Shown here: positions 1-64,000 of the stretch, piece after piece
Layout of the letters: the number at the start of each line of letters is the position of its first letter
Numbering within the stretch: the first letter of the stretch is position 1
DNA from: Treponema sp. UBA1226
GTDB taxonomy: Bacteria; Spirochaetota; Spirochaetia; Treponematales; Treponemataceae
Length of the DNA: 64,000 nucleotides
NCBI GenBank assembly: GCA_002309195.1
Contig: DBWY01000004.1
Location: 86,211-150,210 of the forward strand
Reading direction: 5' to 3'
Program-made: the position numbers and the translations under genes
Notes under the pieces: generated by a model
Databases searched by the model: none
Told to the model about the DNA's origin: nothing
What the model saw: the letters and a program-made list of their open reading frames with translations, nothing else

Positions 1-1196
1 ACTGGGTATGTCCTGATGACCTTAAAAACAAAAAGGCTATCGTAGGCGGTAAAGAACAGGATTATACATACGGCGACTGCCAGAAAGAAATGGACCTCAT
101 CAACAAAGTGTTCATCGAACTCATGATCGAAGGTGATGCAGAAGGAAGAGGATTTGCTTACCCTATTCCGACTTACAACATCACAAAAGATTTTGACTGG
201 ACATCAGAAAACGCAAAACTCCTGTTTACTATGACAGCTCAGTACGGAACACCTAACTTCCAGAACTTCGTAAACTCTGACCTTAACCCGTCAGACGTTC
301 GTTCGATGTGCTGCCGTCTCCAGCTCGACAAGCGTGAACTTCGTCGTCGCGGTGGTGGACTTTTTGGTGCAGACGAATTTACAGGTTCGCTCGGAGTTGT
401 AACAATCAACATGCCTCAGATCGGCTATCTTGCAAATACAGAGGAAGAGTTCTACAGAAGACTTGACTATCTTATGGACCTTGCAAAAGAAAGCCTCTGT
501 ACAAAACGAAAAGTTATTCAGCGTCTCTATGACGGCGGACTTTTCCCATATACAAGACGTTATCTTAAAACTCTCGTAAACCATTTTAATACAATCGGTT
601 TATGCGGAATGAACGAATGCTGTCTTAACTTCTTAGGTGTAAACATTGCAGATCCAAAAGGAAAAGCATTTGCAGAAAAAGTTTTACAGCACATGAGAGA
701 AAGAATGCAGGACTACCAGGAAGCAACGGGAGATTTGTTTAACCTCGAAGCAACACCGGCAGAATCTACTTCATATCGTCTTGCACGTCACGACAAGGAA
801 CAGTTCCCTGACATCATCACAAGTGGTGTAGATGAACCGTATTATACAAACTCAAGCCAGCTTCCTGTTGACTACACTGCTGACGTATTCGAAGCACTCG
901 ATCATCAGGAATCTCTCCAGACAAAATACACAGGCGGAACAATGTTCCACGTATTTATGGGAGAAGCAATCAGAGACTGGAAGTCATGCGGACAGCTTAT
1001 CAAAAACATAAGCCACAATTACCGCATTCCGTTCTTTACGATTTCGCCGACATATTCAATCTGCCACATCCACGGATATTTGAGCGGACAGCAGTTTGAA
1101 TGTCCTAAGTGTAAGGCAGAACGCGAGCTTGAACTTAAGAAACGCCTTGCTGAGCTTGAAGAAGAAAGAAAAATAATGCAGGCAAAAAATGCCTGA
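1..1196 (+). CDS. nrdD: Class III (anaerobic) ribonucleoside-triphosphate reductase, catalytic core, 5' partial
   Basis: The frame is open from base 3, so about 397 C-terminal residues are visible and the rest lies upstream of the window. The family reduces NTPs to dNTPs in anaerobes with a glycyl radical. Seen: a CCR motif near 306-317 that I align with the finger-loop active-site cysteine, a GVVTIN segment, a GLCGMNE loop, and a zinc-ribbon-like end (SICHIHG then ECPKC). The protein then runs into a Lys/Glu/Leu-rich helix of about 27 residues and stops at 1194-1196. The glycyl radical domain that normally ends NrdD is absent; it is encoded by the next gene at 1324. It heads a core - radical subunit - activase set on the + strand. 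Assignment to NrdD is secure; the two-polypeptide arrangement is the unusual point. Confidence 0.93.
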   Translation, partial: WVCPDDLKNKKAIVGGKEQDYTYGDCQKEMDLINKVFIELMIEGDAEGRGFAYPIPTYNITKDFDWTSENAKLLFTMTAQYGTPNFQNFVNSDLNPSDVRSMCCRLQLDKRELRRRGGGLFGADEFTGSLGVVTINMPQIGYLANTEEEFYRRLDYLMDLAKESLCTKRKVIQRLYDGGLFPYTRRYLKTLVNHFNTIGLCGMNECCLNFLGVNIADPKGKAFAEKVLQHMRERMQDYQEATGDLFNLEATPAESTSYRLARHDKEQFPDIITSGVDEPYYTNSSQLPVDYTADVFEALDHQESLQTKYTGGTMFHVFMGEAIRDWKSCGQLIKNISHNYRIPFFTISPTYSICHIHGYLSGQQFECPKCKAERELELKKRLAELEEERKIMQAKNA

Positions 1197-1239
1197 AAAA
1201 AAACTGATAAAGGATTAAAGAAATAAGAAAAGGGAGTCG

Positions 1240-1297
1240 ATACTAAATATAGTGTGTTACACTTGAATTTTTGCATAATAAACGCTATATTTAGTTC
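1240..1297 (+). promoter_or_regulatory. Promoter flanked by a pair of NrdR-box-like sites
   Basis: Site 1 (1240-1255, ATACTAAATATAGTGT) matches 14 of 16 positions of an NrdR box (acaCwAtATaTwGtgt type); site 2 (1282-1297, ACGCTATATTTAGTTC) matches 12 of 16. Their centres are 42 bp apart, close to four helical turns. A sigma-70-like promoter, TTGAAT (1263-1268), 17-bp spacer, TATATT (1286-1291), lies between and over them, so a repressor on both sites would block it. Predicted start near 1298, giving a short leader with an SD before the ATG at 1324. The two half sites also form an inverted repeat (ACTAAATATAG / CTATATTTAGT). No nrdR gene is in the window. Confidence 0.6.
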
Positions 1298-1323
1298 GAA
1301 AGATGGGAGGAAGAAAAAAAATT

Positions 1324-1857
1324 ATGACAGAGAGAACATTAGAACAAGTAGAATCAGAAATTGCACAGGTAAAAAATGAACTTAACAACGTTCATGGAAC
1401 ACAGACAGAAGTTTACGCAAGAATCGTAGGCTACTATCGTGCAGTACGCAACTGGAACAAAGGAAAAGCAGACGAGTTTACACACAGAAAAATGTTTACA
1501 CTCGAAGACTCAAACCGCTTTGACAATGCAGAAACTGCACAGACAGTAAAGGAAGTTAAAAAAGAAACTGTAGCAAAACCAGTTGCTGCAGTATCTGACG
1601 AAATTGCTTCTTACGATATCTTTGTAAGAAAGACATGTCCTAACTGCCCTCCTGTAAAAGCATATATGGCAAACATTAAACTTACAGGAAACATGATTGA
1701 TGTAGATACACCAGAAGGACTTTCTACAGCTGCAAGCCTTGGAGTATTTGCTGCTCCTACAGTAATCGTATACAATGCAGATCACAAAGAAATTGCACGC
1801 GGACACAACGTAGAAGAACTTACAGCAATCTTTGAACCTGCTGTCGTAATGGCATAA
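1324..1857 (+). CDS. Separate glycyl-radical subunit fused to a glutaredoxin/NrdH-like domain
   Basis: 177 residues from the ATG at 1324; the in-frame ATG at 1303 is rejected because GGGAGG (1305-1310) behind it is the ribosome binding site. Residues 1-25 form a charged helix with Leu/Val/Ile heptad spacing. Residues about 30-55 carry the glycyl-radical signature (ARIVGYYRAVRNWNKGK), with Gly36 the radical residue, as at the C-terminus of NrdD. After a Lys/Glu/Ala/Val linker, residues about 90-175 look like a thioredoxin-fold redoxin with CPNC at Cys105-Cys108 and a cis-Pro-like APTV. Class III enzymes of the thioredoxin/NrdH-dependent type take electrons from such a redoxin rather than formate, so I infer this polypeptide supplies both radical and reductant to the core encoded just upstream. 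A 15-nt gap separates it from the activase gene. Confidence 0.85.
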   Translation: MTERTLEQVESEIAQVKNELNNVHGTQTEVYARIVGYYRAVRNWNKGKADEFTHRKMFTLEDSNRFDNAETAQTVKEVKKETVAKPVAAVSDEIASYDIFVRKTCPNCPPVKAYMANIKLTGNMIDVDTPEGLSTAASLGVFAAPTVIVYNADHKEIARGHNVEELTAIFEPAVVMA

Positions 1858-1872
1858 ATTAAATCATAATTA

Positions 1873-2625
1873 ATGACAGACGATGAATTATTAACAAAAC
1901 CTGCAGGCGTCCTTATTAAAACGACGCTTGTAGATTTTCCAGGCTGTGTTGCAGCCACTTTCTTTCTTAAAGGCTGCAACCTGCGCTGCCCCTACTGCTA
2001 CAACTGGGAACTCGTAAGCGCAGAAAACGAAAATCAAAACAACATACAGTTTGTATCATGCGCTGCAGTACTTGAACACCTTTACAAACGAAAGAATGTA
2101 ATCGAAGGGCTTGTCATCTCTGGCGGCGAACCGCTTTTAAATCCTGTAACTCCCCTTTTAATAAAAAAAGCAAAGTCACTCGGAATAAAAATAAAACTCG
2201 ACACAAACGGAACTTTACCCGATGCTTTAGAGTCAATCGTAAAAAATCCAGAAACAACGCCTGATTTTATTGCAATGGATATAAAAACTTCTCCAGAAAA
2301 ATATAAAGAAAAAATCCATACAGCAGAAAACCTTAAAGATAAGGATATAGAAAAACTTCTTGAGCGTTCGGTAAAAATAATTTCATCATTGTCAGATAAA
2401 AACTACGAAATCCGTACCGTGCTTGTTCCGCATCTTGTAGAAAAAGAGGACATAAAAAAAATTGCAGAGCTTCTTCCAGAAAATGCAGCCTGGCGCTTTG
2501 CCCAGTTTAGAAACGAAAACTGCCTTGACCCGTCCTACAACGACATAATCCCCTACACCGACAGCGAACTTTCTGAGCTCGTAGATTTTGCGAAAACACT
2601 GATTAAGGATTCTGTCTTACGCTAG
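1873..2625 (+). CDS. nrdG: Radical SAM activase of anaerobic ribonucleotide reductase (NrdG2-like)
   Basis: 250-residue radical SAM protein. The CxxxCxxC cluster motif lies at Cys35-Cys39-Cys42 (GCNLRCPYC), followed by a GGEP-type motif (SGGEPLL) near residue 80 that binds the SAM amino group. The N-terminal segment, with VDFPG before the cluster, is typical of the longer NrdG-type activases annotated as anaerobic RNR activating protein. The role is to cleave SAM reductively and place the radical on the glycine of the reductase, here Gly36 of the neighbouring small subunit. Start ATG at 1873, 15 nt after the radical subunit, with no clear SD, so translation is probably coupled. Pyruvate formate-lyase activase is an alternative by motif alone, but the context decides for RNR. 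Confidence 0.87.
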   Translation: MTDDELLTKPAGVLIKTTLVDFPGCVAATFFLKGCNLRCPYCYNWELVSAENENQNNIQFVSCAAVLEHLYKRKNVIEGLVISGGEPLLNPVTPLLIKKAKSLGIKIKLDTNGTLPDALESIVKNPETTPDFIAMDIKTSPEKYKEKIHTAENLKDKDIEKLLERSVKIISSLSDKNYEIRTVLVPHLVEKEDIKKIAELLPENAAWRFAQFRNENCLDPSYNDIIPYTDSELSELVDFAKTLIKDSVLR

Positions 2626-2718
2626 ACGGAATTTACTAAAACGCCGGAGTGGCATCAAATCAAACCGGCAAGTGCTGGGAAAACCACCAGCAGCATAGGA
2701 CAAACCGACAGCCCGCAC

Positions 2719-2747
2719 TTGACACAAACGTCATTTTTTTATATTAT
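2719..2747 (+). promoter_or_regulatory. Promoter of tRNA-Met
   Basis: TTGACA at 2719-2724, 17-bp spacer, TATTAT at 2742-2747. The predicted start near 2754 gives a precursor with about six extra 5' nucleotides before the tRNA at 2760. Confidence 0.8.
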
Positions 2748-2759
2748 AAGGACATTCAT

Positions 2760-2832
2760 GGCGACCTAGCTCAGTTGGTAGAGCGCACGGCTCATATCCG
2801 TATGGTCATAGGTTCAATCCCTATGGTCGCTA
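2760..2832 (+). tRNA. tRNA-Met (CAU), elongator type
   Basis: Folded by hand. Acceptor 2760-2766 pairs with 2825-2831 (first pair G-U), discriminator A2832. D stem GCTC/GAGC, anticodon loop 2791-2797 with CAT at 2793-2795, variable loop of five, T stem ATAGG/CCTAT with a TTCAATC loop. The anticodon stem has a C-A mismatch at its first pair (2786/2802). It lacks the initiator features (C1-A72 mismatch, three G-C pairs next to the anticodon loop). CCA is not encoded. A CAU anticodon could also be Ile2 with lysidine, which sequence alone does not exclude. Confidence 0.9.
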
Positions 2833-2837
2833 AAAAA

Positions 2838-2879
2838 AGCGTAAGCTTCTGTTTTAAGCAGAAACTTACGCTTTTTTTT
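2838..2879. terminator. Bidirectional rho-independent terminator
   Basis: Long stem AGCGTAAG-TTCTG / CAGAA-CTTACGCT with a short AT-rich loop, an A tract on the left (2832-2838) and a T tract on the right (2872-2879). It can end the tRNA transcript on the + strand and the lipoprotein operon arriving on the - strand. Confidence 0.88.
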
Positions 2880-2941
2880 GGTAATCACGAAAGCTGCACT
2901 TTGGACTTGTTCAGATTAATAGCTGGAGATGACATAAAACC

Positions 2942-3118
2942 TTATTGTTCTATATAATATCCTGCTGTTACTCCATCCAAACAGAAACCAAAGTTATAAT
3001 TTGTTCCATCCTTAGAAATATAAGCATCACCTTCAGCCATATCACCACAATCTAATGAAACATCATTTCCATGAGAAATATGCAAACTTTTTAGTATGGA
3101 CAAAAATAAACCTGCATT
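2942..3118 (-). other. Out-of-frame continuation of the beta-helix lipoprotein gene
   Basis: On the minus strand the frame one base back is open from about 3118 to a TAA at 2942-2944 and encodes a sensible acidic, Gly/Tyr-rich tail (for example VSLDCGDMAEGDAYISKDG, ending GYYIEQ). Both frames are open only across about 3091-3118, which includes an A5 run at 3102-3106. One extra base there would join the tail to the 1630-residue product. The cause may be a natural frameshift, a phase-variable tract or a sequencing error. Confidence 0.6.
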
Positions 3119-6100
3119 ACAGTTTTAACCTCTATGTCAGAGTAAGTTGGTGTATCAATTTTAACCCAAGTACCATCTTCATAGTCCCAATCATCGCTGG
3201 TTTCACCATTATCCAGATTCAAATATATATCATTTTCATCATAAATAATTGGTCCAAAGTAAACATCAGTGTCTTCGTCTTCCCATACAGTCCACTGAAT
3301 TTCAATCTCACCTTGTTCCCAACCATCTATTAGCAATACATAGTATTTCCCACCTGATTTTAAAAGCGCTAGCCCATTTCCTGTGCCATAGTTATCATAT
3401 AAATCTCTTCCATTAAAAACATAACCTGGATTCTGATCATGATCGAAATATTCGAACAAATTATCATCAAGTGCAGCAATTGTTGTTGGATTTGCTTTGT
3501 AATAACTCATTCTTAAAACTCCATAGTAAGTTCCTGATAAGTTTTTATAACCTATTCCATAAATGGTATCCCCTGAAAGTGTGAATTTAGATAGCGAGTC
3601 ATTAAAATTGCTATAAGAAATTCCATTAGCACCTTTTAAGACATTAACACCATTACTGTATGCAGAATATGTAGATATTGTTGCGACGGTACCGGTATGA
3701 GTCAATTTTCCAGTTAGATTAATAATTTTTGCATCATCAACATAAACATTATTTTTTGCACCATTGGAATACCATGTATTACCAGCCAGTCCGTATGGGA
3801 TATAAGCAGCTCCGCTCAAATACAGATTTCCATTAACATGGATTGCACCACTTACATTACCATCATGACAGTTTGAAGTCATTGTTCCGCCGCTCATTGT
3901 CATAGAGGCATTAGTATCTACGTAAACTCCACCTCCACGACCACTCGACCTGTTATATGAAATGTTACCCGTATTAAAATACAATTCAGAATTACCAGTT
4001 GTGTAAATTCCGCCACCTGGTCCTTTAGAAAAGTTACCTGTTATACCATTGGAGAGATTCGAAGTTTGATTATTTGTAGGACCTGCCCAGGTACTATAGC
4101 CAAGGCAGATAGTTCCTTTATTGTATACTCCACCTCCAAAAGCATAAGAACAGTTTCCTGTTGGATCTTGTGGAGTTGCTGCCCATGGGTTATTAGGATA
4201 GGTTGTAGATGTAGAACCGATTCTGGCTGTACCGTACATTAAAAGTTTTCCTTCATTATAAATACCGCCACCTTCATTTGCCCTGTTTAAATTTACCAGA
4301 GAGCCACTTTTCATAATGACTGTATTACCGGAAGCAATGTATATTCCGCCTCCTTTACCGGTATTATTATCTGTATAGTTATCGTTAGAAAGAATTTCAG
4401 CACCACTATCAAGAGTAAGGGTACAGCCTCCTGAAACACTAATACCTCCCCCATTTCCTGTAGTTGGTTTACCATTTATAATTTTGATACCGATAACTGT
4501 TACTTCCTTTGAAGTATTAATTGTCAGCGGTCGTCCACTGGCACCAGCATTGATACAAGGACTATTGCCAGTTCCCTGCAATGTAATTGATTTTGCATTT
4601 ATAGTACCACTGATTTCATGATTACCGCTTAACGTATCTTTTACATAAATTGTATAAGGTTTATTTGAATCCCAACACTTTGAAACTGCAGTAGCCAGTG
4701 TTCCATACGGTCTGTCTGAGGTTCCATCACCATTTGAATCATTTGCACTTGTTCCAGAAACATATAAATCCGCATCAAGCTTAACCTGAGAATCATGCCA
4801 GATAATATTCCATTCAGAATCAGAAATTCCAAATTTGCTTAAAACATTTGCCTGATCCCAGTTGCCTGCTTGATCTGTAAAATTTGTATCTTTTGCAACC
4901 AGAGATTTTCCGCGGGTCCAGGATACAGGAGTAATTGTAGCAACATTAGTATTTGATGGTATAGCACTTAAATCAATTGTTTTTCCACTATCCAAATAAA
5001 CATCATTGCTTTTTGGCTGACCACCGTAAGGAATTTTCGCAGTGCCGCTCATTATAAATTTTCCATTCTGGAAGACTGCACCACCAAAATTGCTTGTAGC
5101 AGTATTTTTATCTGAATCGTTATCTCCTCCAATTGTTCCTGCACTCATAGTAAAGGTACCGTAATTGCATACGGCGCCACCAATCATATACGCAGTATTT
5201 CCAGAAAAGGCAGCGCTGCCTGTAACATCAACCTTAGCTCCAGATTTTATATAAAGTGCACCTCCGGAATTAGATGCATAATTACCTTTAAAATCGCCAC
5301 CAGCAATAGTCACATTACCAGCACAGTAAACAGCACCTCCATAATCATAATTACCGTTAGATGAGGTATTATACGAAACGGTTCCGCTTGCAATTATTAA
5401 ATTTCCCCCAGCATGATATATTCCTCCACCGTTTCCTGATGAAGAAATGTTTTGTCTTACTCCGTAATCAGTATCAAGTGAATAGCTTACAAGAGTCTGT
5501 CCACTTCCTGTAGAAGTTGCACCACTTGAGTTGCATCCAATATAAACATTTCCGCTATCGTTATATATTCCGCCACCCTGTTTTGCAAGGTTTGCTGCTT
5601 TTCCTGCATCTGTACCCAAAGTATTAGATGTAGGTCTTTTGTCTGTTGTTGTGTTGTAACCAATTAAGGCTTCCCCATGCATGTAAAGTGTTGCATCACT
5701 TGCTATATAAACACCACCACCATTGTTGGTAGCCTGATTTCCTGTGATTACTGCTCCATCAGTAAGTACAACAGTACCTTTTGTGATGTTGATTCCGCCA
5801 CCGTTTGTTGCATTACCACCGGTGATCGTAAGATTTTTAATTGTTACGGTTAGACCTGATTTATTAATAGAAAGTGCAGTTGTATTTGCTGTATTTTTTG
5901 CATCGATTTTTGCAGTACTTGCACTGTTTCCCGGTTTGTATCCTTCAATCGTTACGTTGGTAGCACTTCCTGAAATACTTGTTGAACTGTTAATTGCCTG
6001 AGATGAAACAGTTCCTGCAATAGTAATTGTATTTCCTTCAAGAGATAATTCTGAACAGCCTAATGCCGCCGTAATTGAAGCATAAGGATTTGTTTTTAAA

Positions 6101-7983
6101 CCGTTAGCTCCACTTGTTTTTCCTTTTTCAAAGCCCGAAGGTCTTGTATTACCAGAATCTGTGCTGTCGACTACATAAATTGGAGAATCTATTTTTGCAC
6201 TCTTATAATCTGTTGCAATGACTCTATTCCAGCCGTCGTTATCCTGACTTAGATTAAATCGATTTACTATATTAGAATTTAATGCGCCTGCTGAAGAAGA
6301 AAGAATATCTGTTCCGCGTTTAAAATATTGAGGAGTAATTGTTGCAACTGCTGTAGAACCTTCAGAAAGATTTGAAATCCCTACTGTTTTTCCGCTTTCA
6401 AGATAAACGTCATTGCTCGAACCCGAGCCCCCATACGGAATTGACGCTGTTCCGCCTATAGTAAATGAACCTGCATTATAAACTGCACCACCATTAGTTG
6501 CGGAATTGTTCTTTATTTCACCTGAATTAAAAACAAAATTTCCAGTGCTGCCTATATAAGCACCACCACCGTATTTACCGCCAGTATTACCCGAGATTTC
6601 TCCTCCACTCAAAGTTACACGCGCATAAGTATCAACATAAATACCAGTTCCTTTTTTATCATCTGGTACATGATTACCCGATATTTTTGCACCGGTATTT
6701 ATAGTTAAAGTTGGATAAGTAGTTGAATTTGATCCATAAATATAAACGCCTCCACCATTTACTGTTGCAGTATTGCCAGAAATAGTAACTCCATTTCCAA
6801 GATTGACATTAGACTTTCCATAGATAACTAGACCGCCACCGCTTGAATTTTCTCCGTTTTTTAAAGTGAGGTTTTCTAATGTAATAGTAGTTCCAGAAGG
6901 AGTGTTTATTTTAAGAGCCGCACCTTTCTTCTTGGCATCAATGCAGATTCCTTCTCCATCTCCACGTATTGTAACCGAATTTGCAGCTACAGAGGTTCGG
7001 TCTATTATCTGAGGCTCCTCAAAAGATTTTATATTAACTGTATAATTCTTTGCAGAATCATTCATTTTATCAAATGCTTCAGAAATATTTTTAAGTGGCG
7101 CCACCCACGTTCCAGGATTATCTGAGCGGCCAGTTACAGGATCAACAAAAAAATCTACTATTGAATTGAACTTTGCAATAAGAGCATCCGTTACAATTAG
7201 TTTTCCACCTGAAATACACTCATCATCACCAATCCATGTTTTTGTTGTAAGACCGTCAAAAACATTTATACTCTGTCTTGTCACATATAACGGAGCGGCA
7301 GCTTCACTTTGTGGTAAAAACTCAATTAATATTTCGTAAGCTCCGGAAGGAACTCCAGTAATATCTAAAAAATTTCCTCCGGAAGAAATTGAGCTTGTAT
7401 TTTCTAAAGACGCCGGCCAATTGGCGGTATTTGTAATTACTTTTGTTTTAATTTTTTTTATACCGCTGACAAATTCAGCTGATAATTGAATGTTTCCAGT
7501 TTTATTTTCTGTTATAATAGGAGTAAGAAGGATATTCATATCCGGTTTAATTGAATTATCTTTTGTAAGAGTAAATGATTGTGATCTTCCCTTTAATATT
7601 TCTGTATCGCTAACTGTAACAGAAATATCTATGTAGTATGAAATATCAAGCCTTAAATTTCTTACAACGAATTTTCCTGTACTGTAATCAATATCGCTCT
7701 GGTCCACCGTAGTAAAAACACTGTCATCTGCTGCTTTAACGGCAGATATAGTTGCTGTCGGCGTGGTAATAGAAGGTTTTAAAGGAAAAGCAGAACGCTC
7801 CTGTTCATCAGTGTCAGAAAAAAGATTGCTGTATTCTTCTGGAAGCAGATCAGAAACCTGCATGACACCGGAAACAGTTTGTGTATTAGAATTATTTCTA
7901 TCATAACCGCCTGAAACATTCTGGCACGAAAAAACAAGGAGGAATATAAAAACCGGTATTAATAATATTTTACTCTTTTTCAT
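3091..7983 (-). CDS. Giant beta-helix lipoprotein with Pmp-like GGG-V/I-Y repeats (3' end probably frameshifted)
   Basis: 1630 residues with a lipoprotein signal peptide (lipobox LVFSC, Cys20). The body has three modules that each open with a Pro-Tyr/Pro-Leu block like DUF1565 proteins (near residues 290, 620 and 1070) and close with an IPYG...NDVYL-SGKT...VATITP segment. Inside them at least 15 rungs of the form N-x(4-6)-GGGVYI occur, typical of right-handed parallel beta-helix proteins and reminiscent of chlamydial Pmp repeats. Probably lipid-anchored and surface exposed; adhesion or glycan binding would be a guess. SD GGGAGG before ATG 7983. Second gene of an operon with the lipoprotein ending at 7996. 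After the stop at 3091 the next frame stays open to 2942 with coding character, so the intact protein was probably about 50 residues longer. Confidence 0.85.
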   Translation of the reverse strand: MKKSKILLIPVFIFLLVFSCQNVSGGYDRNNSNTQTVSGVMQVSDLLPEEYSNLFSDTDEQERSAFPLKPSITTPTATISAVKAADDSVFTTVDQSDIDYSTGKFVVRNLRLDISYYIDISVTVSDTEILKGRSQSFTLTKDNSIKPDMNILLTPIITENKTGNIQLSAEFVSGIKKIKTKVITNTANWPASLENTSSISSGGNFLDITGVPSGAYEILIEFLPQSEAAAPLYVTRQSINVFDGLTTKTWIGDDECISGGKLIVTDALIAKFNSIVDFFVDPVTGRSDNPGTWVAPLKNISEAFDKMNDSAKNYTVNIKSFEEPQIIDRTSVAANSVTIRGDGEGICIDAKKKGAALKINTPSGTTITLENLTLKNGENSSGGGLVIYGKSNVNLGNGVTISGNTATVNGGGVYIYGSNSTTYPTLTINTGAKISGNHVPDDKKGTGIYVDTYARVTLSGGEISGNTGGKYGGGAYIGSTGNFVFNSGEIKNNSATNGGAVYNAGSFTIGGTASIPYGGSGSSNDVYLESGKTVGISNLSEGSTAVATITPQYFKRGTDILSSSAGALNSNIVNRFNLSQDNDGWNRVIATDYKSAKIDSPIYVVDSTDSGNTRPSGFEKGKTSGANGLKTNPYASITAALGCSELSLEGNTITIAGTVSSQAINSSTSISGSATNVTIEGYKPGNSASTAKIDAKNTANTTALSINKSGLTVTIKNLTITGGNATNGGGINITKGTVVLTDGAVITGNQATNNGGGVYIASDATLYMHGEALIGYNTTTDKRPTSNTLGTDAGKAANLAKQGGGIYNDSGNVYIGCNSSGATSTGSGQTLVSYSLDTDYGVRQNISSSGNGGGIYHAGGNLIIASGTVSYNTSSNGNYDYGGAVYCAGNVTIAGGDFKGNYASNSGGALYIKSGAKVDVTGSAAFSGNTAYMIGGAVCNYGTFTMSAGTIGGDNDSDKNTATSNFGGAVFQNGKFIMSGTAKIPYGGQPKSNDVYLDSGKTIDLSAIPSNTNVATITPVSWTRGKSLVAKDTNFTDQAGNWDQANVLSKFGISDSEWNIIWHDSQVKLDADLYVSGTSANDSNGDGTSDRPYGTLATAVSKCWDSNKPYTIYVKDTLSGNHEISGTINAKSITLQGTGNSPCINAGASGRPLTINTSKEVTVIGIKIINGKPTTGNGGGISVSGGCTLTLDSGAEILSNDNYTDNNTGKGGGIYIASGNTVIMKSGSLVNLNRANEGGGIYNEGKLLMYGTARIGSTSTTYPNNPWAATPQDPTGNCSYAFGGGVYNKGTICLGYSTWAGPTNNQTSNLSNGITGNFSKGPGGGIYTTGNSELYFNTGNISYNRSSGRGGGVYVDTNASMTMSGGTMTSNCHDGNVSGAIHVNGNLYLSGAAYIPYGLAGNTWYSNGAKNNVYVDDAKIINLTGKLTHTGTVATISTYSAYSNGVNVLKGANGISYSNFNDSLSKFTLSGDTIYGIGYKNLSGTYYGVLRMSYYKANPTTIAALDDNLFEYFDHDQNPGYVFNGRDLYDNYGTGNGLALLKSGGKYYVLLIDGWEQGEIEIQWTVWEDEDTDVYFGPIIYDENDIYLNLDNGETSDDWDYEDGTWVKIDTPTYSDIEVKTVMQVYFCPY

Positions 7984-7995
7984 TTTTCTGCCTCC

Positions 7996-10900
7996 CTAAT
8001 TAAACCTTCTGATTGCAAGTGAGATGTGCCAGTTCTTCTCATTAGGCGCTCCGTTTTTATGACACCATCCGGAATGATTTTCCAGTAAGTTATACCACAT
8101 AACCTGCTGACCATCAGCACCGTCAGAAGCCGGAAGACTTGCTGTCCAATACCATTGGCCGGAAAGTTCTTCAGCACCAATTGCCGTAAGAGCCGTATTT
8201 ACAGTATTTAGATTTGGATATAGTGCCTCAAACTCTTTAAGAGTCGGCAGATACCATCCGCTTGTATATGAAGCAAGTCTTGTTCGGTAATAATATGGAT
8301 ACAGTTCATATGCCCAGTAGAATGCAGCATAATAATAAGGTGCATCACTTCTGAATCTTGAACCGACATATTCCTTAAAATCTGCATAAGCCGTACTTCC
8401 ATCAACCTTATCAATAAGGGCTGGAACTTTATCATTAAAGCCTTCTGCATAACCACTACACCAATCCAATGCACCATTATTGAACCATAGATTACTATCA
8501 TAATTATTCTTAAGATAGTTAAGTGCAGTATCATTAGAGAATGCATTATATCCAACACCAAGTACGCGGTTACCCAATTCAGAATTTCCGCCAGCGTAGA
8601 AGATTACTGCAATTGCATCAGTTTTTTGAGCTAGAGTTAACTTCCCCCTGTAATTATACGCAATGGCTTTTCCACTATTTAAAACAATATCTCCTACGGC
8701 ATTTGGCGAACTCTTAAACGGCGCTCCAAGTTTTCCTTCTCTATCAATACCCCAGTATGAACTTGATGAACTAAATTTTGCAATCTTTGCTGCTGTCGTA
8801 CTTCCCTTAATAATCAATCTGCTAACTGTATCATTTTGATAAGGGATTACGTCTACAGTCTGTGCTGCCGTATAAGTGCTGTCCAGAATAATGCAGCCCT
8901 TATTTGCAAGCTGAACTCTTCCGGTAATACGGGAATTTCCCTTAAGGATAAGGTTTTCACTCTCGCTTTGCAGATTAATTACAATTGAAGAACTATTGCC
9001 GGCAATCGTAATATTTTCCAGTTGAACCGGAACCCTTACCGTTGAATTAATAATTGTATTTGTTCCGCTGACAATCTGAGCCGTTGAACCGCCATAAGAA
9101 TCCAGATTAAGTGATACGAGCTGATTATTCAAAACATTTGTTTTATCAGTTTCAGTAATATCACCAAGCATAACACTGCCGGAAATATGAATTGTAAAGA
9201 AGCTTGTTGAGTTTGAAAGCTGAATAAGACGCATTGCATGTCCAAAGGTTTTCAGTGCCTGAGCAGTTGTCTTTCCATTATTTGAATCATCACCATTTTC
9301 AGAAACATACAATTCTTCTACTGTGCGGACAAAAACATCAATTTCCTGCGAATAATAAACTCCGTTATATCTACAGCTTACATACAGAACATAACTTCCT
9401 GATCGTAAATTATTTTTAATTGTAACTTTATTTGTTGTAGTCGGTGTATAATAATTCAGTCCGATATCATGTCCGCCATAACAGAGTCTGTAATTAAAAT
9501 CTGTACAATTATGTGTTATATCAACGTTGGTCTCTTCTGTTCCTGCAGTCTGTTTTTTTGTTACTGCAACAGTCAAAAGCTTAGATGTATTGAATGGAAT
9601 ATAAACAGAATCCAGTTCAAAAGAGACTTTTTCATTTATATCTACATCAAATCCACCGCCGTTTTGTGCAAGGCATGCTTCGCCGGTTGCTGAATCATAA
9701 CCGACTCCATAAACATCACCGATAAAGTATCTTCCAGGTGGAACTCCATTATTAGATCCACCGTTATATCCGTAATTCGAAGTAAATGTAATGGCCTTCC
9801 CGGTTGAAGGAGCAATATTGGTCTGAACACCTATTTTACTTCCTGTAAGATTACCGTCAATAATCAGAGTATTAAAATCAAGTCCAATAGTACTTGTAAT
9901 GAATAGATTTGACTGTGTCTGAGTATTTTTTATCTTATTATCATACACTACAGCTTTTCTTATATGACATGTTCCTGCTTGAGTTATTTCAAGCGCATGC
10001 TTTTCTGAGTGTAATGTATTGCCTGTAATAGTTACAATTCCATCATCAGAGCCTAAATAAAGAGTTCCAGCCACTACATCTATAATATTTGAATAAGTCC
10101 ATATTTCATCAGAGTCATATTTAAAATCACTTATTTTACCGGACAGGTACTCTAAAATACCAGCTTGCAATCGCACTTTTCCTTGAGATATGTTTAAATT
10201 ATTAATTGTTAGTTTTGAACCGTCTTGTTTTTTGTCTATTGTAATATGTCGCGAAGGGATATCGTAAAGTGTATGTCCATTACCTTCTATGTAGAAATGC
10301 TGTATATTTCCATTATGTGGAAATTCTACAAGAATGTCTGACGTGTTATCAGCATCTGCAGGAATATCGCTCTGTAAAATTATTTTATATGTTCCATCAT
10401 TACCTTCTGTCTGTGCAACAGCTTCTATAACATCAACACATTGCATCAACGTCCTGCAAGGATGCTCAGAAGAACCATCATTATTATCTTTACCTGCTGC
10501 ATTTACATAATAATTTCTGCTTCGTCTTACCGTAAATGCATTTGCTTTAACTGCACAATTTTGAGAATATTCACTATCGACGCAACCTGTGTGCACTGCA
10601 TAAGATTTTACATAATACTTTCCTCGTTCAAGCGGGATTTTAACCGGAGCTTTTTTTGTTCCGCTTACAACAAGATTATCATTATTATCATAAACTTCAT
10701 ATATGATTGATGGGGAAGATGCCATTGTACTCTCAACCGTCTGCCCGTCCGAAGTATTATGAAAGCATTTTTTGTCGTGACTTATTACAAGCTCGTATTT
10801 TCCTGTTTTATCATCGGTGCAGTAGTCGGTTCCACTTGAAGTAACTTCTACATTAGGCGGAGTTAATTTTTCTGAAGTAGTGGAAACTGTTGCATCAGAA

Positions 10901-11796
10901 TAAAAGCCATATAAATCTTTAAGTGTAATTGTATATGTAAAGGTTCTGTTGTTGCCAGCTCCTTCTGGATTTACTCCTGTTACGTAATACAGATTTATAT
11001 AGCCGCTTTCCGGAGTTGCGTATGTAAATTTATCTTCGTCAGAAGCAGAAGAAGTAAAATCCTGTGCCGTAAGATTAAACAGCTGCGAAGTTGTAGTTTT
11101 AAGTTTTAAACTGCTTCCATTGCCGTCTGAATCTGTAATAAAAGGATTCCCTGAAAAATTCAGAACATAATGTTCACCGTTAATATACAAATCTTTTGTA
11201 TCTTTCTCGTGAATAGTTCCGGATAATTTTTTTACTCTAAAGCAAACAACAAAATTAGATGCATCTCTTACAACTACAGCATCTTTAACTCGAGGCGGTG
11301 CAGAGTTTACGAACAAAGGAAGATAAAACGAGTCGAATGGTCGTCCTGTTTCATCTGCAACGTTTATTAATATCCTCCCGGACACATTTTTATTGCAACC
11401 TGAAGATTTTTCTATTTCCTCCAGCGTAGCCTGCGGCATAACAATTTTTGCCAGAGAGCTGTTAGAAGGATCCTGTTCCGGGGCAAATTCTACGCGAGCA
11501 TTATCTGCTTCGTTTCCAGGAGCATAAGAAAAATTCAGCTGATAGTTTTTAGGATTTCTTAGATAAAAATAAACTTCTTTATCACTGTTACTTTCGATTA
11601 CATCCATGCCGGAATATTTGCCAATCGATTCCGGCACAGAAAACTCCAGTATCCCGGCCGTATTTGTATAATAGTCGAAATATGCCCTTACCGGCTTATT
11701 AAAATTTTCACATGAGACAAGAGAAAAAATAAAGGCAAGAAGCGCACAAACTGAACAGACAAAAGCCTTGTTTCTTTTACGAGCCTGAATATCCAA
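7996..11796 (-). CDS. Large lipoprotein with beta-helix segments and a C-terminal DUF1566/Lcl-like domain
   Basis: 1266 residues. Start is TTG at 11794-11796, supported by GAGGG six bases upstream. Lipobox LVSC puts the lipid cysteine at about residue 29. An Ig/FN3-like N-terminal half (to about residue 440) is followed by two segments that open like DUF1565 beta-helix proteins (YYVNAAGKDNNDGS near 440, LYVSENGDDSNNGKT near 850). The last ~200 residues match the sulfatase-modifying-factor/Lcl-like fold: GVGYN, a Tyr/Trp-rich stretch, GWYLPTLKEFE and WYWTAS. Probably a surface lipoprotein made with the downstream beta-helix protein (12-bp gap). Two TATAAT-like -10 boxes lie at 11854-11859 and 11864-11869 (minus sense), without a convincing -35. 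Function unknown. Confidence 0.83.
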   Translation of the reverse strand: MDIQARKRNKAFVCSVCALLAFIFSLVSCENFNKPVRAYFDYYTNTAGILEFSVPESIGKYSGMDVIESNSDKEVYFYLRNPKNYQLNFSYAPGNEADNARVEFAPEQDPSNSSLAKIVMPQATLEEIEKSSGCNKNVSGRILINVADETGRPFDSFYLPLFVNSAPPRVKDAVVVRDASNFVVCFRVKKLSGTIHEKDTKDLYINGEHYVLNFSGNPFITDSDGNGSSLKLKTTTSQLFNLTAQDFTSSASDEDKFTYATPESGYINLYYVTGVNPEGAGNNRTFTYTITLKDLYGFYSDATVSTTSEKLTPPNVEVTSSGTDYCTDDKTGKYELVISHDKKCFHNTSDGQTVESTMASSPSIIYEVYDNNDNLVVSGTKKAPVKIPLERGKYYVKSYAVHTGCVDSEYSQNCAVKANAFTVRRSRNYYVNAAGKDNNDGSSEHPCRTLMQCVDVIEAVAQTEGNDGTYKIILQSDIPADADNTSDILVEFPHNGNIQHFYIEGNGHTLYDIPSRHITIDKKQDGSKLTINNLNISQGKVRLQAGILEYLSGKISDFKYDSDEIWTYSNIIDVVAGTLYLGSDDGIVTITGNTLHSEKHALEITQAGTCHIRKAVVYDNKIKNTQTQSNLFITSTIGLDFNTLIIDGNLTGSKIGVQTNIAPSTGKAITFTSNYGYNGGSNNGVPPGRYFIGDVYGVGYDSATGEACLAQNGGGFDVDINEKVSFELDSVYIPFNTSKLLTVAVTKKQTAGTEETNVDITHNCTDFNYRLCYGGHDIGLNYYTPTTTNKVTIKNNLRSGSYVLYVSCRYNGVYYSQEIDVFVRTVEELYVSENGDDSNNGKTTAQALKTFGHAMRLIQLSNSTSFFTIHISGSVMLGDITETDKTNVLNNQLVSLNLDSYGGSTAQIVSGTNTIINSTVRVPVQLENITIAGNSSSIVINLQSESENLILKGNSRITGRVQLANKGCIILDSTYTAAQTVDVIPYQNDTVSRLIIKGSTTAAKIAKFSSSSSYWGIDREGKLGAPFKSSPNAVGDIVLNSGKAIAYNYRGKLTLAQKTDAIAVIFYAGGNSELGNRVLGVGYNAFSNDTALNYLKNNYDSNLWFNNGALDWCSGYAEGFNDKVPALIDKVDGSTAYADFKEYVGSRFRSDAPYYYAAFYWAYELYPYYYRTRLASYTSGWYLPTLKEFEALYPNLNTVNTALTAIGAEELSGQWYWTASLPASDGADGQQVMWYNLLENHSGWCHKNGAPNEKNWHISLAIRRFN

Positions 11797-11917
11797 TTTA
11801 AACCCTCAAAAAACGGAATAAAACAATTAAAAAAAACTTGGCATTAATAAATAATTATACCATATTATAGTACACTTTGACTAGAGAATTTTGAGTTTTT
11901 AGGTTAAAGATCTTGAT

Positions 11918-12700
11918 TTACGCTTTTTTCTTATCGTTTTCGATCAATGTTTTAAGGGCTTCGACTGCAACTTTAATTGCAAGTTCTGTGTCATGAGCCT
12001 GCTTGTTGGAAAGTCCTTTTTTTGCCCTTTCCTGGTTTGCAACGACTAAAAAGCACGAACCTACCCTTACGCGTAAAAACTGGCCTGCAATAAAGAGTGC
12101 CGCACTTTCCATTTCTGATGCAAGACATCCCATTCTTAACCAGGCCTGCCATTTGTTTTCCAGTTCATAGCTTACAGGCATTACTTCTGGCTCGTGCTGG
12201 CCAAAAAAAGAATCCTTACACTGAACAACGCCCACGTGATGCGGCGCGCCAAGTTTATCCGCAGCGCTCTTGAGCGCATTGACGCAGTCAATGTCGGGAA
12301 CTGCGGGGTATTCGATTGGTGCAAACTCACGGCTTGTACCTTCCATTCTTACTGCCCCTGTTGCGATTACGATGTCACCGCCCATTACTTCTTCCTGCAT
12401 GCCGCCGCAGGTTCCGACGCGGATAAACGTGTGCGCGCCGCATTTTGCAAGTTCATCAATTGCAATAGAAGCAGATGGCCCTCCGATTCCGGTAGAAGTT
12501 ACGCTCACTTTTTCGCCGCAGAGAGTTCCTGTATATGTAACATATTCGCGGACATCTGCAACAAGTTTTGCATTTTCAAAGTGTTCAGCAATTTTTGCAC
12601 AGCGTTTAGGATCGCCCGGCATGATAATGTATTTTCCAATGTCATCAGGACCAACTCCCGTATGATACTGTTTTCCAGAACCTTCTGTGTAATCTACCAT
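11918..12700 (-). CDS. udp: Uridine phosphorylase
   Basis: 260 residues from the ATG at 12698-12700, chosen because GGAGG sits seven bases upstream; a longer start at 12742 would overlap nadE. The nucleoside phosphorylase-I fold is shown by MPGDPKR (phosphate-binding region), [11 protein letters not shown], the RVGTCGG loop and [13 protein letters not shown] near the C-terminus, a uridine phosphorylase-type signature. It cleaves uridine to uracil and ribose-1-phosphate in the cytoplasm. Four bases separate it from nadE, so it is the last gene of a pncB-nadE-udp salvage group. A broader purine/uridine specificity cannot be excluded by eye. Confidence 0.85.
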
Positions 12701-12704
12701 AACT

Positions 12705-13472
12705 CTACCTCCAGTCGTTTGGATCCTTATCTGACGGAACAAAACAAGGAATATTTAAAAGTCTTCTCTTAAATGCAAGTGCATCGAAACGATTTTTTAT
12801 TTTTTCTGCAGTCTGTGCATCAACAGAATCAAGTTTTCCGCGTGCAACATTTTCAAGCTGTGCATATGTAAATCCGAGTTTGTCTTCATCTGTCATTCCG
12901 CACATACCGTCACTCGGAGCCTTGACTACAAGTTCTTCCGGAAGTCCTAACTGGCGGCCAAGCTCAATAACTTCATTTACAAACAAATATGCAAGAGGAG
13001 CAAAATCTCCTGCTCCGTCTCCCCACAGTGTAAAAAATCCTGCAAGACGTTCACTTAAGTTTCCGTTGCATGAAATACGGCAGTTTCCTATAGTTGCTGC
13101 AACAGAATAAAGCGTCGTCATTCTAAGACGTGCCGGTGTATTTGTATTAAATTGTTCTGTAGTTTCATTTACTCCAAGAGAAGTTTTTACGCTGTCAGAA
13201 ATACCCTTATATGCATCTGCAATGTTTACCGTATAATTTTTAATTCCGAGAAAAGAACAGAGTTTTTTTGAGTCATCAATATCTTTTTGAACACCGTTAG
13301 GCATAAGAACACCTATAACGCGTTCTTTTCCAAGGGCTGCGCAGCAGAGTGCTGCAACTGTAGAAGAATCTTTTCCGCCAGAAATTCCTATTACGGCTTT
13401 TGTATTTTCGTCTCCGTTATGAAGAAAATAATCTTTTATCCATTCAACAGCTTCTTCTTTTAAAACACTCAT
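12705..13472 (-). CDS. nadE: NH3-dependent NAD+ synthetase
   Basis: 255 residues with the PP-loop SGGKDS near residue 30, the [20 protein letters not shown] region and the later [15 protein letters not shown] segment, as in the ammonia-using short form of NadE. No glutaminase domain is present. It converts nicotinate adenine dinucleotide to NAD+. The start overlaps the pncB stop by four bases (ATGA), so the two steps of nicotinate salvage are translationally coupled. The intermediate enzyme NadD is not in the window. Confidence 0.93.
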
Positions 13473-14701
13473 CTGTGATTAATTCTCCACTCGATTGTCT
13501 TTTTAAGATATTCAACATATTCATCGTCTTTACACATTGTCTTTCCCATTGCGTTAGAAAGTTTTGCTACAGAGCGGCCGTTACATTCAGAAACTTTCAT
13601 TACGATGTTAAGAGGCTCTACATCAGTGTCGTTTGCGATGTATGTTCCGATTCCAAAAGCAACTTTGATGCGGTCTTTAAAATGCTCATAAAGTTTAGAA
13701 GCACGTTCAAAATCAAGGCTGTCGCTAAAAAGCAGTGTCTTGTTTTTAGGATTAACACGTTCGTCCTTATACTTATTGTAATAAGATTCGTAATGTTTAA
13801 TCCACTCTTCGCCCCATTCATACGGATCGCCAGAGTCGTGACGCACACCGCTAAAACAGATCGAGAAAGTATAGCCCATATCCATGTGGGTTGTTGTATC
13901 ACCGATTGTGTCAGTTAAGTAAGTTCCGTTTAAAACACCGTACTCTTTTGTCCATGACTCCATTGCAAGCTTGTTTGAATAAGCCGGGTTGTACATCGGA
14001 TTTCCCTGCCCTACACACATGATGTATTCGTGCGCCATCGTGCCGACAGGTTTTACGTTATATTTTTTTGCAAGGAATACGTTTGATGTTCCTACGCAGA
14101 ATGAGTCTTTGTATTTTCCGTTTGCATCACACAGTGTTTTTACTGCAAGATCCTGCGCTTCTGCACTCAGGCGGCGACGAAGTCCAAATTCAGAAAAGCT
14201 TCCGAGATTGTAAGTTCCATCAATGAGCCAGTTTTTCTTCTGTTCAAGCTTTCTTTTATACTGAACAAACAAATCGTCGTAGTTGTATGTCATTCTGAAA
14301 AACACTTCGTTAATGATTGCAAGAATCGGTATTTCATACATCGAAGTATTTAACCACGTTCCGCTTGCCTCAAGAAAAAGTCCTGATGGAGAATCAGAAG
14401 AGATTTCAAAATCTTCATAGCGCGGCTTCCAGAGACGAAGATGGTCGATATAATCTTCGTGGAGCCACTCGATTTTGCTAAGGTAATCAAGTTCTTCTTC
14501 CTTAAAGCGTATTGTACAGTAGTGTTTTATCTGCTCTTTGATTTCCTCAAGCATTTCTGATGTAAATTTTACGTTTTCATTGCGGCATTTAAATGTCCAT
14601 CTTGTTTTATATGAAGGAAACTGATGATAAATGGCCTGGCCCATTGAAAATTTATAAAGGTCAGTCTCTAAAAGGCTTTCGATTACGGGGTGTAATTTCA
14701 T
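13469..14701 (-). CDS. pncB: Nicotinate phosphoribosyltransferase
   Basis: 410 residues from the ATG at 14699-14701, chosen over an ATG four codons upstream because GGAG lies six bases before it and homologues begin with the LLETDLYKFSM motif. Other family marks are KTRWTFKCRN, GTSNVFLAKKY, a FSGVRHDSGDP phosphate/PRPP-binding segment and LLFSDSLDF. It makes nicotinate mononucleotide from nicotinate and PRPP with ATP. First gene of the salvage group; a -10-like TATAAT is present about 40 bp upstream but no good -35, so read-through from the gene ending at 14761 is possible. Confidence 0.93.
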   Translation of the reverse strand: MKLHPVIESLLETDLYKFSMGQAIYHQFPSYKTRWTFKCRNENVKFTSEMLEEIKEQIKHYCTIRFKEEELDYLSKIEWLHEDYIDHLRLWKPRYEDFEISSDSPSGLFLEASGTWLNTSMYEIPILAIINEVFFRMTYNYDDLFVQYKRKLEQKKNWLIDGTYNLGSFSEFGLRRRLSAEAQDLAVKTLCDANGKYKDSFCVGTSNVFLAKKYNVKPVGTMAHEYIMCVGQGNPMYNPAYSNKLAMESWTKEYGVLNGTYLTDTIGDTTTHMDMGYTFSICFSGVRHDSGDPYEWGEEWIKHYESYYNKYKDERVNPKNKTLLFSDSLDFERASKLYEHFKDRIKVAFGIGTYIANDTDVEPLNIVMKVSECNGRSVAKLSNAMGKTMCKDDEYVEYLKKTIEWRINHR

Positions 14702-14760
14702 GACATACTCCATTTTTACGCATTTTTACATAATTATATAAAAAACTGCGTTTTATACTC

Positions 14761-16692
14761 TCAGGCAATATGATAAACCCCTGACTGAATTTTTGCAACA
14801 AGCTCCTCTACCGGCATAGGACGTCCAAAAAGGTAACCCTGCATGTGTTCGCAGCCTATAGATTTAAGGAATTCTCTGGCTTCTTCTGTCTCAACGCCTT
14901 CAGAAAGGGTTTTCATTCCGAGATCTTTTGCAAGTATTACGATATTTTTAAGAAGCGTCTTTGCCTTTTCGTTTGAATCAAAATTAGAAAGGAACTTCAT
15001 ATCGATTTTCATCATGTCAAAGTCATATTCTTTAAGAACATTAAGGCCAGAGTAGCCCGAGCCGAAATCGTCAAGCCAGAGCGAGTGTCCTGAACTTCTT
15101 AATTCACGAAGTGATGTCTGTAATCCCTCGTTATTTTCTGTAAGCGCACTTTCTGTAATTTCTACATGAATGCAGCCCTTATCGATTTTGTGCTCACTTA
15201 CATTCTTCTCTACTTCCTGAGCAAGATCGATGTATTCAAAATCGAGTCGTGAGAAATTAAGTGACACAGGAACAATCCTGTTATGTTTTTCCTTTGCTTC
15301 TGCAAGATCGCGGCAGACCCTTCTTACGACAAACATGTCAAGCTTGTGAATCATGTGATATTCTTCGAGAGTTTCTATAAAGTCTGCAGGAGATAAAAAT
15401 CCATAAGTAGGATCATTCCACCTTGCAAGAGCTTCTGCTCCACAGAGATTTCCACTTACAGCGTCAATTACAGGCTGGTAATAAACCTTTATGTATTCGT
15501 TTTCGATTGCGGCATCAAGATTATTTATTATGTATTGCTTTCTGTAAAAATCTTTTGCCATCGATGAGTCATATTCACAGTAATCACGGTCGTAATGTTT
15601 TTTTATGCTGTAACATGCATAACGCGCATGATCGCATGCAACGACAGGAAGACAGTCACGGCTTTCTGGTCTGTATGCACCCGTCTTTAAAGACATTTTA
15701 ATTTCAAAATCCGGATTGACGATTTCTTTTCTAAGCACATCAAGTTTTTCCTGGATTCCGTCATCATCAGTAAAAATAACAAAGTTGTCATTTGAAAAAT
15801 GTGCAACAATCGAGCCTGAAAATGTTTTTTCTACAAGCTGCGCAAAATTCTTTAAGAAATTATTTCCTTCCCAAAAACCATATTTGTCGTTGTAATATTT
15901 AAAATGTTCAATATCAAGAAAAAGGAAAATCTTTTTTGTAAAATCAATCTTTTTATTTTTTAACAGCTCGATTGTCTGACCGCGAAAGTAAGTCATGTTT
16001 GAAATTCCGGTTACTTCATCGCTTATCGAAAGTTTTAACAAAAGATTATTATTTGCTTCTAGCCGTTCATCTTTATGTGCTTCCTTTATCTTCTGGTGAT
16101 ATGCACTTATTGCAGACATTAAAAGTGCAATCCAGATAATAAAAAGATTTACTTTTGTTGCATAACTTGCAGGAATAACTTTGTGACATATACTTACAAA
16201 AACCAGGAATGCAACTGTAAGAAATGAAATCGTATGAATCGGACGCCAGACGATAAAGCAGAAAACAAAAATCGACATCGTAATGAGCGTAATGAACTGT
16301 TCACCCTTTACATAATCAAGATACGAAATATAAATTCCAAATCCGATTGCAATTACAGAAAAGAGCGTATAAATTATTCCGCCTGCTTTTTTTACCCTCT
16401 TTTTATTTTTAATATAAAGAAGAGCATAAATAAGCATGATAAACCCTGCTGCAAGCAGGACAACATATGATGTAAGGTGTTTAAAAAGCCACTCAGGAGT
16501 TCTGCGGGAACTTCCGGTAAGATGACGAACAACAGCGCTTATTATCATCCATAGTTCAAGCGAAATAATTACACACGAAAGATATATGCTTGAGCGGACA
16601 TTGGAAAGTTCAAAATAATCTTCTACATAAGAAGAATAGTGTTCTATGCCTAAAAACTGTTTTACTCTATCACCGATTTTCATACCTTCCAT
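14761..16692 (-). CDS. Membrane c-di-GMP phosphodiesterase: degenerate GGDEF plus intact EAL
   Basis: 643 residues. About six membrane segments fill residues 30-200, followed by a GGDEF-fold domain (about 225-375) whose signature is SNDNF instead of GGDEF, so cyclase activity is unlikely. The EAL domain (about 395-635) keeps the catalytic set: EAL in GAEALARW, Asn in SLNFSR, Glu in VEITES, DDFGSGYS, Lys in KIDMKFL, EGVET and QGYLFGRP. I infer a c-di-GMP hydrolase. ATG at 16692 or 16683; it overlaps the VanZ-like gene and has no good SD, so coupling is likely. It is the last gene of the gltX-cre-like run. Confidence 0.9.
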   Translation of the reverse strand: MEGMKIGDRVKQFLGIEHYSSYVEDYFELSNVRSSIYLSCVIISLELWMIISAVVRHLTGSSRRTPEWLFKHLTSYVVLLAAGFIMLIYALLYIKNKKRVKKAGGIIYTLFSVIAIGFGIYISYLDYVKGEQFITLITMSIFVFCFIVWRPIHTISFLTVAFLVFVSICHKVIPASYATKVNLFIIWIALLMSAISAYHQKIKEAHKDERLEANNNLLLKLSISDEVTGISNMTYFRGQTIELLKNKKIDFTKKIFLFLDIEHFKYYNDKYGFWEGNNFLKNFAQLVEKTFSGSIVAHFSNDNFVIFTDDDGIQEKLDVLRKEIVNPDFEIKMSLKTGAYRPESRDCLPVVACDHARYACYSIKKHYDRDYCEYDSSMAKDFYRKQYIINNLDAAIENEYIKVYYQPVIDAVSGNLCGAEALARWNDPTYGFLSPADFIETLEEYHMIHKLDMFVVRRVCRDLAEAKEKHNRIVPVSLNFSRLDFEYIDLAQEVEKNVSEHKIDKGCIHVEITESALTENNEGLQTSLRELRSSGHSLWLDDFGSGYSGLNVLKEYDFDMMKIDMKFLSNFDSNEKAKTLLKNIVILAKDLGMKTLSEGVETEEAREFLKSIGCEHMQGYLFGRPMPVEELVAKIQSGVYHIA

Positions 16693-17110
16693 TATCTAGC
16701 CAAAACCGTAAAAAGTAAACGAAAAAAAACGCCCCTGCCACTGCCCCCAGCGTGTCTGCTCCCCAGTCAAAAAACGAGCACGAGCGACCAGGCGTAAAAC
16801 TCTGATGGATTTCATCTATAATTCCGTATACGCTTACGATAACAGAAGGGATCCAGACCCTTTTATAAGTCCTTATATTACAAGCGAATGCAACCCAGAA
16901 TGAGAGCATCGAAAAACAAAAAAAATGTACCACTTTATCAGCATTCCTGAATGTGGGTAAATGCGTAAGGCGCGGTTTACCCGATAAATACCAGCTTATG
17001 CATACGATTATCACAGCCGGAATCCACTTAGCAACTTTTATAATATTCCGCGAAGACAAAAAAACGTGCAATTTACACTTTTTTTTATTAGAATCTATAT
17101 CCAAGTCCAT
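16670..17110 (-). CDS. VanZ-like membrane protein
   Basis: 146 residues, about four membrane segments. The VanZ-family pattern is clear: DKVVHFFCF, then an IIDEIHQSFTPGRSCSFFDWGADTLGAVAG stretch in which DE-HQ, PGR, D and AD-G are the conserved positions. Family members occur in envelope and glycopeptide-resistance settings; biochemical role unknown. The start overlaps the end of the response-regulator gene by 23 bases and the end overlaps the EAL gene, so it is translated as part of one operon. Confidence 0.82.
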   Translation of the reverse strand: MDLDIDSNKKKCKLHVFLSSRNIIKVAKWIPAVIIVCISWYLSGKPRLTHLPTFRNADKVVHFFCFSMLSFWVAFACNIRTYKRVWIPSVIVSVYGIIDEIHQSFTPGRSCSFFDWGADTLGAVAGAFFFVYFLRFWLDNGRYENR

Positions 17111-17747
17111 ATACTGTCTCTATCGAATTTTCGGGGAGTTTTTTCCTTAATCGCTTTATGTGGCAGTCAATCGCCCTGTCATTAAGATATGTATCATCGG
17201 GATACGAAATCTCAATAAGCTTATCGCGCGTTAGGACACTCCCCTTGTTTTTTATAAATGCTTCCAGAATGCGGAATTCTGTTACAGTAAGTTCGATTTT
17301 TTTCCCGTCGACATATGCACTGTAAGAACTAAGATTGAGAGTTATATTGTCTGACGAAATGATTTTATCTTCTTCCTGTGCTGCAGAACTCCGTCTTAAA
17401 AGCACTTTTACCCTTGCGATAAGTTCCCGAACCGAAAAAGGCTTACACAGATAATCATCTGCCCCAAGTTCAAGTCCTAAAACTTTATCAAACTCTTCAT
17501 CGCGGCTGGTCAAAAACATCACGGGAGTTTTTATTCTGAGTTCACGAATTTTTGTAAGAAACGAAATGCCGTCCATTACAGGCATCATGATATCAAGAAT
17601 AAAAATATCCGGTAAAATATTCTGAGAAACCGCATTAAGGGCTTCCTGTCCGTTTGAAAATTCTGTAACTTCAAAGCCCTCCTTTTTAAGGGCAGTCTTT
17701 ACAGACAAACGGACATTTTTTTCATCATCTACAAGTGCAACTGTCAT
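17088..17747 (-). CDS. OmpR/PhoB-family response regulator (CreB-like by context)
   Basis: 219 residues. The receiver domain (1-115) has the acidic pair Asp7-Asp8, phosphoacceptor Asp52 (ILDIMMP) and Lys102 (CKPFS). The C-terminal winged helix (about 128-219) ends in the family signature RLRKKL...YGLGYRF. It is coupled to the CreD-like gene by a 4-base ATGA overlap and lies downstream of a matching sensor kinase, so I infer it is the output of that sensor and probably controls creD. Confidence 0.92.
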   Translation of the reverse strand: MTVALVDDEKNVRLSVKTALKKEGFEVTEFSNGQEALNAVSQNILPDIFILDIMMPVMDGISFLTKIRELRIKTPVMFLTSRDEEFDKVLGLELGADDYLCKPFSVRELIARVKVLLRRSSAAQEEDKIISSDNITLNLSSYSAYVDGKKIELTVTEFRILEAFIKNKGSVLTRDKLIEISYPDDTYLNDRAIDCHIKRLRKKLPENSIETVYGLGYRF

Positions 17748-19063
17748 TCTTCTATTAAAACTGTTTCTTTAGATTTTTTCAAGGACGCCCAGTTAACATT
17801 TCTTGTAACAAACATTATTGCAGCAAGTACTATGAATGCAAAGATTGAACCAAACAAAAGCGCATAGTCTTCTGACTGTAAGCACACGTAAAGGTAACCG
17901 TACAAGAGTGCAAAAAGCAGAGCCATTATTCCGCCGAGATTTATTTTTTTACAGATTAATGCTATGTAAACCGAAACTAAAAGTCCTGATGCAATGCTTC
18001 CGAGGAAATATGAAAAACCAAAATTAATATGTTCGCTTAATGCAAGAAGCAAAAGGAAGAACAATACGCTTGCAGCTCCCGACAAAAGATAATTTACCGG
18101 ATGAAGATTTATTCCTGCAAAGATCTCAAGTAAGAATAATGCTATAAACGGAACAACTATAAAAAGGAATGCGTAATTAAATGCCCTGTGAAGCTTATTA
18201 TAAATATTTACCGGCTGAATATAATCAAATCCGATTTCATTTCTTGCATCACCTGAGTCAAACGGAATATACCACGAAGAAGTAAAGCCTTCTTTTGTAA
18301 GTTCTCTTTCTGTCGGAATATACGAATAATCCGTAAATCCCGGGCTTGGCCAGTCAGATTTAATATCAAGCTTTGTTTCCTGCGAAATAAGTTTTAAAGA
18401 AAATTTCTCTGCTCCACGAATTTTATAATCTGATTTAAATACAACCGGGCTGTTTCCCAAAGGAATTTTTGCTGTGATGCATTTACTGATTTTTGCACTT
18501 TTTGACATTGAATATGCTGTAGCATAATCGATTTCTGTGTATTCAACAGGATAAACCTTATCACCAATTTTAAAAACCGGTTTTTCCATTAAAGAACGGT
18601 CAGAAACTTCTACGCAGAACATTGCGTTTGCATAGCTGTAAGTATTCCGTGTCTTTGTTTTAAGTTCACTAAAATCAAAAGTTGCCTCATATGAAACATC
18701 TCCTGAATAAATCGGGAAAGAATATATTCCGATATTTCGTTCCTGCGTTTTAAGATCCGCACTTGATTTAACAGAAGATGGACGTATATATTCATTTGCC
18801 CAGACTGTTTCATAATATATCTGGTCTTTTGAATTACGTCTTTTCTCCTGATATGAATAAGGAATTACAAGAAATACATCTTCGATAACAAAATTTCCTC
18901 CTGCTCCATTGATAATCGAAGACTTTGCATGATTGTATTCATATTCACGGTCAGAAAGTTTTGAACCTGTAAACAGATTTGCGACAATCAATACGATTAC
19001 AATTGCAAAAATAAATACAAGCTTTAACACAATTGAATCTGCCTTTAGTGTTTTTTTAACCAT
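17744..19063 (-). CDS. creD: CreD-like inner membrane protein
   Basis: 439 residues: an N-terminal membrane anchor (about 12-30), a long periplasmic region, and about five or six membrane segments from residue 290 on. The family is shown by QERNIGIYSFPIYSGDV (the CreD RRRGIY-type motif), the FDxxxL that follows, and the polytopic C-terminus. E. coli CreD is induced by CreBC and affects envelope properties. Good SD AAGGGG before ATG 19063. The 94-bp upstream gap holds TTGACA with only a weak -10, so a private promoter is possible but not convincing. Confidence 0.85.
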   Translation of the reverse strand: MVKKTLKADSIVLKLVFIFAIVIVLIVANLFTGSKLSDREYEYNHAKSSIINGAGGNFVIEDVFLVIPYSYQEKRRNSKDQIYYETVWANEYIRPSSVKSSADLKTQERNIGIYSFPIYSGDVSYEATFDFSELKTKTRNTYSYANAMFCVEVSDRSLMEKPVFKIGDKVYPVEYTEIDYATAYSMSKSAKISKCITAKIPLGNSPVVFKSDYKIRGAEKFSLKLISQETKLDIKSDWPSPGFTDYSYIPTERELTKEGFTSSWYIPFDSGDARNEIGFDYIQPVNIYNKLHRAFNYAFLFIVVPFIALFLLEIFAGINLHPVNYLLSGAASVLFFLLLLALSEHINFGFSYFLGSIASGLLVSVYIALICKKINLGGIMALLFALLYGYLYVCLQSEDYALLFGSIFAFIVLAAIMFVTRNVNWASLKKSKETVLIEE

Positions 19064-19157
19064 AATTTTACCCCTTAAGTAATTTATTTATGGTTAAACT
19101 GTAAGATAGAATTGTGTCAAAAATGTGGCAGAATTTTGTTATTTTAATCCGTTTTCT

Positions 19158-20870
19158 TTACAATACCGGAACTCTAAATACAAACTTTGCGCCGCCAAGC
19201 TCATCACTGTTTCCAGCCTCGATACTGCCTTCAAGCGAATCTGTAATTGCCTTTACAATCGAAAGTCCAAGTCCAGTATGGCTTGATTTCTGCGCTTCTT
19301 CACGCTCAGAATAGAATCTGTCAAAGATTTTTTCAAAGGACTCAGCAGGGAGCCCGCGGCCGTTATCTTCTACGGTCATGACAAAAAATTCTGTGTTTCG
19401 ACTTGATTTTTCTGCCGTATTACGTAAAGCGTTCTCGACACGCGCTGTAACCTTGACCTTTGTTCCAAAACTCAACGCATTGTCGATAAGGTTTTCTGCG
19501 ACACGCTCGATGTAATCAGAAGGAATTTTTATATCAATATTTCCCTGCTGCGGCAAAAAAATGACTTCGCGGTCCGGATAATTTTTTTCAAGCCTTATAA
19601 TTATATTTTTAATGAAAGAATTTACTTCAATAACTTCTGCCTCATCGTTAACTGACGCATCTCCCCTTTCTACTCCGGCATCGATTTTAGAAATATTCCG
19701 TATTCCGCTTAAAAGATTTTGAAGATGAGAAACTTCATCGATAACGGCGCGGCTTAATTCTTCCTGCTCTTTTTTATCAAGCTCGCCGGAACCTAAAAGC
19801 TCTGCAGAAGTTCTTATTGCCGTAAGAGGGTTTTTAAACTCGTGCGAAATATCAGAAGAAAAGGCCTGGGAAAATTTTATGCGTTTGTTAAGACGTTCAA
19901 CTAAAAGAGTAAATGAGCGCGAAAGCTCTCCTATTTCGTCGCGGCGTTTTTTACCGGTAAAATCTGTAAAGAAAATGCGGCCTTTTTTATCGGCGCACGA
20001 GTTTGCCTCTTTTGAAAGCCGCTTTAACGGATACGAAATCCTGAACGCTAAAAAAAGCGCTATGAGAACGACCGCAATAAGCGATTTTACAAAAATGCGC
20101 GCAAGGTCCTGTCTTAATTCATAAAGGTTCTGAAGGATTTTATAAGTTGAACGGCTCACTAAAACTACACCGATTACATCATCCCCGTTTTTTACAGGAA
20201 TAGCTGAATAAATCGTAATCGAAACCTGTCCGCCGGAAGAAAATCGTGTCATTGCGCCGTAGTTTCCGTTTAAGGCTTTTAAAACTTCGGCTCCGTCGAA
20301 AATTTCTTTATTTATGTAAAAATCAGCCGTGTCATAAAGAAGAGCTCTGGGCGGCTTAAAAAGCTTTCTGTAAATACGGAACGGAATAGAAAACAGGCGG
20401 TAGATAAAAGGTTCTTTTTCACCCGCGCGCGACTGTTGAATCTGTTTTTCACTTTCGCGCGATTGTTTATCTTGCAAGTCTTTATCAGAAACATCACCCG
20501 GCTTAATATCCATCCGGCTTGAATCTGCAATCAAAGTTTTGTCAGGCGCAATTATTCGTATACGGCAGTCAAACTGGCCGTTCATATTTTCAAGCAGTTT
20601 ATAAGCATAGCCGGCATCAATTTTGTTTTCGCCAGCATCCCCGGCACTTACCGCGATGTTTGAAGATCCTGCAGCGTCTGAAGTGATGACAGCCGAAACA
20701 AGAGCAGACGCAACAAGACGTCCCTGCTGAACATTCGAGCGCTCCATCATATCAAGCTGCTGCTTTTCATAAGTCTTTAACGCCATCATTACCGCAACCG
20801 GAATAAAGGCAACGATTATGAGGAAAACCGAAATCTGTAAACTTATGCTTATAAAAAATTTCTTTTTCAT
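19158..20870 (-). CDS. Membrane sensor histidine kinase (CreC-like by context)
   Basis: 570 residues. TM1 at about 8-30, an extracytoplasmic sensor of some 220 residues, TM2 at about 261-278, a HAMP-like linker, then the kinase core: H-box with His343 (SHEFKNPLT), N-box NLIDNALSFG, and G-boxes EDNGRGLP and TGLGLSIVKAI. The phosphoacceptor and ATP-binding residues look intact. The ATG overlaps the gltX stop by four bases, so it is cotranscribed with gltX. Its proximity to CreD and an OmpR-type regulator supports a CreBC-like system. The sensor domain is Lys/Gln/Ser-rich near residues 130-155, not obviously like E. coli CreC. Confidence 0.88.
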   Translation of the reverse strand: MKKKFFISISLQISVFLIIVAFIPVAVMMALKTYEKQQLDMMERSNVQQGRLVASALVSAVITSDAAGSSNIAVSAGDAGENKIDAGYAYKLLENMNGQFDCRIRIIAPDKTLIADSSRMDIKPGDVSDKDLQDKQSRESEKQIQQSRAGEKEPFIYRLFSIPFRIYRKLFKPPRALLYDTADFYINKEIFDGAEVLKALNGNYGAMTRFSSGGQVSITIYSAIPVKNGDDVIGVVLVSRSTYKILQNLYELRQDLARIFVKSLIAVVLIALFLAFRISYPLKRLSKEANSCADKKGRIFFTDFTGKKRRDEIGELSRSFTLLVERLNKRIKFSQAFSSDISHEFKNPLTAIRTSAELLGSGELDKKEQEELSRAVIDEVSHLQNLLSGIRNISKIDAGVERGDASVNDEAEVIEVNSFIKNIIIRLEKNYPDREVIFLPQQGNIDIKIPSDYIERVAENLIDNALSFGTKVKVTARVENALRNTAEKSSRNTEFFVMTVEDNGRGLPAESFEKIFDRFYSEREEAQKSSHTGLGLSIVKAITDSLEGSIEAGNSDELGGAKFVFRVPVL

Positions 20871-22438
20871 ATCGATGCAAGAGTCTTTTCGATTCTTGCA
20901 AGTGATTTTTCTTTCCCGAGAACTATAATCGAACCGATTAATGGAGGTGAAACACGGCTTCCTGTTACTGCCATACGGATCGGCATCATAAAGTCACCGA
21001 GTTTAATTCCAAGAGCTTCGGCCTTTGACTTAGCAAGGTTTTCTGCTCCTTCGTGGTCAAGTGTAAAGCACTGTTCAACAAAGTCCTTTGCAGCTTCTAA
21101 AACTTCTTTTGTCTTTGCAAGATCAAGCTTTTTAGGAACAATCTGTTCAACAGGTGGAACTGCAGGTTCTGTAAACATAAAGTGAACCATTTCTGCAGCT
21201 TCTGTAAGGAACTTAAGGCGTTCCTGAATCAAAGGCATAAGTCCCATCAATGTTTTTTCAACATCTTCGCTCGACATATTCATTGATTTATCAACGCAGT
21301 AAGGCTTTCCGTCTTCTCCCATTGCAACACCAGAGAACTCAGGTCCTACATTTGGTTTTGGCTGTGGGTTTTCAGGATTGATTTCAAGAGTTGCATCTCC
21401 TGTTCCTGTAATGAACGGAAGAGTCCACTTATAAAGTTCTTCTGTAGAAAGCTGTCTGATATAGTTTGCGTTGTAGTATTCAAGCTTTTTGTAGTCGAAT
21501 ACTGCAGGCGCTTTATTTAAATGCTCAAGCTTAAAATCTTTTGCAAGTTCTTCGAGAGTATAGAATTCTTTTCCTTCAACATAAGAGCAACCGAGCATTG
21601 CAACGTAGTTTACGATTGCCTGTGGAAGATAACCACGTGCGCGGAATTCATTTAAAGAAGTTGAACCGTGTCTCTTACTTAATTTCTTTCCGTCTGCACC
21701 ATTTACCATTGGAAGATGACAGAACTCAGGGTGTTCCCATCCGAAAGACTTATACATCTGAACATGAAGCGGTGTCGAAGGAATCCATTCCTGAGCGCGC
21801 ATTACATGACTTATTTTCATCATGTGATCGTCAACGATGTTTGCAAGGTGATAAGTCGGGAAACCGTCACTCTTTAACAAAACAGGATCCGGAGAAATAT
21901 CTTCGTTTTTCCATTCGATGTCGCCTAAGATGTGATCGTGGAATTTTGTAGTTCCTTCCATCGGAACTTTAAGACGGATTACATAAGGTTTTCCGGCATC
22001 AAGATTTGCCTTAACTTCTTCTGGAGTCAAGTGACGGCAGTTTCTGTCGTAACCCGGTGCCATTTTATTTTCTGTCTGAATTTTTCTAATGCGGTCAAGG
22101 CGTTCTGAGTCACAGAAGCAGTAATAAGCTTCGCCGTTTTCGATAAGCTTCATTGCATATTCTTTGTAAAGTTCAAATCTTTCTGACTGAACATAAGGTC
22201 CGTATTCGCCGCCCTTTTCGCCGCCTTCATCCCAGTCGATTCCAAGCCAGCTCATTGTGTCATAAAGATTCTTTACATATTTCTCGTCATAACGTGTACG
22301 GTCTGTGTCCTCAAGACGAAGAATAAATTTTCCACCCTGTGAGCGTGCATATAAATAATTGAACAATGCAGTACGAACTCCACCGATGTGCTGCAATCCT
22401 GTTGGACTTGGTGCATATCTTACGCGAACTTCACTCAT
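20867..22438 (-). CDS. gltX: Glutamyl-tRNA synthetase
   Basis: 523 residues from the ATG at 22436-22438 (AGGGG seven bases upstream); an in-frame ATG eight codons earlier has no SD. Class I synthetase motifs are HIGG in PTGLQHIGGVRT, RLEDTDRTR, and the KMSKS variant KKLSKRHGS. It charges tRNA-Glu and may also charge tRNA-Gln for transamidation. A Pro/Asn/Gly-rich stretch between the catalytic and anticodon-binding parts (about residues 355-390) looks like an insert. First gene of the run gltX - sensor kinase - creD - regulator - vanZ-like - EAL. Confidence 0.95.
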   Translation of the reverse strand: MSEVRVRYAPSPTGLQHIGGVRTALFNYLYARSQGGKFILRLEDTDRTRYDEKYVKNLYDTMSWLGIDWDEGGEKGGEYGPYVQSERFELYKEYAMKLIENGEAYYCFCDSERLDRIRKIQTENKMAPGYDRNCRHLTPEEVKANLDAGKPYVIRLKVPMEGTTKFHDHILGDIEWKNEDISPDPVLLKSDGFPTYHLANIVDDHMMKISHVMRAQEWIPSTPLHVQMYKSFGWEHPEFCHLPMVNGADGKKLSKRHGSTSLNEFRARGYLPQAIVNYVAMLGCSYVEGKEFYTLEELAKDFKLEHLNKAPAVFDYKKLEYYNANYIRQLSTEELYKWTLPFITGTGDATLEINPENPQPKPNVGPEFSGVAMGEDGKPYCVDKSMNMSSEDVEKTLMGLMPLIQERLKFLTEAAEMVHFMFTEPAVPPVEQIVPKKLDLAKTKEVLEAAKDFVEQCFTLDHEGAENLAKSKAEALGIKLGDFMMPIRMAVTGSRVSPPLIGSIIVLGKEKSLARIEKTLASI

Positions 22439-22499
22439 TACAAAACCCCTTATATTGCGCAAAAAGCGCTTCTTATTTTTATCTTAAAAGTTGAATTCT

Positions 22500-22528
22500 A
22501 TTATAGTAAATTTTTTGATTATGCTCAA
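22500..22528 (-). promoter_or_regulatory. gltX promoter
   Basis: Minus sense: TTGAGC (22528-22523), 17-bp spacer, TATAAT (22505-22500). Predicted start near 22493 gives a leader of about 55 nt with an SD. Confidence 0.7.
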
Positions 22529-22546
22529 TCTACTTTGAATTCTGCC

Positions 22547-23467
22547 CTACTTTATCTGCTCTTTAACCCACGGTAAAAGCCATTCTTCGTTCCAGTGAGT
22601 TTCCTGTACAAACTTTCCGTTTCCCATACCAAATCCATGGTCGCCTGTTTCGTTCAGTATAAAAACATGCGGAACTCCGGCCTTTGTTAAAGCCTGGTCA
22701 AGACGAACAGAATTTTCATACATTACGGTCCTGTCATCCTTGTTTGTAAGAAGAAAAACCGGGCACATATCACGCGTCATCTGTTTTTCAAGCGAAAACT
22801 TATCAAGCATTTCCTGACTCGGATTTTTTCCGATGAGACTCTTTCTTGACCACGCGTGTCCGATATCATACTGCATCGAAACTACAGGATAAATCGGCAT
22901 TACGAAATTCGGTTTTAAACTTACGCTCGTACTGATGCCGTATTTTGAAAGTTCATTTTCTTTATCACCAAAAGAACCTGCCATAACGACCAGATGACCG
23001 CCTGCAGAAAATCCGATTGCACCGATTTTATTTACGTTAATTTTCCATTCAGCTGCGTTCTCACGCACAATCTGTATCGAGCGCTGGATATCTTCAAGCA
23101 TTGCAGGATGATGAAAGCCTTCCTGTGAAACACGATATCTTAAAACAAAGGCGTTGATTCCATGACTTTTAAACCATGCTGCAACTTTTTTTCCCTCGTG
23201 ACCCATTCCAAGATGATGATAGCTTCCGCCCGGACACACGATAACTGCAGCGCCTGTATTTATTTTTTCATCCGCAAAATACGGAATCAGATAACTTATA
23301 TTTGCACCGCGAACTTTTTTTTGAGGCGCTTTTGTTTTTTCTACATCACGCCAGATTTTTATTTTAGCTGAACTGTTATAAAGCGATTTTTCCTGTGCAT
23401 AAAAAGCAGACACGAAAAAAAAGCTTAATACAGCTGCTGTAATTTTTTTTAAGCAATTGTTTTTCAA
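22547..23467 (-). CDS. Secreted alpha/beta-hydrolase esterase (acetyl-xylan/feruloyl esterase-like)
   Basis: 306 residues with a signal peptide (hydrophobic 8-22, AYAQ-like cleavage region near 25). The oxyanion-hole motif VCPGGSYHHLG with EGKKVA and LRYRV, the nucleophile elbow GFSAGG, Asp in TNKDDRTV and His in TGDHGFG form a complete Ser-Asp-His set. The pattern resembles esterases of plant-polysaccharide degraders, so I infer a deacetylase or esterase acting on hemicellulose-type esters in the periplasm. Start is TTG at 23465-23467 with AGGGAGAG upstream. It lies 15 bp after the HAD gene. Confidence 0.8.
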   Translation of the reverse strand: MKNNCLKKITAAVLSFFFVSAFYAQEKSLYNSSAKIKIWRDVEKTKAPQKKVRGANISYLIPYFADEKINTGAAVIVCPGGSYHHLGMGHEGKKVAAWFKSHGINAFVLRYRVSQEGFHHPAMLEDIQRSIQIVRENAAEWKINVNKIGAIGFSAGGHLVVMAGSFGDKENELSKYGISTSVSLKPNFVMPIYPVVSMQYDIGHAWSRKSLIGKNPSQEMLDKFSLEKQMTRDMCPVFLLTNKDDRTVMYENSVRLDQALTKAGVPHVFILNETGDHGFGMGNGKFVQETHWNEEWLLPWVKEQIK

Positions 23468-23482
23468 AATTCTCTCCCTTAT

Positions 23483-24133
23483 CTATAAAATCTCTTTTAA
23501 AATCGAAACCGGCTTTCCTATTTTATAACAAAGTTTTTTTATTTCTTCTGTCGGTTCAATTCTGTCAGGTATCATAACAGGAACATACCCTGCAGCGTGA
23601 CAGCTTTTTATTCCGTTAGGGCTGTCCTCTACTCCGACACAAAACTCAGGCGCAATACCAAGCTCTTTTGCAGCCTTTAAATAAATATCCGGTGCCGGTT
23701 TTGAGTTTTTAATTTCATCACCGAAAGTCCATACGTCAAAAAAATCATAGATGTCCACTGCCTTAAGCTGTCTTGTCGCAGTAACACGTCTTGTGCTTGT
23801 AGAAAGAGCAAGCTTATAACCTTTGCCCTTTAAGTATTCAAGAGTCTCTCTTACTTGAGGCAAAAGCGGAATTCCTTTAGTAAATTCAACTTCATGAAAA
23901 TAAACGCTAAAGTCTTCAAAAAACTTAGGGCAGTTAAAATCTTTTCCGTAACGGGCCTTAAGCTGGGTAGCCATGAGGTCTGTGTTGCAGCCGCGGTTTT
24001 CACGTATCGCATCTTCGATATCAGGAAGGTTCATTTCGTTTGCAAGCCTTACCCAGATTTCGTCACAAATAGATTCAGAATCAATCAAAACACCGTCCAT
24101 GTCAAAAACGACGGCCTTAATATTAGTCAACAT
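23483..24133 (-). CDS. HAD-superfamily sugar-phosphatase / beta-phosphoglucomutase-like protein
   Basis: 216 residues from the ATG at 24131-24133. HAD motifs: DMDGVLIDSE (nucleophile and acid/base Asp), STSTRR (motif II), Lys in SKPAPDIY (motif III), VEDSPNG (motif IV). The cap is the alpha-helical type of beta-phosphoglucomutase and sugar-phosphatase relatives; substrate unknown. The ATG lies 7 nt after a TATTAT -10 box and has no SD, so the mRNA is predicted leaderless. An ATG three codons upstream (24140-24142) overlaps the -10 box and is rejected. Cotranscribed with the esterase. Confidence 0.83.
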   Translation of the reverse strand: MLTNIKAVVFDMDGVLIDSESICDEIWVRLANEMNLPDIEDAIRENRGCNTDLMATQLKARYGKDFNCPKFFEDFSVYFHEVEFTKGIPLLPQVRETLEYLKGKGYKLALSTSTRRVTATRQLKAVDIYDFFDVWTFGDEIKNSKPAPDIYLKAAKELGIAPEFCVGVEDSPNGIKSCHAAGYVPVMIPDRIEPTEEIKKLCYKIGKPVSILKEIL

Positions 24134-24140
24134 AGCGTAC

Positions 24141-24169
24141 ATAATATATTAAAATCGCTCCCATAGCAA
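24141..24169 (-). promoter_or_regulatory. Promoter of the HAD gene, predicted leaderless
   Basis: Minus sense: TTGCTA (24169-24164), 17-bp spacer, TATTAT (24146-24141), then 7 nt to the ATG at 24133. The -35 lies inside the outer arm of the adjacent palindromic repeat. Confidence 0.6.
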
Positions 24170-24325
24170 TGTGACGTAAAAAGGTTCTGAGCGTTCGCGA
24201 GCCGTAGGCGAGTCGGATTGCCAACGCTCGTGAGAGCGTACGTAAATTGCTTCCTAAAGCAAAACGAAGTATACCACTTACGCTCAGCCAGTTTTTTTCT
24301 GTCCCATTGCTATTCGCGCGGTTTT
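24151..24325. repeat. Nested palindromic repeat (MITE-like), copy A
   Basis: About 175 bp with long imperfect terminal inverted repeats. Perfect blocks are ATAGCAATG (24163-24171) / CATTGCTAT (24305-24313) and CTGAGCGT (24187-24194) / ACGCTCAG (24280-24287), with A/T runs pairing between them. Inside are two hairpins: ACGCTC/GAGCGT (24224-24239) and TTGCTT/AAGCAA (24247-24262). It fills most of the space between the divergent HAD and lon promoters. No ORF or transposase. The plan (A-run, then CT(G/A)AGCG) recurs in the repeat at 61618-61790. Confidence 0.65.
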
Positions 24326-24342
24326 GCCATATCCTTTTTTCC

Positions 24343-24371
24343 TTGAATTTTACCCCTTTTATTCGTATATT
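24343..24371 (+). promoter_or_regulatory. lon promoter, predicted leaderless
   Basis: TTGAAT (24343-24348), 17-bp spacer, TATATT (24366-24371), then 6 nt to the ATG at 24378. No heat-shock operator (CIRCE) is visible. Confidence 0.65.
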
Positions 24372-24377
24372 AAGATT

Positions 24378-26801
24378 ATGAAGAAGAAAAATGATAAAAA
24401 TTCAGATATAGAAGTCGTTATTACAGAAGAAGACGGGACTCAGAAAAAGCAGAACAGTGCAAATTCCATCGTCTCTGTAGAACAGATTTTACCAAATAAA
24501 CTCCACATTATTCCTATTTCAGGAAGACCTATTTTCCCGGGCATTTTTACGCCTCTTATGGTTTCATCCGGCGAAGACGTTAAAGCCGTTGACGAGTCTT
24601 ACAACGACGACGGCTTTTTAGGTATCATAATGACTAAAACCGATGACGAGGCCCCTGGTGCTTCAAATCTTTACGAAATCGGAACGGTCGCAAGAATAAT
24701 CAAGAAAATCAATCTTCCAGATGGCGGAATAAACATTTTTATCTCGACAATCAAGCGTTTTAAAATCCGAAAGGTTTTAAATAATAAAAATCCTATTCTG
24801 GCCACAGTAGAATATCTTGACGACGAAGAAGATTCAACTTTCGAAGTAAAGGCTTTAACCCGCGCCCTCGTAAGCGAAATGAAAGAAATTTCTGACAACA
24901 ACCCTATGTTCTCAGAAGAAATGCGCCTTAACATGGTAAACATCGACAAACCTGGAAAGGTGGCAGATTTCGTTGCTTCGATTCTTAACGTAGAAAAAGA
25001 AGACCAGCAGCGCGTTCTTGAAACTATAAACGTGCGCCAGCGCCTTGAACAGGTTTTAGTCTTCATCAAAAAAGAACAGGAACTCCTTCGCATTCAGAAA
25101 AAAATTCAGACTGAACTTAATGAAAAAATCGAAAAGAATCAGAGAGAATATTTTTTACGCGAAGAATTAAAATCGATTCAGGAAGAACTGGGAACAGATT
25201 CTCACGGCAACCAGAACGATTACACAAAATTTAAGGAAAAAATCGAAAGCTTAAAATTCGAAGGCGAAATTAAAGAAACCGTCGAAAGCGAACTTGCAAA
25301 ATTCAACCTGATGGAACCTAATTCATCAGAATATATCGTAACAAGAAATTATCTTGAGCTTGTCTGTGCCCTTCCATGGAAGACAGACGAAATCGAAGAT
25401 TTCAATCTTGAAAACGCGAAAAAGATTCTTGAACACGACCACTACGGACTTGAAGATGTAAAAAAAAGAATCATGGAATACCTTGCAGTGCGCAAGTTAA
25501 AAAAAGACAACAAGGGTTCGATTCTTCTTTTAGTCGGACCTCCGGGAGTTGGAAAAACTTCTGTCGGCCACTCGATTGCAAACGCAATGAATAAAAAATT
25601 CTACAGATTCTCTGTAGGCGGAATGCATGACGAAGCAGAAATCAAAGGACACAGAAGAACATACATCGGTGCAATGAGCGGAAAAATCATTCAGGGGTTA
25701 AAGATTACAAAATCAAAATCTCCTGTATTCATGATTGACGAAATCGATAAAATGGGTACAAGTCATAACGGAGACCCGGCTTCGGCATTACTCGAAGTCT
25801 TAGATCCTGAACAGAATGTTTCGTTCAGGGATAATTATCTTGATCTTCCGTTTGACGTTTCGAATGTATTTTTCATTCTTACGGCAAACACACTCGATTC
25901 GATTCCAGGTCCGCTTTTAGACAGAGCAGAAGTAATTTCGCTTTCGGGCTATATCGATCAGGAAAAAATTCAGATTGCAAAAAAATATCTTATTCCTAAA
26001 AACCTCGAAAAAAACGGGCTTAAAAAGAATCAGATAAAATATACAAACGCTTCACTCGTAAAAATCGCAGAAGAATATGCGCGCGAAGCCGGTGTCAGAA
26101 ACTTTGAAAAATGCATCGATAAAGTAAACCGAAAAATAATTACAAAAATGCTTTCAGAAGCAAAACCGGATACGACAAAAGTCTTTACAATCGATTCACC
26201 TGACCTTGCAGAATATCTTGGAAAACCAGTATTCGATGAGTCAGAAATCAAAAAGGCTTCAAAACCCGGAACTGCAATCGGCCTTGCATGGACAAGCATG
26301 GGCGGCGACACACTTTTACTCGAAGCAATTTCATTCCCTGGAAAAGGCGAACTCCAGCTTACAGGACAGATGGGCGATGTAATGAAAGAATCGGCTCAGA
26401 TTGCATTTAACTATGTAAAGCAGTACGTCGAAGAAAAAGGAATCAAGGATTCTGAATGGTTCGAAAAAAATACGATTCACCTTCATATTCCTGAAGGTGC
26501 AACGCCAAAAGACGGACCTAGCGCCGGAATTACGATGGCAACTACATTCCTGTCGCTTTTAAGCGGAAAGACTATAAAGAAAAACCTTGCAATGACAGGA
26601 GAACTCTCGCTTACAGGCCAGGTTTTACCTATCGGTGGTCTTCGAGAAAAGACAGTTGCCGCACGCCGCAATAAGATTAAGACAATCATAATTCCAAAGG
26701 CAAACCTTCGCGACCTGGATGAAATTCCTGATCACGTCAAAGCCGGAATCAAATTTATAAGCGTGACGGATGTCCGCGAAGTCTTAAACATGGTATTCTA
26801 A
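24378..26801 (+). CDS. lon: ATP-dependent protease La (LonA)
   Basis: 807 residues from the ATG at 24378, chosen over an upstream in-frame ATG at 24324 because the promoter lies between them. The N-terminal substrate domain (about 40-240, beginning PISGRPIFPG) is followed by a coiled-coil helix, the AAA+ module with Walker A GPPGVGKTS near residue 387 and Walker B MIDEIDK, and a protease domain with Ser715 in DGPSAG and a Lys about 43 residues later in REKTVAARR. It degrades misfolded and regulatory proteins in the cytosol. No SD precedes the ATG; the -10 box ends 6 nt upstream, so the transcript should be leaderless. Confidence 0.96.
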   Translation: MKKKNDKNSDIEVVITEEDGTQKKQNSANSIVSVEQILPNKLHIIPISGRPIFPGIFTPLMVSSGEDVKAVDESYNDDGFLGIIMTKTDDEAPGASNLYEIGTVARIIKKINLPDGGINIFISTIKRFKIRKVLNNKNPILATVEYLDDEEDSTFEVKALTRALVSEMKEISDNNPMFSEEMRLNMVNIDKPGKVADFVASILNVEKEDQQRVLETINVRQRLEQVLVFIKKEQELLRIQKKIQTELNEKIEKNQREYFLREELKSIQEELGTDSHGNQNDYTKFKEKIESLKFEGEIKETVESELAKFNLMEPNSSEYIVTRNYLELVCALPWKTDEIEDFNLENAKKILEHDHYGLEDVKKRIMEYLAVRKLKKDNKGSILLLVGPPGVGKTSVGHSIANAMNKKFYRFSVGGMHDEAEIKGHRRTYIGAMSGKIIQGLKITKSKSPVFMIDEIDKMGTSHNGDPASALLEVLDPEQNVSFRDNYLDLPFDVSNVFFILTANTLDSIPGPLLDRAEVISLSGYIDQEKIQIAKKYLIPKNLEKNGLKKNQIKYTNASLVKIAEEYAREAGVRNFEKCIDKVNRKIITKMLSEAKPDTTKVFTIDSPDLAEYLGKPVFDESEIKKASKPGTAIGLAWTSMGGDTLLLEAISFPGKGELQLTGQMGDVMKESAQIAFNYVKQYVEEKGIKDSEWFEKNTIHLHIPEGATPKDGPSAGITMATTFLSLLSGKTIKKNLAMTGELSLTGQVLPIGGLREKTVAARRNKIKTIIIPKANLRDLDEIPDHVKAGIKFISVTDVREVLNMVF

Positions 26802-26863
26802 AAATCCGCGCGATGCCGGTTTAGAAAAAAAATCCCGCACCGCCACTTTTATCCGGCTCTGCC

Positions 26864-28462
26864 CTATTTTTTTACGAGATCTGCAGAAATGCAGACTTCG
26901 TCCTGATACCAGTCGATTAAAAGCGAAAAGTACTCTTCCTCATAACCGTCGCACAGCACGCGGAATTTCCAGAGGCTGTTACTTACAAGCTTTTCAAACG
27001 GAACCGATTCAAGGCTCACCCATCTGTCTTTGTAAAGGATGAGAAAAAGGCTCTGCCCTGAAATATCATCTCCTGTAGAACTGTCAAAAGCCTTCATTAC
27101 GATTTTTAACTGACGGCTTACGTTTGTGTAATTTTCAACATTGATGATTTTTTCTTCTTTTCCAACGACAAAGGTCTTCCACCATACGTTGGAACCCGTT
27201 ACAACCTTTACCCTGTAGTTACCAGGCTTTAAGAAAACAGGCTTTGTATAAAAATTACGGCCTTTAGAACCAAGTCTTGTCGAAGTAACTCCGTTTTTAG
27301 AATAATGACCTTCAACAAATACGCGTTCAGAATCTTTAATCTGTTCAATTTTAGTTGCATTTACAAAGAAAACTGCCTGTGCAGAGACAGAACTTAACGG
27401 GCTTGCAACCTCAGGCATTTTCATCGTAAGAACTACAGGCGTATAAATCGACCTCAAAAGATACTGGTGAACAAAACCATTAACCCACATATAAAACGAA
27501 AGCCCTGAAAAAGCGCATAAAACAAGGAGAGTTATAAAAAATGTTTTCCATACATTCTTTTTTTTCTTAAACACACTTACGACATGTGGCTTTGGATTAA
27601 TTACGATTTTTGCAAGTTCAACACGGATTGCGTGAGTATCAAACTGCTTTAAATATTTTTTAATTATCTTGATAATCGGATTTACAGACTGGAAACGATG
27701 TTTTGCCTTTGGCTTCATCATTTTTTTTATGAGCTTACATACAACATCCGGAATCGTCTTATCAATTTTTTTAGGATTTAAAAATCTTCCGCGTTTAATA
27801 CGTGCGATATTTTCCTGCGACATTTCTGACGGGTATGGCTTTGTTCCGGTCACCATCTCATAAAGCATAACACCGAGCGCATAAATATCTGCACGGTTAT
27901 CAACTGCAGAACTGTTTTCAAACTGTTCTGGCGGCATATATGCAGGAGTTCCAAGAGTTACACCGGCTTTAGTCTTGTCATCACTTTCATTTTCGTCAGA
28001 TGCAATTCCAAAATCTGCAAGCTTTACTTCTGCCCTTCTGCTTATAAGAATGTTTCCTGGTTTTATATCACGATGAACGATTCCCTTTGAATGTGCAAAC
28101 TTTAACGCATAACAAGCATCCTGTAAAATTAAAAGTGCGACAGTCGGATCTACAATCGTCTGCTTTTTGATGAGTCTGTCTAAAGCCATTCCGTCAACAA
28201 ACTCTTCTACCATGTAACGGTAAGGGCCTTCTGTAAAATAATCAAAAAGATGAACGATATAAGGACTCTGCATATCAAGCAGAATCTGAGCTTCTTTTTT
28301 AAAACGCTCTTTTGCCATCTGGTTTGAGCGCATAGTCATTTTTTTAATTACGACATCACGCTTTAACGAAGGATGAATCGCTTTATATACTGCGCCCATT
28401 CCACCCTGTGCAATTTTATTTACAACCTTATACTTTCCAATATAATCTGATTCGTCTGCCAT
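26864..28462 (-). CDS. Membrane Ser/Thr protein kinase (PknB-like) with PEGA-type exterior
   Basis: 532 residues from ATG 28460-28462 (GGAGG upstream). The kinase domain (about 8-275) is complete: glycine loop AQGGMGAVYK, Lys in VVIKKM, HRDIKPGN, DFGIA and GTPAYMPPEQ. One membrane span follows at about 318-336. The outer ~190 residues are beta-rich and end in PEGA-like segments (GNYRVKV, WWKTFVV), not PASTA repeats. Last gene of a MCP - FHA - phosphatase - kinase run, so the partner phosphatase (28492-29523) and phosphothreonine reader (29565-29912) are encoded beside it. Confidence 0.9.
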   Translation of the reverse strand: MADESDYIGKYKVVNKIAQGGMGAVYKAIHPSLKRDVVIKKMTMRSNQMAKERFKKEAQILLDMQSPYIVHLFDYFTEGPYRYMVEEFVDGMALDRLIKKQTIVDPTVALLILQDACYALKFAHSKGIVHRDIKPGNILISRRAEVKLADFGIASDENESDDKTKAGVTLGTPAYMPPEQFENSSAVDNRADIYALGVMLYEMVTGTKPYPSEMSQENIARIKRGRFLNPKKIDKTIPDVVCKLIKKMMKPKAKHRFQSVNPIIKIIKKYLKQFDTHAIRVELAKIVINPKPHVVSVFKKKKNVWKTFFITLLVLCAFSGLSFYMWVNGFVHQYLLRSIYTPVVLTMKMPEVASPLSSVSAQAVFFVNATKIEQIKDSERVFVEGHYSKNGVTSTRLGSKGRNFYTKPVFLKPGNYRVKVVTGSNVWWKTFVVGKEEKIINVENYTNVSRQLKIVMKAFDSSTGDDISGQSLFLILYKDRWVSLESVPFEKLVSNSLWKFRVLCDGYEEEYFSLLIDWYQDEVCISADLVKK

Positions 28463-28491
28463 TTTTTCCTCCACATTTTAAATTCTTTTTT

Positions 28492-29523
28492 TTATAATTC
28501 GTATATATCATTTTCGGGATTAAACCCGTCACCGTTTTTTATGTACGCAAACTGCATCACATGCGGATTATGAATCTGCACGACATCTCCATTCTGACGC
28601 AGATTAAATTTTCCCTTTACAGGTCTGTGTCCGGTAATATATTTTTTTTCGATTTTATTTTTCTTACAAATTGAATCAAACATAACGCCTGCAGTTTCTG
28701 TCTTTACATCTCCATTACGCGTCCATGTAAGACCATATACAACTTCGCTTTTTATTACAGAATCAATGACTTCTTCCTTTGAATAACTTTTTAAAGGCTC
28801 GGCATGAGATATAAGAAAATCATCGAACGAAGCCATTACAGGTAAAAGAAGCTCAAATTTGTAAATTGCGTTAACGATTTTATCTCCGTATTTTTCGCTC
28901 ATAAAATCATAGACCATGCTTCCTTCATCTACAAATTTCCTGAATGCAAAGTTTCCGCCCGAATTTTCATTTTTAATATTTTCGTGATTTCCTTTTAAAC
29001 AGTGCACGCTTTCTGGAAATGCCTTTTTTAGAATCATAACCTGACATAGCGTTGCAAGGCCGTCTGTCATTTCTTCTGTCATCTGTTCGCTTAAAGCATT
29101 TCCTACACTGTATTCATCATAGGCTTTAAGCCATCGCTCTTTTTTATCACTTTCTGAGTGAAGAATATCGCCTAAAAAAATGATTAAAAGCTTTCCGGAA
29201 CATAGCCTTTCAAAAACGCTTTCCCCGGTCTTTTCATCGATGCCGTATGAAAGAAGCTTGTAAATAAGCTCTTTTCTTGCATGAAGGTCAGGAACAACGA
29301 TTACGTCAAAACCTTTTTTTCCTGTAAAATCAACAAGTCCGCCCGGCACTTCATCAGAAATCGAAACTGGTTTCCTGTAAGCCGTAACCTCGTTTTCGAG
29401 AACTTCAACACAGCCGGATATGAGTGACAAAAAATCCTTCTTAGTTACAGGCCTTTTCGCGCACGAAAACTTTTTGATTTTATCGAGAATTTCAGTTTTT
29501 TCAGGTGGAATTTTATTTAACAA
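28492..29523 (-). CDS. PPP-family metallophosphatase (protein phosphatase-like)
   Basis: 343 residues; TTG start at 29521-29523 with GAAGGAA upstream. Metallophosphoesterase motifs in order: VVPDLHA (D-x-H), LGDILHSE (GD), KGNHEN (GNHE), ISHAEP and TGHRPVKG near the C-terminus. This pattern fits bacterial PPP Ser/Thr phosphatases or diadenosine tetraphosphatase-like enzymes. Directly upstream of the kinase gene (29-bp gap), so reversal of that kinase's phosphorylation is the most natural inference. No signal peptide. Confidence 0.82.
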   Translation of the reverse strand: MLNKIPPEKTEILDKIKKFSCAKRPVTKKDFLSLISGCVEVLENEVTAYRKPVSISDEVPGGLVDFTGKKGFDVIVVPDLHARKELIYKLLSYGIDEKTGESVFERLCSGKLLIIFLGDILHSESDKKERWLKAYDEYSVGNALSEQMTEEMTDGLATLCQVMILKKAFPESVHCLKGNHENIKNENSGGNFAFRKFVDEGSMVYDFMSEKYGDKIVNAIYKFELLLPVMASFDDFLISHAEPLKSYSKEEVIDSVIKSEVVYGLTWTRNGDVKTETAGVMFDSICKKNKIEKKYITGHRPVKGKFNLRQNGDVVQIHNPHVMQFAYIKNGDGFNPENDIYEL

Positions 29524-29564
29524 GTGAAAATTCCTTCTTTTTTTTAATTCAGTTTAAATAAATA

Positions 29565-29912
29565 TCACGAAAATACGAGGTTTGCACTGCCAATCGTGAT
29601 TTTATCGCCGTGATTCAGTTTTACGTATTTTCCAACAGGAATTTTTACGCCGTTAAGAAGGGTTCCGTTTGTAGAGCCCTCGTCCTTTAAAAAATAATCA
29701 TCACGAATTTTCTGAATTATCGCATGATGTCGGCTTGCAAGCTTATTGTCAACCACAACGCTGTTATCATTTTCGCGGCCAATCGTAATTTTTTCTACAA
29801 GCTGAATTTTTTTCTTATCAAATAAAAGATAAGAAAGATTTCCCGGATTTGTAATTGCATCAATATGCTTTCCTACCGGACTGTCAGTTAAAATTGTTGA
29901 ATCGCCTGTCAT
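29565..29912 (-). CDS. Small stand-alone FHA-domain protein
   Basis: 115 residues. A short Ser/Thr-rich N-terminal tail (residues 1-10, STILTDS) precedes an FHA domain with the phosphothreonine-binding set GREN, ASRHHA and GSTNGT. The layout recalls GarA/OdhI, where a tail threonine is phosphorylated and bound by the FHA domain. Encoded two bases after the MCP gene and 41 bp before the phosphatase, in the same operon as the Ser/Thr kinase. I infer a phospho-dependent adaptor; its target is unknown. Confidence 0.86.
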   Translation of the reverse strand: MTGDSTILTDSPVGKHIDAITNPGNLSYLLFDKKKIQLVEKITIGRENDNSVVVDNKLASRHHAIIQKIRDDYFLKDEGSTNGTLLNGVKIPVGKYVKLNHGDKITIGSANLVFS

Positions 29913-29914
29913 TT

Positions 29915-31669
29915 TTATTTTTCTCCCATTGTTTTTATTAACTCATCCGTAATTGTAAGAAGCTGGTTTGAACTATCATTTGCTTCATGAACTTCGCGTC
30001 TTATCAGCTGGTTTGACTGTTTCATCTCTGCAAAGCTCTGATTTATTTTCTGACTTGTGTTCTTTACATTCTGCAGGTTTGCAGAAATAGTCTGGACTAA
30101 AGATGCCTCACTTTCGAGTTTGTTTGACATATTCTGGAAATTTTTCTGAACGATTTTTGTATTCTCTACAATTTCATCAAAAGAAGTTTTTGCTGTCTGC
30201 GAGTATTCTACCATTTCAGAAACCATATTATTTATGTCATCAATTGCACGGCTTACATCCTGCTGCTGCGTGCGGCTTTTTTCTGCAAGTGCACGGATTT
30301 CCTTTGCAACTACAGCAAAACCCTTACCCTGCTCACCTGCATGACTTGCTTCGATTGAAGCATTCATCGCAAGAAGATTTGTCTTTGATGTAATGCTTGC
30401 AATAAGTGCGTTTGCAGAACTAAGACGCTTTGTACATTCTTCGAGCTCTGCAATTTTTTCTGTTATATTTACGATGTGAGAATTTCCGTTTTGAGAACTC
30501 TCCTGAAGATCAGAAGCACTTTCGTTTGATTCTTTTCTAAGGATGTTCATCGCTTCAAGATCATTCATCAGCTCACTTGTATTATCTACCGATGTTGCAA
30601 TCTGCTTAATCTGGTCGCCTATCAAATTTCCGAATGAATCAAGGTAATCAACATTTTCCTGCATGATTGAACTTACCTGATCCATTACTTCTACCTGAGA
30701 ACCAGCCTTTGCTTTTGTATCAACAAGATGTGTCGTAGCAACACCGAGAATATTATTTATAAGCCAGATATAAACAGCGATGATTATTACTGCAAGGAAT
30801 ATAATTACAAGACCAAACATAAAGCCGTCTTTCGTAAAAGAATTTGCAATAGTCTTCGGAGAAAAAAGGAGAATATTCCATCCGATTACTTCGATAGGAG
30901 CAAGAATATATTCACCTGTTTTATCTTCAATACTTGTAAGAGATTTACAGAGCACACTGTCTTTAGAAAGATTTTTATAATATTCAGTTATAAGATGCTT
31001 GTCTGCAAGAATCGATGAATCTTTTGCACCGGTAATTTCAAGATTATCATTGTAAAGATACATCTGAACGTTCTGCGGCATATCACGGTACATGTCATTG
31101 ATAAATTCCGAAAGCGGGATTCCAGTTCCTGCCATACCAATCGGATTATCATTCTTGTCACGTACTACAACGTTAAGCCAGAGCATCGTTTTGTTTAATT
31201 CAGGATTATAGTTAATGTTAAAATTATATACTTCGGTTTCAAAAACCGTCATCTTATACCAGTAGTCATTCGGATTTTCAGGATCGATAGTATACGAATA
31301 TTTTAAGTCTGAATAAAATTTAAGGTCCTTATTGTTTGCCCAGAACGAAGTTTTTCCTAAAAACGAATTCTGATATGCGCTGAATTCCTTGAGAGCCTGA
31401 GCTGTAAGTTCTTTATCATCAGGGTTTAAAAAATATTCAATAATGACAGGCGACTTACACATCTGAAGCGCAAGCGTAATCTGACTGTTTAAGCTTGCCT
31501 GAAACTCAAGATTTTTCTGACTTGCAATCTGTTCAAGCTGTGCTCTGATCTTCTGCTTGTTTGATATCCTGCTGAATATGATGCAGACACAAACGGCTGC
31601 AAAACAGACGATAATCATAAAGACAAGCGAAAAAAACTTTACGACTTTCCTGATGTTTTTTTTGTGCAT
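29915..31669 (-). CDS. Methyl-accepting chemotaxis protein with dCache-like sensor
   Basis: 584 residues from ATG 31667-31669 (AGAGG upstream). TM1 at about 10-32, an extracytoplasmic dCache-like sensor (about 40-275), TM2 at about 288-308, then a cytoplasmic coiled coil with the MCP hairpin tip (NLLAMNASIEASHAGEQGKG, followed by AVVAKEIRALAEKS). The HAMP region is not obvious. It senses an external ligand and signals to CheA/CheW. First in an operon with FHA, phosphatase and kinase genes, which is an unusual setting. A possible sigma-28-type promoter lies at 31689-31715. Confidence 0.9.
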   Translation of the reverse strand: MHKKNIRKVVKFFSLVFMIIVCFAAVCVCIIFSRISNKQKIRAQLEQIASQKNLEFQASLNSQITLALQMCKSPVIIEYFLNPDDKELTAQALKEFSAYQNSFLGKTSFWANNKDLKFYSDLKYSYTIDPENPNDYWYKMTVFETEVYNFNINYNPELNKTMLWLNVVVRDKNDNPIGMAGTGIPLSEFINDMYRDMPQNVQMYLYNDNLEITGAKDSSILADKHLITEYYKNLSKDSVLCKSLTSIEDKTGEYILAPIEVIGWNILLFSPKTIANSFTKDGFMFGLVIIFLAVIIIAVYIWLINNILGVATTHLVDTKAKAGSQVEVMDQVSSIMQENVDYLDSFGNLIGDQIKQIATSVDNTSELMNDLEAMNILRKESNESASDLQESSQNGNSHIVNITEKIAELEECTKRLSSANALIASITSKTNLLAMNASIEASHAGEQGKGFAVVAKEIRALAEKSRTQQQDVSRAIDDINNMVSEMVEYSQTAKTSFDEIVENTKIVQKNFQNMSNKLESEASLVQTISANLQNVKNTSQKINQSFAEMKQSNQLIRREVHEANDSSNQLLTITDELIKTMGEK

Positions 31670-31688
31670 AAAACCTCTCTTTCCCACT

Positions 31689-31715
31689 TTAACCGTCAAA
31701 AAGCGATAAACTTAA
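31689..31715 (-). promoter_or_regulatory. Possible sigma-28 (FliA)-type promoter of the MCP operon
   Basis: Minus sense: TTAAGTTT (31715-31708) differs at one position from the enterobacterial -35 TAAAGTTT. An 11-bp spacer is followed by ACGGTTAA (31696-31689), five of eight matches to GCCGATAA. Weak on the -10 side, but fitting for a chemotaxis gene. Confidence 0.35.
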
Positions 31716-31725
31716 GCAATATTTA

Positions 31726-31754
31726 TTGACAGTTATTTTCTATAATTATATCAT
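31726..31754 (+). promoter_or_regulatory. Promoter of the beta-propeller gene, predicted leaderless
   Basis: TTGACA (31726-31731), 17-bp spacer, TATCAT (31749-31754), then 6 nt to ATG 31761. Confidence 0.65.
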
Positions 31755-31760
31755 ATTTTT

Positions 31761-32837
31761 ATGAAAAATAAGAAAAATATTTCCATAGCAACAATAATTG
31801 TTTTTGTTGCATTTTTAGCATATATCATACTCTGCTATAAACCTCTTTCTACAGAATTACAGCTCACTCCCCAGTGGACCACAGAAATCAAACAGGAAAA
31901 TGTAAACCCTAAAAGCTCGCTTAAAGTTCTGCCGTTCAGGCTGGGACAGAATACAGGCTATTTTACACACGAAGGAAAAATCGCCCTTCTCCATAATTTT
32001 GAATACAAAGCAAGCATCTGCTCCGATTTTTTCTGCTCATACATGCAGGATTCAAGGGAAGTTCAGATAATGAACCCCGAAGGCGAGACAATCGGAACTA
32101 TAAAAGGCGGCGGATTTCCTTATCTTACCGAAGGAAAGATCTTTTTAATGCTCCCGGGTGGCGCAGGTTTTGAGCTCAGGGACCTTAATGACAATACCCT
32201 TGCCCGATATGAAAACACAAGCCCGATTACAGCCTTTAATTCAAGCCCGATGGGAACAGTTGCAGGCTTTGCAGACGGCTCATTATACGTTTTTAACGAA
32301 AAATTTGACCTTATCGACCGTCTCGAACCGGGCGGAAGCGACTATCCGACCATTTTAGGTGCAAATATAAGCTCAAACGGCAATTATTTTGCATGCGTCA
32401 CAGGTCAGAATAAGCAGCGCTTTATCCTTTACAAGGTCGAAAACTACCATAATAAGCCGATTTTCCATCATTATCTCAACAATAGTATAGTAAACCAAAC
32501 CCTTGTTGCATTCACTAAAGACGAATCAAAAGTCTACTATAACGACGCGACAGGGCTTGGAATCGTAGACACCTCGACATGTAAATACAGCCATATCGAT
32601 ATTCCGGGCCGTATTCTTGACATCCGCGAGTCTCCGGTTGCAAAAAGCGTTTTTGTACTTTCAAAAGAAAAAGACACAGTAAACAGCAAATATACAGTTT
32701 CTGTAATTGAACAGCAGAAATATAAAACGGGAAGTTTTTCATTCAACGCAAATTCTGCATTTATCCTTACAGATGAGAATGCACTTTTTATCGGAAAAGA
32801 TGATAAAATTTCAAAGCTTATAATTTCAAAAGAGTAA
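31761..32837 (+). CDS. Membrane-anchored beta-propeller-like protein, unknown function
   Basis: 358 residues: one N-terminal membrane helix (about 8-28), then an all-beta extracytoplasmic region with repeated short motifs such as GGGFPYLTEGK, FADGSLYVFNE and ANISSNGNYFACVTG, which look like WD40/YVTN propeller blades. I do not recognise a named family. First of five + strand genes spaced by 1-46 bp; the second is a degenerate LytM protein, so an envelope scaffold role is a reasonable guess. No SD; the ATG is 6 nt after the -10 box. Confidence 0.7.
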   Translation: MKNKKNISIATIIVFVAFLAYIILCYKPLSTELQLTPQWTTEIKQENVNPKSSLKVLPFRLGQNTGYFTHEGKIALLHNFEYKASICSDFFCSYMQDSREVQIMNPEGETIGTIKGGGFPYLTEGKIFLMLPGGAGFELRDLNDNTLARYENTSPITAFNSSPMGTVAGFADGSLYVFNEKFDLIDRLEPGGSDYPTILGANISSNGNYFACVTGQNKQRFILYKVENYHNKPIFHHYLNNSIVNQTLVAFTKDESKVYYNDATGLGIVDTSTCKYSHIDIPGRILDIRESPVAKSVFVLSKEKDTVNSKYTVSVIEQQKYKTGSFSFNANSAFILTDENALFIGKDDKISKLIISKE

Positions 32838-32851
32838 ACGGGAGAGAGAAT

Positions 32852-33733
32852 ATGAAGCTGAATAAAATCAAAAAACTGCCGCTTTTCGCAATAATCGCTT
32901 GTGCCTGTCTTTTTCCGCTGTTTACTTTTGAGTGGCCGCAGGAAAATGTCTCTGCAGATAAATTCTTTTCGTTCTTCGGTCAGAAACGCGAGTCAACGAT
33001 TTCAAACTCGCTCATATTTTCTGAATCCGAAATGGCAAAATCAACCGACAACGGAATTGTAACTACAATCATCACCGAACACGAAGACGGCTTTAACTGG
33101 TTTGAGTCAACACTCGGAACAGCAGTAATCGTTTCCCACGAAGACTCGCTTATGACAATTTATGCAAACCTCGACACAGAAGAACTTAATCCTGAACTCA
33201 TAAAAAATCCAGAAGTCACAGCCGGAACAAATTTATCAACGACAGGAAATTCTGCATGGCAGGAAAGTCAGTCATTCCTTGAGTTCCAGATTGTAGATAC
33301 AAAAAACAAAAAATATGTAAACCCTCTTATCCTCATGCCGCGCATAGGAAAAGAAGAAACACTTACCCTCACAGGAATTTCTCTTCAGAATAAATTCGGA
33401 AAATTCTACGAGCTTGATACACAGAAAAATATTCCTGCAGGTTTCTACAAAGTATTCAGAAAAAGACAGTCAAAAGCTGTTCCATATAAAACTTCTGTTC
33501 TCGTAAACGGAGCAGAATCAGAACGTCTTTCTTTTGATACACTCAAGCAGGAAGAAAATCAGCTTGCAGTAGAAAGCCAGTCTTACTACATAGCATCAGA
33601 ACTTTATCCGAATGACGAAATCATGCTCATGGGAGAAATATATCTTCCTCATGGTAAAGATACAATTTCTCTTCTCATAACAGATTTTTCGGGTATCGAA
33701 AAATCAAGAATATACAATGTGACGGTATACTGA
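32852..33733 (+). CDS. Exported protein with degenerate LytM (peptidase M23-like) domain
   Basis: 293 residues with a signal peptide (about 1-28). Residues about 80-170 follow an M23/LytM core: GTAVIVSHEDSLMTIYANLD corresponds to the usual strand before YAHL, and LEFQIV...YVNPL to the usual HFEI...vdP end. The catalytic histidines are replaced (YANL for YAHL, LEFQI for LHFEI), so it should not cleave peptidoglycan. Degenerate LytM proteins often activate amidases or bind wall, which I infer here. SD GGGAGAG before ATG 32852. Confidence 0.68.
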   Translation: MKLNKIKKLPLFAIIACACLFPLFTFEWPQENVSADKFFSFFGQKRESTISNSLIFSESEMAKSTDNGIVTTIITEHEDGFNWFESTLGTAVIVSHEDSLMTIYANLDTEELNPELIKNPEVTAGTNLSTTGNSAWQESQSFLEFQIVDTKNKKYVNPLILMPRIGKEETLTLTGISLQNKFGKFYELDTQKNIPAGFYKVFRKRQSKAVPYKTSVLVNGAESERLSFDTLKQEENQLAVESQSYYIASELYPNDEIMLMGEIYLPHGKDTISLLITDFSGIEKSRIYNVTVY

Positions 33734-33734
33734 T

Positions 33735-35552
33735 ATGAACGCAATAGATCACAACATGATTCTTTCTGCATCGGGCTGGAGAAAAATTTTTGCAGTCTCA
33801 AAAAACGAACAGGACAAAACACCGGAAATCGGAGAAGAAAATACATATTTAAGCTGTATTGCAGCTTATGTTTTTGCTGAATACATCAAAACCCGTTTTT
33901 CAAAAAAGACACCGACAATCGTTGTAGGAAACGACACTCGTCCTACAGGAACAAAAATTGCAGATGCAATAATAAAAACTCTTCTCAAAGAAAAGACTGT
34001 CGTAAAATATATCGGCATTACTGCTGCACCAGAAATCATGGCATATTCAAAACTCTTTGATGGTTTTATCTACATCTCTGCAAGCCACAACCCTATCGGC
34101 CACAACGGAATTAAATTTGGTCTTAATGACGGTGGCGTTCTTGATGCCCAGGAAAATGCAAAACTCATAGAAGAGTTCAATTTAAAATGCCGCGACACAA
34201 ACTTCCTCGAAAAAATCGAAAAAAAATATCTTTCTGTAGCAGGAACAGAATTAGACTGGGTTTATTCTGAATCTGTCTCAACAAAATCAGAAGCACTTGC
34301 AACATACAGCGCATTTTCTAAAAATGTAATTTCATCACTTGCAGGACTTCCTGCACAGGAAAGTTTCTTTAACAAATTAAAAGAAAATATCAAAAAAAAT
34401 CCTGTCGGTATTGTATGCGACATGAACGGTTCTGCAAGAACACTTTCCATCGACAAAACATTCTTTGCAGAAAACAACATAAACTTTTATCCGTTTAACG
34501 ATATCCCAGGACAGATTGTTCACGAAATAATTCCAGAACCAGAAAACCTTGTTCACTGCGCGCGCCGTATGGAAGAACTGCAGTCACAGGGAAAGACTGA
34601 CGCAATCTTAGGCTATATGCCTGACTGCGACGGCGACAGGGGAAACATCGTTTACTGGAATAATAAAACAAAGAAAGCAGAAATATTAAAGGCACAGGAA
34701 GTCTTTTCTCTTTCTGTCCTTGCAGAACTTGCATTTTCTCACTGGCTTAACGAAAACAACAAGGACTATAAGCCTGCCGTCGCAGTAAACTGCCCTACTT
34801 CAATGCGCATAAACGAAATCGCAGACTGCTTTAACGCAAAAGTTTTCCGGGGCGAAGTTGGAGAAGCAAACGTCGTAAATACGGCGCGCCTTGCCCGTAA
34901 ACAGGGATACACAGTCCGCATCTTAGGTGAAGGCTCAAACGGCGGAACAATAACCTTCCCGTCGAGCGTGCGCGACCCTATAAACACGATTTTTGCATTC
35001 ATAAAACTCCTTACAATCCGTGACGAAGTTTCTAAAGACGCAAAAATAAAGAGCGGCCTCTTTCACATCTGGTGCACTCTTTCAGGGCAGGAAGAAAAAT
35101 ATAAAGAAGATTTTTCACTTTGTGATATAATGGAAACACTGCCGCGCTACACTACGACGGGAGTTTCTGAACGGCGCGCCGTCTTAAAGATTAATACAGA
35201 AGATCACGCCGTCCTCAAAGGAAAATTTCAGAAAGTATTTGAAAAGTCATGGAGCGAAGGCGCTTCTGGCTTATTGAATAAATACGGCATTTCGTCATAT
35301 AAATGTATATTGACGAACGGCACGACTGAACGCGAAGAAAAAGATGATTTTTCTAAAAGCGGTAAAGGTGGTTTAAAAATTCAGCTTTACGAAAAAGATG
35401 CACAAAAACCTGCATCCTTTATATGGATGAGAGGCTCTGGAACAGAAAGCGTTTTCCGCATCATGTGCGACGTAAAGGGTGACAACACCGAAAAAGAAAA
35501 AGAACTTCTTGAGTGGGAAACAAAGCTCATTTTAGAAGCAGATAATATGTAA
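33735..35552 (+). CDS. Alpha-D-phosphohexomutase family protein (phosphomannomutase/phosphoglucomutase)
   Basis: 605 residues. The four family signatures are present in order: SASHNPIGHNG with the phosphoserine, the metal loop DCDGDRG, the sugar loop GEGSNGG, and the phosphate loop RGSGTES. It interconverts hexose-1- and hexose-6-phosphates or a related sugar phosphate. The protein is somewhat longer than usual and its loop 3 (GEGSNGG for GEESGH or GEMSGH) differs from classical PGM, so the sugar is uncertain. Its ATG lies one base after the preceding stop (TGA-T-ATG), so it is coupled to the LytM-like gene. Confidence 0.85.
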   Translation: MNAIDHNMILSASGWRKIFAVSKNEQDKTPEIGEENTYLSCIAAYVFAEYIKTRFSKKTPTIVVGNDTRPTGTKIADAIIKTLLKEKTVVKYIGITAAPEIMAYSKLFDGFIYISASHNPIGHNGIKFGLNDGGVLDAQENAKLIEEFNLKCRDTNFLEKIEKKYLSVAGTELDWVYSESVSTKSEALATYSAFSKNVISSLAGLPAQESFFNKLKENIKKNPVGIVCDMNGSARTLSIDKTFFAENNINFYPFNDIPGQIVHEIIPEPENLVHCARRMEELQSQGKTDAILGYMPDCDGDRGNIVYWNNKTKKAEILKAQEVFSLSVLAELAFSHWLNENNKDYKPAVAVNCPTSMRINEIADCFNAKVFRGEVGEANVVNTARLARKQGYTVRILGEGSNGGTITFPSSVRDPINTIFAFIKLLTIRDEVSKDAKIKSGLFHIWCTLSGQEEKYKEDFSLCDIMETLPRYTTTGVSERRAVLKINTEDHAVLKGKFQKVFEKSWSEGASGLLNKYGISSYKCILTNGTTEREEKDDFSKSGKGGLKIQLYEKDAQKPASFIWMRGSGTESVFRIMCDVKGDNTEKEKELLEWETKLILEADNM

Positions 35553-35598
35553 ATAACCCGGGCAACCGGACAAGCTATATTCATAAGGAGAAACTATC

Positions 35599-37380
35599 AT
35601 GGAAAAAGAAGAAATCTTAAAAAGAGCAAAAGATTATATTGCAAACGAAAAAGATGAACGCTTCAGCAAAGAAGTTGAAGAATTAATAGCAAAAGAAGAC
35701 TGGACAGAACTCGAAGACAGATTCTACCAGACACTCGAGTTTGGTACAGGTGGACTTCGCGGTATTATGGGTGGCGGAACAAACCGCATGAACACACTCG
35801 AAATAAACCAGGCAACACAGGGACTTGCAAACTATGTAATCAAAGCATTCCCGGAAAAAGCAAAGAACGGAACATTGAGCGCAGTTGTTGCATACGACAG
35901 TCGTCTTAATTCTGACGTATTTGCAGAAGCAACAGCTTTAATATTTGCCGCAAACGGAATCAAAGCATATCTTTTCTCTGGTCTTCGTCCTACTCCGGAG
36001 CTTTCATTTGCAATCCGCGAACTTAAGGCAGACACAGGTGTTGTAGTAACAGCATCACACAACCCGAGAATGTACAACGGATACAAAGCATACTGGAACG
36101 ATGGTGCACAGGTTATCGAACCGCACGATGTCGGAATCATCAAAGAAGTAAATGCAGTAAAAGAAGTTAAGACAATTTCTAAAGACGAAGCTCTTAAAAA
36201 CGGAACATTAAAAATAATCGACAAAGAAATCGATGAAAAATTCTGGGCAATGTGTAAAGCACAGCTTTTCCGCCCTGAACTCATAAAAGAAAAAGCAGGC
36301 GAAGTAAAAATCGTTTACACACCGCTTCATGGAACAGGTGCAATGCATGTAGAAAAAGTTCTCGGTGATCTTGGACTTAAAGTAATTACAGTTCCACAGC
36401 AGAGAGAACCAGACGGCAACTTCCCTACTGTAGAAAAACCAAACCCGGAAGAAAAACCAGCTTTAACTTTAGCAGTTGAACTCGGTAAAAAAGAAAAAGC
36501 AGACTGTGTAATGGCAACTGACCCTGACTCTGACCGCTTTGGAACTGCATTCCCTGATGCAAACGGAGAATGGGTTCTTCTTTCTGGAAACCAGATGGGA
36601 GCTCTCTTAATTGAATACGTTCTCATGAGCCGCAAGGAACTTGGAACAATGCCTGCAGATCCTGTTGTAGTACGTTCAATCGTAACAAGTCCGTTTGGAG
36701 ATGCAATCTGTAAAAAGTTCGGTGTTCGCATGGTTGAATGTCTTACAGGATTTAAATGGATTGCAGCTGTAGAAGCAAAGATGGAAGCAGAAAAGACAGG
36801 CGACTACGTATTTGGTCTTGAAGAAAGCTACGGATACAAAGTGGAAAAAGAAGTAATGGATAAAGACGGTGTAAGCGCCGCTGCTCTCTGTGCAGAAATG
36901 ACACTTTACTGGAGATCAAAAGGCAAGAGCCTTCTTGAACACCTTAACGACATGTATAAAGAATACGGCTACTTTGAAGACCGTGCAATAAGCCAGAACT
37001 TCCCGGGCTCTTCTGGAAAAGAAGTTATGGCAGGCATCATGACAAAACTCCGCACAGAAGGTCTTAAAACCCTCGGTGGAAAGACAGTTACATCTATCCG
37101 CGATGTTCAGAACTCTGTTGTATTCAACCCAGCAAATCCTTCTGACAAAAAGGCACTTAACCTTCCAAAGAGCAACGTACTTCAGTTCTTCCTTGACGGC
37201 GGTACAATCGTAAGTGCACGTCCTTCTGGAACAGAGCCAAAAATCAAGTTCTATATCAACAGCTGTACTCCTCTCGAAGGAAACTGCGACAAGTGCCTCG
37301 CTGCTGCAAAACATAAAGCAGGAACTCTCTGCGATGCAATCGAAAAAGAAATCAAATCTATTCTCGAAGCTGCAAAGTAA
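35599..37380 (+). CDS. Phosphoglucomutase/phosphomannomutase (PgcA-like)
   Basis: 593 residues, SD AAGGAG before ATG 35599. Motifs: FGTGGLRGIMGGGTNRMN at the N-terminus, TASHNPRMYNGYK (phosphoserine loop), TDPDSDRFG (metal loop), GLEESYGY (sugar loop) and RPSGTEPKIKFY (phosphate loop). All active-site loops look intact and fit the long phosphoglucomutase type of Firmicutes and spirochaetes that links glucose-1-P and glucose-6-P. It is the second phosphohexomutase in tandem; the two are only distantly alike (different loop sequences), so this is not a recent duplication. Confidence 0.92.
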   Translation: MEKEEILKRAKDYIANEKDERFSKEVEELIAKEDWTELEDRFYQTLEFGTGGLRGIMGGGTNRMNTLEINQATQGLANYVIKAFPEKAKNGTLSAVVAYDSRLNSDVFAEATALIFAANGIKAYLFSGLRPTPELSFAIRELKADTGVVVTASHNPRMYNGYKAYWNDGAQVIEPHDVGIIKEVNAVKEVKTISKDEALKNGTLKIIDKEIDEKFWAMCKAQLFRPELIKEKAGEVKIVYTPLHGTGAMHVEKVLGDLGLKVITVPQQREPDGNFPTVEKPNPEEKPALTLAVELGKKEKADCVMATDPDSDRFGTAFPDANGEWVLLSGNQMGALLIEYVLMSRKELGTMPADPVVVRSIVTSPFGDAICKKFGVRMVECLTGFKWIAAVEAKMEAEKTGDYVFGLEESYGYKVEKEVMDKDGVSAAALCAEMTLYWRSKGKSLLEHLNDMYKEYGYFEDRAISQNFPGSSGKEVMAGIMTKLRTEGLKTLGGKTVTSIRDVQNSVVFNPANPSDKKALNLPKSNVLQFFLDGGTIVSARPSGTEPKIKFYINSCTPLEGNCDKCLAAAKHKAGTLCDAIEKEIKSILEAAK

Positions 37381-37395
37381 GGCATAAGTCATAAA

Positions 37396-37974
37396 ATGGC
37401 AAATAAGATAATCGATGATTTTAGAAAACTCCAGATTCTTTTAGATTCTGGAGCAAGCTTTATAGCCTTTGACACAGAGACAACGGGACTAAAACCTGAC
37501 ACAGACCGCATAATCGAAATCGGGGCTGTAAAGTTTGACAAAAACGGAATCATAGATAAATTCGAAACTCTCGTAAATCCTCAGAAATCAATTCCTGCAG
37601 AATGCACGGCGATAAATCATATCACAAATGAAATGATAAAAGACGCGCCGCTTTCTAAAGATGCGCTTAAAGATTTTGTTGAATTTATCAAAGACGGAAT
37701 TTTAATTGCGCATAACGCGGGATTTGACTTAGGATTTTTAAATGAAGAATGCGAACGCGCAAAACTTTCTGAGACAAAAAATAAAGCCCTGGACACACTT
37801 ACACTCGTGCGCTGGGCCTATCCTCTCTTAGGAAAATATAACCTCCAGCTTATGGCACGCCTCATGAACATCGAAGTAAACGATGCTCATAGAGCTTATG
37901 ACGATGCGCGTGTCTGCATGGAAGTATTTTTAAAAACTGTAGAAGATACTAAATCTGTTCAAAAGCGCGCCTAA
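37396..37974 (+). CDS. DEDDh 3'-5' exonuclease (DnaQ/PolIII epsilon-like)
   Basis: 192 residues. Exo I FDTETTG, Exo II region LIAHNAGFDLGFLN, and Exo III HRAYDDARV give the complete DEDDh set. A stand-alone proofreading-type or RNase T-like exonuclease; the polymerase partner cannot be told from the window. It follows the phosphoglucomutase gene by 15 bp and ends 19 bp before the convergent LysM gene. Confidence 0.9.
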   Translation: MANKIIDDFRKLQILLDSGASFIAFDTETTGLKPDTDRIIEIGAVKFDKNGIIDKFETLVNPQKSIPAECTAINHITNEMIKDAPLSKDALKDFVEFIKDGILIAHNAGFDLGFLNEECERAKLSETKNKALDTLTLVRWAYPLLGKYNLQLMARLMNIEVNDAHRAYDDARVCMEVFLKTVEDTKSVQKRA

Positions 37975-37993
37975 CACAGAGATTTGCCAGATT

Positions 37994-38836
37994 CTATCCG
38001 CGTGGTGCTTTAGCAGGATCTATGTATTCTCCGTTCTGAATTACCATAAGCATGATGCCGTTTTTCTTACTCATTGCATCAACTCCGGCTTTTCCAAGAA
38101 CATCACCAGATACTACATAAGTTCCCTTTTTAACCTTTATGGAACTCAAACCTGTGTAAGCATATACAAGTCCTGTCATCGACTGAACAAATACAACTTC
38201 ACCAAATCCACGGTAGGTTCCTGTAAACATAACAGTTCCAGAACGGATATTAACTACATTTTCCTTTGACGAAGATGTAAGCTGAACACCGCTTACCTTT
38301 CCTTTTACATAAGTAACGGTCGGATTTTTTACAGGCCAGTTTAAGCCCGGGTCAGTATTTTTTGTAGTATATTTTTTAGGATCAATTTCTGCTATATCAA
38401 CGACAGAAGCCTGCTGGCTTGCAGGAACTTTAATCTTCTGTCCGGCTTTTATTACATCACCAGAATTAAGGCCGTTCATTGCATAGAGCTCTGCAACCTT
38501 AATGTCGTATTTTCTTGCAATTCCGTATAAAGTATCACCTTTCTGAACGGTATAAGACTGTGTTTTTCCTGCTACCTTTGACTGAGACTGGTTGCTCGAA
38601 AGAGTTACTGCATTTTCGATATCTGCAGTAGGGATTACAAGGCGCTGGCCTGCTTTAATTACGTCTTTTTCTGACAGGTTATTTGCCGTACGAAGCTCAG
38701 AAATAGTAAGCTGGTACTTTTTTCCGATTGAGTAAAGGGTCTCGCCCTTCTGTACAAGATGGCTTGTATCTGCAAAAGCGCACGAAAGCGCTGCAAGAGA
38801 AATTATTAAAAAATGCTTTTTTAGAAATTTACACAT
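37994..38836 (-). CDS. Exported LysM protein with degenerate LytM domain
   Basis: 280 residues: signal peptide (about 8-23), two LysM domains (about 26-70 and 93-137, each with KGETLY/KGDTLY and IKAGQ), then a LytM-like domain (about 165-275). In the last domain the fold pattern is kept (GTYRGFGEVVFVQ, LVYAYTGLS, GKAG) but the zinc-binding H-x-D and H-x-H residues are missing. It should bind peptidoglycan without cutting it, perhaps as an amidase activator like EnvC/NlpD types. The upstream GCCGATAA suggests a sigma-28-like promoter. No SD is obvious. Confidence 0.85.
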   Translation of the reverse strand: MCKFLKKHFLIISLAALSCAFADTSHLVQKGETLYSIGKKYQLTISELRTANNLSEKDVIKAGQRLVIPTADIENAVTLSSNQSQSKVAGKTQSYTVQKGDTLYGIARKYDIKVAELYAMNGLNSGDVIKAGQKIKVPASQQASVVDIAEIDPKKYTTKNTDPGLNWPVKNPTVTYVKGKVSGVQLTSSSKENVVNIRSGTVMFTGTYRGFGEVVFVQSMTGLVYAYTGLSSIKVKKGTYVVSGDVLGKAGVDAMSKKNGIMLMVIQNGEYIDPAKAPRG

Positions 38837-38845
38837 ACTCTATCA

Positions 38846-38853
38846 TTATCGGC
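38846..38853 (-). promoter_or_regulatory. sigma-28-like -10 element upstream of the LysM gene
   Basis: GCCGATAA (38853-38846, minus sense) is identical to the enterobacterial FliA -10 consensus and lies nine bases before the ATG. The expected TAAA about 15 bp upstream is poorly matched. Confidence 0.35.
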
Positions 38854-38918
38854 AGAAATCTTCATAAAATAAGCAGGAAATTGAACAAATTTTAAGCTCC
38901 ATCACCCTCCCTATCCTA

Positions 38919-38947
38919 TAGACACTAAACATTTTTTCCTATATAAT
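38919..38947 (+). promoter_or_regulatory. infC operon promoter
   Basis: TAGACA (38919-38924), 17-bp spacer, TATAAT (38942-38947). Predicted start near 38954, about 47 nt before the TTG start; too short for a large L20-type leader. Confidence 0.7.
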
Positions 38948-39000
38948 CATTCAATACGCTAAATTACATGTGTGTTTTTTTACAGACACTAGGAGGATAG

Positions 39001-39522
39001 TTGGTAGACAATAAGGGAACACGAATTAATGAACAGATTCGTGTAAGAGAAGTTAGACTTATAGACGACGAGGGCGAACAGAAAGGCATTGTGCCTATTC
39101 AGGAAGCACTCAAAATGGCTAAAGAACGGGAACTTGACCTTGTTGAAGTAGCGCCGACAGCGAATCCGCCTGTTTGTAAAATACTCGATTTCGGGAAATA
39201 CCGTTTCGAACAAGAGAAAAAACTCCGTGACTCTAAACGAAACCAGAAGGTATTAAAAGTAAAAGAAATCAGGATGCAGCCAAAAATCGGTACTGGCGAT
39301 CTTGATACGAAAGCTAAGCATGTACAGGAATTCTTAGACGAGGGTGCAAAGGTAAAAGTAACGGTACGCTTTCGCGGAAGAGAACTTGCCCACACAGAAC
39401 TCGGATATGATGTTCTTAAGGAAGTTACAAACAGGCTTACTTCGGCGTATGTCATTGAAAAACCTGCCGCAATGGAAGGAAAGTTCATGTCAATGACGCT
39501 ATCAGCAAAAGCCAAAAGTTAA
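39001..39522 (+). CDS. infC: Translation initiation factor IF-3
   Basis: 173 residues. The start is TTG at 39001, with AGGAGG four bases upstream; rare start codons are the rule for infC because IF-3 discriminates against them and represses itself. The N-domain begins with [19 protein letters not shown] and the C-domain with [13 protein letters not shown], both typical. It prevents premature 50S joining and checks start codons. Heads infC-rpmI-rplT, followed here by cell-division genes. Confidence 0.95.
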
Positions 39523-39533
39523 GAGGTTTTACG

Positions 39534-39734
39534 ATGTCTAAAATGAAGACAAAGAAGAGCGCATCAAAACGCTTTTCGCTTACAGGTACTGGAAAAGTAA
39601 AGTACAAGAAGATGAACCTTCGTCATATTTTGACAAAGCGTTCTCCAAAGAGAAAAAGACAGCTTCGTGCTGCCGGAATCCTTGATGAAGCAGATGCAAG
39701 AAAAGTTAGAAAGCAGATGCTTCCATACGGTTAA
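39534..39734 (+). CDS. rpmI: 50S ribosomal protein L35
   Basis: 66 residues, strongly basic, with the L35 pattern KMKTKKSASKRF near the start and HILTKRSPKRKRQLR in the middle. SD AGAGG before ATG 39534. Usual place between infC and rplT. Confidence 0.95.
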   Translation: MSKMKTKKSASKRFSLTGTGKVKYKKMNLRHILTKRSPKRKRQLRAAGILDEADARKVRKQMLPYG

Positions 39735-39747
39735 TGAGGTGTAGAAA

Positions 39748-40107
39748 ATGGCTAGAGCAATAGATGGAACAAAAAGAAAGAACCGTCGTATAAAGATTCT
39801 TAAGCTCACAAAGGGCTTTAGAGGTCGCCGCGGAACAAACTTTAAAGCAGCAAAAGATGCAATGACAAAAGCATTGGATCATGCTTATGTTGACCGCCGT
39901 GATAAAAAAGGCAACTTCCGTGCATTGTGGATTGCTCGTATCAACGCAGCAGTTCGTGACGAAGGTTTGTCTTACTCACGCTTTATTGACGGATGTAACA
40001 AAGCTGGCATTACAATTAACCGCAAAGCTTTGTCTAACATGGCTATCGAAGATCCAACAGCATTCAAAGCAGTTGTAGACGCTGCTAAGAACGCTCTTAA
40101 GGCATAA
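39748..40107 (+). CDS. rplT: 50S ribosomal protein L20
   Basis: 119 residues, basic. The N-terminal tail with [17 protein letters not shown] and the core with [19 protein letters not shown], then [10 protein letters not shown], are diagnostic. GAGGTG precedes the ATG. It binds 23S rRNA early in 50S assembly. The gene is followed after three bases by a zapB-like gene. Confidence 0.96.
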
Positions 40108-40110
40108 CAT

Positions 40111-40593
40111 ATGATTTCTTTCGATCAAGTACTTCTTTTGCAGAAAAAAGTAGAAAGTGCTGTACAAAAAATTGTAGAGCTAAAGTCAGAAAACGATGCT
40201 CTGCGCAGTAAATGTTCAGAGCTCACAAACGCGCTTTCTGAAAAAACGGAGTTACTTAATTCTTTTACTGCAGATGAACAAAAGATCGAAAGTTCAATCA
40301 AAGATGCCTTAAACCAGCTCAATACGATTGAAGATACAATCGTTACACAGTCTGGTACAAAAGATGCAGCTGCTTCTAAAACAGAGCAGCCTGCATCTGC
40401 AGCGCAGCCATCTCCAAAAACAGAGCCAGCTGCAAAACCAGTAAATGCTGCACCAAAAGCACCTGCAGCACCCGTTTCAAATCCTGTATCCCCTGCCCCT
40501 GCAGAACCACAGCAGTCACTTGATATTTCTACAGACAAAGAAGAAACAAATTCAGAAGAAGAAACTGTAGAAGAAAAATTTGATATCTTTTAA
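40111..40593 (+). CDS. ZapB-like coiled-coil protein with Pro/Ala-rich tail
   Basis: 160 residues. Residues 5-75 form an uninterrupted coiled coil (Leu/Val heptads, VESAVQKIVELKSENDALRSK part of it), as in ZapB-type division proteins. Residues 85-135 are Pro/Ala/Lys-rich and disordered, and the end is acidic, finishing EEKFDIF. No SD; the ATG is three bases after the rplT stop. The zapA gene starts two bases downstream, so I infer a ZapA-ZapB pair acting at the FtsZ ring. The short C-terminal peptide may be a docking motif. Confidence 0.62.
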   Translation: MISFDQVLLLQKKVESAVQKIVELKSENDALRSKCSELTNALSEKTELLNSFTADEQKIESSIKDALNQLNTIEDTIVTQSGTKDAAASKTEQPASAAQPSPKTEPAAKPVNAAPKAPAAPVSNPVSPAPAEPQQSLDISTDKEETNSEEETVEEKFDIF

Positions 40594-40595
40594 TT

Positions 40596-40916
40596 ATGGG
40601 ACTTTTAAAGATTGACGTTTTAGGTTCTTCATTTGCAATCCAGGCAAAAGAAGATGACGAATACCTTAAAAAACTCCTCAACTATTACACACAGATAATC
40701 ACAGAAATAGAGAAATCAGATCACCTTAAGGATCCTAAAAAAACAGCAATTCTTGCAGGCATCCTTCTTGTTGATGAACTATATAAAGAAAAAGAACGCA
40801 ATGCAAAACTTTTGCATGATTCGGACAATAAATACGCTCCAGAAGATAATCGCGACGACGACGAAATAAACTCCATTACAAGCGATTTAATTTCCCAGAT
40901 TGAACAGGTTCTATAA
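40596..40916 (+). CDS. zapA: ZapA-like cell division protein
   Basis: 106 residues. The N-terminal beta strand MGLLKIDVLGSSFAIQ, a DEDEYL-type segment, and a long C-terminal helix rich in Leu/Lys/Glu (AILAGILLVDELYKE) fit ZapA, which crosslinks FtsZ filaments. It lies between the zapB-like gene and a YaiI gene, all nearly contiguous with the ribosomal protein genes, so its dosage may follow growth rate. Confidence 0.8.
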   Translation: MGLLKIDVLGSSFAIQAKEDDEYLKKLLNYYTQIITEIEKSDHLKDPKKTAILAGILLVDELYKEKERNAKLLHDSDNKYAPEDNRDDDEINSITSDLISQIEQVL

Positions 40917-41378
40917 ATGCAAACAGTAATCTGGGTAGATGCAGATTCATGTCCGCGGCTTGTAAGAACATATCTTTTAGATTATTCAGCTAAATTAAAT
41001 TTAAAAATAAATTTTGTTGCAAACAAAAACATTCCGTGCGAAAATGCGCATGAAAATTTTTCTATGATTGTAACAGATAAAGAGAATCAGGCTGCAGACA
41101 ATTATATTTTTGATAACATTTTAGAAAAAGATATCGTAATAACACGCGATATTCTTCTTGCAGAACGCCTGGTAGAAAAAAACATTGCCGTAATAAATGA
41201 CCGCGGAAAACGCTGGACAAGCGAAAACATAAAAGAACGAAAATCAGAACGCGACTTTAGCCTTGAACTTACGATGATAGGGCTTGGCGGTAAAAAGTAC
41301 AACACATATTCAAAAAAAGAGTTTGCAGAATTTGCAAACTGCTTTGACAGAGAAATCCACGCCTTATTAAAAAAATAA
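40917..41378 (+). CDS. YaiI/YqxD (DUF188, UPF0178) family protein
   Basis: 153 residues. The family pattern is WVDADSCP at the N-terminus, VTDKENQAADNYI, a DIVITRDILLAERLV segment and NDRGKRWT. This is a PIN-like fold with conserved Asp residues; function not established. ATG directly follows the zapA stop (TAA-ATG). Last gene before the strong terminator at 41408-41440. Confidence 0.88.
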   Translation: MQTVIWVDADSCPRLVRTYLLDYSAKLNLKINFVANKNIPCENAHENFSMIVTDKENQAADNYIFDNILEKDIVITRDILLAERLVEKNIAVINDRGKRWTSENIKERKSERDFSLELTMIGLGGKKYNTYSKKEFAEFANCFDREIHALLKK

Positions 41379-41407
41379 AAAAAATCCGCGAACGATATTT
41401 GCAAAAA

Positions 41408-41440
41408 AAATCCGCGGGGAAACCGCGGATTTGATTTTTT
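41408..41440. terminator. Rho-independent terminator between convergent genes
   Basis: AAATCCGCGG / CCGCGGATTT with a GGAAA loop, then GATTTTTT on the + strand and an A8 run on the left that is a T tract on the - strand. It ends the infC operon and can serve the convergent HD-GYP gene too. Confidence 0.9.
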
Positions 41441-41447
41441 CGAAGAA

Positions 41448-42686
41448 CTATTCTTCATCTGGGAATGCAAGCTGGATTGCAGAAATACGGTCACGTACCT
41501 GCATAAAAGCAAGAACTACTTCCGGGTCAAAATGCTTTCCAGAATCCGACTGAATTTCTGCAAACGCATCATCAATCTTCCATGCTTCTTTATAACATCT
41601 CTTGTGACTCAAAGCGTCAAATACATCAGCAACTGCAACAATTCTTGCAGAAAGAGGAATCTCTTCGCCGCAAAGATGACGTGCAGGACTTAAAGGCTCA
41701 CCGATAACAAAATTTCTGTAATCAAGTGCACCAGGATAAGCTGTTTCGCCGCCATCCCATCTTTCATGATGGAACAAAGCAATGTCGCGGCACATTTCAT
41801 CAAGGAAACTTTCTGGTGGTTCAAAAAGATTTGCACCGATACAAGTATGTCCCTGCATTATCGAACGCTCTTCGTCCGTAAAGCGTGGAAATTTTTTCTT
41901 TAAGATAACATCTGATACACCTACTTTTCCAACATCATGGAACTTTGCAGCAATCTTTAATGTATCGCGGAACTTATGAGATTCTGTCATAGGAACATTG
42001 TGGTTAAATGCCCAGCGGTCATAAATTTCAAGCGCAAAACTTGATACACGTTCAACATGAGGATAAGTTTCTTTAGGATCTCTAAACTCTGCCATCTTAA
42101 GCATACGGCGAACCATGTTACTTGTAAGATATGCATTTTCAAGAGCCTTGATTGCACTCTGCGCAAAATGGTTTATAAAGAGTTCAGCATCAGAATCAAA
42201 AGAAACAACCTGGCCGTCATCATCCTGTGCATTGATAATCTGGAGGATTCCAAGAATTTTTCCAGCAGGAGTTTTTAACGGAATTGTATAAATAGATTTT
42301 GTTCTGTAGTCTGTAGTCTTATCTGTTGTCTTATTAAATTTAAATGGTTTATCTTCTGGAATTTCATAAGCATCAGGAATATTTAAAGGTTCTCCTGAAT
42401 ATGCAACATAACCAGAAATTGATTTTTCATTAATCGGGAAAGAAAAGAATGTATACGGAAGCTTTTCTCCAGGAGAAAGCTCTTTTAAGCGGGTATCATT
42501 CTGTGCATATTTAATCTTAAGGTTCGGTCCGTCTACAACATAAATAGAACCAGCATCGGCATGAACAATCGATCTTGCCTCTGTCAAAATGCGTTCAAGT
42601 AAGACATCAACGTCCTGGATTTCACCAAGTGACTTTTCCTGTTCAATTATATGCTCTAATTTTTCTTCTCTCGATGCACCTTTCAT
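41448..42686 (-). CDS. GAF + HD-GYP c-di-GMP phosphodiesterase-like protein
   Basis: 412 residues, soluble. GAF domain at about 22-190 (GSIYVVDG, GYVAYSGEPLNIPDAY, LGILQIINAQ). HD-GYP domain at about 195-400: HVERVSSFA, AKFHDVGKVGV, GHTCIGANLF, FHHERWDGG, VADVFDALSHKR. The GYP triad reads AYP and is followed by about 20 extra residues before the usual EEIPLSARI, an uncommon insertion. It probably hydrolyses c-di-GMP under control of a GAF ligand. SD AAGGAA precedes ATG 42686. With the EAL protein at 14761 it is the second c-di-GMP hydrolase here; no intact cyclase is seen. Confidence 0.9.
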   Translation of the reverse strand: MKGASREEKLEHIIEQEKSLGEIQDVDVLLERILTEARSIVHADAGSIYVVDGPNLKIKYAQNDTRLKELSPGEKLPYTFFSFPINEKSISGYVAYSGEPLNIPDAYEIPEDKPFKFNKTTDKTTDYRTKSIYTIPLKTPAGKILGILQIINAQDDDGQVVSFDSDAELFINHFAQSAIKALENAYLTSNMVRRMLKMAEFRDPKETYPHVERVSSFALEIYDRWAFNHNVPMTESHKFRDTLKIAAKFHDVGKVGVSDVILKKKFPRFTDEERSIMQGHTCIGANLFEPPESFLDEMCRDIALFHHERWDGGETAYPGALDYRNFVIGEPLSPARHLCGEEIPLSARIVAVADVFDALSHKRCYKEAWKIDDAFAEIQSDSGKHFDPEVVLAFMQVRDRISAIQLAFPDEE

Positions 42687-42716
42687 AGTTTATTCCTTAT
42701 TATGTAGATATTTACT

Positions 42717-42745
42717 ATTTTATACGCTAATTTTGTATTTGTCTA
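42717..42745 (-). promoter_or_regulatory. Promoter of the HD-GYP gene
   Basis: Minus sense: TAGACA (42745-42740), 17-bp spacer, TAAAAT (42722-42717). Leader of about 24 nt with an SD. Confidence 0.6.
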
Positions 42746-42764
42746 TATTTTATATTTTTAAAAA

Positions 42765-43622
42765 TTATTCAGCCTTTCTGATAACAGAAAAATAAATCGG
42801 CCCTGCTCCGCCGTTTACATCCGGCAGCACGTGATAGCCAAATTCAGTTTTTTCTGTATCCGGGAGCACAAGATTTTTGCTGCAAAGCTGAATTTTACCC
42901 GTATCATTACGGCATTCCTTGTACTGTTCATCATCTAAAGAAAGAACACGCGCATCGTCAAATTTCTTAAACAAACGCTGTACGACCATATCGTTTTCGG
43001 CTGGTGCAAGCGCACATGTTGAATAAACCAGATACCCGCCCTTCGTTAAAAGCCTCCAGGCGCTCGAAAGAAGAGCCCACTGCTCCATAGAAAGCGTCTT
43101 AACCCTTGCAGGCGACCACATATCAAGATATTTTTTATCATTAAGCACATGACGCTCAGAAGAGCATGGAGCATCCAAAAGAATTCTGTCAAAACACTCT
43201 GATTTTGTCTTACACCACAAAGCGCCGTCGCTGCACGTAATCGTAAGATTTTCCTGTATTTTCTGTGGAATATGCTCTTCGCAGACTTTTGAAAGCCGCA
43301 TTTTTCTTTCAAACGAGCGTTCATTCGAAGTAAGTTTTGCACCTTCATCCATTAAAGAAGCAAGGACAAGAGTTTTACCGCCCGGAGCTGCACATAAATC
43401 AAGGATATCTTCAGCACCTTTTAACGGAAGTGAAAATGCTGCAAGAATGCTTGCGCTGTCAAGATAATAGGTTCTTAAAGATGGATCAAGACAGTATGGA
43501 ACAGGTTCAGCTTCTTTTAAAAGCGCTTCCTTTAATGTACTCCAGCGTTCACCAAAAACGTTTTCGTAATATGAGTTAAAACCTTGTTCGCCCCTTAAAG
43601 CATCTTTATCTTTCTTTGCCAT
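42765..43622 (-). CDS. RsmB/NOL1-type RNA m5C methyltransferase
   Basis: 285 residues. SAM-binding motif I LDLCAAPGGKT, motif IV DAPCSSE with one catalytic cysteine, and motif VI YSTCALAPAEND with the second. It is short and lacks the N-terminal NusB-like domain of RsmB, closer to NSUN4-type or RsmF-core enzymes. Target is presumably rRNA or tRNA cytosine. It starts five bases after the GH3 gene, with no SD. Confidence 0.88.
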   Translation of the reverse strand: MAKKDKDALRGEQGFNSYYENVFGERWSTLKEALLKEAEPVPYCLDPSLRTYYLDSASILAAFSLPLKGAEDILDLCAAPGGKTLVLASLMDEGAKLTSNERSFERKMRLSKVCEEHIPQKIQENLTITCSDGALWCKTKSECFDRILLDAPCSSERHVLNDKKYLDMWSPARVKTLSMEQWALLSSAWRLLTKGGYLVYSTCALAPAENDMVVQRLFKKFDDARVLSLDDEQYKECRNDTGKIQLCSKNLVLPDTEKTEFGYHVLPDVNGGAGPIYFSVIRKAE

Positions 43623-43627
43623 ATTAT

Positions 43628-45007
43628 TTACTGCGCTTTCCTTTCTTTTATATTAAGGCAATATTTTTCATCTTTATCTGCCGTGCCGTAAAAATATTCG
43701 TAATAAATGTCTTCGGTCGTTTTTTTTGACGTATTAAAAAGATAATATCGAAAACCTTTTTCGTCATTGATTAACTTATTTCTATCTCTAAACGGAATTG
43801 ACTCAGGTATATTGCATGAAAATTTTTCCTGATTAAGAGGACTTCCCTTAAAGCAGATGTTTCCCGGATTTTCAAGATCAGATGCAGAAATTATTCCATA
43901 ATCGATTTTAAAACTCAAAATCCTGTAAAGCGAATCTTCGATTTTCTTTAAAAACTCAGGATCTTCTTCGCAGATTGCAATAAAAATCTTAAGCCATTTT
44001 TTAAAAGTTTTCTGACTTATCATAATACAGTTAATACCCGCATCAACTGCCATCCTGCATGCTTTTTCAGGAGAATAACCGTTATCAATAAGAGCACCCA
44101 TAAAAATGTCGTCAGAAAAAATCAATCCGTCATATCCAATTTTAGTACGCAGTATATCTGTTACCCAGAACCTGCTCAAACATGACGGATGGCTGTCATA
44201 GGAAGGAACTACCGCATGACTCATAAGAACACCGGCAGGATGACTTTCTTCTATGATTTTAGAAAAAGTTTCTGTAATTTCATCAAATTCTTCCTTTGAC
44301 ATTTCTATTTTAGGAAGCCCTGTATGTGGATCTACATTTGTATTTCCAGGAAAATGTTTTAAAATCGCCGCTACTTCATTTTTCTGATATGCGCTTACAC
44401 ATTCAGAAGAATATTTTATAACGCTGTCTTTGTTTCCGTAACTTCTTCCGCTTAAAAAATCTTTATTTTTATCTGTACAGATTTCAGAAACAGGTGCAAG
44501 ATTTAAATTAAAACCAAGAGAACGCATCTGTTTTGCATAACTTTCATAAAGTTCAAAGGTCTTATCCGCTGTAAGACAGTTTGATACACGCTCGTTTTCT
44601 GCAAGAGGTCCTGCAACACTTCGAAGTCTGTTTACATAACCGCCTTCTACATCGACGCACAGATATGGAACGATAGAACCCTGCATATAAGCATGCTCAA
44701 TGATGGAATCTGTAAAACTCATTATCTTTGATGCATTGTCAGCGATATTATATCCGAAAAAAATATATCCACCCGGAATAAGTGTCTTTTTAACGCCATC
44801 CTTTTCATAATACTCAACGCTTAAAAATTTATCATCGTTTTCAAGATTGATAAGAAAAAGCTGGGCAATTTTTTCTTCAAGAGAAAGAGAATCTGTATAA
44901 GTTTTTATAATCTGTTCTCTAGAGTCCGGTTGATTAATCTCGTCTGCTAAAATATTAGAAATCGGAAGAATCGTCAGGAACAGAGAACATATCAAGACTT
45001 TCGTCAT
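43628..45007 (-). CDS. Exported GH3 beta-N-acetylhexosaminidase-like glycosidase
   Basis: 459 residues from ATG 45005-45007, chosen because it opens a signal peptide (MTKVLICSLFLTILPISN...LAD). GH3/NagZ motifs: DVEGGYVNRL, LNLAPVSEI, FLSGRSYG, KHFPGNTNVDPHTGLP (acid/base His-Asp loop), and the nucleophile region LIFSDDIFMGAL. I infer removal of beta-GlcNAc from peptidoglycan fragments or other glycans, here outside the cytoplasm, whereas E. coli NagZ is cytosolic. The start lies inside the TRAP permease gene (53-bp overlap), which ties it to the transporter. Confidence 0.85.
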   Translation of the reverse strand: MTKVLICSLFLTILPISNILADEINQPDSREQIIKTYTDSLSLEEKIAQLFLINLENDDKFLSVEYYEKDGVKKTLIPGGYIFFGYNIADNASKIMSFTDSIIEHAYMQGSIVPYLCVDVEGGYVNRLRSVAGPLAENERVSNCLTADKTFELYESYAKQMRSLGFNLNLAPVSEICTDKNKDFLSGRSYGNKDSVIKYSSECVSAYQKNEVAAILKHFPGNTNVDPHTGLPKIEMSKEEFDEITETFSKIIEESHPAGVLMSHAVVPSYDSHPSCLSRFWVTDILRTKIGYDGLIFSDDIFMGALIDNGYSPEKACRMAVDAGINCIMISQKTFKKWLKIFIAICEEDPEFLKKIEDSLYRILSFKIDYGIISASDLENPGNICFKGSPLNQEKFSCNIPESIPFRDRNKLINDEKGFRYYLFNTSKKTTEDIYYEYFYGTADKDEKYCLNIKERKAQ

Positions 45008-46979
45008 ATTCTTCTGAGTCATAATTAAATTCATATTCAGCATCAGCAGGCTCAACTTCATCGATTGCATCCGGTGACGGCTTTACAAGACATGTCGTCA
45101 ATGCCGGAACATATGTTACAAGAAGCAGAACTGCAATCTGGACAGCGAGGAAAGGCATTACACCTTTGATAACTTTAGAAACCGGTTTTTTAAATGCATA
45201 AGAAGAAATAAACAAGTCCATTCCAACCGGTGGAGTTAAGAATCCAATTGAAAGGTTCATCAAAAAGATTACACCCGACTGAACTTCCGGGATTCCTAAA
45301 GCCTTTCCTGCATAAAGAAGAAGCGGCGAAATGATAAGGATTGCAGAATACAAATCCATAAGACAGCCGACAATGAGCAGGACGATGTTCATCAAAAAGA
45401 GGAACGCATATTTATTTGAAACATAAGTCGTTATAAACTCTGTTACGATTTCAGGAACGTTGGCGTCCTGCATGAAATATGAAAGACCTGCAGCCGCGCC
45501 GATGATAAATAAAACTCCGCCCGAAACAGGAACAGATTCTGCAACAACTCTTGCTGCCCCTCTGATTGTAAAATCCTTTCTGATGAATGTTTCAAGACAG
45601 AATGTATAGATTACTGCAAACGAAGCTACCTGGAAAAGATTAAAGAATCCCGTAAAGTATGTAAGGCAGAAAAGAACAGGAAGAAGAAGCTCAAATACAC
45701 AATCCTTTAAAGATGAAAGAATTGCCTTTAAAGAAAATTTAGTTCGTTCAGTATTTTTATCAAAAATGATTCCCATGACAATCATTGCAACAGCCATAAT
45801 CGTTCCCGGAATCAAAGCAGCAACAAAAAGGTTTGTTATGTCAAAGCCCTTGCTGAACTGCGTAATATTTGACGTAAAATACATGATGATTGCAACGCTC
45901 GGAGGAAAAAGAAGTCCAAGTGCGCCGCTTGATGTAATAAGGCTTTCTGCCCTGTCTTTATCATAACCAGAGCCTGTAAGGATAATCGAAAGAAGTGAAC
46001 CGAGTGCAAGAATCGTTACACCGCTTACTCCTGTAAATGTAGAAAAGAAAGTAAGAACCAGAACCGTTGCTACAACCGTTCCGCCCCTGAACCATCCGAA
46101 AAGAGAATTAAAGAGGTTTACAAATCTCTTTCCTGCACTTCCCTGCGCAAGAATATATCCTGCAATCGTAAAAAGCGGAATTGCAGTTACGTTTTTATCT
46201 GTAAGCTTTGCATGTGCTTCGAGAATAATCATGTCGACATATCCGCCGGACTTTGAAAAAAGCACATAAGTAATTCCGCTTATAACTACAAAAAGCGGAA
46301 CTCCTGCAAATGCAAGAAGAATCATTGCAATTACTAAAATCCATACAGATTTTTCGCAGAACAGATTCCACAAATCAAAAATCTTAAATAAAACAGGAAA
46401 CTCAGACTGCCCCGTAACATACCAGAGGATTCCTGTAATGGAACTCATCGAAGTAATCAAACCGAGTAAGATTCCGACGATTCCTGCAATTTTATTCTTT
46501 CTTCTGCTTACTGCCATCACAACCATAGCGATATAGCAGACAGGCATAAAGAAAAAGAAAATGCGTTCAGAGAAAACTCCGAACACTTTATTTATAAACT
46601 GGTCACGATTTACAAGCTGACAGAATGCAGTTAAAAAAAGCTGAATGAGAATCATAGGAGTTACAGCATCTGTAACACAGTCAATGACTTTCTTTACTTT
46701 CTCGGGCAGCTTTTCTGTAAGGCTTGCAAGACTAAGATGCTTGCTTTCGCGCCATGTGATAATCCCCGCTATACATGCAAACAGAAATCCAAAGTTTACA
46801 ATAATCGCATCTGCGTTTAAAACCTGTAAGTGCAGGTTATCCTGCATTATCTTTATTACGAGTGTCGTAACAGTAAGAATGATTATAAGTATAAAAGCAA
46901 ATAAATCTTCTGCAAAATCTATCGGCTTTTTATCTTTTGGAATGATTTTTCCGTCTGCATTTATAAAAGGGTTTTTCAA
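44955..46979 (-). CDS. TRAP transporter permease, fused small (DctQ) and large (DctM) subunits
   Basis: 674 residues, about 16-17 membrane segments. Residues about 20-185 have the four-helix DctQ pattern; from about 215 the DctM fold begins, with IPLFTIAGYILAQGS, SGALGLLFPPSVAI and a mirrored NLSIGFLTPPVGMDLFI half. TTG start at 46977-46979 follows the preceding stop directly, with GAGGTG upstream. The C-terminus is acidic (Asp/Glu/Ser/Tyr rich). It forms a Na+-driven secondary importer with the binding protein next to it. The fusion and a TatT partner match the TPAT class described in T. pallidum. Confidence 0.93.
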   Translation of the reverse strand: MKNPFINADGKIIPKDKKPIDFAEDLFAFILIIILTVTTLVIKIMQDNLHLQVLNADAIIVNFGFLFACIAGIITWRESKHLSLASLTEKLPEKVKKVIDCVTDAVTPMILIQLFLTAFCQLVNRDQFINKVFGVFSERIFFFFMPVCYIAMVVMAVSRRKNKIAGIVGILLGLITSMSSITGILWYVTGQSEFPVLFKIFDLWNLFCEKSVWILVIAMILLAFAGVPLFVVISGITYVLFSKSGGYVDMIILEAHAKLTDKNVTAIPLFTIAGYILAQGSAGKRFVNLFNSLFGWFRGGTVVATVLVLTFFSTFTGVSGVTILALGSLLSIILTGSGYDKDRAESLITSSGALGLLFPPSVAIIMYFTSNITQFSKGFDITNLFVAALIPGTIMAVAMIVMGIIFDKNTERTKFSLKAILSSLKDCVFELLLPVLFCLTYFTGFFNLFQVASFAVIYTFCLETFIRKDFTIRGAARVVAESVPVSGGVLFIIGAAAGLSYFMQDANVPEIVTEFITTYVSNKYAFLFLMNIVLLIVGCLMDLYSAILIISPLLLYAGKALGIPEVQSGVIFLMNLSIGFLTPPVGMDLFISSYAFKKPVSKVIKGVMPFLAVQIAVLLLVTYVPALTTCLVKPSPDAIDEVEPADAEYEFNYDSEEYDESLDMFSVPDDSSDF

Positions 46980-48008
46980 TTATTCACCTCGATATTTTTT
47001 TAAGAACACTTCAATCTGTTCATAAAACTGTTTGTTTACTACAGGATTACTTCCTTCGTACATAAAGTGCAGGTCTTTTCTAAACGAATCTTCCCAGACT
47101 TTTTTCTGTGCGTCGGTAGGATTAAAAACCTTACATCCGTTTTTTTCACAGAGGCTAAGATATTCTGCATCCATTTTTTTCTGGTCTGCAATAAATTTTG
47201 CTTCTGCTTTCTTGATACTCTGCATTAAAGCCGGCTTGTATTTATCCGGGATTGCTTCCCAGTCTTTTTTATTCATGATAAAGCCGACCATTACAGGTGC
47301 AAGCGGAATATTATTAACATTTACAAGGTTTTTATAATACTGAGCAGCATATGCGTACATCGGAATCGTAAAAAGTCCTTCTACGTCACCAGAAGAAATG
47401 CTTGACTGGAGCTTGTCTGCAGGAACATCCTGTGTTAAGTATCCGGCAGATTTAAATGCGTTGCTCAATGCAGGAGATGTAAGGCCTCCGATTGCAAGAC
47501 GAACTTTTCTTAATTCATCAGGAGTATATGCAGGCTTAGAAGTAAAGAAGTAAGCCCAGCCGATGTTAAACCAGCCTAAAACTACATAGCCTTTTTCATC
47601 AAATGCTTTCTGCATTGTCGGGGTAAATTCTTTAAGAACTGCGTTTACTTCATCCTGATTTCTGAACATAAACGGAGCACACAAAGTCATTACGTTTGAT
47701 TTTGGTGCAAAATCATCAAGTCCCATCGAAGTAAATACTGCACCACCAATCGGAGCTTTCTGTCCAGGACGAACAGCGTTGAGCTTTTTAACAACTCCGC
47801 CTTCTCCACCCATTGCGTCAGAAGTCATAAACTGGAGGATGATTTCTCCGTTTGTAATTGTTGCCCATTCTTTAGCAATCTGTCTCTGCTGAACGTCCCA
47901 CGAAGAACGAGCAGGTGCAACAGATGCAATCTTTATTGTTGTCTGTGCAAATGCAGTCTGTGATAAAACAGCAGCTGCAAGAATAAAAATCTTTTTTAAT
48001 GCTTTCAT
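46980..48008 (-). CDS. TRAP transporter substrate-binding protein (DctP/TatP-like)
   Basis: 342 residues, signal peptide about 1-21 (no lipobox cysteine, cleavage after AFA). DctP-fold marks: TIKIASVAPARSSWDVQQRQIAKEW, GGAVFTSMGLDD, and the RLAIGG segment around the usual substrate-binding arginine of the family. It delivers an unknown ligand to the fused permease. GGGAG precedes the ATG. Encoded between tatT and the permease, as in T. pallidum tp0956-tp0958 by recollection. Confidence 0.92.
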   Translation of the reverse strand: MKALKKIFILAAAVLSQTAFAQTTIKIASVAPARSSWDVQQRQIAKEWATITNGEIILQFMTSDAMGGEGGVVKKLNAVRPGQKAPIGGAVFTSMGLDDFAPKSNVMTLCAPFMFRNQDEVNAVLKEFTPTMQKAFDEKGYVVLGWFNIGWAYFFTSKPAYTPDELRKVRLAIGGLTSPALSNAFKSAGYLTQDVPADKLQSSISSGDVEGLFTIPMYAYAAQYYKNLVNVNNIPLAPVMVGFIMNKKDWEAIPDKYKPALMQSIKKAEAKFIADQKKMDAEYLSLCEKNGCKVFNPTDAQKKVWEDSFRKDLHFMYEGSNPVVNKQFYEQIEVFLKKYRGE

Positions 48009-48032
48009 AATATTATCTCCCGTAAAACTTGA

Positions 48033-49013
48033 TTACCATTCAATAAAATAATCATCAATATGATCCAGAAGTCTCTGTGCCTTTTTCTGATTGATTACAT
48101 TCATAAGGCACGAAGAAGGTTCTGCGTCAGGATCGATGCTCAATGCTTTGTTCAATGATTCAACGAAACCGTCTTTATCTCCTTCAGGTATGCAGAAAGA
48201 TTTAGCCTTTGTAACATAATTTCCTGCAAGTTTACCCTTGGAATACTTCATTCCCTGTTCAAAACAATAAACACCCCTGTCGTAGTCTCCGCCAAAATCA
48301 GATGGAGCAGCAACATAAATCTGAGTCAAAACGTCCCAGATTGCACCGTCAGAATAATCAGGTTTGAGTTCTGCAAGGCGCTCAAGAATTGCGATATGTC
48401 CTTTGATTGCTCCGATTATATTTGAATCAAGCGGATTAAGTGCAAATGACGCAAAAAATCCTGCGCACGCCCAGTACATTGCATTTACGTCGTTTGCAGT
48501 AATTTTTTCGACATAAGACTTTATCTTTTCTTCGTCACTTCCTTCGATTGCTTCTGTAAAACCTTTAAATCGCGATTCAAAAACACCAAAAATCAAATCA
48601 TGACCACGAAGGTAATGAAGTTTGGCTCTTTCAAATTCTGCAACCTGTTCATCAAGCAGTCTAGGATCTGTCATAAGTTCAGCTTTAGACTCTACGCAAA
48701 GATTTGCATACATTACATTCAATGAACCGAGCATGATTGTATTTCCCTGATGCTCCGGGTTTTCGATATGCATAATTTCGTAGAGTTTTAAAATGACAGG
48801 CAGTACTTCCTGTACGATGACCGGATCTTTTTCTCCCATAAATGCCAGCATGGGATCAGGGTCAGATTCTTTTACTTTTGCAGGTATTCCCTTTTTGTTT
48901 GCAGAAGACAAACCGTCAGAAACACCATTTAAAATCATGGTTTTACAGGAAGTAAAGCTGCAAGCCACAGCCAAACTTACTGATAAAACAACTAATCGCT
49001 CACTAAGTTTCAT
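48033..49013 (-). CDS. tatT: TatT-like TPR lipoprotein of a TPAT TRAP system
   Basis: 326 residues; lipobox FTSC with Cys23. The mature part is alpha-helical with TPR-like helix pairs (for example MYANLCVESKAEL, AEFERAKLHYLRG, MYWACAGFFASFALNP). This matches T. pallidum Tp0956 (TatT), a trimeric TPR lipoprotein that binds the TRAP substrate-binding protein. First gene of the transporter operon. The ATG is 6 nt after a TAAAAT -10 box, with no SD, so it is predicted leaderless. Confidence 0.85.
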   Translation of the reverse strand: MKLSERLVVLSVSLAVACSFTSCKTMILNGVSDGLSSANKKGIPAKVKESDPDPMLAFMGEKDPVIVQEVLPVILKLYEIMHIENPEHQGNTIMLGSLNVMYANLCVESKAELMTDPRLLDEQVAEFERAKLHYLRGHDLIFGVFESRFKGFTEAIEGSDEEKIKSYVEKITANDVNAMYWACAGFFASFALNPLDSNIIGAIKGHIAILERLAELKPDYSDGAIWDVLTQIYVAAPSDFGGDYDRGVYCFEQGMKYSKGKLAGNYVTKAKSFCIPEGDKDGFVESLNKALSIDPDAEPSSCLMNVINQKKAQRLLDHIDDYFIEW

Positions 49014-49019
49014 ATGACA

Positions 49020-49048
49020 ATTTTATTAAAAATAGGAATAATAGTCAA
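49020..49048 (-). promoter_or_regulatory. tatT operon promoter, predicted leaderless
   Basis: Minus sense: TTGACT (49048-49043), 17-bp spacer, TAAAAT (49025-49020), then 6 nt to ATG 49013. Confidence 0.65.
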
Positions 49049-49091
49049 ATATTACGTCATATAATAAGAAGAAACTTATATTAGAACCGGC

Positions 49092-49136
49092 GCAGGTTTA
49101 AGCATCGCTTATGCGCGGCCTTAAATTAATACCTGC
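49092..49136. repeat. Nested inverted repeat at the 3' end of the SDR gene
   Basis: GCAGGT (49092-49097) / ACCTGC (49131-49136), TTAAG (49098-49102) / CTTAA (49120-49124), GCAT (49102-49105) / ATGC (49111-49114). It overlaps the last codons and stop of the SDR gene. It would fold as a long hairpin but has no T tract, so a classical terminator is not claimed. Confidence 0.55.
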
Positions 49137-49968
49137 ACGGGCGCTTTGCATACTTGTACGTAAACCAGGCACCGGCAAAACGGCCTATAAAACGTGACAT
49201 AAACGCATTAAATTTCCATTTAAATGCCCACAGTGCAATTACCCGGTGTTTCGAAGCCGACTTTAAGGCGTGGAGTACGGTTTTTGGCGCAGATTTACCA
49301 TGAAGAACTTCTTTTCTAGCTCCGTTTGACGCGACATTTGCAAACTCTGTCGATACAGAACCCGGACAAACGGCCGTAACATAGATTCCCTTTTCCTTTA
49401 ACTCTGCGGCAAGCGCAACAGAAAAAGAAAGCACGTAGCTTTTTGTCGCAGCGTATACTGCAAAATTTCCAAGCGGAATAAAAGCAGCAAGGCTTGCGAT
49501 ATTTATAATCGTACAACCTCTGTTCATAAACGGAACTGCAATTCCAGTAATGCCTGTAAGGGATGTACAGTTTAAATCTATCATATCAAGTTCTTTTTCT
49601 ATCGGAGTCTGTGTAAACTCGCCGTAAGTTCCAAAGCCCGCATTGTTTATTAAAAGCGCAATTTCAAAGCCTTCATTTTTTTCTGTCATCTGTTCAGTCT
49701 TTAAAAGAGCTTTGACAGCATTTACTCCTGCCCTTCCTGCAAGATTTGCTTCTATAGGAATTATTCTAGGATATTCTTTTGAAGTATTTTTTTCTGCGAT
49801 AAGTGACATGTCAAACTGAATTTCTGTAAGGCGGTCAATACGTCTTGCTAAAATCCAGATTTCATCTATTTTACCGAAATTATATTTTTCGCTGTTTGTA
49901 AAAATTTCTTTTACAAATTCTTTTCCCATCCCGGAACTTGCACCGGTAACGATACATATTCTTTTCAT
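49126..49968 (-). CDS. Short-chain dehydrogenase/reductase
   Basis: 280 residues. TGASSGMG (NAD(P) binding), NNAGFG, and the catalytic YAATK with Ser about 14 residues before it. Near-classical SDR with a C-terminal basic amphipathic stretch (FMSRFIGRFAGAWFTYKYAKR) that could touch a membrane. Substrate unknown. Fourteen bases after the TtcA-like gene and probably cotranscribed. Confidence 0.88.
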   Translation of the reverse strand: MKRICIVTGASSGMGKEFVKEIFTNSEKYNFGKIDEIWILARRIDRLTEIQFDMSLIAEKNTSKEYPRIIPIEANLAGRAGVNAVKALLKTEQMTEKNEGFEIALLINNAGFGTYGEFTQTPIEKELDMIDLNCTSLTGITGIAVPFMNRGCTIINIASLAAFIPLGNFAVYAATKSYVLSFSVALAAELKEKGIYVTAVCPGSVSTEFANVASNGARKEVLHGKSAPKTVLHALKSASKHRVIALWAFKWKFNAFMSRFIGRFAGAWFTYKYAKRPCRY

Positions 49969-49982
49969 GATAATATTATCAG

Positions 49983-50690
49983 TTATGGAAGATATTCAGT
50001 CAAGATATTTTTTAAAGAGTCAAACATGTGCTGCTTTTTTACCGGATCTCCACCAGTAAGAAACTCAAGTTTTTTTCTGGCTTCTTTTCTAAAAGAGTTT
50101 TCCTGATAAGTACACGTGCAGACCTGCGAAATATAACCTGATTTTTCTGCATGTTCAATTATCTTGTCTTCTGTAACATAACAAAGCGGGCGTATAATTG
50201 TAAGCGGATATTTTTTATAATTTAAAATCGGAGCCATCGTAGAAAGCTCACCTTTTTCAAGCATGTTCATCAAAAGAGTTTCAAGAATATCGTCCATATG
50301 GTGGCCTAAAACAAGCTTATTGTAATTATTGTCAATTGCATATTTTATAAGTTCTGTGCGCCTTTGAGTCGAACACCAGAAACAGTTCATCTTTTTATCT
50401 TTTTTTAAGCGGCCAAGCACATCGACTTTTATGTTCTCGCATTCCATGTTCCACAAAGAAAAGGTTTCTTTTAATTCTTGAGACAGAGGCTTTGTAATTT
50501 CTGTTTCTATGTGAACAGCCTTAACATAAAAATCGCAGTCCTTTCTTTTTATTCTGTTAGAAAAATATTCAGCAAGGACAGTTGAGTCTTTTCCGCCAGA
50601 AGCTGCAATAAGAAGTCTGTCCCCGCTTTTAATGAGATTGTAGTCAAAAATCGCCTTGTCTATAAGACTGAATATAAGAGGCTGTCCCAT
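49983..50690 (-). CDS. TtcA-like PP-loop tRNA thiolation enzyme
   Basis: 235 residues from ATG 50688-50690. PP-loop SGGKDST, a CFWC pair, the GHHMDD motif, and a later CTCTYQENSFRKEARKKL segment are the marks of the TtcA/TtuA-type ATPases that thiolate tRNA using an Fe-S cluster. By similarity it makes 2-thiocytidine at position 32. A start 12 codons upstream is rejected: it lies within the promoter. The chosen ATG is 7 nt after the -10 box without SD, so it is predicted leaderless. Confidence 0.84.
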   Translation of the reverse strand: MGQPLIFSLIDKAIFDYNLIKSGDRLLIAASGGKDSTVLAEYFSNRIKRKDCDFYVKAVHIETEITKPLSQELKETFSLWNMECENIKVDVLGRLKKDKKMNCFWCSTQRRTELIKYAIDNNYNKLVLGHHMDDILETLLMNMLEKGELSTMAPILNYKKYPLTIIRPLCYVTEDKIIEHAEKSGYISQVCTCTYQENSFRKEARKKLEFLTGGDPVKKQHMFDSLKNILTEYLP

Positions 50691-50697
50691 AAATAAA

Positions 50698-50739
50698 ATC
50701 TTAAAATAAATTGACACTATTGGCAAGATTTTGGATAAT
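50698..50739. promoter_or_regulatory. Two divergent, overlapping leaderless promoters
   Basis: + strand: TTGACA (50711-50716), 17 bp, GATAAT (50734-50739), 7 nt to ATG 50747. - strand: TTGCCA (50726-50721), 17 bp, TAAGAT (50703-50698), 7 nt to ATG 50690. The two promoters overlap across their spacers and -35 regions; only 56 bp separate the two start codons. Confidence 0.65.
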
Positions 50740-50746
50740 TTAAGCT

Positions 50747-51742
50747 ATGGATTTAGAGATGCTTGAATTTCGCGCATCGGTTATGCAGAAGATACGCGCG
50801 TTTTTCATTAAAAAAGGATTTTTAGAACTCGACACACCGGCTTTAAGCAGAGACTTGATTCCAGAAACATGCCTTGAAGTTTTTAAAACTGAATACATAA
50901 AGCCCTGGATAGAAGAAAAAATTCCTTTGTATCTTGTTCCGTCACCGGAGATTTACATTAAAAAAATAATCTCGCAGCATAAAAAAGATGTGTTCCAGAT
51001 TTCAAAATGCTATCGTAACATCGAATCTGTCGGAAACATTCACAGCCCAGAGTTTACAATGCTTGAATATTACAAGATGAATGCTTCTTACATGGATACT
51101 GCGCGCCTTACAGAAGAACTTTTTAACGAGCTTCTTCCTCCAAAACCTGATGCAGGACAGCCAGATTCTTTTTCTTACATGAGACCGCCGTTTTATCATT
51201 TAAGAATAGATGACGCATTTAAACAGTATGCAGGCTTTGCATTATCTTCATGTCCGGAAAGTGCCGACCTTGCACGTCATGCGCGCGAGCTTGGTCTTGA
51301 AGAAAGTAAAGACAATCCGTTTGAAAGCTGGGCATGGGACGACCTTTACGAGCTTATTTTAGTTCACTGCGTAGAGCCCCACCTTCCGAAGGATGTTCCT
51401 GTAATGCTGATGGACTACCCGGCCAAAGTTCCGTGTCTTGCCCAGGAGTTTTACAAAAACGGAATGTACTGGAAAGAAAGGTTTGAACTTTACTGCGCTG
51501 GAATCGAGCTTTGTAACTGTTATTCAGAAGAAACAGACCCTAAAAAAATAAAGAAGTACTTCGAAGATGAATCAGAACAGAAAAAGAAATTTGCAAGAAT
51601 TCAGCATGAAACAGACGAAAACTACTGGAAGATTTTCGAAAGCTTTCCTAAATGCTCGGGAAACGCAATCGGAGTGGATCGTCTCATTGCCCTTTTGAGC
51701 GGTCATAAAACGATAGAAAGTGTCTTGCCATTTTTACTGTAA
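50747..51742 (+). CDS. epmA: EF-P lysine ligase (EpmA/GenX/YjeA-like, truncated LysRS paralogue)
   Basis: 331 residues, class II aminoacyl-tRNA synthetase catalytic core without the anticodon-binding domain. Motif 2 is KCYRNIES...HSPEFTMLEYYK and motif 3 is GNAIGVDRLIALL. Family members attach (R)-beta-lysine to EF-P. The efp gene follows 50 bp downstream on the same strand, which supports this over a house-keeping LysRS. EpmB, which makes beta-lysine, is not in the window. ATG 50747 is 7 nt after the -10 box with no SD. Confidence 0.88.
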   Translation: MDLEMLEFRASVMQKIRAFFIKKGFLELDTPALSRDLIPETCLEVFKTEYIKPWIEEKIPLYLVPSPEIYIKKIISQHKKDVFQISKCYRNIESVGNIHSPEFTMLEYYKMNASYMDTARLTEELFNELLPPKPDAGQPDSFSYMRPPFYHLRIDDAFKQYAGFALSSCPESADLARHARELGLEESKDNPFESWAWDDLYELILVHCVEPHLPKDVPVMLMDYPAKVPCLAQEFYKNGMYWKERFELYCAGIELCNCYSEETDPKKIKKYFEDESEQKKKFARIQHETDENYWKIFESFPKCSGNAIGVDRLIALLSGHKTIESVLPFLL

Positions 51743-51753
51743 ATATCTATAAT
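51725..51753 (+). promoter_or_regulatory. efp promoter inside the end of epmA
   Basis: TTGCCA (51725-51730), 17-bp spacer, TATAAT (51748-51753). Predicted start near 51760 and a 33-nt leader with GTGAGG. Confidence 0.7.
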
Positions 51754-51792
51754 AATAGAAATTAACATGCTTTTTAATTTGTGAGGTTTTAT

Positions 51793-52359
51793 ATGATTAG
51801 AGGCGGCGAAATTAACAAGGGTACAGTTCTTATTATCAAGAACGCTCCATACCTTGTTGTAGAAAGAGAATTTGTAAACCCTGGAAAAGGAACTGCATTT
51901 GCTCGCTGCAAACTTAAGAACTTAAAGGACGGTTCAGTATTGAGCCAGCAGGTTTTTAAAACACCTGATACTTTCGAAGATGCAACTGTAGACACAATCA
52001 ATGCACAGTATATTTATTCAGAAGCAGATGCTTATATCTTCCAGAACTCAGAAACATTTGACCAGATTTCTGTTCCTACTGAATTAAACCCGGACCTTAA
52101 ATATTATCTTCGTGACGACATCGATTACCAGATTGTAATCTGGGACGGAAATCCTATCGATGTTAAAGTTCCACAGAAGATGCAGTTTATCGTTGAAGAA
52201 TCAGAAAACTACATCAAAGGCGATACAGTAAGTGGTGCAACAAAGCCTATTACAACAGAAACAGGACTTACAGTTCGCGTTCCTCTGTTCATCAAACAGG
52301 GCGAAAAAATCGTAGTTAACACAGAAACTAATGAATACGTAGAAAGAATTAACAAATAA
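51793..52359 (+). CDS. efp: Translation elongation factor P
   Basis: 188 residues from ATG 51793 (GTGAGG six bases upstream; an in-frame start four codons earlier is inside the SD). Begins MIRGGEINKGT; Lys32 in NPGKGTAF is the position modified by EpmA. The second domain has RDDIDYQIVIWDGNP and the C-terminal domain GDTVSGATKPITTETGL. It relieves ribosomes stalled at polyproline. Has both its own promoter and possible read-through from epmA. Confidence 0.95.
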   Translation: MIRGGEINKGTVLIIKNAPYLVVEREFVNPGKGTAFARCKLKNLKDGSVLSQQVFKTPDTFEDATVDTINAQYIYSEADAYIFQNSETFDQISVPTELNPDLKYYLRDDIDYQIVIWDGNPIDVKVPQKMQFIVEESENYIKGDTVSGATKPITTETGLTVRVPLFIKQGEKIVVNTETNEYVERINK

Positions 52360-52375
52360 TTCTTTTTTGTTTTAC

Positions 52376-52413
52376 AAATCCCGCGACCTTTTACGGTAAG
52401 TGGGATTTTTTTT
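52376..52413. terminator. Rho-independent terminator after efp
   Basis: AAATCCC / GGGATTT stem with inner ACC/GGT pairing, then eight T on the + strand. The convergent rluA-type gene ends 15 bp beyond. Confidence 0.85.
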
Positions 52414-52427
52414 GCCCAACTCTTATT

Positions 52428-53393
52428 TTAATAAGATTGCCAATCCGCTTCTGCTTTTACGCACAGTTTTTTGTCGGTTACAGGGTGAATCAACTCAAGT
52501 GACTCGGCGTGCAGCATAAGTCGAGAATTTGCGCGGCCGCCGTAAAGACTGTCGCCGATAATTGCAAAGCCGCTTTGGGCAAGATGAACTCTTATCTGGT
52601 GGGTGCGGCCAGTTACAGGGTGACACTCGAGAATGCAAATGCCCGCGCGCCGTTGCCGGATTTTAAAATCTGTTACGGCAAGGACGCCGCCTTTTGACTC
52701 TGGAACACTTCCCCACTTTCCCTGTGCAGACTTTGAACTTATGCGGCCAAGATAATTTTTTACGGTAAACGAGTCTTTGATTTTTGGCGAGTCTTCGACT
52801 GCAGCGATATATGTTTTAGTAACCGGGCGCTGCGACACCGCGCTTTGACTTGACTCGAGTTCAAGCTTTGCAGAGTCAAACATATCAAATATTGCTTTGT
52901 TTACTTCGCGCTTTTTCGTAAATAAAATTACGCCCGAAGTTTCTTTATCAAGCCTGTGCATGATGCCGACATAAGGCGGATTTCGCAAACCCGGATTTTT
53001 GCTCCACAAATACCGGACGACCGCGTCATGCAGATTGTCGCGCGAATCCACGATTGTCTTTTCCGTCGGAAAGTGACACGGCTTATTTATAAAAATCAGA
53101 TAGTCGTCCTCATACAAAACTGCTTCGGGCGTTACTTCAAACTTAATGTCATCTGCAGGTTTTTCAAAAAACAATTTTTCTTTATCTATAAAGGCGCTCA
53201 CCTTTGAGCCAGATCTTAAATCAAATGCCGGGATCCGCACGACACGGCCATCAACCGAAACACATCCTGATATAATAAGACGTCTTATTTTACTGTTTGA
53301 AATTTCGCACCCTAAAGTTTCTGGAATAACTTTTCTAAGAAACTCATTAAGGCGTACATTAGAAGAAACAGTAAAAATAAGGTTCTGGTTCAT
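52428..53393 (-). CDS. RluA-family 23S rRNA/tRNA pseudouridine synthase
   Basis: 321 residues. An S4-like N-terminal domain (about 1-75, ISGCVSVDGRVVR) is followed by the catalytic core with HRLDKETSG (catalytic Asp), a KTYIA strand and TGRTHQIRVHLA. It isomerises uridine to pseudouridine in rRNA or tRNA. An insertion of about 15 residues rich in Ser/Gln occurs just before KTYIA. Third gene of the asnA group (32-bp gap). Confidence 0.92.
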   Translation of the reverse strand: MNQNLIFTVSSNVRLNEFLRKVIPETLGCEISNSKIRRLIISGCVSVDGRVVRIPAFDLRSGSKVSAFIDKEKLFFEKPADDIKFEVTPEAVLYEDDYLIFINKPCHFPTEKTIVDSRDNLHDAVVRYLWSKNPGLRNPPYVGIMHRLDKETSGVILFTKKREVNKAIFDMFDSAKLELESSQSAVSQRPVTKTYIAAVEDSPKIKDSFTVKNYLGRISSKSAQGKWGSVPESKGGVLAVTDFKIRQRRAGICILECHPVTGRTHQIRVHLAQSGFAIIGDSLYGGRANSRLMLHAESLELIHPVTDKKLCVKAEADWQSY

Positions 53394-53425
53394 ATTTTTA
53401 TTCCGCTTGAAAGATTAAAGAGGAC

Positions 53426-54436
53426 TTAAATAAAATCGTACTCAGGGCCTTCATCTCCTGCATAAACTTTAACCCTGCAGTTTTCCATGCAGACATTGTC
53501 AGAAAAGGCACTTAAGTTTAGCGAAGCCGGGCTTAAAAGATCATCAGGGCTGTAAGAAAGCTCAAGGACAGTTTCTTCGTTTTCTTCGTCAACCCGGCTG
53601 AAAGCACCGTAAAGCATTACAAGGTCTTTTGCAATTTCAAAAAGATGCTCTTTATGCTTTTCTTCAAACTTCATTTCAAGAAAAAGAAGCTGCATTTTTT
53701 CGATTTCCTTATGTGTAAAGCTTTCGATTTTTTCGACATCTTTTGGGTTTACGTTATTGCACTCAAGCCATTCTGCAAAATCAGAAAAGAATTTTGAAGG
53801 CGCAATCTTTAAAGGCATTATCACGCAGTTAAACCATGGAACCGCCCTTCCTGATGTGTAGAAAATCTTTGCAGCAGCCGCAATTTTTTTTGAGTATTCA
53901 ATATCCTGGCTTGAATAAGTTCCAGTACACTTTTCCTTTAAGTCAGATTTTTTTTCAATCTGAGGAAAATCTATGTGGTTTGGATAAAGTGTTACTGCAA
54001 AATCGATTCTGTCGCGGAACGATTTAAAAGAATCTCCCTGGCTTAAAGCAAAATCAAGGTCAAAACCAAAAACAAGACCGGCATTGTTTAAAAGAGCAGC
54101 TTTTTTTGAATAAAGCTTTTTGTCAAAAAGAAAAACCTTTTTGTCTTTTTCTGAAATCTGGTTTTTACTTTCTGTCATAGGAATTTCAAGAGAACAGAAA
54201 AGATTTGAAACAAGCGAAATAATTTCGCCGTCAATAATCTGAGGTTCGATTTTTAAACTGATATAGCAGTCAGGAATATCTTTTGCGGCGAAATTTAAAA
54301 AACGTATTAACTTCTTTTTATCCGATGCAAGAATCTGATCGTGAACATAAAGTTCGGTAATCTTTTTCTGCGCAAAAGTCTTTAACTCTGCTTCGAGACT
54401 ATCGTGATTAAAATTATATTCAGCACCCTGCATCAA
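53426..54436 (-). CDS. Radical-SAM-like TIM-barrel protein lacking the cluster cysteines
   Basis: 336 residues. Residues about 15-130 read like the first half of an Elp3/B12-type radical SAM barrel (EAELKTFAQKKITELYVHD, then DCYISLKIEP and later GFDLDF), and GRAVPWFNCVIMPL resembles the C-terminal half. There is no CxxxCxxC, so it cannot hold the usual 4Fe-4S cluster. I do not recognise a named family; a degenerate radical SAM paralogue is the best reading. Three bases after asnA and before an RluA-family gene; a link with either is not evident. Confidence 0.5.
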   Translation of the reverse strand: MMQGAEYNFNHDSLEAELKTFAQKKITELYVHDQILASDKKKLIRFLNFAAKDIPDCYISLKIEPQIIDGEIISLVSNLFCSLEIPMTESKNQISEKDKKVFLFDKKLYSKKAALLNNAGLVFGFDLDFALSQGDSFKSFRDRIDFAVTLYPNHIDFPQIEKKSDLKEKCTGTYSSQDIEYSKKIAAAAKIFYTSGRAVPWFNCVIMPLKIAPSKFFSDFAEWLECNNVNPKDVEKIESFTHKEIEKMQLLFLEMKFEEKHKEHLFEIAKDLVMLYGAFSRVDEENEETVLELSYSPDDLLSPASLNLSAFSDNVCMENCRVKVYAGDEGPEYDFI

Positions 54437-54439
54437 AAA

Positions 54440-55534
54440 CTATTTTAACTGCAAAAGTTTGATTCCGGCTTTCTTACATGCCGCAAATTCTTTTTCCGGC
54501 CAGATAGAAACCTGTGTTTCACCGATGTGAGCCTTTCTTAAAAGGAACATGCAAAGGCGCGACTGTCCGATACCGCCGCCGATTGTCTGTGTAAGTTCGC
54601 CTTTGAGAAGTTTTGAGTGGAACATAAGCTTTGCCCTTTCTTCTGCATCTCTTTCTTCAAGCTGAAGCTGTAAAGAATGTGCATTAACTCTTATTCCCAT
54701 TGATGAAAGCTCGAGAGGAAGCTCAAGGACAGAATCCCATACAAGTAAGTCACCGTTAAGGCCTCTGTGTCCGTCACCGCTTTCTGAAATCCAGTCATCG
54801 TAGTCAGGAGCACGGCCGTCATGAATAGTTCCGTCAGGAAGTTTGCCACCGATTCCGCAGATAAATACTGCACCATATTTTTTTGTAACGACAGCTTCCC
54901 TTTCTTTTGGAGAAAGATTAGGATACTGTCTCTGAAGATCATCAGAATAAAGGAAAGTTACCTGTTCAGGAAGAACCGGTTTAATCTGAGTATAACGGTC
55001 ATAAATAAAAAATTCTGTGCGTTTGATGCAGCGGTAAATTTTATTTACGATTTCGTGAAGATAATAAATCGTTCTGTCTTTTTCGTCGATTGCCATTTCC
55101 CAGTCCCACTGGTCAACGTAAATCGAATGAAGTGCATCGATATCGTCATCAGGTCTGATGGCGTTCATATCTGTGTAGATTCCGAATCCCGGAGTCATCT
55201 TTAAATCTGTTACTTTAAGTCTCTTCCATTTTGCAAGTGACTGAACGATTTCGAGTTTTTCATCATTGAGCTGTTTTACCGGAAAAGATACCGGGCGCTC
55301 GATTCCATTTAAATCATCGTTAACACCAGTTGATGCTCTAACAAAAAGAGGCGCTGTTACTCGAGTTAAATTCAACTCGGTAGAAAGCGCCATCTGAAAA
55401 AAGTCCTTGATTAAGACGATTGCATGTTCTGTTTCTTTTTCACCCAAAATTGATTTGTAGTGTTTTTTAGGCAGAATTGTTTTTTTTGAAACTGATTTTT
55501 TTGATGCGACGGTTGTCTTTGATGATTTAGCCAT
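54440..55534 (-). CDS. asnA: Aspartate-ammonia ligase (asparagine synthetase A)
   Basis: 364 residues from ATG 55532-55534 (AGAGGA upstream); an upstream in-frame start has no SD. After a Lys/Ser-rich head (residues 1-25) the AsnA family follows: ELNLTRVTAPLFV, NDDLNGIERPVSFPVK, MNAIRPDDDIDALHSIYVDQWDWE, and GGGIGQSRLCMFLL at the end. It makes asparagine from aspartate, ammonia and ATP. The basic head, about 25 residues, is longer than in E. coli AsnA. First gene of the run with the radical-SAM-like and rluA-type genes. Confidence 0.93.
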   Translation of the reverse strand: MAKSSKTTVASKKSVSKKTILPKKHYKSILGEKETEHAIVLIKDFFQMALSTELNLTRVTAPLFVRASTGVNDDLNGIERPVSFPVKQLNDEKLEIVQSLAKWKRLKVTDLKMTPGFGIYTDMNAIRPDDDIDALHSIYVDQWDWEMAIDEKDRTIYYLHEIVNKIYRCIKRTEFFIYDRYTQIKPVLPEQVTFLYSDDLQRQYPNLSPKEREAVVTKKYGAVFICGIGGKLPDGTIHDGRAPDYDDWISESGDGHRGLNGDLLVWDSVLELPLELSSMGIRVNAHSLQLQLEERDAEERAKLMFHSKLLKGELTQTIGGGIGQSRLCMFLLRKAHIGETQVSIWPEKEFAACKKAGIKLLQLK

Positions 55535-55556
55535 ATGAATTCCTCTATAGATAAAA

Positions 55557-55585
55557 ATAATAACACTTAAAATATTTTTTCGCAA
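55557..55585 (-). promoter_or_regulatory. asnA promoter
   Basis: Minus sense: TTGCGA (55585-55580), 17-bp spacer, TATTAT (55562-55557). Short leader of about 16 nt with AGAGGA. Confidence 0.6.
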
Positions 55586-55629
55586 TAGAAAATAATTCTG
55601 TATATAGTATCCATGTTGAATTTACTCAA

Positions 55630-55658
55630 TTGAAGTGCAGATTTTTTTCCTTTATAAT
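55630..55658 (+). promoter_or_regulatory. Promoter of the nuclease gene, predicted leaderless
   Basis: TTGAAG (55630-55635), 17-bp spacer, TATAAT (55653-55658), then 7 nt to ATG 55666. No SD. Confidence 0.7.
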
Positions 55659-55665
55659 TGAATAC

Positions 55666-56562
55666 ATGAAAAAACGGCCGCTTTACATTGTAATCATGAT
55701 ATTATGTTTTACAGCATCCATAGCCCTCCTCCTGTCACTTGCAAAAAATGAGGATACGACAGAAAAAGCAGACCCTGACGCGCCGGCCACTACCCTCGCC
55801 GCAAACGACCTTCATTTAGAAATTCCGCTTTGCCCCCGCGACTGCCTTTTAATTTCAGAAGACGACACAAAAGGCGTGCTTGAAACACCCGAAAAAGAAG
55901 ACAGCCACCAGATAATCCGGCATGCAGGTTTTACACTCTGCTACCGCGAAAAATACGAACAGGCCGAATGGGTAGCCTACACCCTCGACTCAGAAAAAAT
56001 CCAGAAAAATGTTGCAAGAAAAGACAACTTTCGCTCAGACCCCAAAGTCCTTACAGGCTCTGCAACGCCTGCAGATTACAAAAAATCAGGCTATGACAGA
56101 GGACACCTTGCTCCAAGCGCCGACATGACATACAGTTTTGAAACGATGGACGAATCCTTTTTTATGAGCAACATGAGTCCTCAAAAAGCAGACTTTAACC
56201 GGGGCCTCTGGAAAGACCTTGAACACGAAGTGCGCTGCTTTGCAGAACGCTTTGACCTACTCTACATCGTAACAGGTCCTGTTTTAGATAAAGCTGAATT
56301 TAACTCAATAGGAAAAAACTGTGTTGCAGTTCCCGATTTTTACTATAAAGCAATTCTTGGTGTTCGTAATGATGCTTACTTTGCAATCGGCTTTATTCTT
56401 CCTAACGAAAAATGCGAAGGTACGATATGGGATTATGCAGTTTCTGTAGACGAAGTAGAAAACCGTACCTTTCTTGATTTCTTTTATCTTCTTGAAGATG
56501 ATGCCGAAAATAAAATAGAAGAAAGTTTTGAACTTTCTGACTGGATGGTAGAAAATGAATAA
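55666..56562 (+). CDS. Exported or membrane-anchored DNA/RNA non-specific endonuclease (NUC1 family)
   Basis: 298 residues from ATG 55666. A hydrophobic N-terminal signal or anchor (about 5-22) precedes the beta-beta-alpha-metal nuclease: DRGHLAPSADM with the general-base His, FMSNMSPQ with the metal-binding Asn region, and WKDLEHEV. It should cut extracellular DNA and RNA for nutrient use. The family's catalytic set looks complete. Ends with an 8-base overlap with the following aldolase gene. Confidence 0.9.
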   Translation: MKKRPLYIVIMILCFTASIALLLSLAKNEDTTEKADPDAPATTLAANDLHLEIPLCPRDCLLISEDDTKGVLETPEKEDSHQIIRHAGFTLCYREKYEQAEWVAYTLDSEKIQKNVARKDNFRSDPKVLTGSATPADYKKSGYDRGHLAPSADMTYSFETMDESFFMSNMSPQKADFNRGLWKDLEHEVRCFAERFDLLYIVTGPVLDKAEFNSIGKNCVAVPDFYYKAILGVRNDAYFAIGFILPNEKCEGTIWDYAVSVDEVENRTFLDFFYLLEDDAENKIEESFELSDWMVENE

Positions 56563-57127
56563 AAATTATCTTAAGAATGCAGAAAACTTTTTTTCAAAAA
56601 TCAGGGAATATAAAATAATTCCGCTTGTAAAAATAGAAAACGAAAATGACGCAGAAAAAACCGCCGAACGCCTTTTATCGACCGGTCACAAAATTGCAGA
56701 AATCGCATACCGCACGAACGCCGCAGGTAAATGCATAAAATACATAAGCCAAAACTACCCGGACCTTCTTGTAGGAGCCGGAACCGTTACTAATGTAAAA
56801 ACTGCACGCGATGCAATTTCTAACGGCGCAAAATTTATCGTAATGCCCGGCTTTGATAAAAAAACAGTTCTTTACTGCATAAAAAAAGGCGTTCCTGTAA
56901 TTCCCGGGGTTATGACACCTACAGAAATTATGAACGCCTCATCTTACGGTCTTAAAGTATTAAAGCTTTTCCCGGCAGTACTTTCCGGCGGTACAAAGCT
57001 TTTACAAGCTCTCAAAGGTCCGTTTAATGACATCATGTTTATCCCGACCGGAGGAATTACAGAAGAAAATACAGACGAATATCTTAGCCTTTCTAACGTA
57101 ATCGCAGTCGGCGGATCATGGAAATAA
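56555..57127 (+). CDS. eda: KDPG/KHG aldolase, C-terminally short
   Basis: 190 residues. Family marks: IPLVKIEN, EIAYRTNAA (catalytic Glu), GAGTV, PGVMTPTEI, Schiff-base Lys in LKLFPAV, and PTGGITEEN. The protein stops right after GGSW-Lys, whereas Eda proteins usually run on for about 20 more residues as a final helix. It cleaves 2-keto-3-deoxy-6-phosphogluconate in sugar-acid catabolism. The start overlaps the nuclease gene by eight bases. The short end may be natural or the result of a point mutation or frameshift. Confidence 0.86.
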   Translation: MNKNYLKNAENFFSKIREYKIIPLVKIENENDAEKTAERLLSTGHKIAEIAYRTNAAGKCIKYISQNYPDLLVGAGTVTNVKTARDAISNGAKFIVMPGFDKKTVLYCIKKGVPVIPGVMTPTEIMNASSYGLKVLKLFPAVLSGGTKLLQALKGPFNDIMFIPTGGITEENTDEYLSLSNVIAVGGSWK

Positions 57128-57196
57128 AAAATCCCCGCACCTGTTTTCCAGTTTCCACTTTTCATTATCAGATGCCAGATTGTAAAAATTTACCAG

Positions 57197-58708
57197 TTAG
57201 ATTTCCAGACTTTTTATTTCCTGCCATACGTATGGAGCAGAAAGTACATACCGGTCATTAGGAAAATAAACATAATCTTCATATTCACTGTATTTTCTCA
57301 TCTTAAGCAAAAGCTCTTCTGTATTATTGGAACTATCAAGTTCATAACCGATATACTCATCAAAAATAGGTTCATCTTCCCACTCATGATAAATATTTGT
57401 TACAACAATCTTTTTGAGTTTATTACCACAAAGATAATAAAAGCCCTCTACACTGTCGACAGGAGAAGAGAAACGGTTTCCATGAATTACAGGAGATTGC
57501 GGAATGCGGGACCACTGCATGATTTCAAGATGATTATAACAGAACCACTCGTCTAATCCAGAAGTATCAATTTTATATGCGACATTATTTTTTACAAGCA
57601 CTAAATCTACAATTTCTATATCCTCATAATCATAGCTTTCAATAAATGACCATTCTCTCGAGCATGCTTCCTGATTATTAGCTGCAAAAGTTGAAAGAAG
57701 AAGCTGTTTTTCTTTTGTTTCAAAATCTGTCCATTCAGAAGCATACATACTTATGTAACGCGCAGGTAAGTTATAATCTTTACCATCTATCTGTATTTTA
57801 TACTCATTGCAATACACATCATCTATATATACATAAGCGTTGGGGTTTTCTATATCTGCAGGACCTTTAACAACTACTTCTGTTCCTGCCTTAAATTTCT
57901 TTGATCCAATTGTAACATCACACATTAAGTAATGTCTGATATCTGCAATACGCTCCATACCCCAATCACTGATAGGAATTAACCCAGGCATATAATATAC
58001 AAACTCTGGAACCGATTCAGGCGGATTCATTTTCTTATTTGCAGGAGTAAATTCTTTTAAAGGGTTGTCCTTTGCTTCTTTAATCATTTTAAATGATTCT
58101 TTAACAATTCCATCAGCATTATCCAGCGCATGAGGATTTGTACACATTTTAAAATCATCAGACAGAACAAATCTTATTAAATCTATATTAGATGAATTCT
58201 TTGAATAAATATCAATAAACGGCCATATTCCCTCTGCTTCATCATAAAGCGAAACATCAATTTTTCTGTCTGCCAGCTTTAAAAAGATATATAATTTATC
58301 AGCACTACTTTTAACAAGATAATAAAGTGCATTCCTTCCGTCATGATCTTTTACATTAATATCCTTTACATCTTCAATAATTTTAGAGCAAACCTGCAAT
58401 TCAGAATCAAAGCATACAAATAAAGGATATATTCCATTTGCATCAGCAAGATTAACATCTGCTCCAGCTTCAACACAGGCATTAAAAACATCAATAGTCA
58501 TGGATGGAAGAAACTTTGTCAAAACAGTATATCCGTCTTGAGAAAAAGCGTTCATGTCATATTTATTCTTTCTGACATTTTCCATTACTTCAGGTGTAAG
58601 ACCTGAATATTTTTCAAGGTCTTTCCAGATATCTTTTTTTACACCACATGAACAAAAAACTGCACAGAGCACTACAAGCCCTGTAAAAAAACTGATACTT
58701 TTTTTCAT
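57197..58708 (-). CDS. Ankyrin-repeat-type lipoprotein
   Basis: 503 residues from ATG 58706-58708 (GAGGTG upstream), chosen because it opens a signal peptide with lipobox CSC (Cys about 20). Residues about 55-150 contain ankyrin-like units (SQDGYTVLTKFLPS, VEAGADVNLADANGIYPLF, INVKDHDGRNALYYLV). The rest is beta-rich and Tyr/Asp/Glu-rich with an SH3-like segment near 280-320 (KAGTEVVVKGP). Function unknown; the anchored ankyrin part suggests protein binding at the envelope. No close partner: it stands alone between eda and apt. Confidence 0.76.
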   Translation of the reverse strand: MKKSISFFTGLVVLCAVFCSCGVKKDIWKDLEKYSGLTPEVMENVRKNKYDMNAFSQDGYTVLTKFLPSMTIDVFNACVEAGADVNLADANGIYPLFVCFDSELQVCSKIIEDVKDINVKDHDGRNALYYLVKSSADKLYIFLKLADRKIDVSLYDEAEGIWPFIDIYSKNSSNIDLIRFVLSDDFKMCTNPHALDNADGIVKESFKMIKEAKDNPLKEFTPANKKMNPPESVPEFVYYMPGLIPISDWGMERIADIRHYLMCDVTIGSKKFKAGTEVVVKGPADIENPNAYVYIDDVYCNEYKIQIDGKDYNLPARYISMYASEWTDFETKEKQLLLSTFAANNQEACSREWSFIESYDYEDIEIVDLVLVKNNVAYKIDTSGLDEWFCYNHLEIMQWSRIPQSPVIHGNRFSSPVDSVEGFYYLCGNKLKKIVVTNIYHEWEDEPIFDEYIGYELDSSNNTEELLLKMRKYSEYEDYVYFPNDRYVLSAPYVWQEIKSLEI

Positions 58709-58761
58709 AAAACACCTCAAAACGCGCCGTAAAATGCGCTTAAATTTTTTATCTATCAACT

Positions 58762-58804
58762 AAAAAAAATCCACGGCTTTAAGTTTTAGTTTAAGTCGTG
58801 GATT
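58762..58804 (-). terminator. Rho-independent terminator of apt
   Basis: Minus sense: AATCCACGACTTAAA / CTTAAAGCCGTGGATT with a CTAAAA loop and an eight-T tract (58769-58762). Confidence 0.88.
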
Positions 58805-58814
58805 ATATGGCAGA

Positions 58815-59348
58815 TTATTTTCCGCCGTAATTAATTATCGTAGTAATTTTAGAAGGAGCAAGAACTTTTTCGTATTCAAGTTCAGGAAGCCCTATAACAC
58901 CAAAGAAATCAGAAACAGTTCCACCACCCTGCTCGATAAGATTTCTGGCTGCAACTAAAGTTCCACCGGTTGCAATCAAGTCATCTATAACAAGATAATT
59001 CTTTCCTTTTTCTACATCAGATTTATGAACTTCTACCTCGGCCATGCCGTATTCGAGAGCATATTTACAGGAATAAGTATCACCAGGAAGCTTACCTTTT
59101 TTTCTTATCAGAACAAGCGGAAGCCCAAGCTTTTCTGCAAAAGGAGCTGCAAACAAAAAGCCGCGTGACTCAACTGCAGCAACTGCATCAATTTTTGCGT
59201 CCCTGTAAATTTCTACCATTTTATCGATAACAAATTTAAAAGCCTCTGGCTTTACAAAGACACCGGTAATATCATAAAAAAGAATTCCAGGTTTTGGAAA
59301 ATCGTGAACACGACGGATAGCCCCGTCAAGCATTTCTAAGTCTGTCAT
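58815..59348 (-). CDS. apt: Adenine phosphoribosyltransferase
   Basis: 177 residues. The N-terminal FPKPGILFYDIT, ESRGFLFAAP, RKKGKLPG, and the PRPP loop VIDDLIATGGT are diagnostic. It salvages adenine to AMP. Promoter TTGACT (59386-59381), 17 bp, TAAAAT (59363-59358) lies nine bases before the ATG, so the leader is only two or three nucleotides. Own terminator downstream. Confidence 0.95.
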   Translation of the reverse strand: MTDLEMLDGAIRRVHDFPKPGILFYDITGVFVKPEAFKFVIDKMVEIYRDAKIDAVAAVESRGFLFAAPFAEKLGLPLVLIRKKGKLPGDTYSCKYALEYGMAEVEVHKSDVEKGKNYLVIDDLIATGGTLVAARNLIEQGGGTVSDFFGVIGLPELEYEKVLAPSKITTIINYGGK

Positions 59349-59357
59349 AATACAGTA

Positions 59358-59386
59358 ATTTTATTACCGTAAAGCATGAAAGTCAA
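59358..59386 (-). promoter_or_regulatory. apt promoter, near-leaderless
   Basis: Minus sense: TTGACT (59386-59381), 17-bp spacer, TAAAAT (59363-59358), nine nt to ATG 59348, and no SD. Confidence 0.6.
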
Positions 59387-59436
59387 TTGCGAAGAGCCTG
59401 GCCGGCTATTTTTACAGCCACTGCCTTCCAGAGCCC

Positions 59437-60378
59437 TTACACTTTTGCCATTGCGCTGCGTTTTTCTCTTACAGCTTTTAAAATTGAATTTAACTCAGAA
59501 GCATTTTCTGTTTCTATTGCCGTCTTTATCTTCGAAAGAGAATTTTCAAATGAGTTTATCATAGAAACAAGTTCTTCTTTGTTAAGTAAAAAAAGCTCGG
59601 TCCACAAAGGAGCATTTATAAGCGCAATACGGGTAAGGTCTTCGTAACTTCCACCACCGAATGCCGTAATTTTATCGTCTTCTGCACTGTCTACAAGACT
59701 TGAAGCAATTACATGACAAAGCTGGCTTGTAAATGCAATTTTATGATCGTGAGTTTTATAATCAGTTTCGATGATTCGCTTAATTCCGAGTTTTGTAATA
59801 AGCTCGCGCATTAAAGAAAGGTTTTCTTCGCTGTTTGATTTTTGAGGCATTAAAATATAATTTCGACCTTCAAAAACAGTTCCGCTTGACGCGCTGTATC
59901 CTTCTTTTTCGTTTCCTGCCATCGGATGTCCGAGAATAAAATCTACATCGTCACGAAGAAGCTTTGCACCGTCTTCAAAAACCTTCTGAGCTATCAATGT
60001 TTTTACGCCGGAGATGTCTGTTACAATTGAACCGGATTTAAAGGCGTTTTTATGTTCAGCAAGAAAGCGCACCGTAGCACGCGGATAAAGACAGATAAAA
60101 ACAAGGTCGCATTTTTCAAGCATTTCATCTGCCTCGCGGGGCGCAAACCATTCGTCAATGATATTTTCATCCTTTGCGTTTTTTAATGAATCAAGATTCA
60201 TGTCCATCGCAAGGATTTTTCCGCATGAGTGGTCACAAGAAAGACCGTCAAGGCCCTCGCCTATTTTAAAAACTTCTGTACTTAAAGAAAATACTTTCTG
60301 TTTAATTGCCTTTGCGATTGAACCGCCCATAAGACCAAGTCCGACAAACCCGAATGTCATATCATTAAGCTTTTTCAT
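59437..60378 (-). CDS. tyrA: Prephenate dehydrogenase
   Basis: 313 residues, AGGGG before ATG 60378. Rossmann motif GFVGLGLMGGSIA at the N-terminus, DISGVK, HPMAGNEKEGYSAS (the catalytic His region), and a helical C-terminal dimerisation part with FTSQLCHVIASSLV. It makes 4-hydroxyphenylpyruvate, the committed step to tyrosine. Cotranscribed with the DAHP synthase gene 16 bp upstream and so under the tyrosine attenuator. No ACT domain. The insert near residues 35-55 (GLDGLSCDHSCG) is unusual. Confidence 0.92.
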   Translation of the reverse strand: MKKLNDMTFGFVGLGLMGGSIAKAIKQKVFSLSTEVFKIGEGLDGLSCDHSCGKILAMDMNLDSLKNAKDENIIDEWFAPREADEMLEKCDLVFICLYPRATVRFLAEHKNAFKSGSIVTDISGVKTLIAQKVFEDGAKLLRDDVDFILGHPMAGNEKEGYSASSGTVFEGRNYILMPQKSNSEENLSLMRELITKLGIKRIIETDYKTHDHKIAFTSQLCHVIASSLVDSAEDDKITAFGGGSYEDLTRIALINAPLWTELFLLNKEELVSMINSFENSLSKIKTAIETENASELNSILKAVREKRSAMAKV

Positions 60379-60394
60379 CTGCGCCCCTGATTTT

Positions 60395-61426
60395 TTAGCA
60401 AGTTCTTCCGTCTAAAGCTGCATATTTTGGAAGAATCTTCATCAAATCTGCAAACTCTTCAGGTCTTAAACTCTGTTCGCCATCGCACAAAGCTTTTTCC
60501 GGATTGTTGTGAACTTCGATGATAAGTCCGTCTGCCCCTGCGGCAACTGCAGCCTTTGCAAGTGTCGGAACCATCCAGCGAAGTCCCGAAGCATGACTCG
60601 GGTCAATGATGATAGGAAGGTGACTTTCTTTTTTCAAATACGGAATTATGCTGATATCCATACAGTTTCTTGTGTAATTATCAAATGTTCTAATTCCACG
60701 TTCGCAGAGAATTACGTTTTCGTTTCCGGAAGCCATGATGTATTCTGCGCTCATAAGTAATTCTTTTACAGTTGCACTCATTCCGCGTTTTAAAAGAATA
60801 GGCTTTTTAACTTTTCCCATTTCCTTTAAAAGATCAAAATTCTGCATGTTGCGTGCTCCAATCTGAATCAAATCTACATCATCAAAATACTTTAACTGTC
60901 TTATATCCATTAATTCTGTTACGATAGGAAGGCCTGTTTCTTTTTTTGCCGTAACAAGAAAATCAAGTCCTTTTTTTCCAAGTCCCTGGAACGAGTATGG
61001 ACTTGTGCGCGGCTTAAATGCACCGCCTCTTAAAAATCTGGCACCAGCTTTTTTAACAGCCTTTGCAATTTCTACAACCTGTTCTTCTGTTTCAACAGAA
61101 CAAGGTCCTGCAATTATTCCGATTGATTTTTTACCGAATGTACTGCCCTTTACGCCCGGCTGATCTGTTCCGACAGAAACAATTGTATCTTCCGGATGAA
61201 ATTTTCTGCTTGCCATTTTATATGGAGCAGATACACGCTGAACTACATCAACAACTTCATTTGCACATATTGCATTTGCATCGAGCGAAGAAGTATCACC
61301 TAAAAGTCCTACGATTGTAGTGTTTTCACCCTTTGAAAGATGAATTCCAAAGCCACGCTTTTTCCAGTTCTCAATGAACTCTTCTACTTTCTTTTCTTCC
61401 GCATTCTTTTTAAGAATAATAATCAT
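60395..61426 (-). CDS. aroF: DAHP synthase, type I-beta with N-terminal regulatory domain
   Basis: 343 residues; SD AGGAAGG before ATG 61426. Residues 1-70 form a ferredoxin-like/ACT-type regulatory domain as in the Thermotoga enzyme, which is feedback-inhibited by Tyr or Phe. The barrel shows IAGPCSVET, RGGAFKPRTSPYSFQG, QIGARNMQNF, LLKRGMSA, CERGIRTF and DPSHASG. It condenses PEP and erythrose-4-P at the start of the shikimate pathway. First structural gene behind the tyrosine leader at 61511-61582. Confidence 0.93.
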   Translation of the reverse strand: MIIILKKNAEEKKVEEFIENWKKRGFGIHLSKGENTTIVGLLGDTSSLDANAICANEVVDVVQRVSAPYKMASRKFHPEDTIVSVGTDQPGVKGSTFGKKSIGIIAGPCSVETEEQVVEIAKAVKKAGARFLRGGAFKPRTSPYSFQGLGKKGLDFLVTAKKETGLPIVTELMDIRQLKYFDDVDLIQIGARNMQNFDLLKEMGKVKKPILLKRGMSATVKELLMSAEYIMASGNENVILCERGIRTFDNYTRNCMDISIIPYLKKESHLPIIIDPSHASGLRWMVPTLAKAAVAAGADGLIIEVHNNPEKALCDGEQSLRPEEFADLMKILPKYAALDGRTC

Positions 61427-61447
61427 TTCAACACCTTCCTGTTAAAC

Positions 61448-61479
61448 AAAAAAAAAGGAACCCTTTTACAGAGTTCCTT
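61448..61479 (-). terminator. Attenuator terminator before aroF
   Basis: Minus sense: AAGGAAC (61479-61473), loop, GTTCCTT (61461-61455), then a nine-base T tract ending at 61448. It lies between the leader peptide and aroF, so it is a conditional stop. Confidence 0.88.
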
Positions 61480-61570
61480 GTAATTTACAATTGTAATTTA
61501 TCAAAAAATATTACAGGCACTCTGCTACGCTTTTGTGAGAATAATAATAGTAATAATAGTATGCCTGCAA
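61476..61570 (-). promoter_or_regulatory. Alternative leader stems of the tyrosine attenuator
   Basis: Arm 1 TTGCAGGCA (61570-61562) pairs with arm 2 TGCCTGTAA (61519-61511), enclosing the tyrosine codons. Arm 2, as CCTGTAAT (61517-61510), can instead pair with arm 3 ATTACAAGG (61484-61476, one bulged A), whose end is part of the terminator's 5' arm. Ribosome stalling on Tyr codons would mask arm 1, free arm 2 to bind arm 3, and so prevent the terminator. Confidence 0.7.
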
Positions 61571-61582
61571 TGTTTTAATCAT
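61511..61582 (-). CDS. Tyrosine leader peptide (attenuation)
   Basis: 23-residue ORF, ATG 61582-61580 to TAA 61513-61511. Codons 8-14 (61561-61541) are seven consecutive tyrosine codons, a density expected by design only in an attenuation leader. It is followed by alternative stems and a terminator, then by aroF-tyrA, the pathway to tyrosine. The ATG lies 6 nt after the -10 box, so the peptide should be read from a leaderless 5' end. Confidence 0.9.
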   Translation of the reverse strand: MIKTLQAYYYYYYYSHKSVAECL

Positions 61583-61588
61583 AGGATG

Positions 61589-61617
61589 AATATAAACAAT
61601 TCCGCAAATAATGTCAA
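61589..61617 (-). promoter_or_regulatory. aroF-tyrA operon promoter
   Basis: Minus sense: TTGACA (61617-61612), 17-bp spacer, TATATT (61594-61589), then 6 nt to the leader-peptide ATG at 61582. Confidence 0.78.
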
Positions 61618-61790
61618 TCACGAAAAAATTGCTCCCGCAGAAAAACCGACTCACGAAAAAGCCTTGTCTAAGCGTCATGACTGGCGCTTTTGTAAATTAC
61701 AGTTCCTCCGTGCCCTTGGCACAGGGCTTAACGCTGCGCCAGAATGTCGCTTAGCCATCTGCTTTTTCTACGCCGCTTTTTATGTGCGTT
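61618..61790. repeat. Nested palindromic repeat (MITE-like), copy B
   Basis: Imperfect terminal inverted repeats with perfect blocks GAAAAAGC (61655-61662) / GCTTTTTC (61761-61768), CTAAGCG (61668-61674) / CGCTTAG (61748-61754) and GGCGC (61683-61687) / GCGCC (61736-61740), plus an inner hairpin GTGCC/GGCAC (61710-61722). Plan and core (A-run, CT(G/A)AGCG) resemble the repeat at 24151-24325. It starts at the aroF promoter -35 and reaches the tsaD stop, so it may end tsaD transcription. No ORF. Confidence 0.6.
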
Positions 61791-62826
61791 ATTTTTTACC
61801 GGAACCCATCCCGCGTAATAAGCCCTTTTTAAACTGAACTATTCTTGCGCAGGCTGTAGTATCAATCCCGCTTCTGTCGCCGCGCTTTAAAAAGTGATAT
61901 GCAACTCCTGCAATCATCGCGCCGTTATCCCCGCAAAGCTTTAAAGGCGGGAAAATACACTTAACGTCACTGCGCTCTGCCAGAAGCTCACGAAGGCGCG
62001 AGTTAGCCGCAACGCCGCCGCCGGCTACGACAGTTTTTAATCCGGTATCATCTACCGCCCTAAAAAGCCTTGAAGCAATCGTCCTGCACGCCGTCTCCTG
62101 AAAGGCAGCACACATATTTTCGTTTGTCTTTTCAAAATCCTTATTCCAGAACATATCGCACTGGTGAATGACGGCGGTTTTAAGTCCCGAAAAAGAAACA
62201 TCATATCTGTGTTCTTTTCCATCAAGCTTAGGCATAGGAAAGTCTGCGGCGGCGGCGTTTCCTTTTTTTGCAAGGCCGTCAATTATTACGCCACCCGGGT
62301 ATCCGAGCCCATAAAATTTTGCAACCTTATCAAATGCCTCGCCTACAGAATCGTCAACGGTAGTTCCCATAACTTCTATGTCATCAAATCCGTTAACCTT
62401 ACAGATTATCGAGTGGCCGCCCGAAACTAAAAGCCCGATATAAGGATATTCAATATCGTTTACTAAGTGTGCGGCATAAAGATGACCCAGCATGTGGTTT
62501 ATTGCAATAAAAGGTTTCCCCGTTGACCATGCAAGAGTTTTTCCGAATGTAAGGCCTACTAAAAGAGAACCCATAAGTCCAGGTCTGTTTGTCGAAGCAA
62601 CTGCATCAATATCACTAAGAGTAAGATCTGCTTCTTTTAAAGCCTGCTTTACGACAGGTAAAATCCATTCAACATGTTTGCGGCTTGCAATCTCAGGAAC
62701 TACTCCGCTGTAAATTCTATGAAACGGAATTTGTGTAGCAACAACATTGCTTAAAATATTTTTTCCGTCTTCTACAATTGCGCATGCTGTTTCATCGCAG
62801 CTTGATTCAATACCAAGAACTTTCAT
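61789..62826 (-). CDS. tsaD: tRNA N6-threonylcarbamoyladenosine transferase
   Basis: 345 residues. The ASKHA fold motifs IESSCDETACA, the metal-binding HMLGH, SGGHS, and VAGGGVAANSRLR are diagnostic for TsaD (Kae1/YgjD). With TsaB, TsaC and TsaE it makes t6A37 in ANN-decoding tRNAs. Starts five bases after the stop of the upstream deacetylase-fold gene and is probably cotranscribed with it. Confidence 0.96.
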   Translation of the reverse strand: MKVLGIESSCDETACAIVEDGKNILSNVVATQIPFHRIYSGVVPEIASRKHVEWILPVVKQALKEADLTLSDIDAVASTNRPGLMGSLLVGLTFGKTLAWSTGKPFIAINHMLGHLYAAHLVNDIEYPYIGLLVSGGHSIICKVNGFDDIEVMGTTVDDSVGEAFDKVAKFYGLGYPGGVIIDGLAKKGNAAAADFPMPKLDGKEHRYDVSFSGLKTAVIHQCDMFWNKDFEKTNENMCAAFQETACRTIASRLFRAVDDTGLKTVVAGGGVAANSRLRELLAERSDVKCIFPPLKLCGDNGAMIAGVAYHFLKRGDRSGIDTTACARIVQFKKGLLRGMGSGKK

Positions 62827-62831
62827 ATATT

Positions 62832-64000
62832 TTATTTCTTTCCTTTACAATCAGAAACTGTTTTTAAAACATAACCTTTCTGTTTTAAAATCGGATAAAG
62901 ATCCTGCAATAATTGTGGCAGAAAATCTGCAGACCACACATGACCTATCATCACAACATAACCTTCTTTATTTGCCTTTGCAATATTCTTTTTAATTTCT
63001 GTAAGTGCATTTGCTCTTGTCTTTTCGTTATCAAGAAAAAGACCGTTTCTTTCATAATAAGAAAAACCAAGTGCATTGCTTACATACGGAACTTTCGTAT
63101 CTTTATTAGTCCTTGAGTCAAGAAAGTAAATTCCGTTTTCACTTGCAAATTTTAAAATCACTTCCATCTTGTGTTCATCGGCAGTAATGGCAGAACCTTC
63201 ATGATTGTTCATTCCGGCAACAGGTCCGATTTCTTCTATATTTCTAAATAGAGTCGAAATAACTTCATCGTCACTCATCTCTGGTTTTATAGCCCCTGGT
63301 CCCGGATTTACCGCAGTATTAACTGCCTGCATCGGCTGATGAAGAATAAGTTCTTTTCCCGAAGCCCTTATTTTTGCAGCCGACTCTTTTGAATATTTTA
63401 ATCCCGGCAAAACTGCAATCGTAACCGGGAAAGGAAGTTTTAAAAATTTATCAAGGTGAGAAAGATTCTGTCCGCCATCATCAAAAACAAAAACAATCTG
63501 CGCACCGTTTACTGCAGCAGGAATATCAGAAAACTCATCCTTTTTTTCCTGCGGTTTTTCTTCGCGAGGTTTTTCATCAGCTGGTTTTTCCTGTGGCTTT
63601 TCTTCACGTGGTTTTTCCTGGGCCGGTTTTTCCTGCGGTTTTTCATCTTTTTTGTCATCTTTTGGTTTTATTTCTACCGGTTTTTCTTCGTCCGTTTTTT
63701 TGCTTTGATTTTCGCTCTCGCTTTCACGATCACGTTTGCGCTTGGTTTCGCGATTACTTTCTTTTCTGCGGTTTGTTTCGCCTCTGCCCTCTTTTGTTAC
63801 CGGAGTTTTTTCCTTTACGTTTTCAAGCTGTCCATCCGGAATAAAAAGAACTCCCAGAATTAAAAGTGAACAGAACACGACTATAATGACGCAGAGTTTA
63901 ACTACTCTGTCTGTATCAAGCTTTACTTTTGGTTTGATTTTTTTTCTCTTGAAAAGTCCTGAACTGCGCGATGAACTTCTTTTTTGTCTTGAACTGCTTT
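62832..64000 (-). CDS. YibQ-like divergent polysaccharide-deacetylase protein, 5' partial
   Basis: The frame is open to the window edge, so the N-terminus is missing; about 389 residues are visible. A Ser/Lys/Arg-rich cytoplasmic head precedes one membrane span (about 63850-63920). Next comes a highly charged linker with a Lys-Pro-Gln-Glu/Lys-Pro-Arg-Glu-Glu repeat (63540-63680), then a deacetylase-like domain: VFVFDDGGQNLSHL, VTIAVLPGLKYS, HQPMQA, GMNNHEGSA and LDSRTNKDTK. This pattern is the YibQ/DUF610 family, implicated in envelope or sugar processing. An internal GTG (63878) could be mistaken for a start, but the upstream frame continues without a stop. Confidence 0.8.
   Translation of the reverse strand, partial: SSSRQKRSSSRSSGLFKRKKIKPKVKLDTDRVVKLCVIIVVFCSLLILGVLFIPDGQLENVKEKTPVTKEGRGETNRRKESNRETKRKRDRESESENQSKKTDEEKPVEIKPKDDKKDEKPQEKPAQEKPREEKPQEKPADEKPREEKPQEKKDEFSDIPAAVNGAQIVFVFDDGGQNLSHLDKFLKLPFPVTIAVLPGLKYSKESAAKIRASGKELILHQPMQAVNTAVNPGPGAIKPEMSDDEVISTLFRNIEEIGPVAGMNNHEGSAITADEHKMEVILKFASENGIYFLDSRTNKDTKVPYVSNALGFSYYERNGLFLDNEKTRANALTEIKKNIAKANKEGYVVMIGHVWSADFLPQLLQDLYPILKQKGYVLKTVSDCKGKK

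Follow-up and report, generated by a model that had tools for sequence, protein, structure and literature searches.

The genes aroF and tyrA are adjacent on the minus strand of the window, i.e. the whole 64,000-nt stretch of DNA that was analysed, and the region upstream of them (61448..61617) contains a promoter, a leader ORF, switchable stems and a terminator. The sequence-only reading had claimed a promoter, a 23-codon leader with seven Tyr codons, a 1:2 stem, a 2:3 stem and a terminator with nine T before aroF-tyrA; all these parts are indeed present, on the minus strand, and the interval that it gave, 61448..61617, runs exactly from the promoter to the T tract. The features are:

62826-61789, minus strand: tsaD; the leader lies between this gene and aroF
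61617-61612, minus strand: -35 box TTGACA, from the sequence
61594-61589, minus strand: -10 box TATATT, from the sequence, 6 bases before the leader ATG
61511..61582, minus strand: leader ORF of 23 codons plus stop, MIKTLQAYYYYYYYSHKSVAECL; ATG at 61582, stop codon at 61513-61511
61553..61579, minus strand: segment 1, predicted by the 138-nt fold to form with segment 2 the 1:2 stem that brackets the Tyr codons
61541..61561, minus strand: seven consecutive Tyr codons, the putative control codons, from the sequence
61516..61525, minus strand: core of segment 2, GCAGAGTGCC, at the end of the ORF just ahead of the stop codon
61468..61484, minus strand: segment 3, i.e. AUUACA plus the terminator 5' arm up to CTCTGT, from the fold
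61455..61479, minus strand: intrinsic terminator hairpin (3:4), -12.8 kcal/mol, from the sequence and the predicted fold
61448..61456, minus strand: terminator T tract of nine T, the first two inside the stem, from the sequence
60395..61426, minus strand: aroF, DAHP synthase, 343 aa (TIGR01361, 392.8 bits, cut-off 267.75)
59437..60378, minus strand: tyrA, prephenate dehydrogenase relative of 313 aa, separated from aroF by 16 nt
58815..59348, minus strand: apt, adenine phosphoribosyltransferase, the next same-strand gene after tyrA

The aroF gene is preceded by a Shine-Dalgarno-like AGGAAGG. The best profile score of the window tyrA, 161 bits, is under the curated cut-off of 414. Among the 33 loci for which sequence downstream of aroF is available, 29 have a tyrA match there. 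The leader promoter is sigma-70-like, with a 17-nt spacer and 11 of 12 consensus matches (61617-61589, minus strand). Its leader ATG stands 6 nt past the -10 box and has no Shine-Dalgarno site. As transcription normally begins ~7 bases past the -10 box, and only 6 bases separate this box from the ATG, the 5' end of the RNA is expected at or beside the leader ATG. The window leader mRNA is therefore probably leaderless, judging from the position of the promoter and the absent Shine-Dalgarno site, a feature that did not figure in the sequence-only reading. The Tyr codons of the leader form the sole run of at least five such codons in the window, both strands included.

The 138-nt leader folds at -31.5 kcal/mol (z -3.55; 0/200 shuffles equally stable), and the predicted structure displays the 1:2 stem around the Tyr codons, with its 3' side at 61500-61528, and the terminator at 61479-61455, followed by T. 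Segment 3 has two alternative predicted partners, segment 2 in the antiterminator or segment 4 in the terminator; the terminator 5' arm GGAACTCTG(T) is the pairing partner of GCAGAGTGCC in segment 2. When folded alone, the 2:3 hairpin reaches -16.2 kcal/mol (z -3.71; 1/200 shuffles equally stable), and the terminator -12.8. In the predicted antiterminator, positions 61525-61516 pair with 61477-61468, and 61515-61510 add pairs with bases from 61484 on; segment 2 thus reaches 61510, and AUUACA, immediately 5' of the terminator arm, is included. Between segments 2 and 3 there is a small extra hairpin, TTACAATTGTAA (window 61496-61485), with AUUACA as its 3' neighbour, and many relatives have TGTGTTTAC...GGTAATTAC at this position.

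The window element very probably controls aroF-tyrA by ribosome-mediated transcription attenuation, with the charging of Tyr-tRNA as the signal that is read. RNA polymerase would begin transcription at the leader ATG or beside it, and a ribosome would load on the bare 5' end of the transcript. When Tyr-tRNA is scarce, the ribosome would halt on the seven Tyr codons and cover segment 1; the free segment 2 would then capture segment 3 ahead of the synthesis of segment 4, no terminator would form, and the presumed read-through would bring about the transcription of aroF-tyrA. When Tyr-tRNA is plentiful, the ribosome would reach the stop codon and cover segment 2, so that the 3:4 terminator ends transcription; if there is no translation, the 1:2 stem would form, followed by the terminator.

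Among the best 80 of 174 loci kept from a contig search for aroF relatives, the closest belong to the MAGs Candidatus Treponema merdequi and scatequi (91% protein identity), which places the window in or close to this genus. In addition, 150 of 195 sampled genomes of one family have a DAHP synthase match. The orthologous aroF loci number 109, or 110 with the window, and at least 150 nt of upstream DNA is available for 108 of them. A leader score of at least 5 aromatic residues in 12, with ATG, GTG or TTG starts, was passed by 88/108 regions, from which L163 and L170 (neither terminator nor promoter) and L181 (GTG start, no promoter) were dropped by hand, leaving an accepted aromatic-rich leader ORF in 85/108 (Treponema-type genomes, window included). 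L125 and L177, with a score of 4, a promoter and a leader-like appearance, stand outside the 85. Among the 23 orthologues without an accepted leader, the upstream gene of L100, L120 and L160 ends within ~30 nt of aroF. A terminator below -10 kcal/mol lies at most 60 nt from the leader stop in 82/85 leaders. Conservation in relatives had been named beforehand as a check on the sequence-only reading, and the relatives do keep the aromatic codon run as well as a terminator whose 5' arm pairs with a stretch just past the run, the arm sequence varying between lineages.

Such ORFs are far less frequent in the controls. A second, separate scan with ATG starts only also scored 88/108 real regions, versus 174/2160 mononucleotide-shuffled ones with an equally aromatic-rich ORF, and the combination of an aromatic ORF with TTGAC at the leaderless distance occurs in 76/108 real regions versus 3/2160 shuffles. 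Five of the 108 reverse complements score as leaders, none of them with a promoter. Another control is the paralogous DAHP synthase, which is fused to prephenate dehydratase, as indicated by a PF00800 match within an open frame of 529-704 aa in 63/80 genomes; three of the fusion proteins were translated (L326-L328). None of the 24 upstream regions of this paralogue (L190-L213, hand-chosen among the matches listed) has an aromatic ATG ORF of leader score, and when TTG starts are allowed two of the 24 score, both without a promoter. When the translations are read by eye, the DNA before the fusion gene frequently resembles the last part of a homoserine dehydrogenase gene. At the codon level, pN/pS is 0.59 in the leader frame versus 1.17 and 0.69 for the two alternative frames (37 loci forming 66 non-independent pairs), which gives modest support to the presumed translation of the leader.

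The leaderless geometry is also shared, with TTGAC located 35-41 nt upstream of the leader start in 76/85 accepted leaders, including that of the window. The nine leaders counted as missing it still include L106, L112 and L168, for which the script chose an inner start; counted from their outer ATG, TTGAC has its usual spacing. A Shine-Dalgarno match of at least 4 bases precedes 6/85 leader starts versus 85/85 aroF starts.

The RNA elements differ among the relatives in a matched way. Their terminator 5' arms include the types GGGAACTCTGC, GGACTTCC, ACCTTCCGC, GAGGCTCC and ACCGCACGG, and segment 2 varies with the arm type, e.g. GCAGAGTT, GGAAGTCA, TGCGGAAGG, GGAGC and TTTGTGC. The predicted 2:3 pairing is stronger than in 200 dinucleotide shuffles at p<=0.05 in 59/85 leaders (median z -2.8) and no better than in the shuffles in 26/85, and it starts 8-16 nt past the last aromatic codon in 60/85. 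Since the register of the arms shifts from one arm class to another, covariation counting (an alignment with 48/76 references) was dropped in favour of a swap test. In 79 loci, i.e. the 85 without L104, L142 and L166 (terminator filter) and without L131, L146 and L147 (removed by hand for unusual long hairpins that pass this filter), segment 2 pairs at a mean of -12.4 kcal/mol with its own arm versus -8.8 with the arms of others, although there are few independent arms, 69/79 loci falling into one cluster linked by shared 7-mers. When one locus was taken from each of the 6 arm clusters, 33/20000 permutations attained the own-arm mean, which roughly equals the frequency of the identity permutation itself (1/720). 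These results bear on the idea that the hairpin is an insulator or a constitutive terminator and the Tyr run a product of chance or drift. Sites resembling terminators are frequent in DNA of this kind (0.9 expected in 1 kb here); however, the run, the promoter spacing, the terminator and the matched 2:3 pairing are conserved jointly, and we give this idea hardly any credence.

Masking of the ribosome footprint was modelled in 76 loci (the swap-test set minus L107, L108 and L133). The predicted fraction of nascent terminator arm held upstream has a median of 0.67 with the ribosome stalled versus 0.27 with the ribosome at the stop codon (0.78 versus 0.40 in the window); the stalled value is higher by >0.05 in 60/76 loci, and 7/76 show the opposite direction. 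At equilibrium, the terminator dominates the full transcript in every ribosome state (median 0.97; 0.66 for the stalled window), and thus the attenuation model requires co-transcriptional timing. With no ribosome, the nascent arm is held upstream at 0.20 in the window and at a median of 0.64 in the relatives, which indicates that segment 1 is not general among them. The latter value, at which a failed start would read as starvation in many relatives, together with the conserved leaderless geometry, would fit an explanation in which the leader has to be translated but what is sensed is translation in general, or leaderless initiation, instead of Tyr-tRNA. We regard this as quite improbable, because the conserved feature is a run of aromatic codons, some other operons carry His or Leu runs (see below), and the no-ribosome state of the window itself is low. 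By all the sequence evidence, the leader is a conserved attenuator.

The codons of the run differ among relatives. Over all 88 scored leaders, the cluster contains Tyr only in 9, Tyr and Trp in 8, Tyr and Phe in 43, and all three in 28. Strictly Tyr-only control codons are thus a minority state (9/88), the other 79/88 adding Phe and/or Trp. Trp occurs in the cluster in 34/80 genomes, of which 30 have a trpE match, as do 25/46 genomes without Trp (Fisher p 0.0014; trpE fragment matches scored as present); Phe occurs in 64/80 genomes, of which 56 were scored as having the fusion, as were 7/16 without Phe (p 0.00055). These statistics, for which the whole ORF was used in L125 and L177, ignore kinship, and missing contigs can hide genes, so we treat both associations, that of Trp codons with trpE and that of Phe codons with the fusion, as a lead. 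The varied runs also bear on a TnaC-like arrest peptide, in which the nascent aromatic chain, perhaps together with a free aromatic amino acid, would halt the ribosome and the speed of codon reading would go unsensed. Some groups of peptides also resemble each other outside the aromatic run, e.g. MKNTTRWAQKIN.SSLAYFYFSFYWFS and RGKTAAYSYYYWYYYS, and Ser often stands right after it. On the other hand, the sequence flanking the run varies between lineages; runs of Tyr, of Tyr with Trp, of Tyr with Phe and of all three occur, as codon sensing predicts; and arrest on plenty would free segment 2 and turn the biosynthetic genes on when they are unneeded. An arrest peptide therefore appears improbable compared with sensing of Tyr-tRNA.

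Aromatic leaders are not confined to spirochaetes. Of the same 80 best loci (out of 174), 69 are non-spirochaete with enough upstream DNA, and 55 of these 69 (mostly labelled Clostridia; within L008-L080) have an aromatic leader ORF of the same score, several of the 55 being expected by chance, as 8% of shuffled Treponema regions score. A terminator below -8 kcal/mol accompanies 52/55, and the 2:3 pairing is weaker by the measure used, reaching p<=0.05 in 23/52 (mononucleotide shuffles); a same-strand tyrA match was found in 50/72 non-spirochaete loci. As regards the start, 45 of the 55 have a Shine-Dalgarno match of at least 4, nine have TTGAC at the leaderless distance, and one has neither. 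The leaderless form of the putative leader is hence typical of the Treponema group, whereas non-spirochaete leaders mostly have a Shine-Dalgarno site, and candidate aromatic leaders occur widely upstream of this DAHP synthase family. The sequence-only reading, otherwise supported, needs correcting on two further points: strictly Tyr-only codons are uncommon among the relatives, and aromatic leaders before aroF also occur outside the spirochaetes. Non-spirochaete aroF was dropped as a negative control, as these loci carry aromatic leaders too; the paralogue, shuffles and reverse complements described above were used.

In Firmicutes, T-boxes and ligand-binding RNAs control genes of this kind, and a terminator preceding the gene would also be expected if such an RNA controlled it and the ORF were incidental. 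An Rfam scan, which is blind to any undescribed RNA family, gave no match at the gathering score in the window leader and 11 related loci, and none upstream of aroF in 20 loci from non-spirochaetes, whose sole two matches were T-boxes ~2 kb downstream of aroF. We consider a T-box or other ligand-binding RNA extremely unlikely here.

To our knowledge, little is known about amino-acid control in the spirochaete phylum. The trp and phe attenuators of Escherichia coli use Trp or Phe codons and Shine-Dalgarno starts, unlike the window leader. Attenuation is said to have been proposed for E. coli aroF-tyrA by Camakaris in 1980, and an aroR leader attenuator of Corynebacterium glutamicum was reportedly described by Neshat et al. 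in 2014. In the portions of the sources available, the E. coli trp and phe attenuators share with the window the control codons, the 1:2, 2:3 and 3:4 stems and the intrinsic terminator (PMC11802643), and the aroR leader peptide attenuator likewise precedes an aroF-containing operon; however, it has Phe-Tyr-Phe codons, responds to Phe and reportedly not to Tyr, and belongs to an actinobacterium, whereas the window leader has Tyr only and lies in a spirochaete (PMC11802643). The uORFC-13-1 motif, given in the part available as found only in Acholeplasma and environmental sequences, is also a predicted uORF with a promoter and a terminator directly before aroF; compared by description, the motif includes a ribosome site and one or more Phe codons, both absent from the window leader (PMC8632094). 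The transcript of the Sinorhizobium meliloti trpL attenuator (rnTrpL) begins at the leader ATG, as we infer for the window, but encodes a 14-residue Trp leader in an alphaproteobacterium (PMC7298713, in part). Attenuation of Tyr operons, as in the window, appears as database predictions or by citation: attenuators are predicted before tyrA operons, including Vibrio aroA-tyrA (PMC1173090), and a Shewanella aroF attenuator is listed as sensing Tyr-tRNA (PMC2659441); the rows covered of these two sources give no leader sequence and include no spirochaete. For spirochaetes, the Leptospira ilvB RNA motif, a riboswitch candidate, is in print. The literature matches listed, which do not extend to subscription papers (e.g. 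Lopatovskaya et al. 2010), contain neither a spirochaete leader-peptide attenuator for aromatic genes nor a Tyr-codon leader with its sequence. As far as our searches show, the type of mechanism is known, and the Tyr-only codons, the leaderless start and the lineage are new.

The window leader is probably a built-in tyrosine gauge, shared in altered forms by its relatives, and would provide a readable regulator of aromatic synthesis for spirochaetes. The dozens of natural variants (Tyr; Tyr+Trp; Tyr+Phe; all three) lend themselves to testing how the signal sensed by an attenuator changes, and the leaderless starts of 76/85 Treponema-type leaders, set against the Shine-Dalgarno sites of 45/55 non-spirochaete ones, to asking how the loading of ribosomes shapes attenuation.

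Similar leaders occur before some other operons of these genomes. A leaderless His-rich ORF precedes hisG in 2/14 genomes (L274 and L279; MNKAVLHLHIHHSHK..., MTEIKLHSHHHAF...), and a leaderless Leu-rich ORF precedes a LeuA-like gene in 8/28 loci (Treponema-type genomes), namely in 8/13 of the second LeuA-like group, L313-L325 (L313, L315, L316, L317, L320, L322, L324 and L325), and in 0/15 of the first. No Trp-rich leader was found before the 9 trpE genes scanned, a tenth match, a fragment, being left out; the LeuA-like and trpE matches in these genomes score below the family cut-offs. Furthermore, 27 of 60 upstream regions from other spirochaetes have a leaderless aromatic leader of a variant form that ends in Gly-Val-stop (L215, L216, L218, L220-L223, L228, L231, L233, L238, L254-L259, L261-L265, L267-L270 and L272), and all 27 precede DAHP synthase genes of AT-rich spirochaetes that seem to be Brachyspira-like or related. 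On balance, we lean slightly towards the view that spirochaetes generally control amino-acid operons by leaderless attenuation, with codons that track pathways (Trp with trpE, Phe with the fusion), His or Leu runs before hisG or the LeuA-like gene in some of the genomes and, in another group, the Gly-Val-stop hairpin variant with Tyr-rich and Phe-only leaders before the two DAHP synthases of a single genome; it is made slightly less likely by the Leu leaders, all of which belong to a single LeuA-like group out of two, and by the 2/14 count of His leaders.

For the Gly-Val-stop variant, 33 regions were hand-chosen for inspection of hairpins, and the later scan took in all 60. In 27/27 leaders (16 distinct sequences) a hairpin surrounds the stop codon, mostly with U-rich DNA after it, and the scan detected a terminator in few of these loci. 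Neither DAHP synthase copy of G229 has a Gly-Val-stop leader, while in G293, G302, G322 and G339 the first copy has none and the leader of the second copy has both Tyr and Phe. In seven genomes, the leader of the first DAHP synthase copy contains Tyr and Phe, and that of the second Phe without Tyr; in an eighth (G218), the leader of the second copy has one Tyr ahead of the run.
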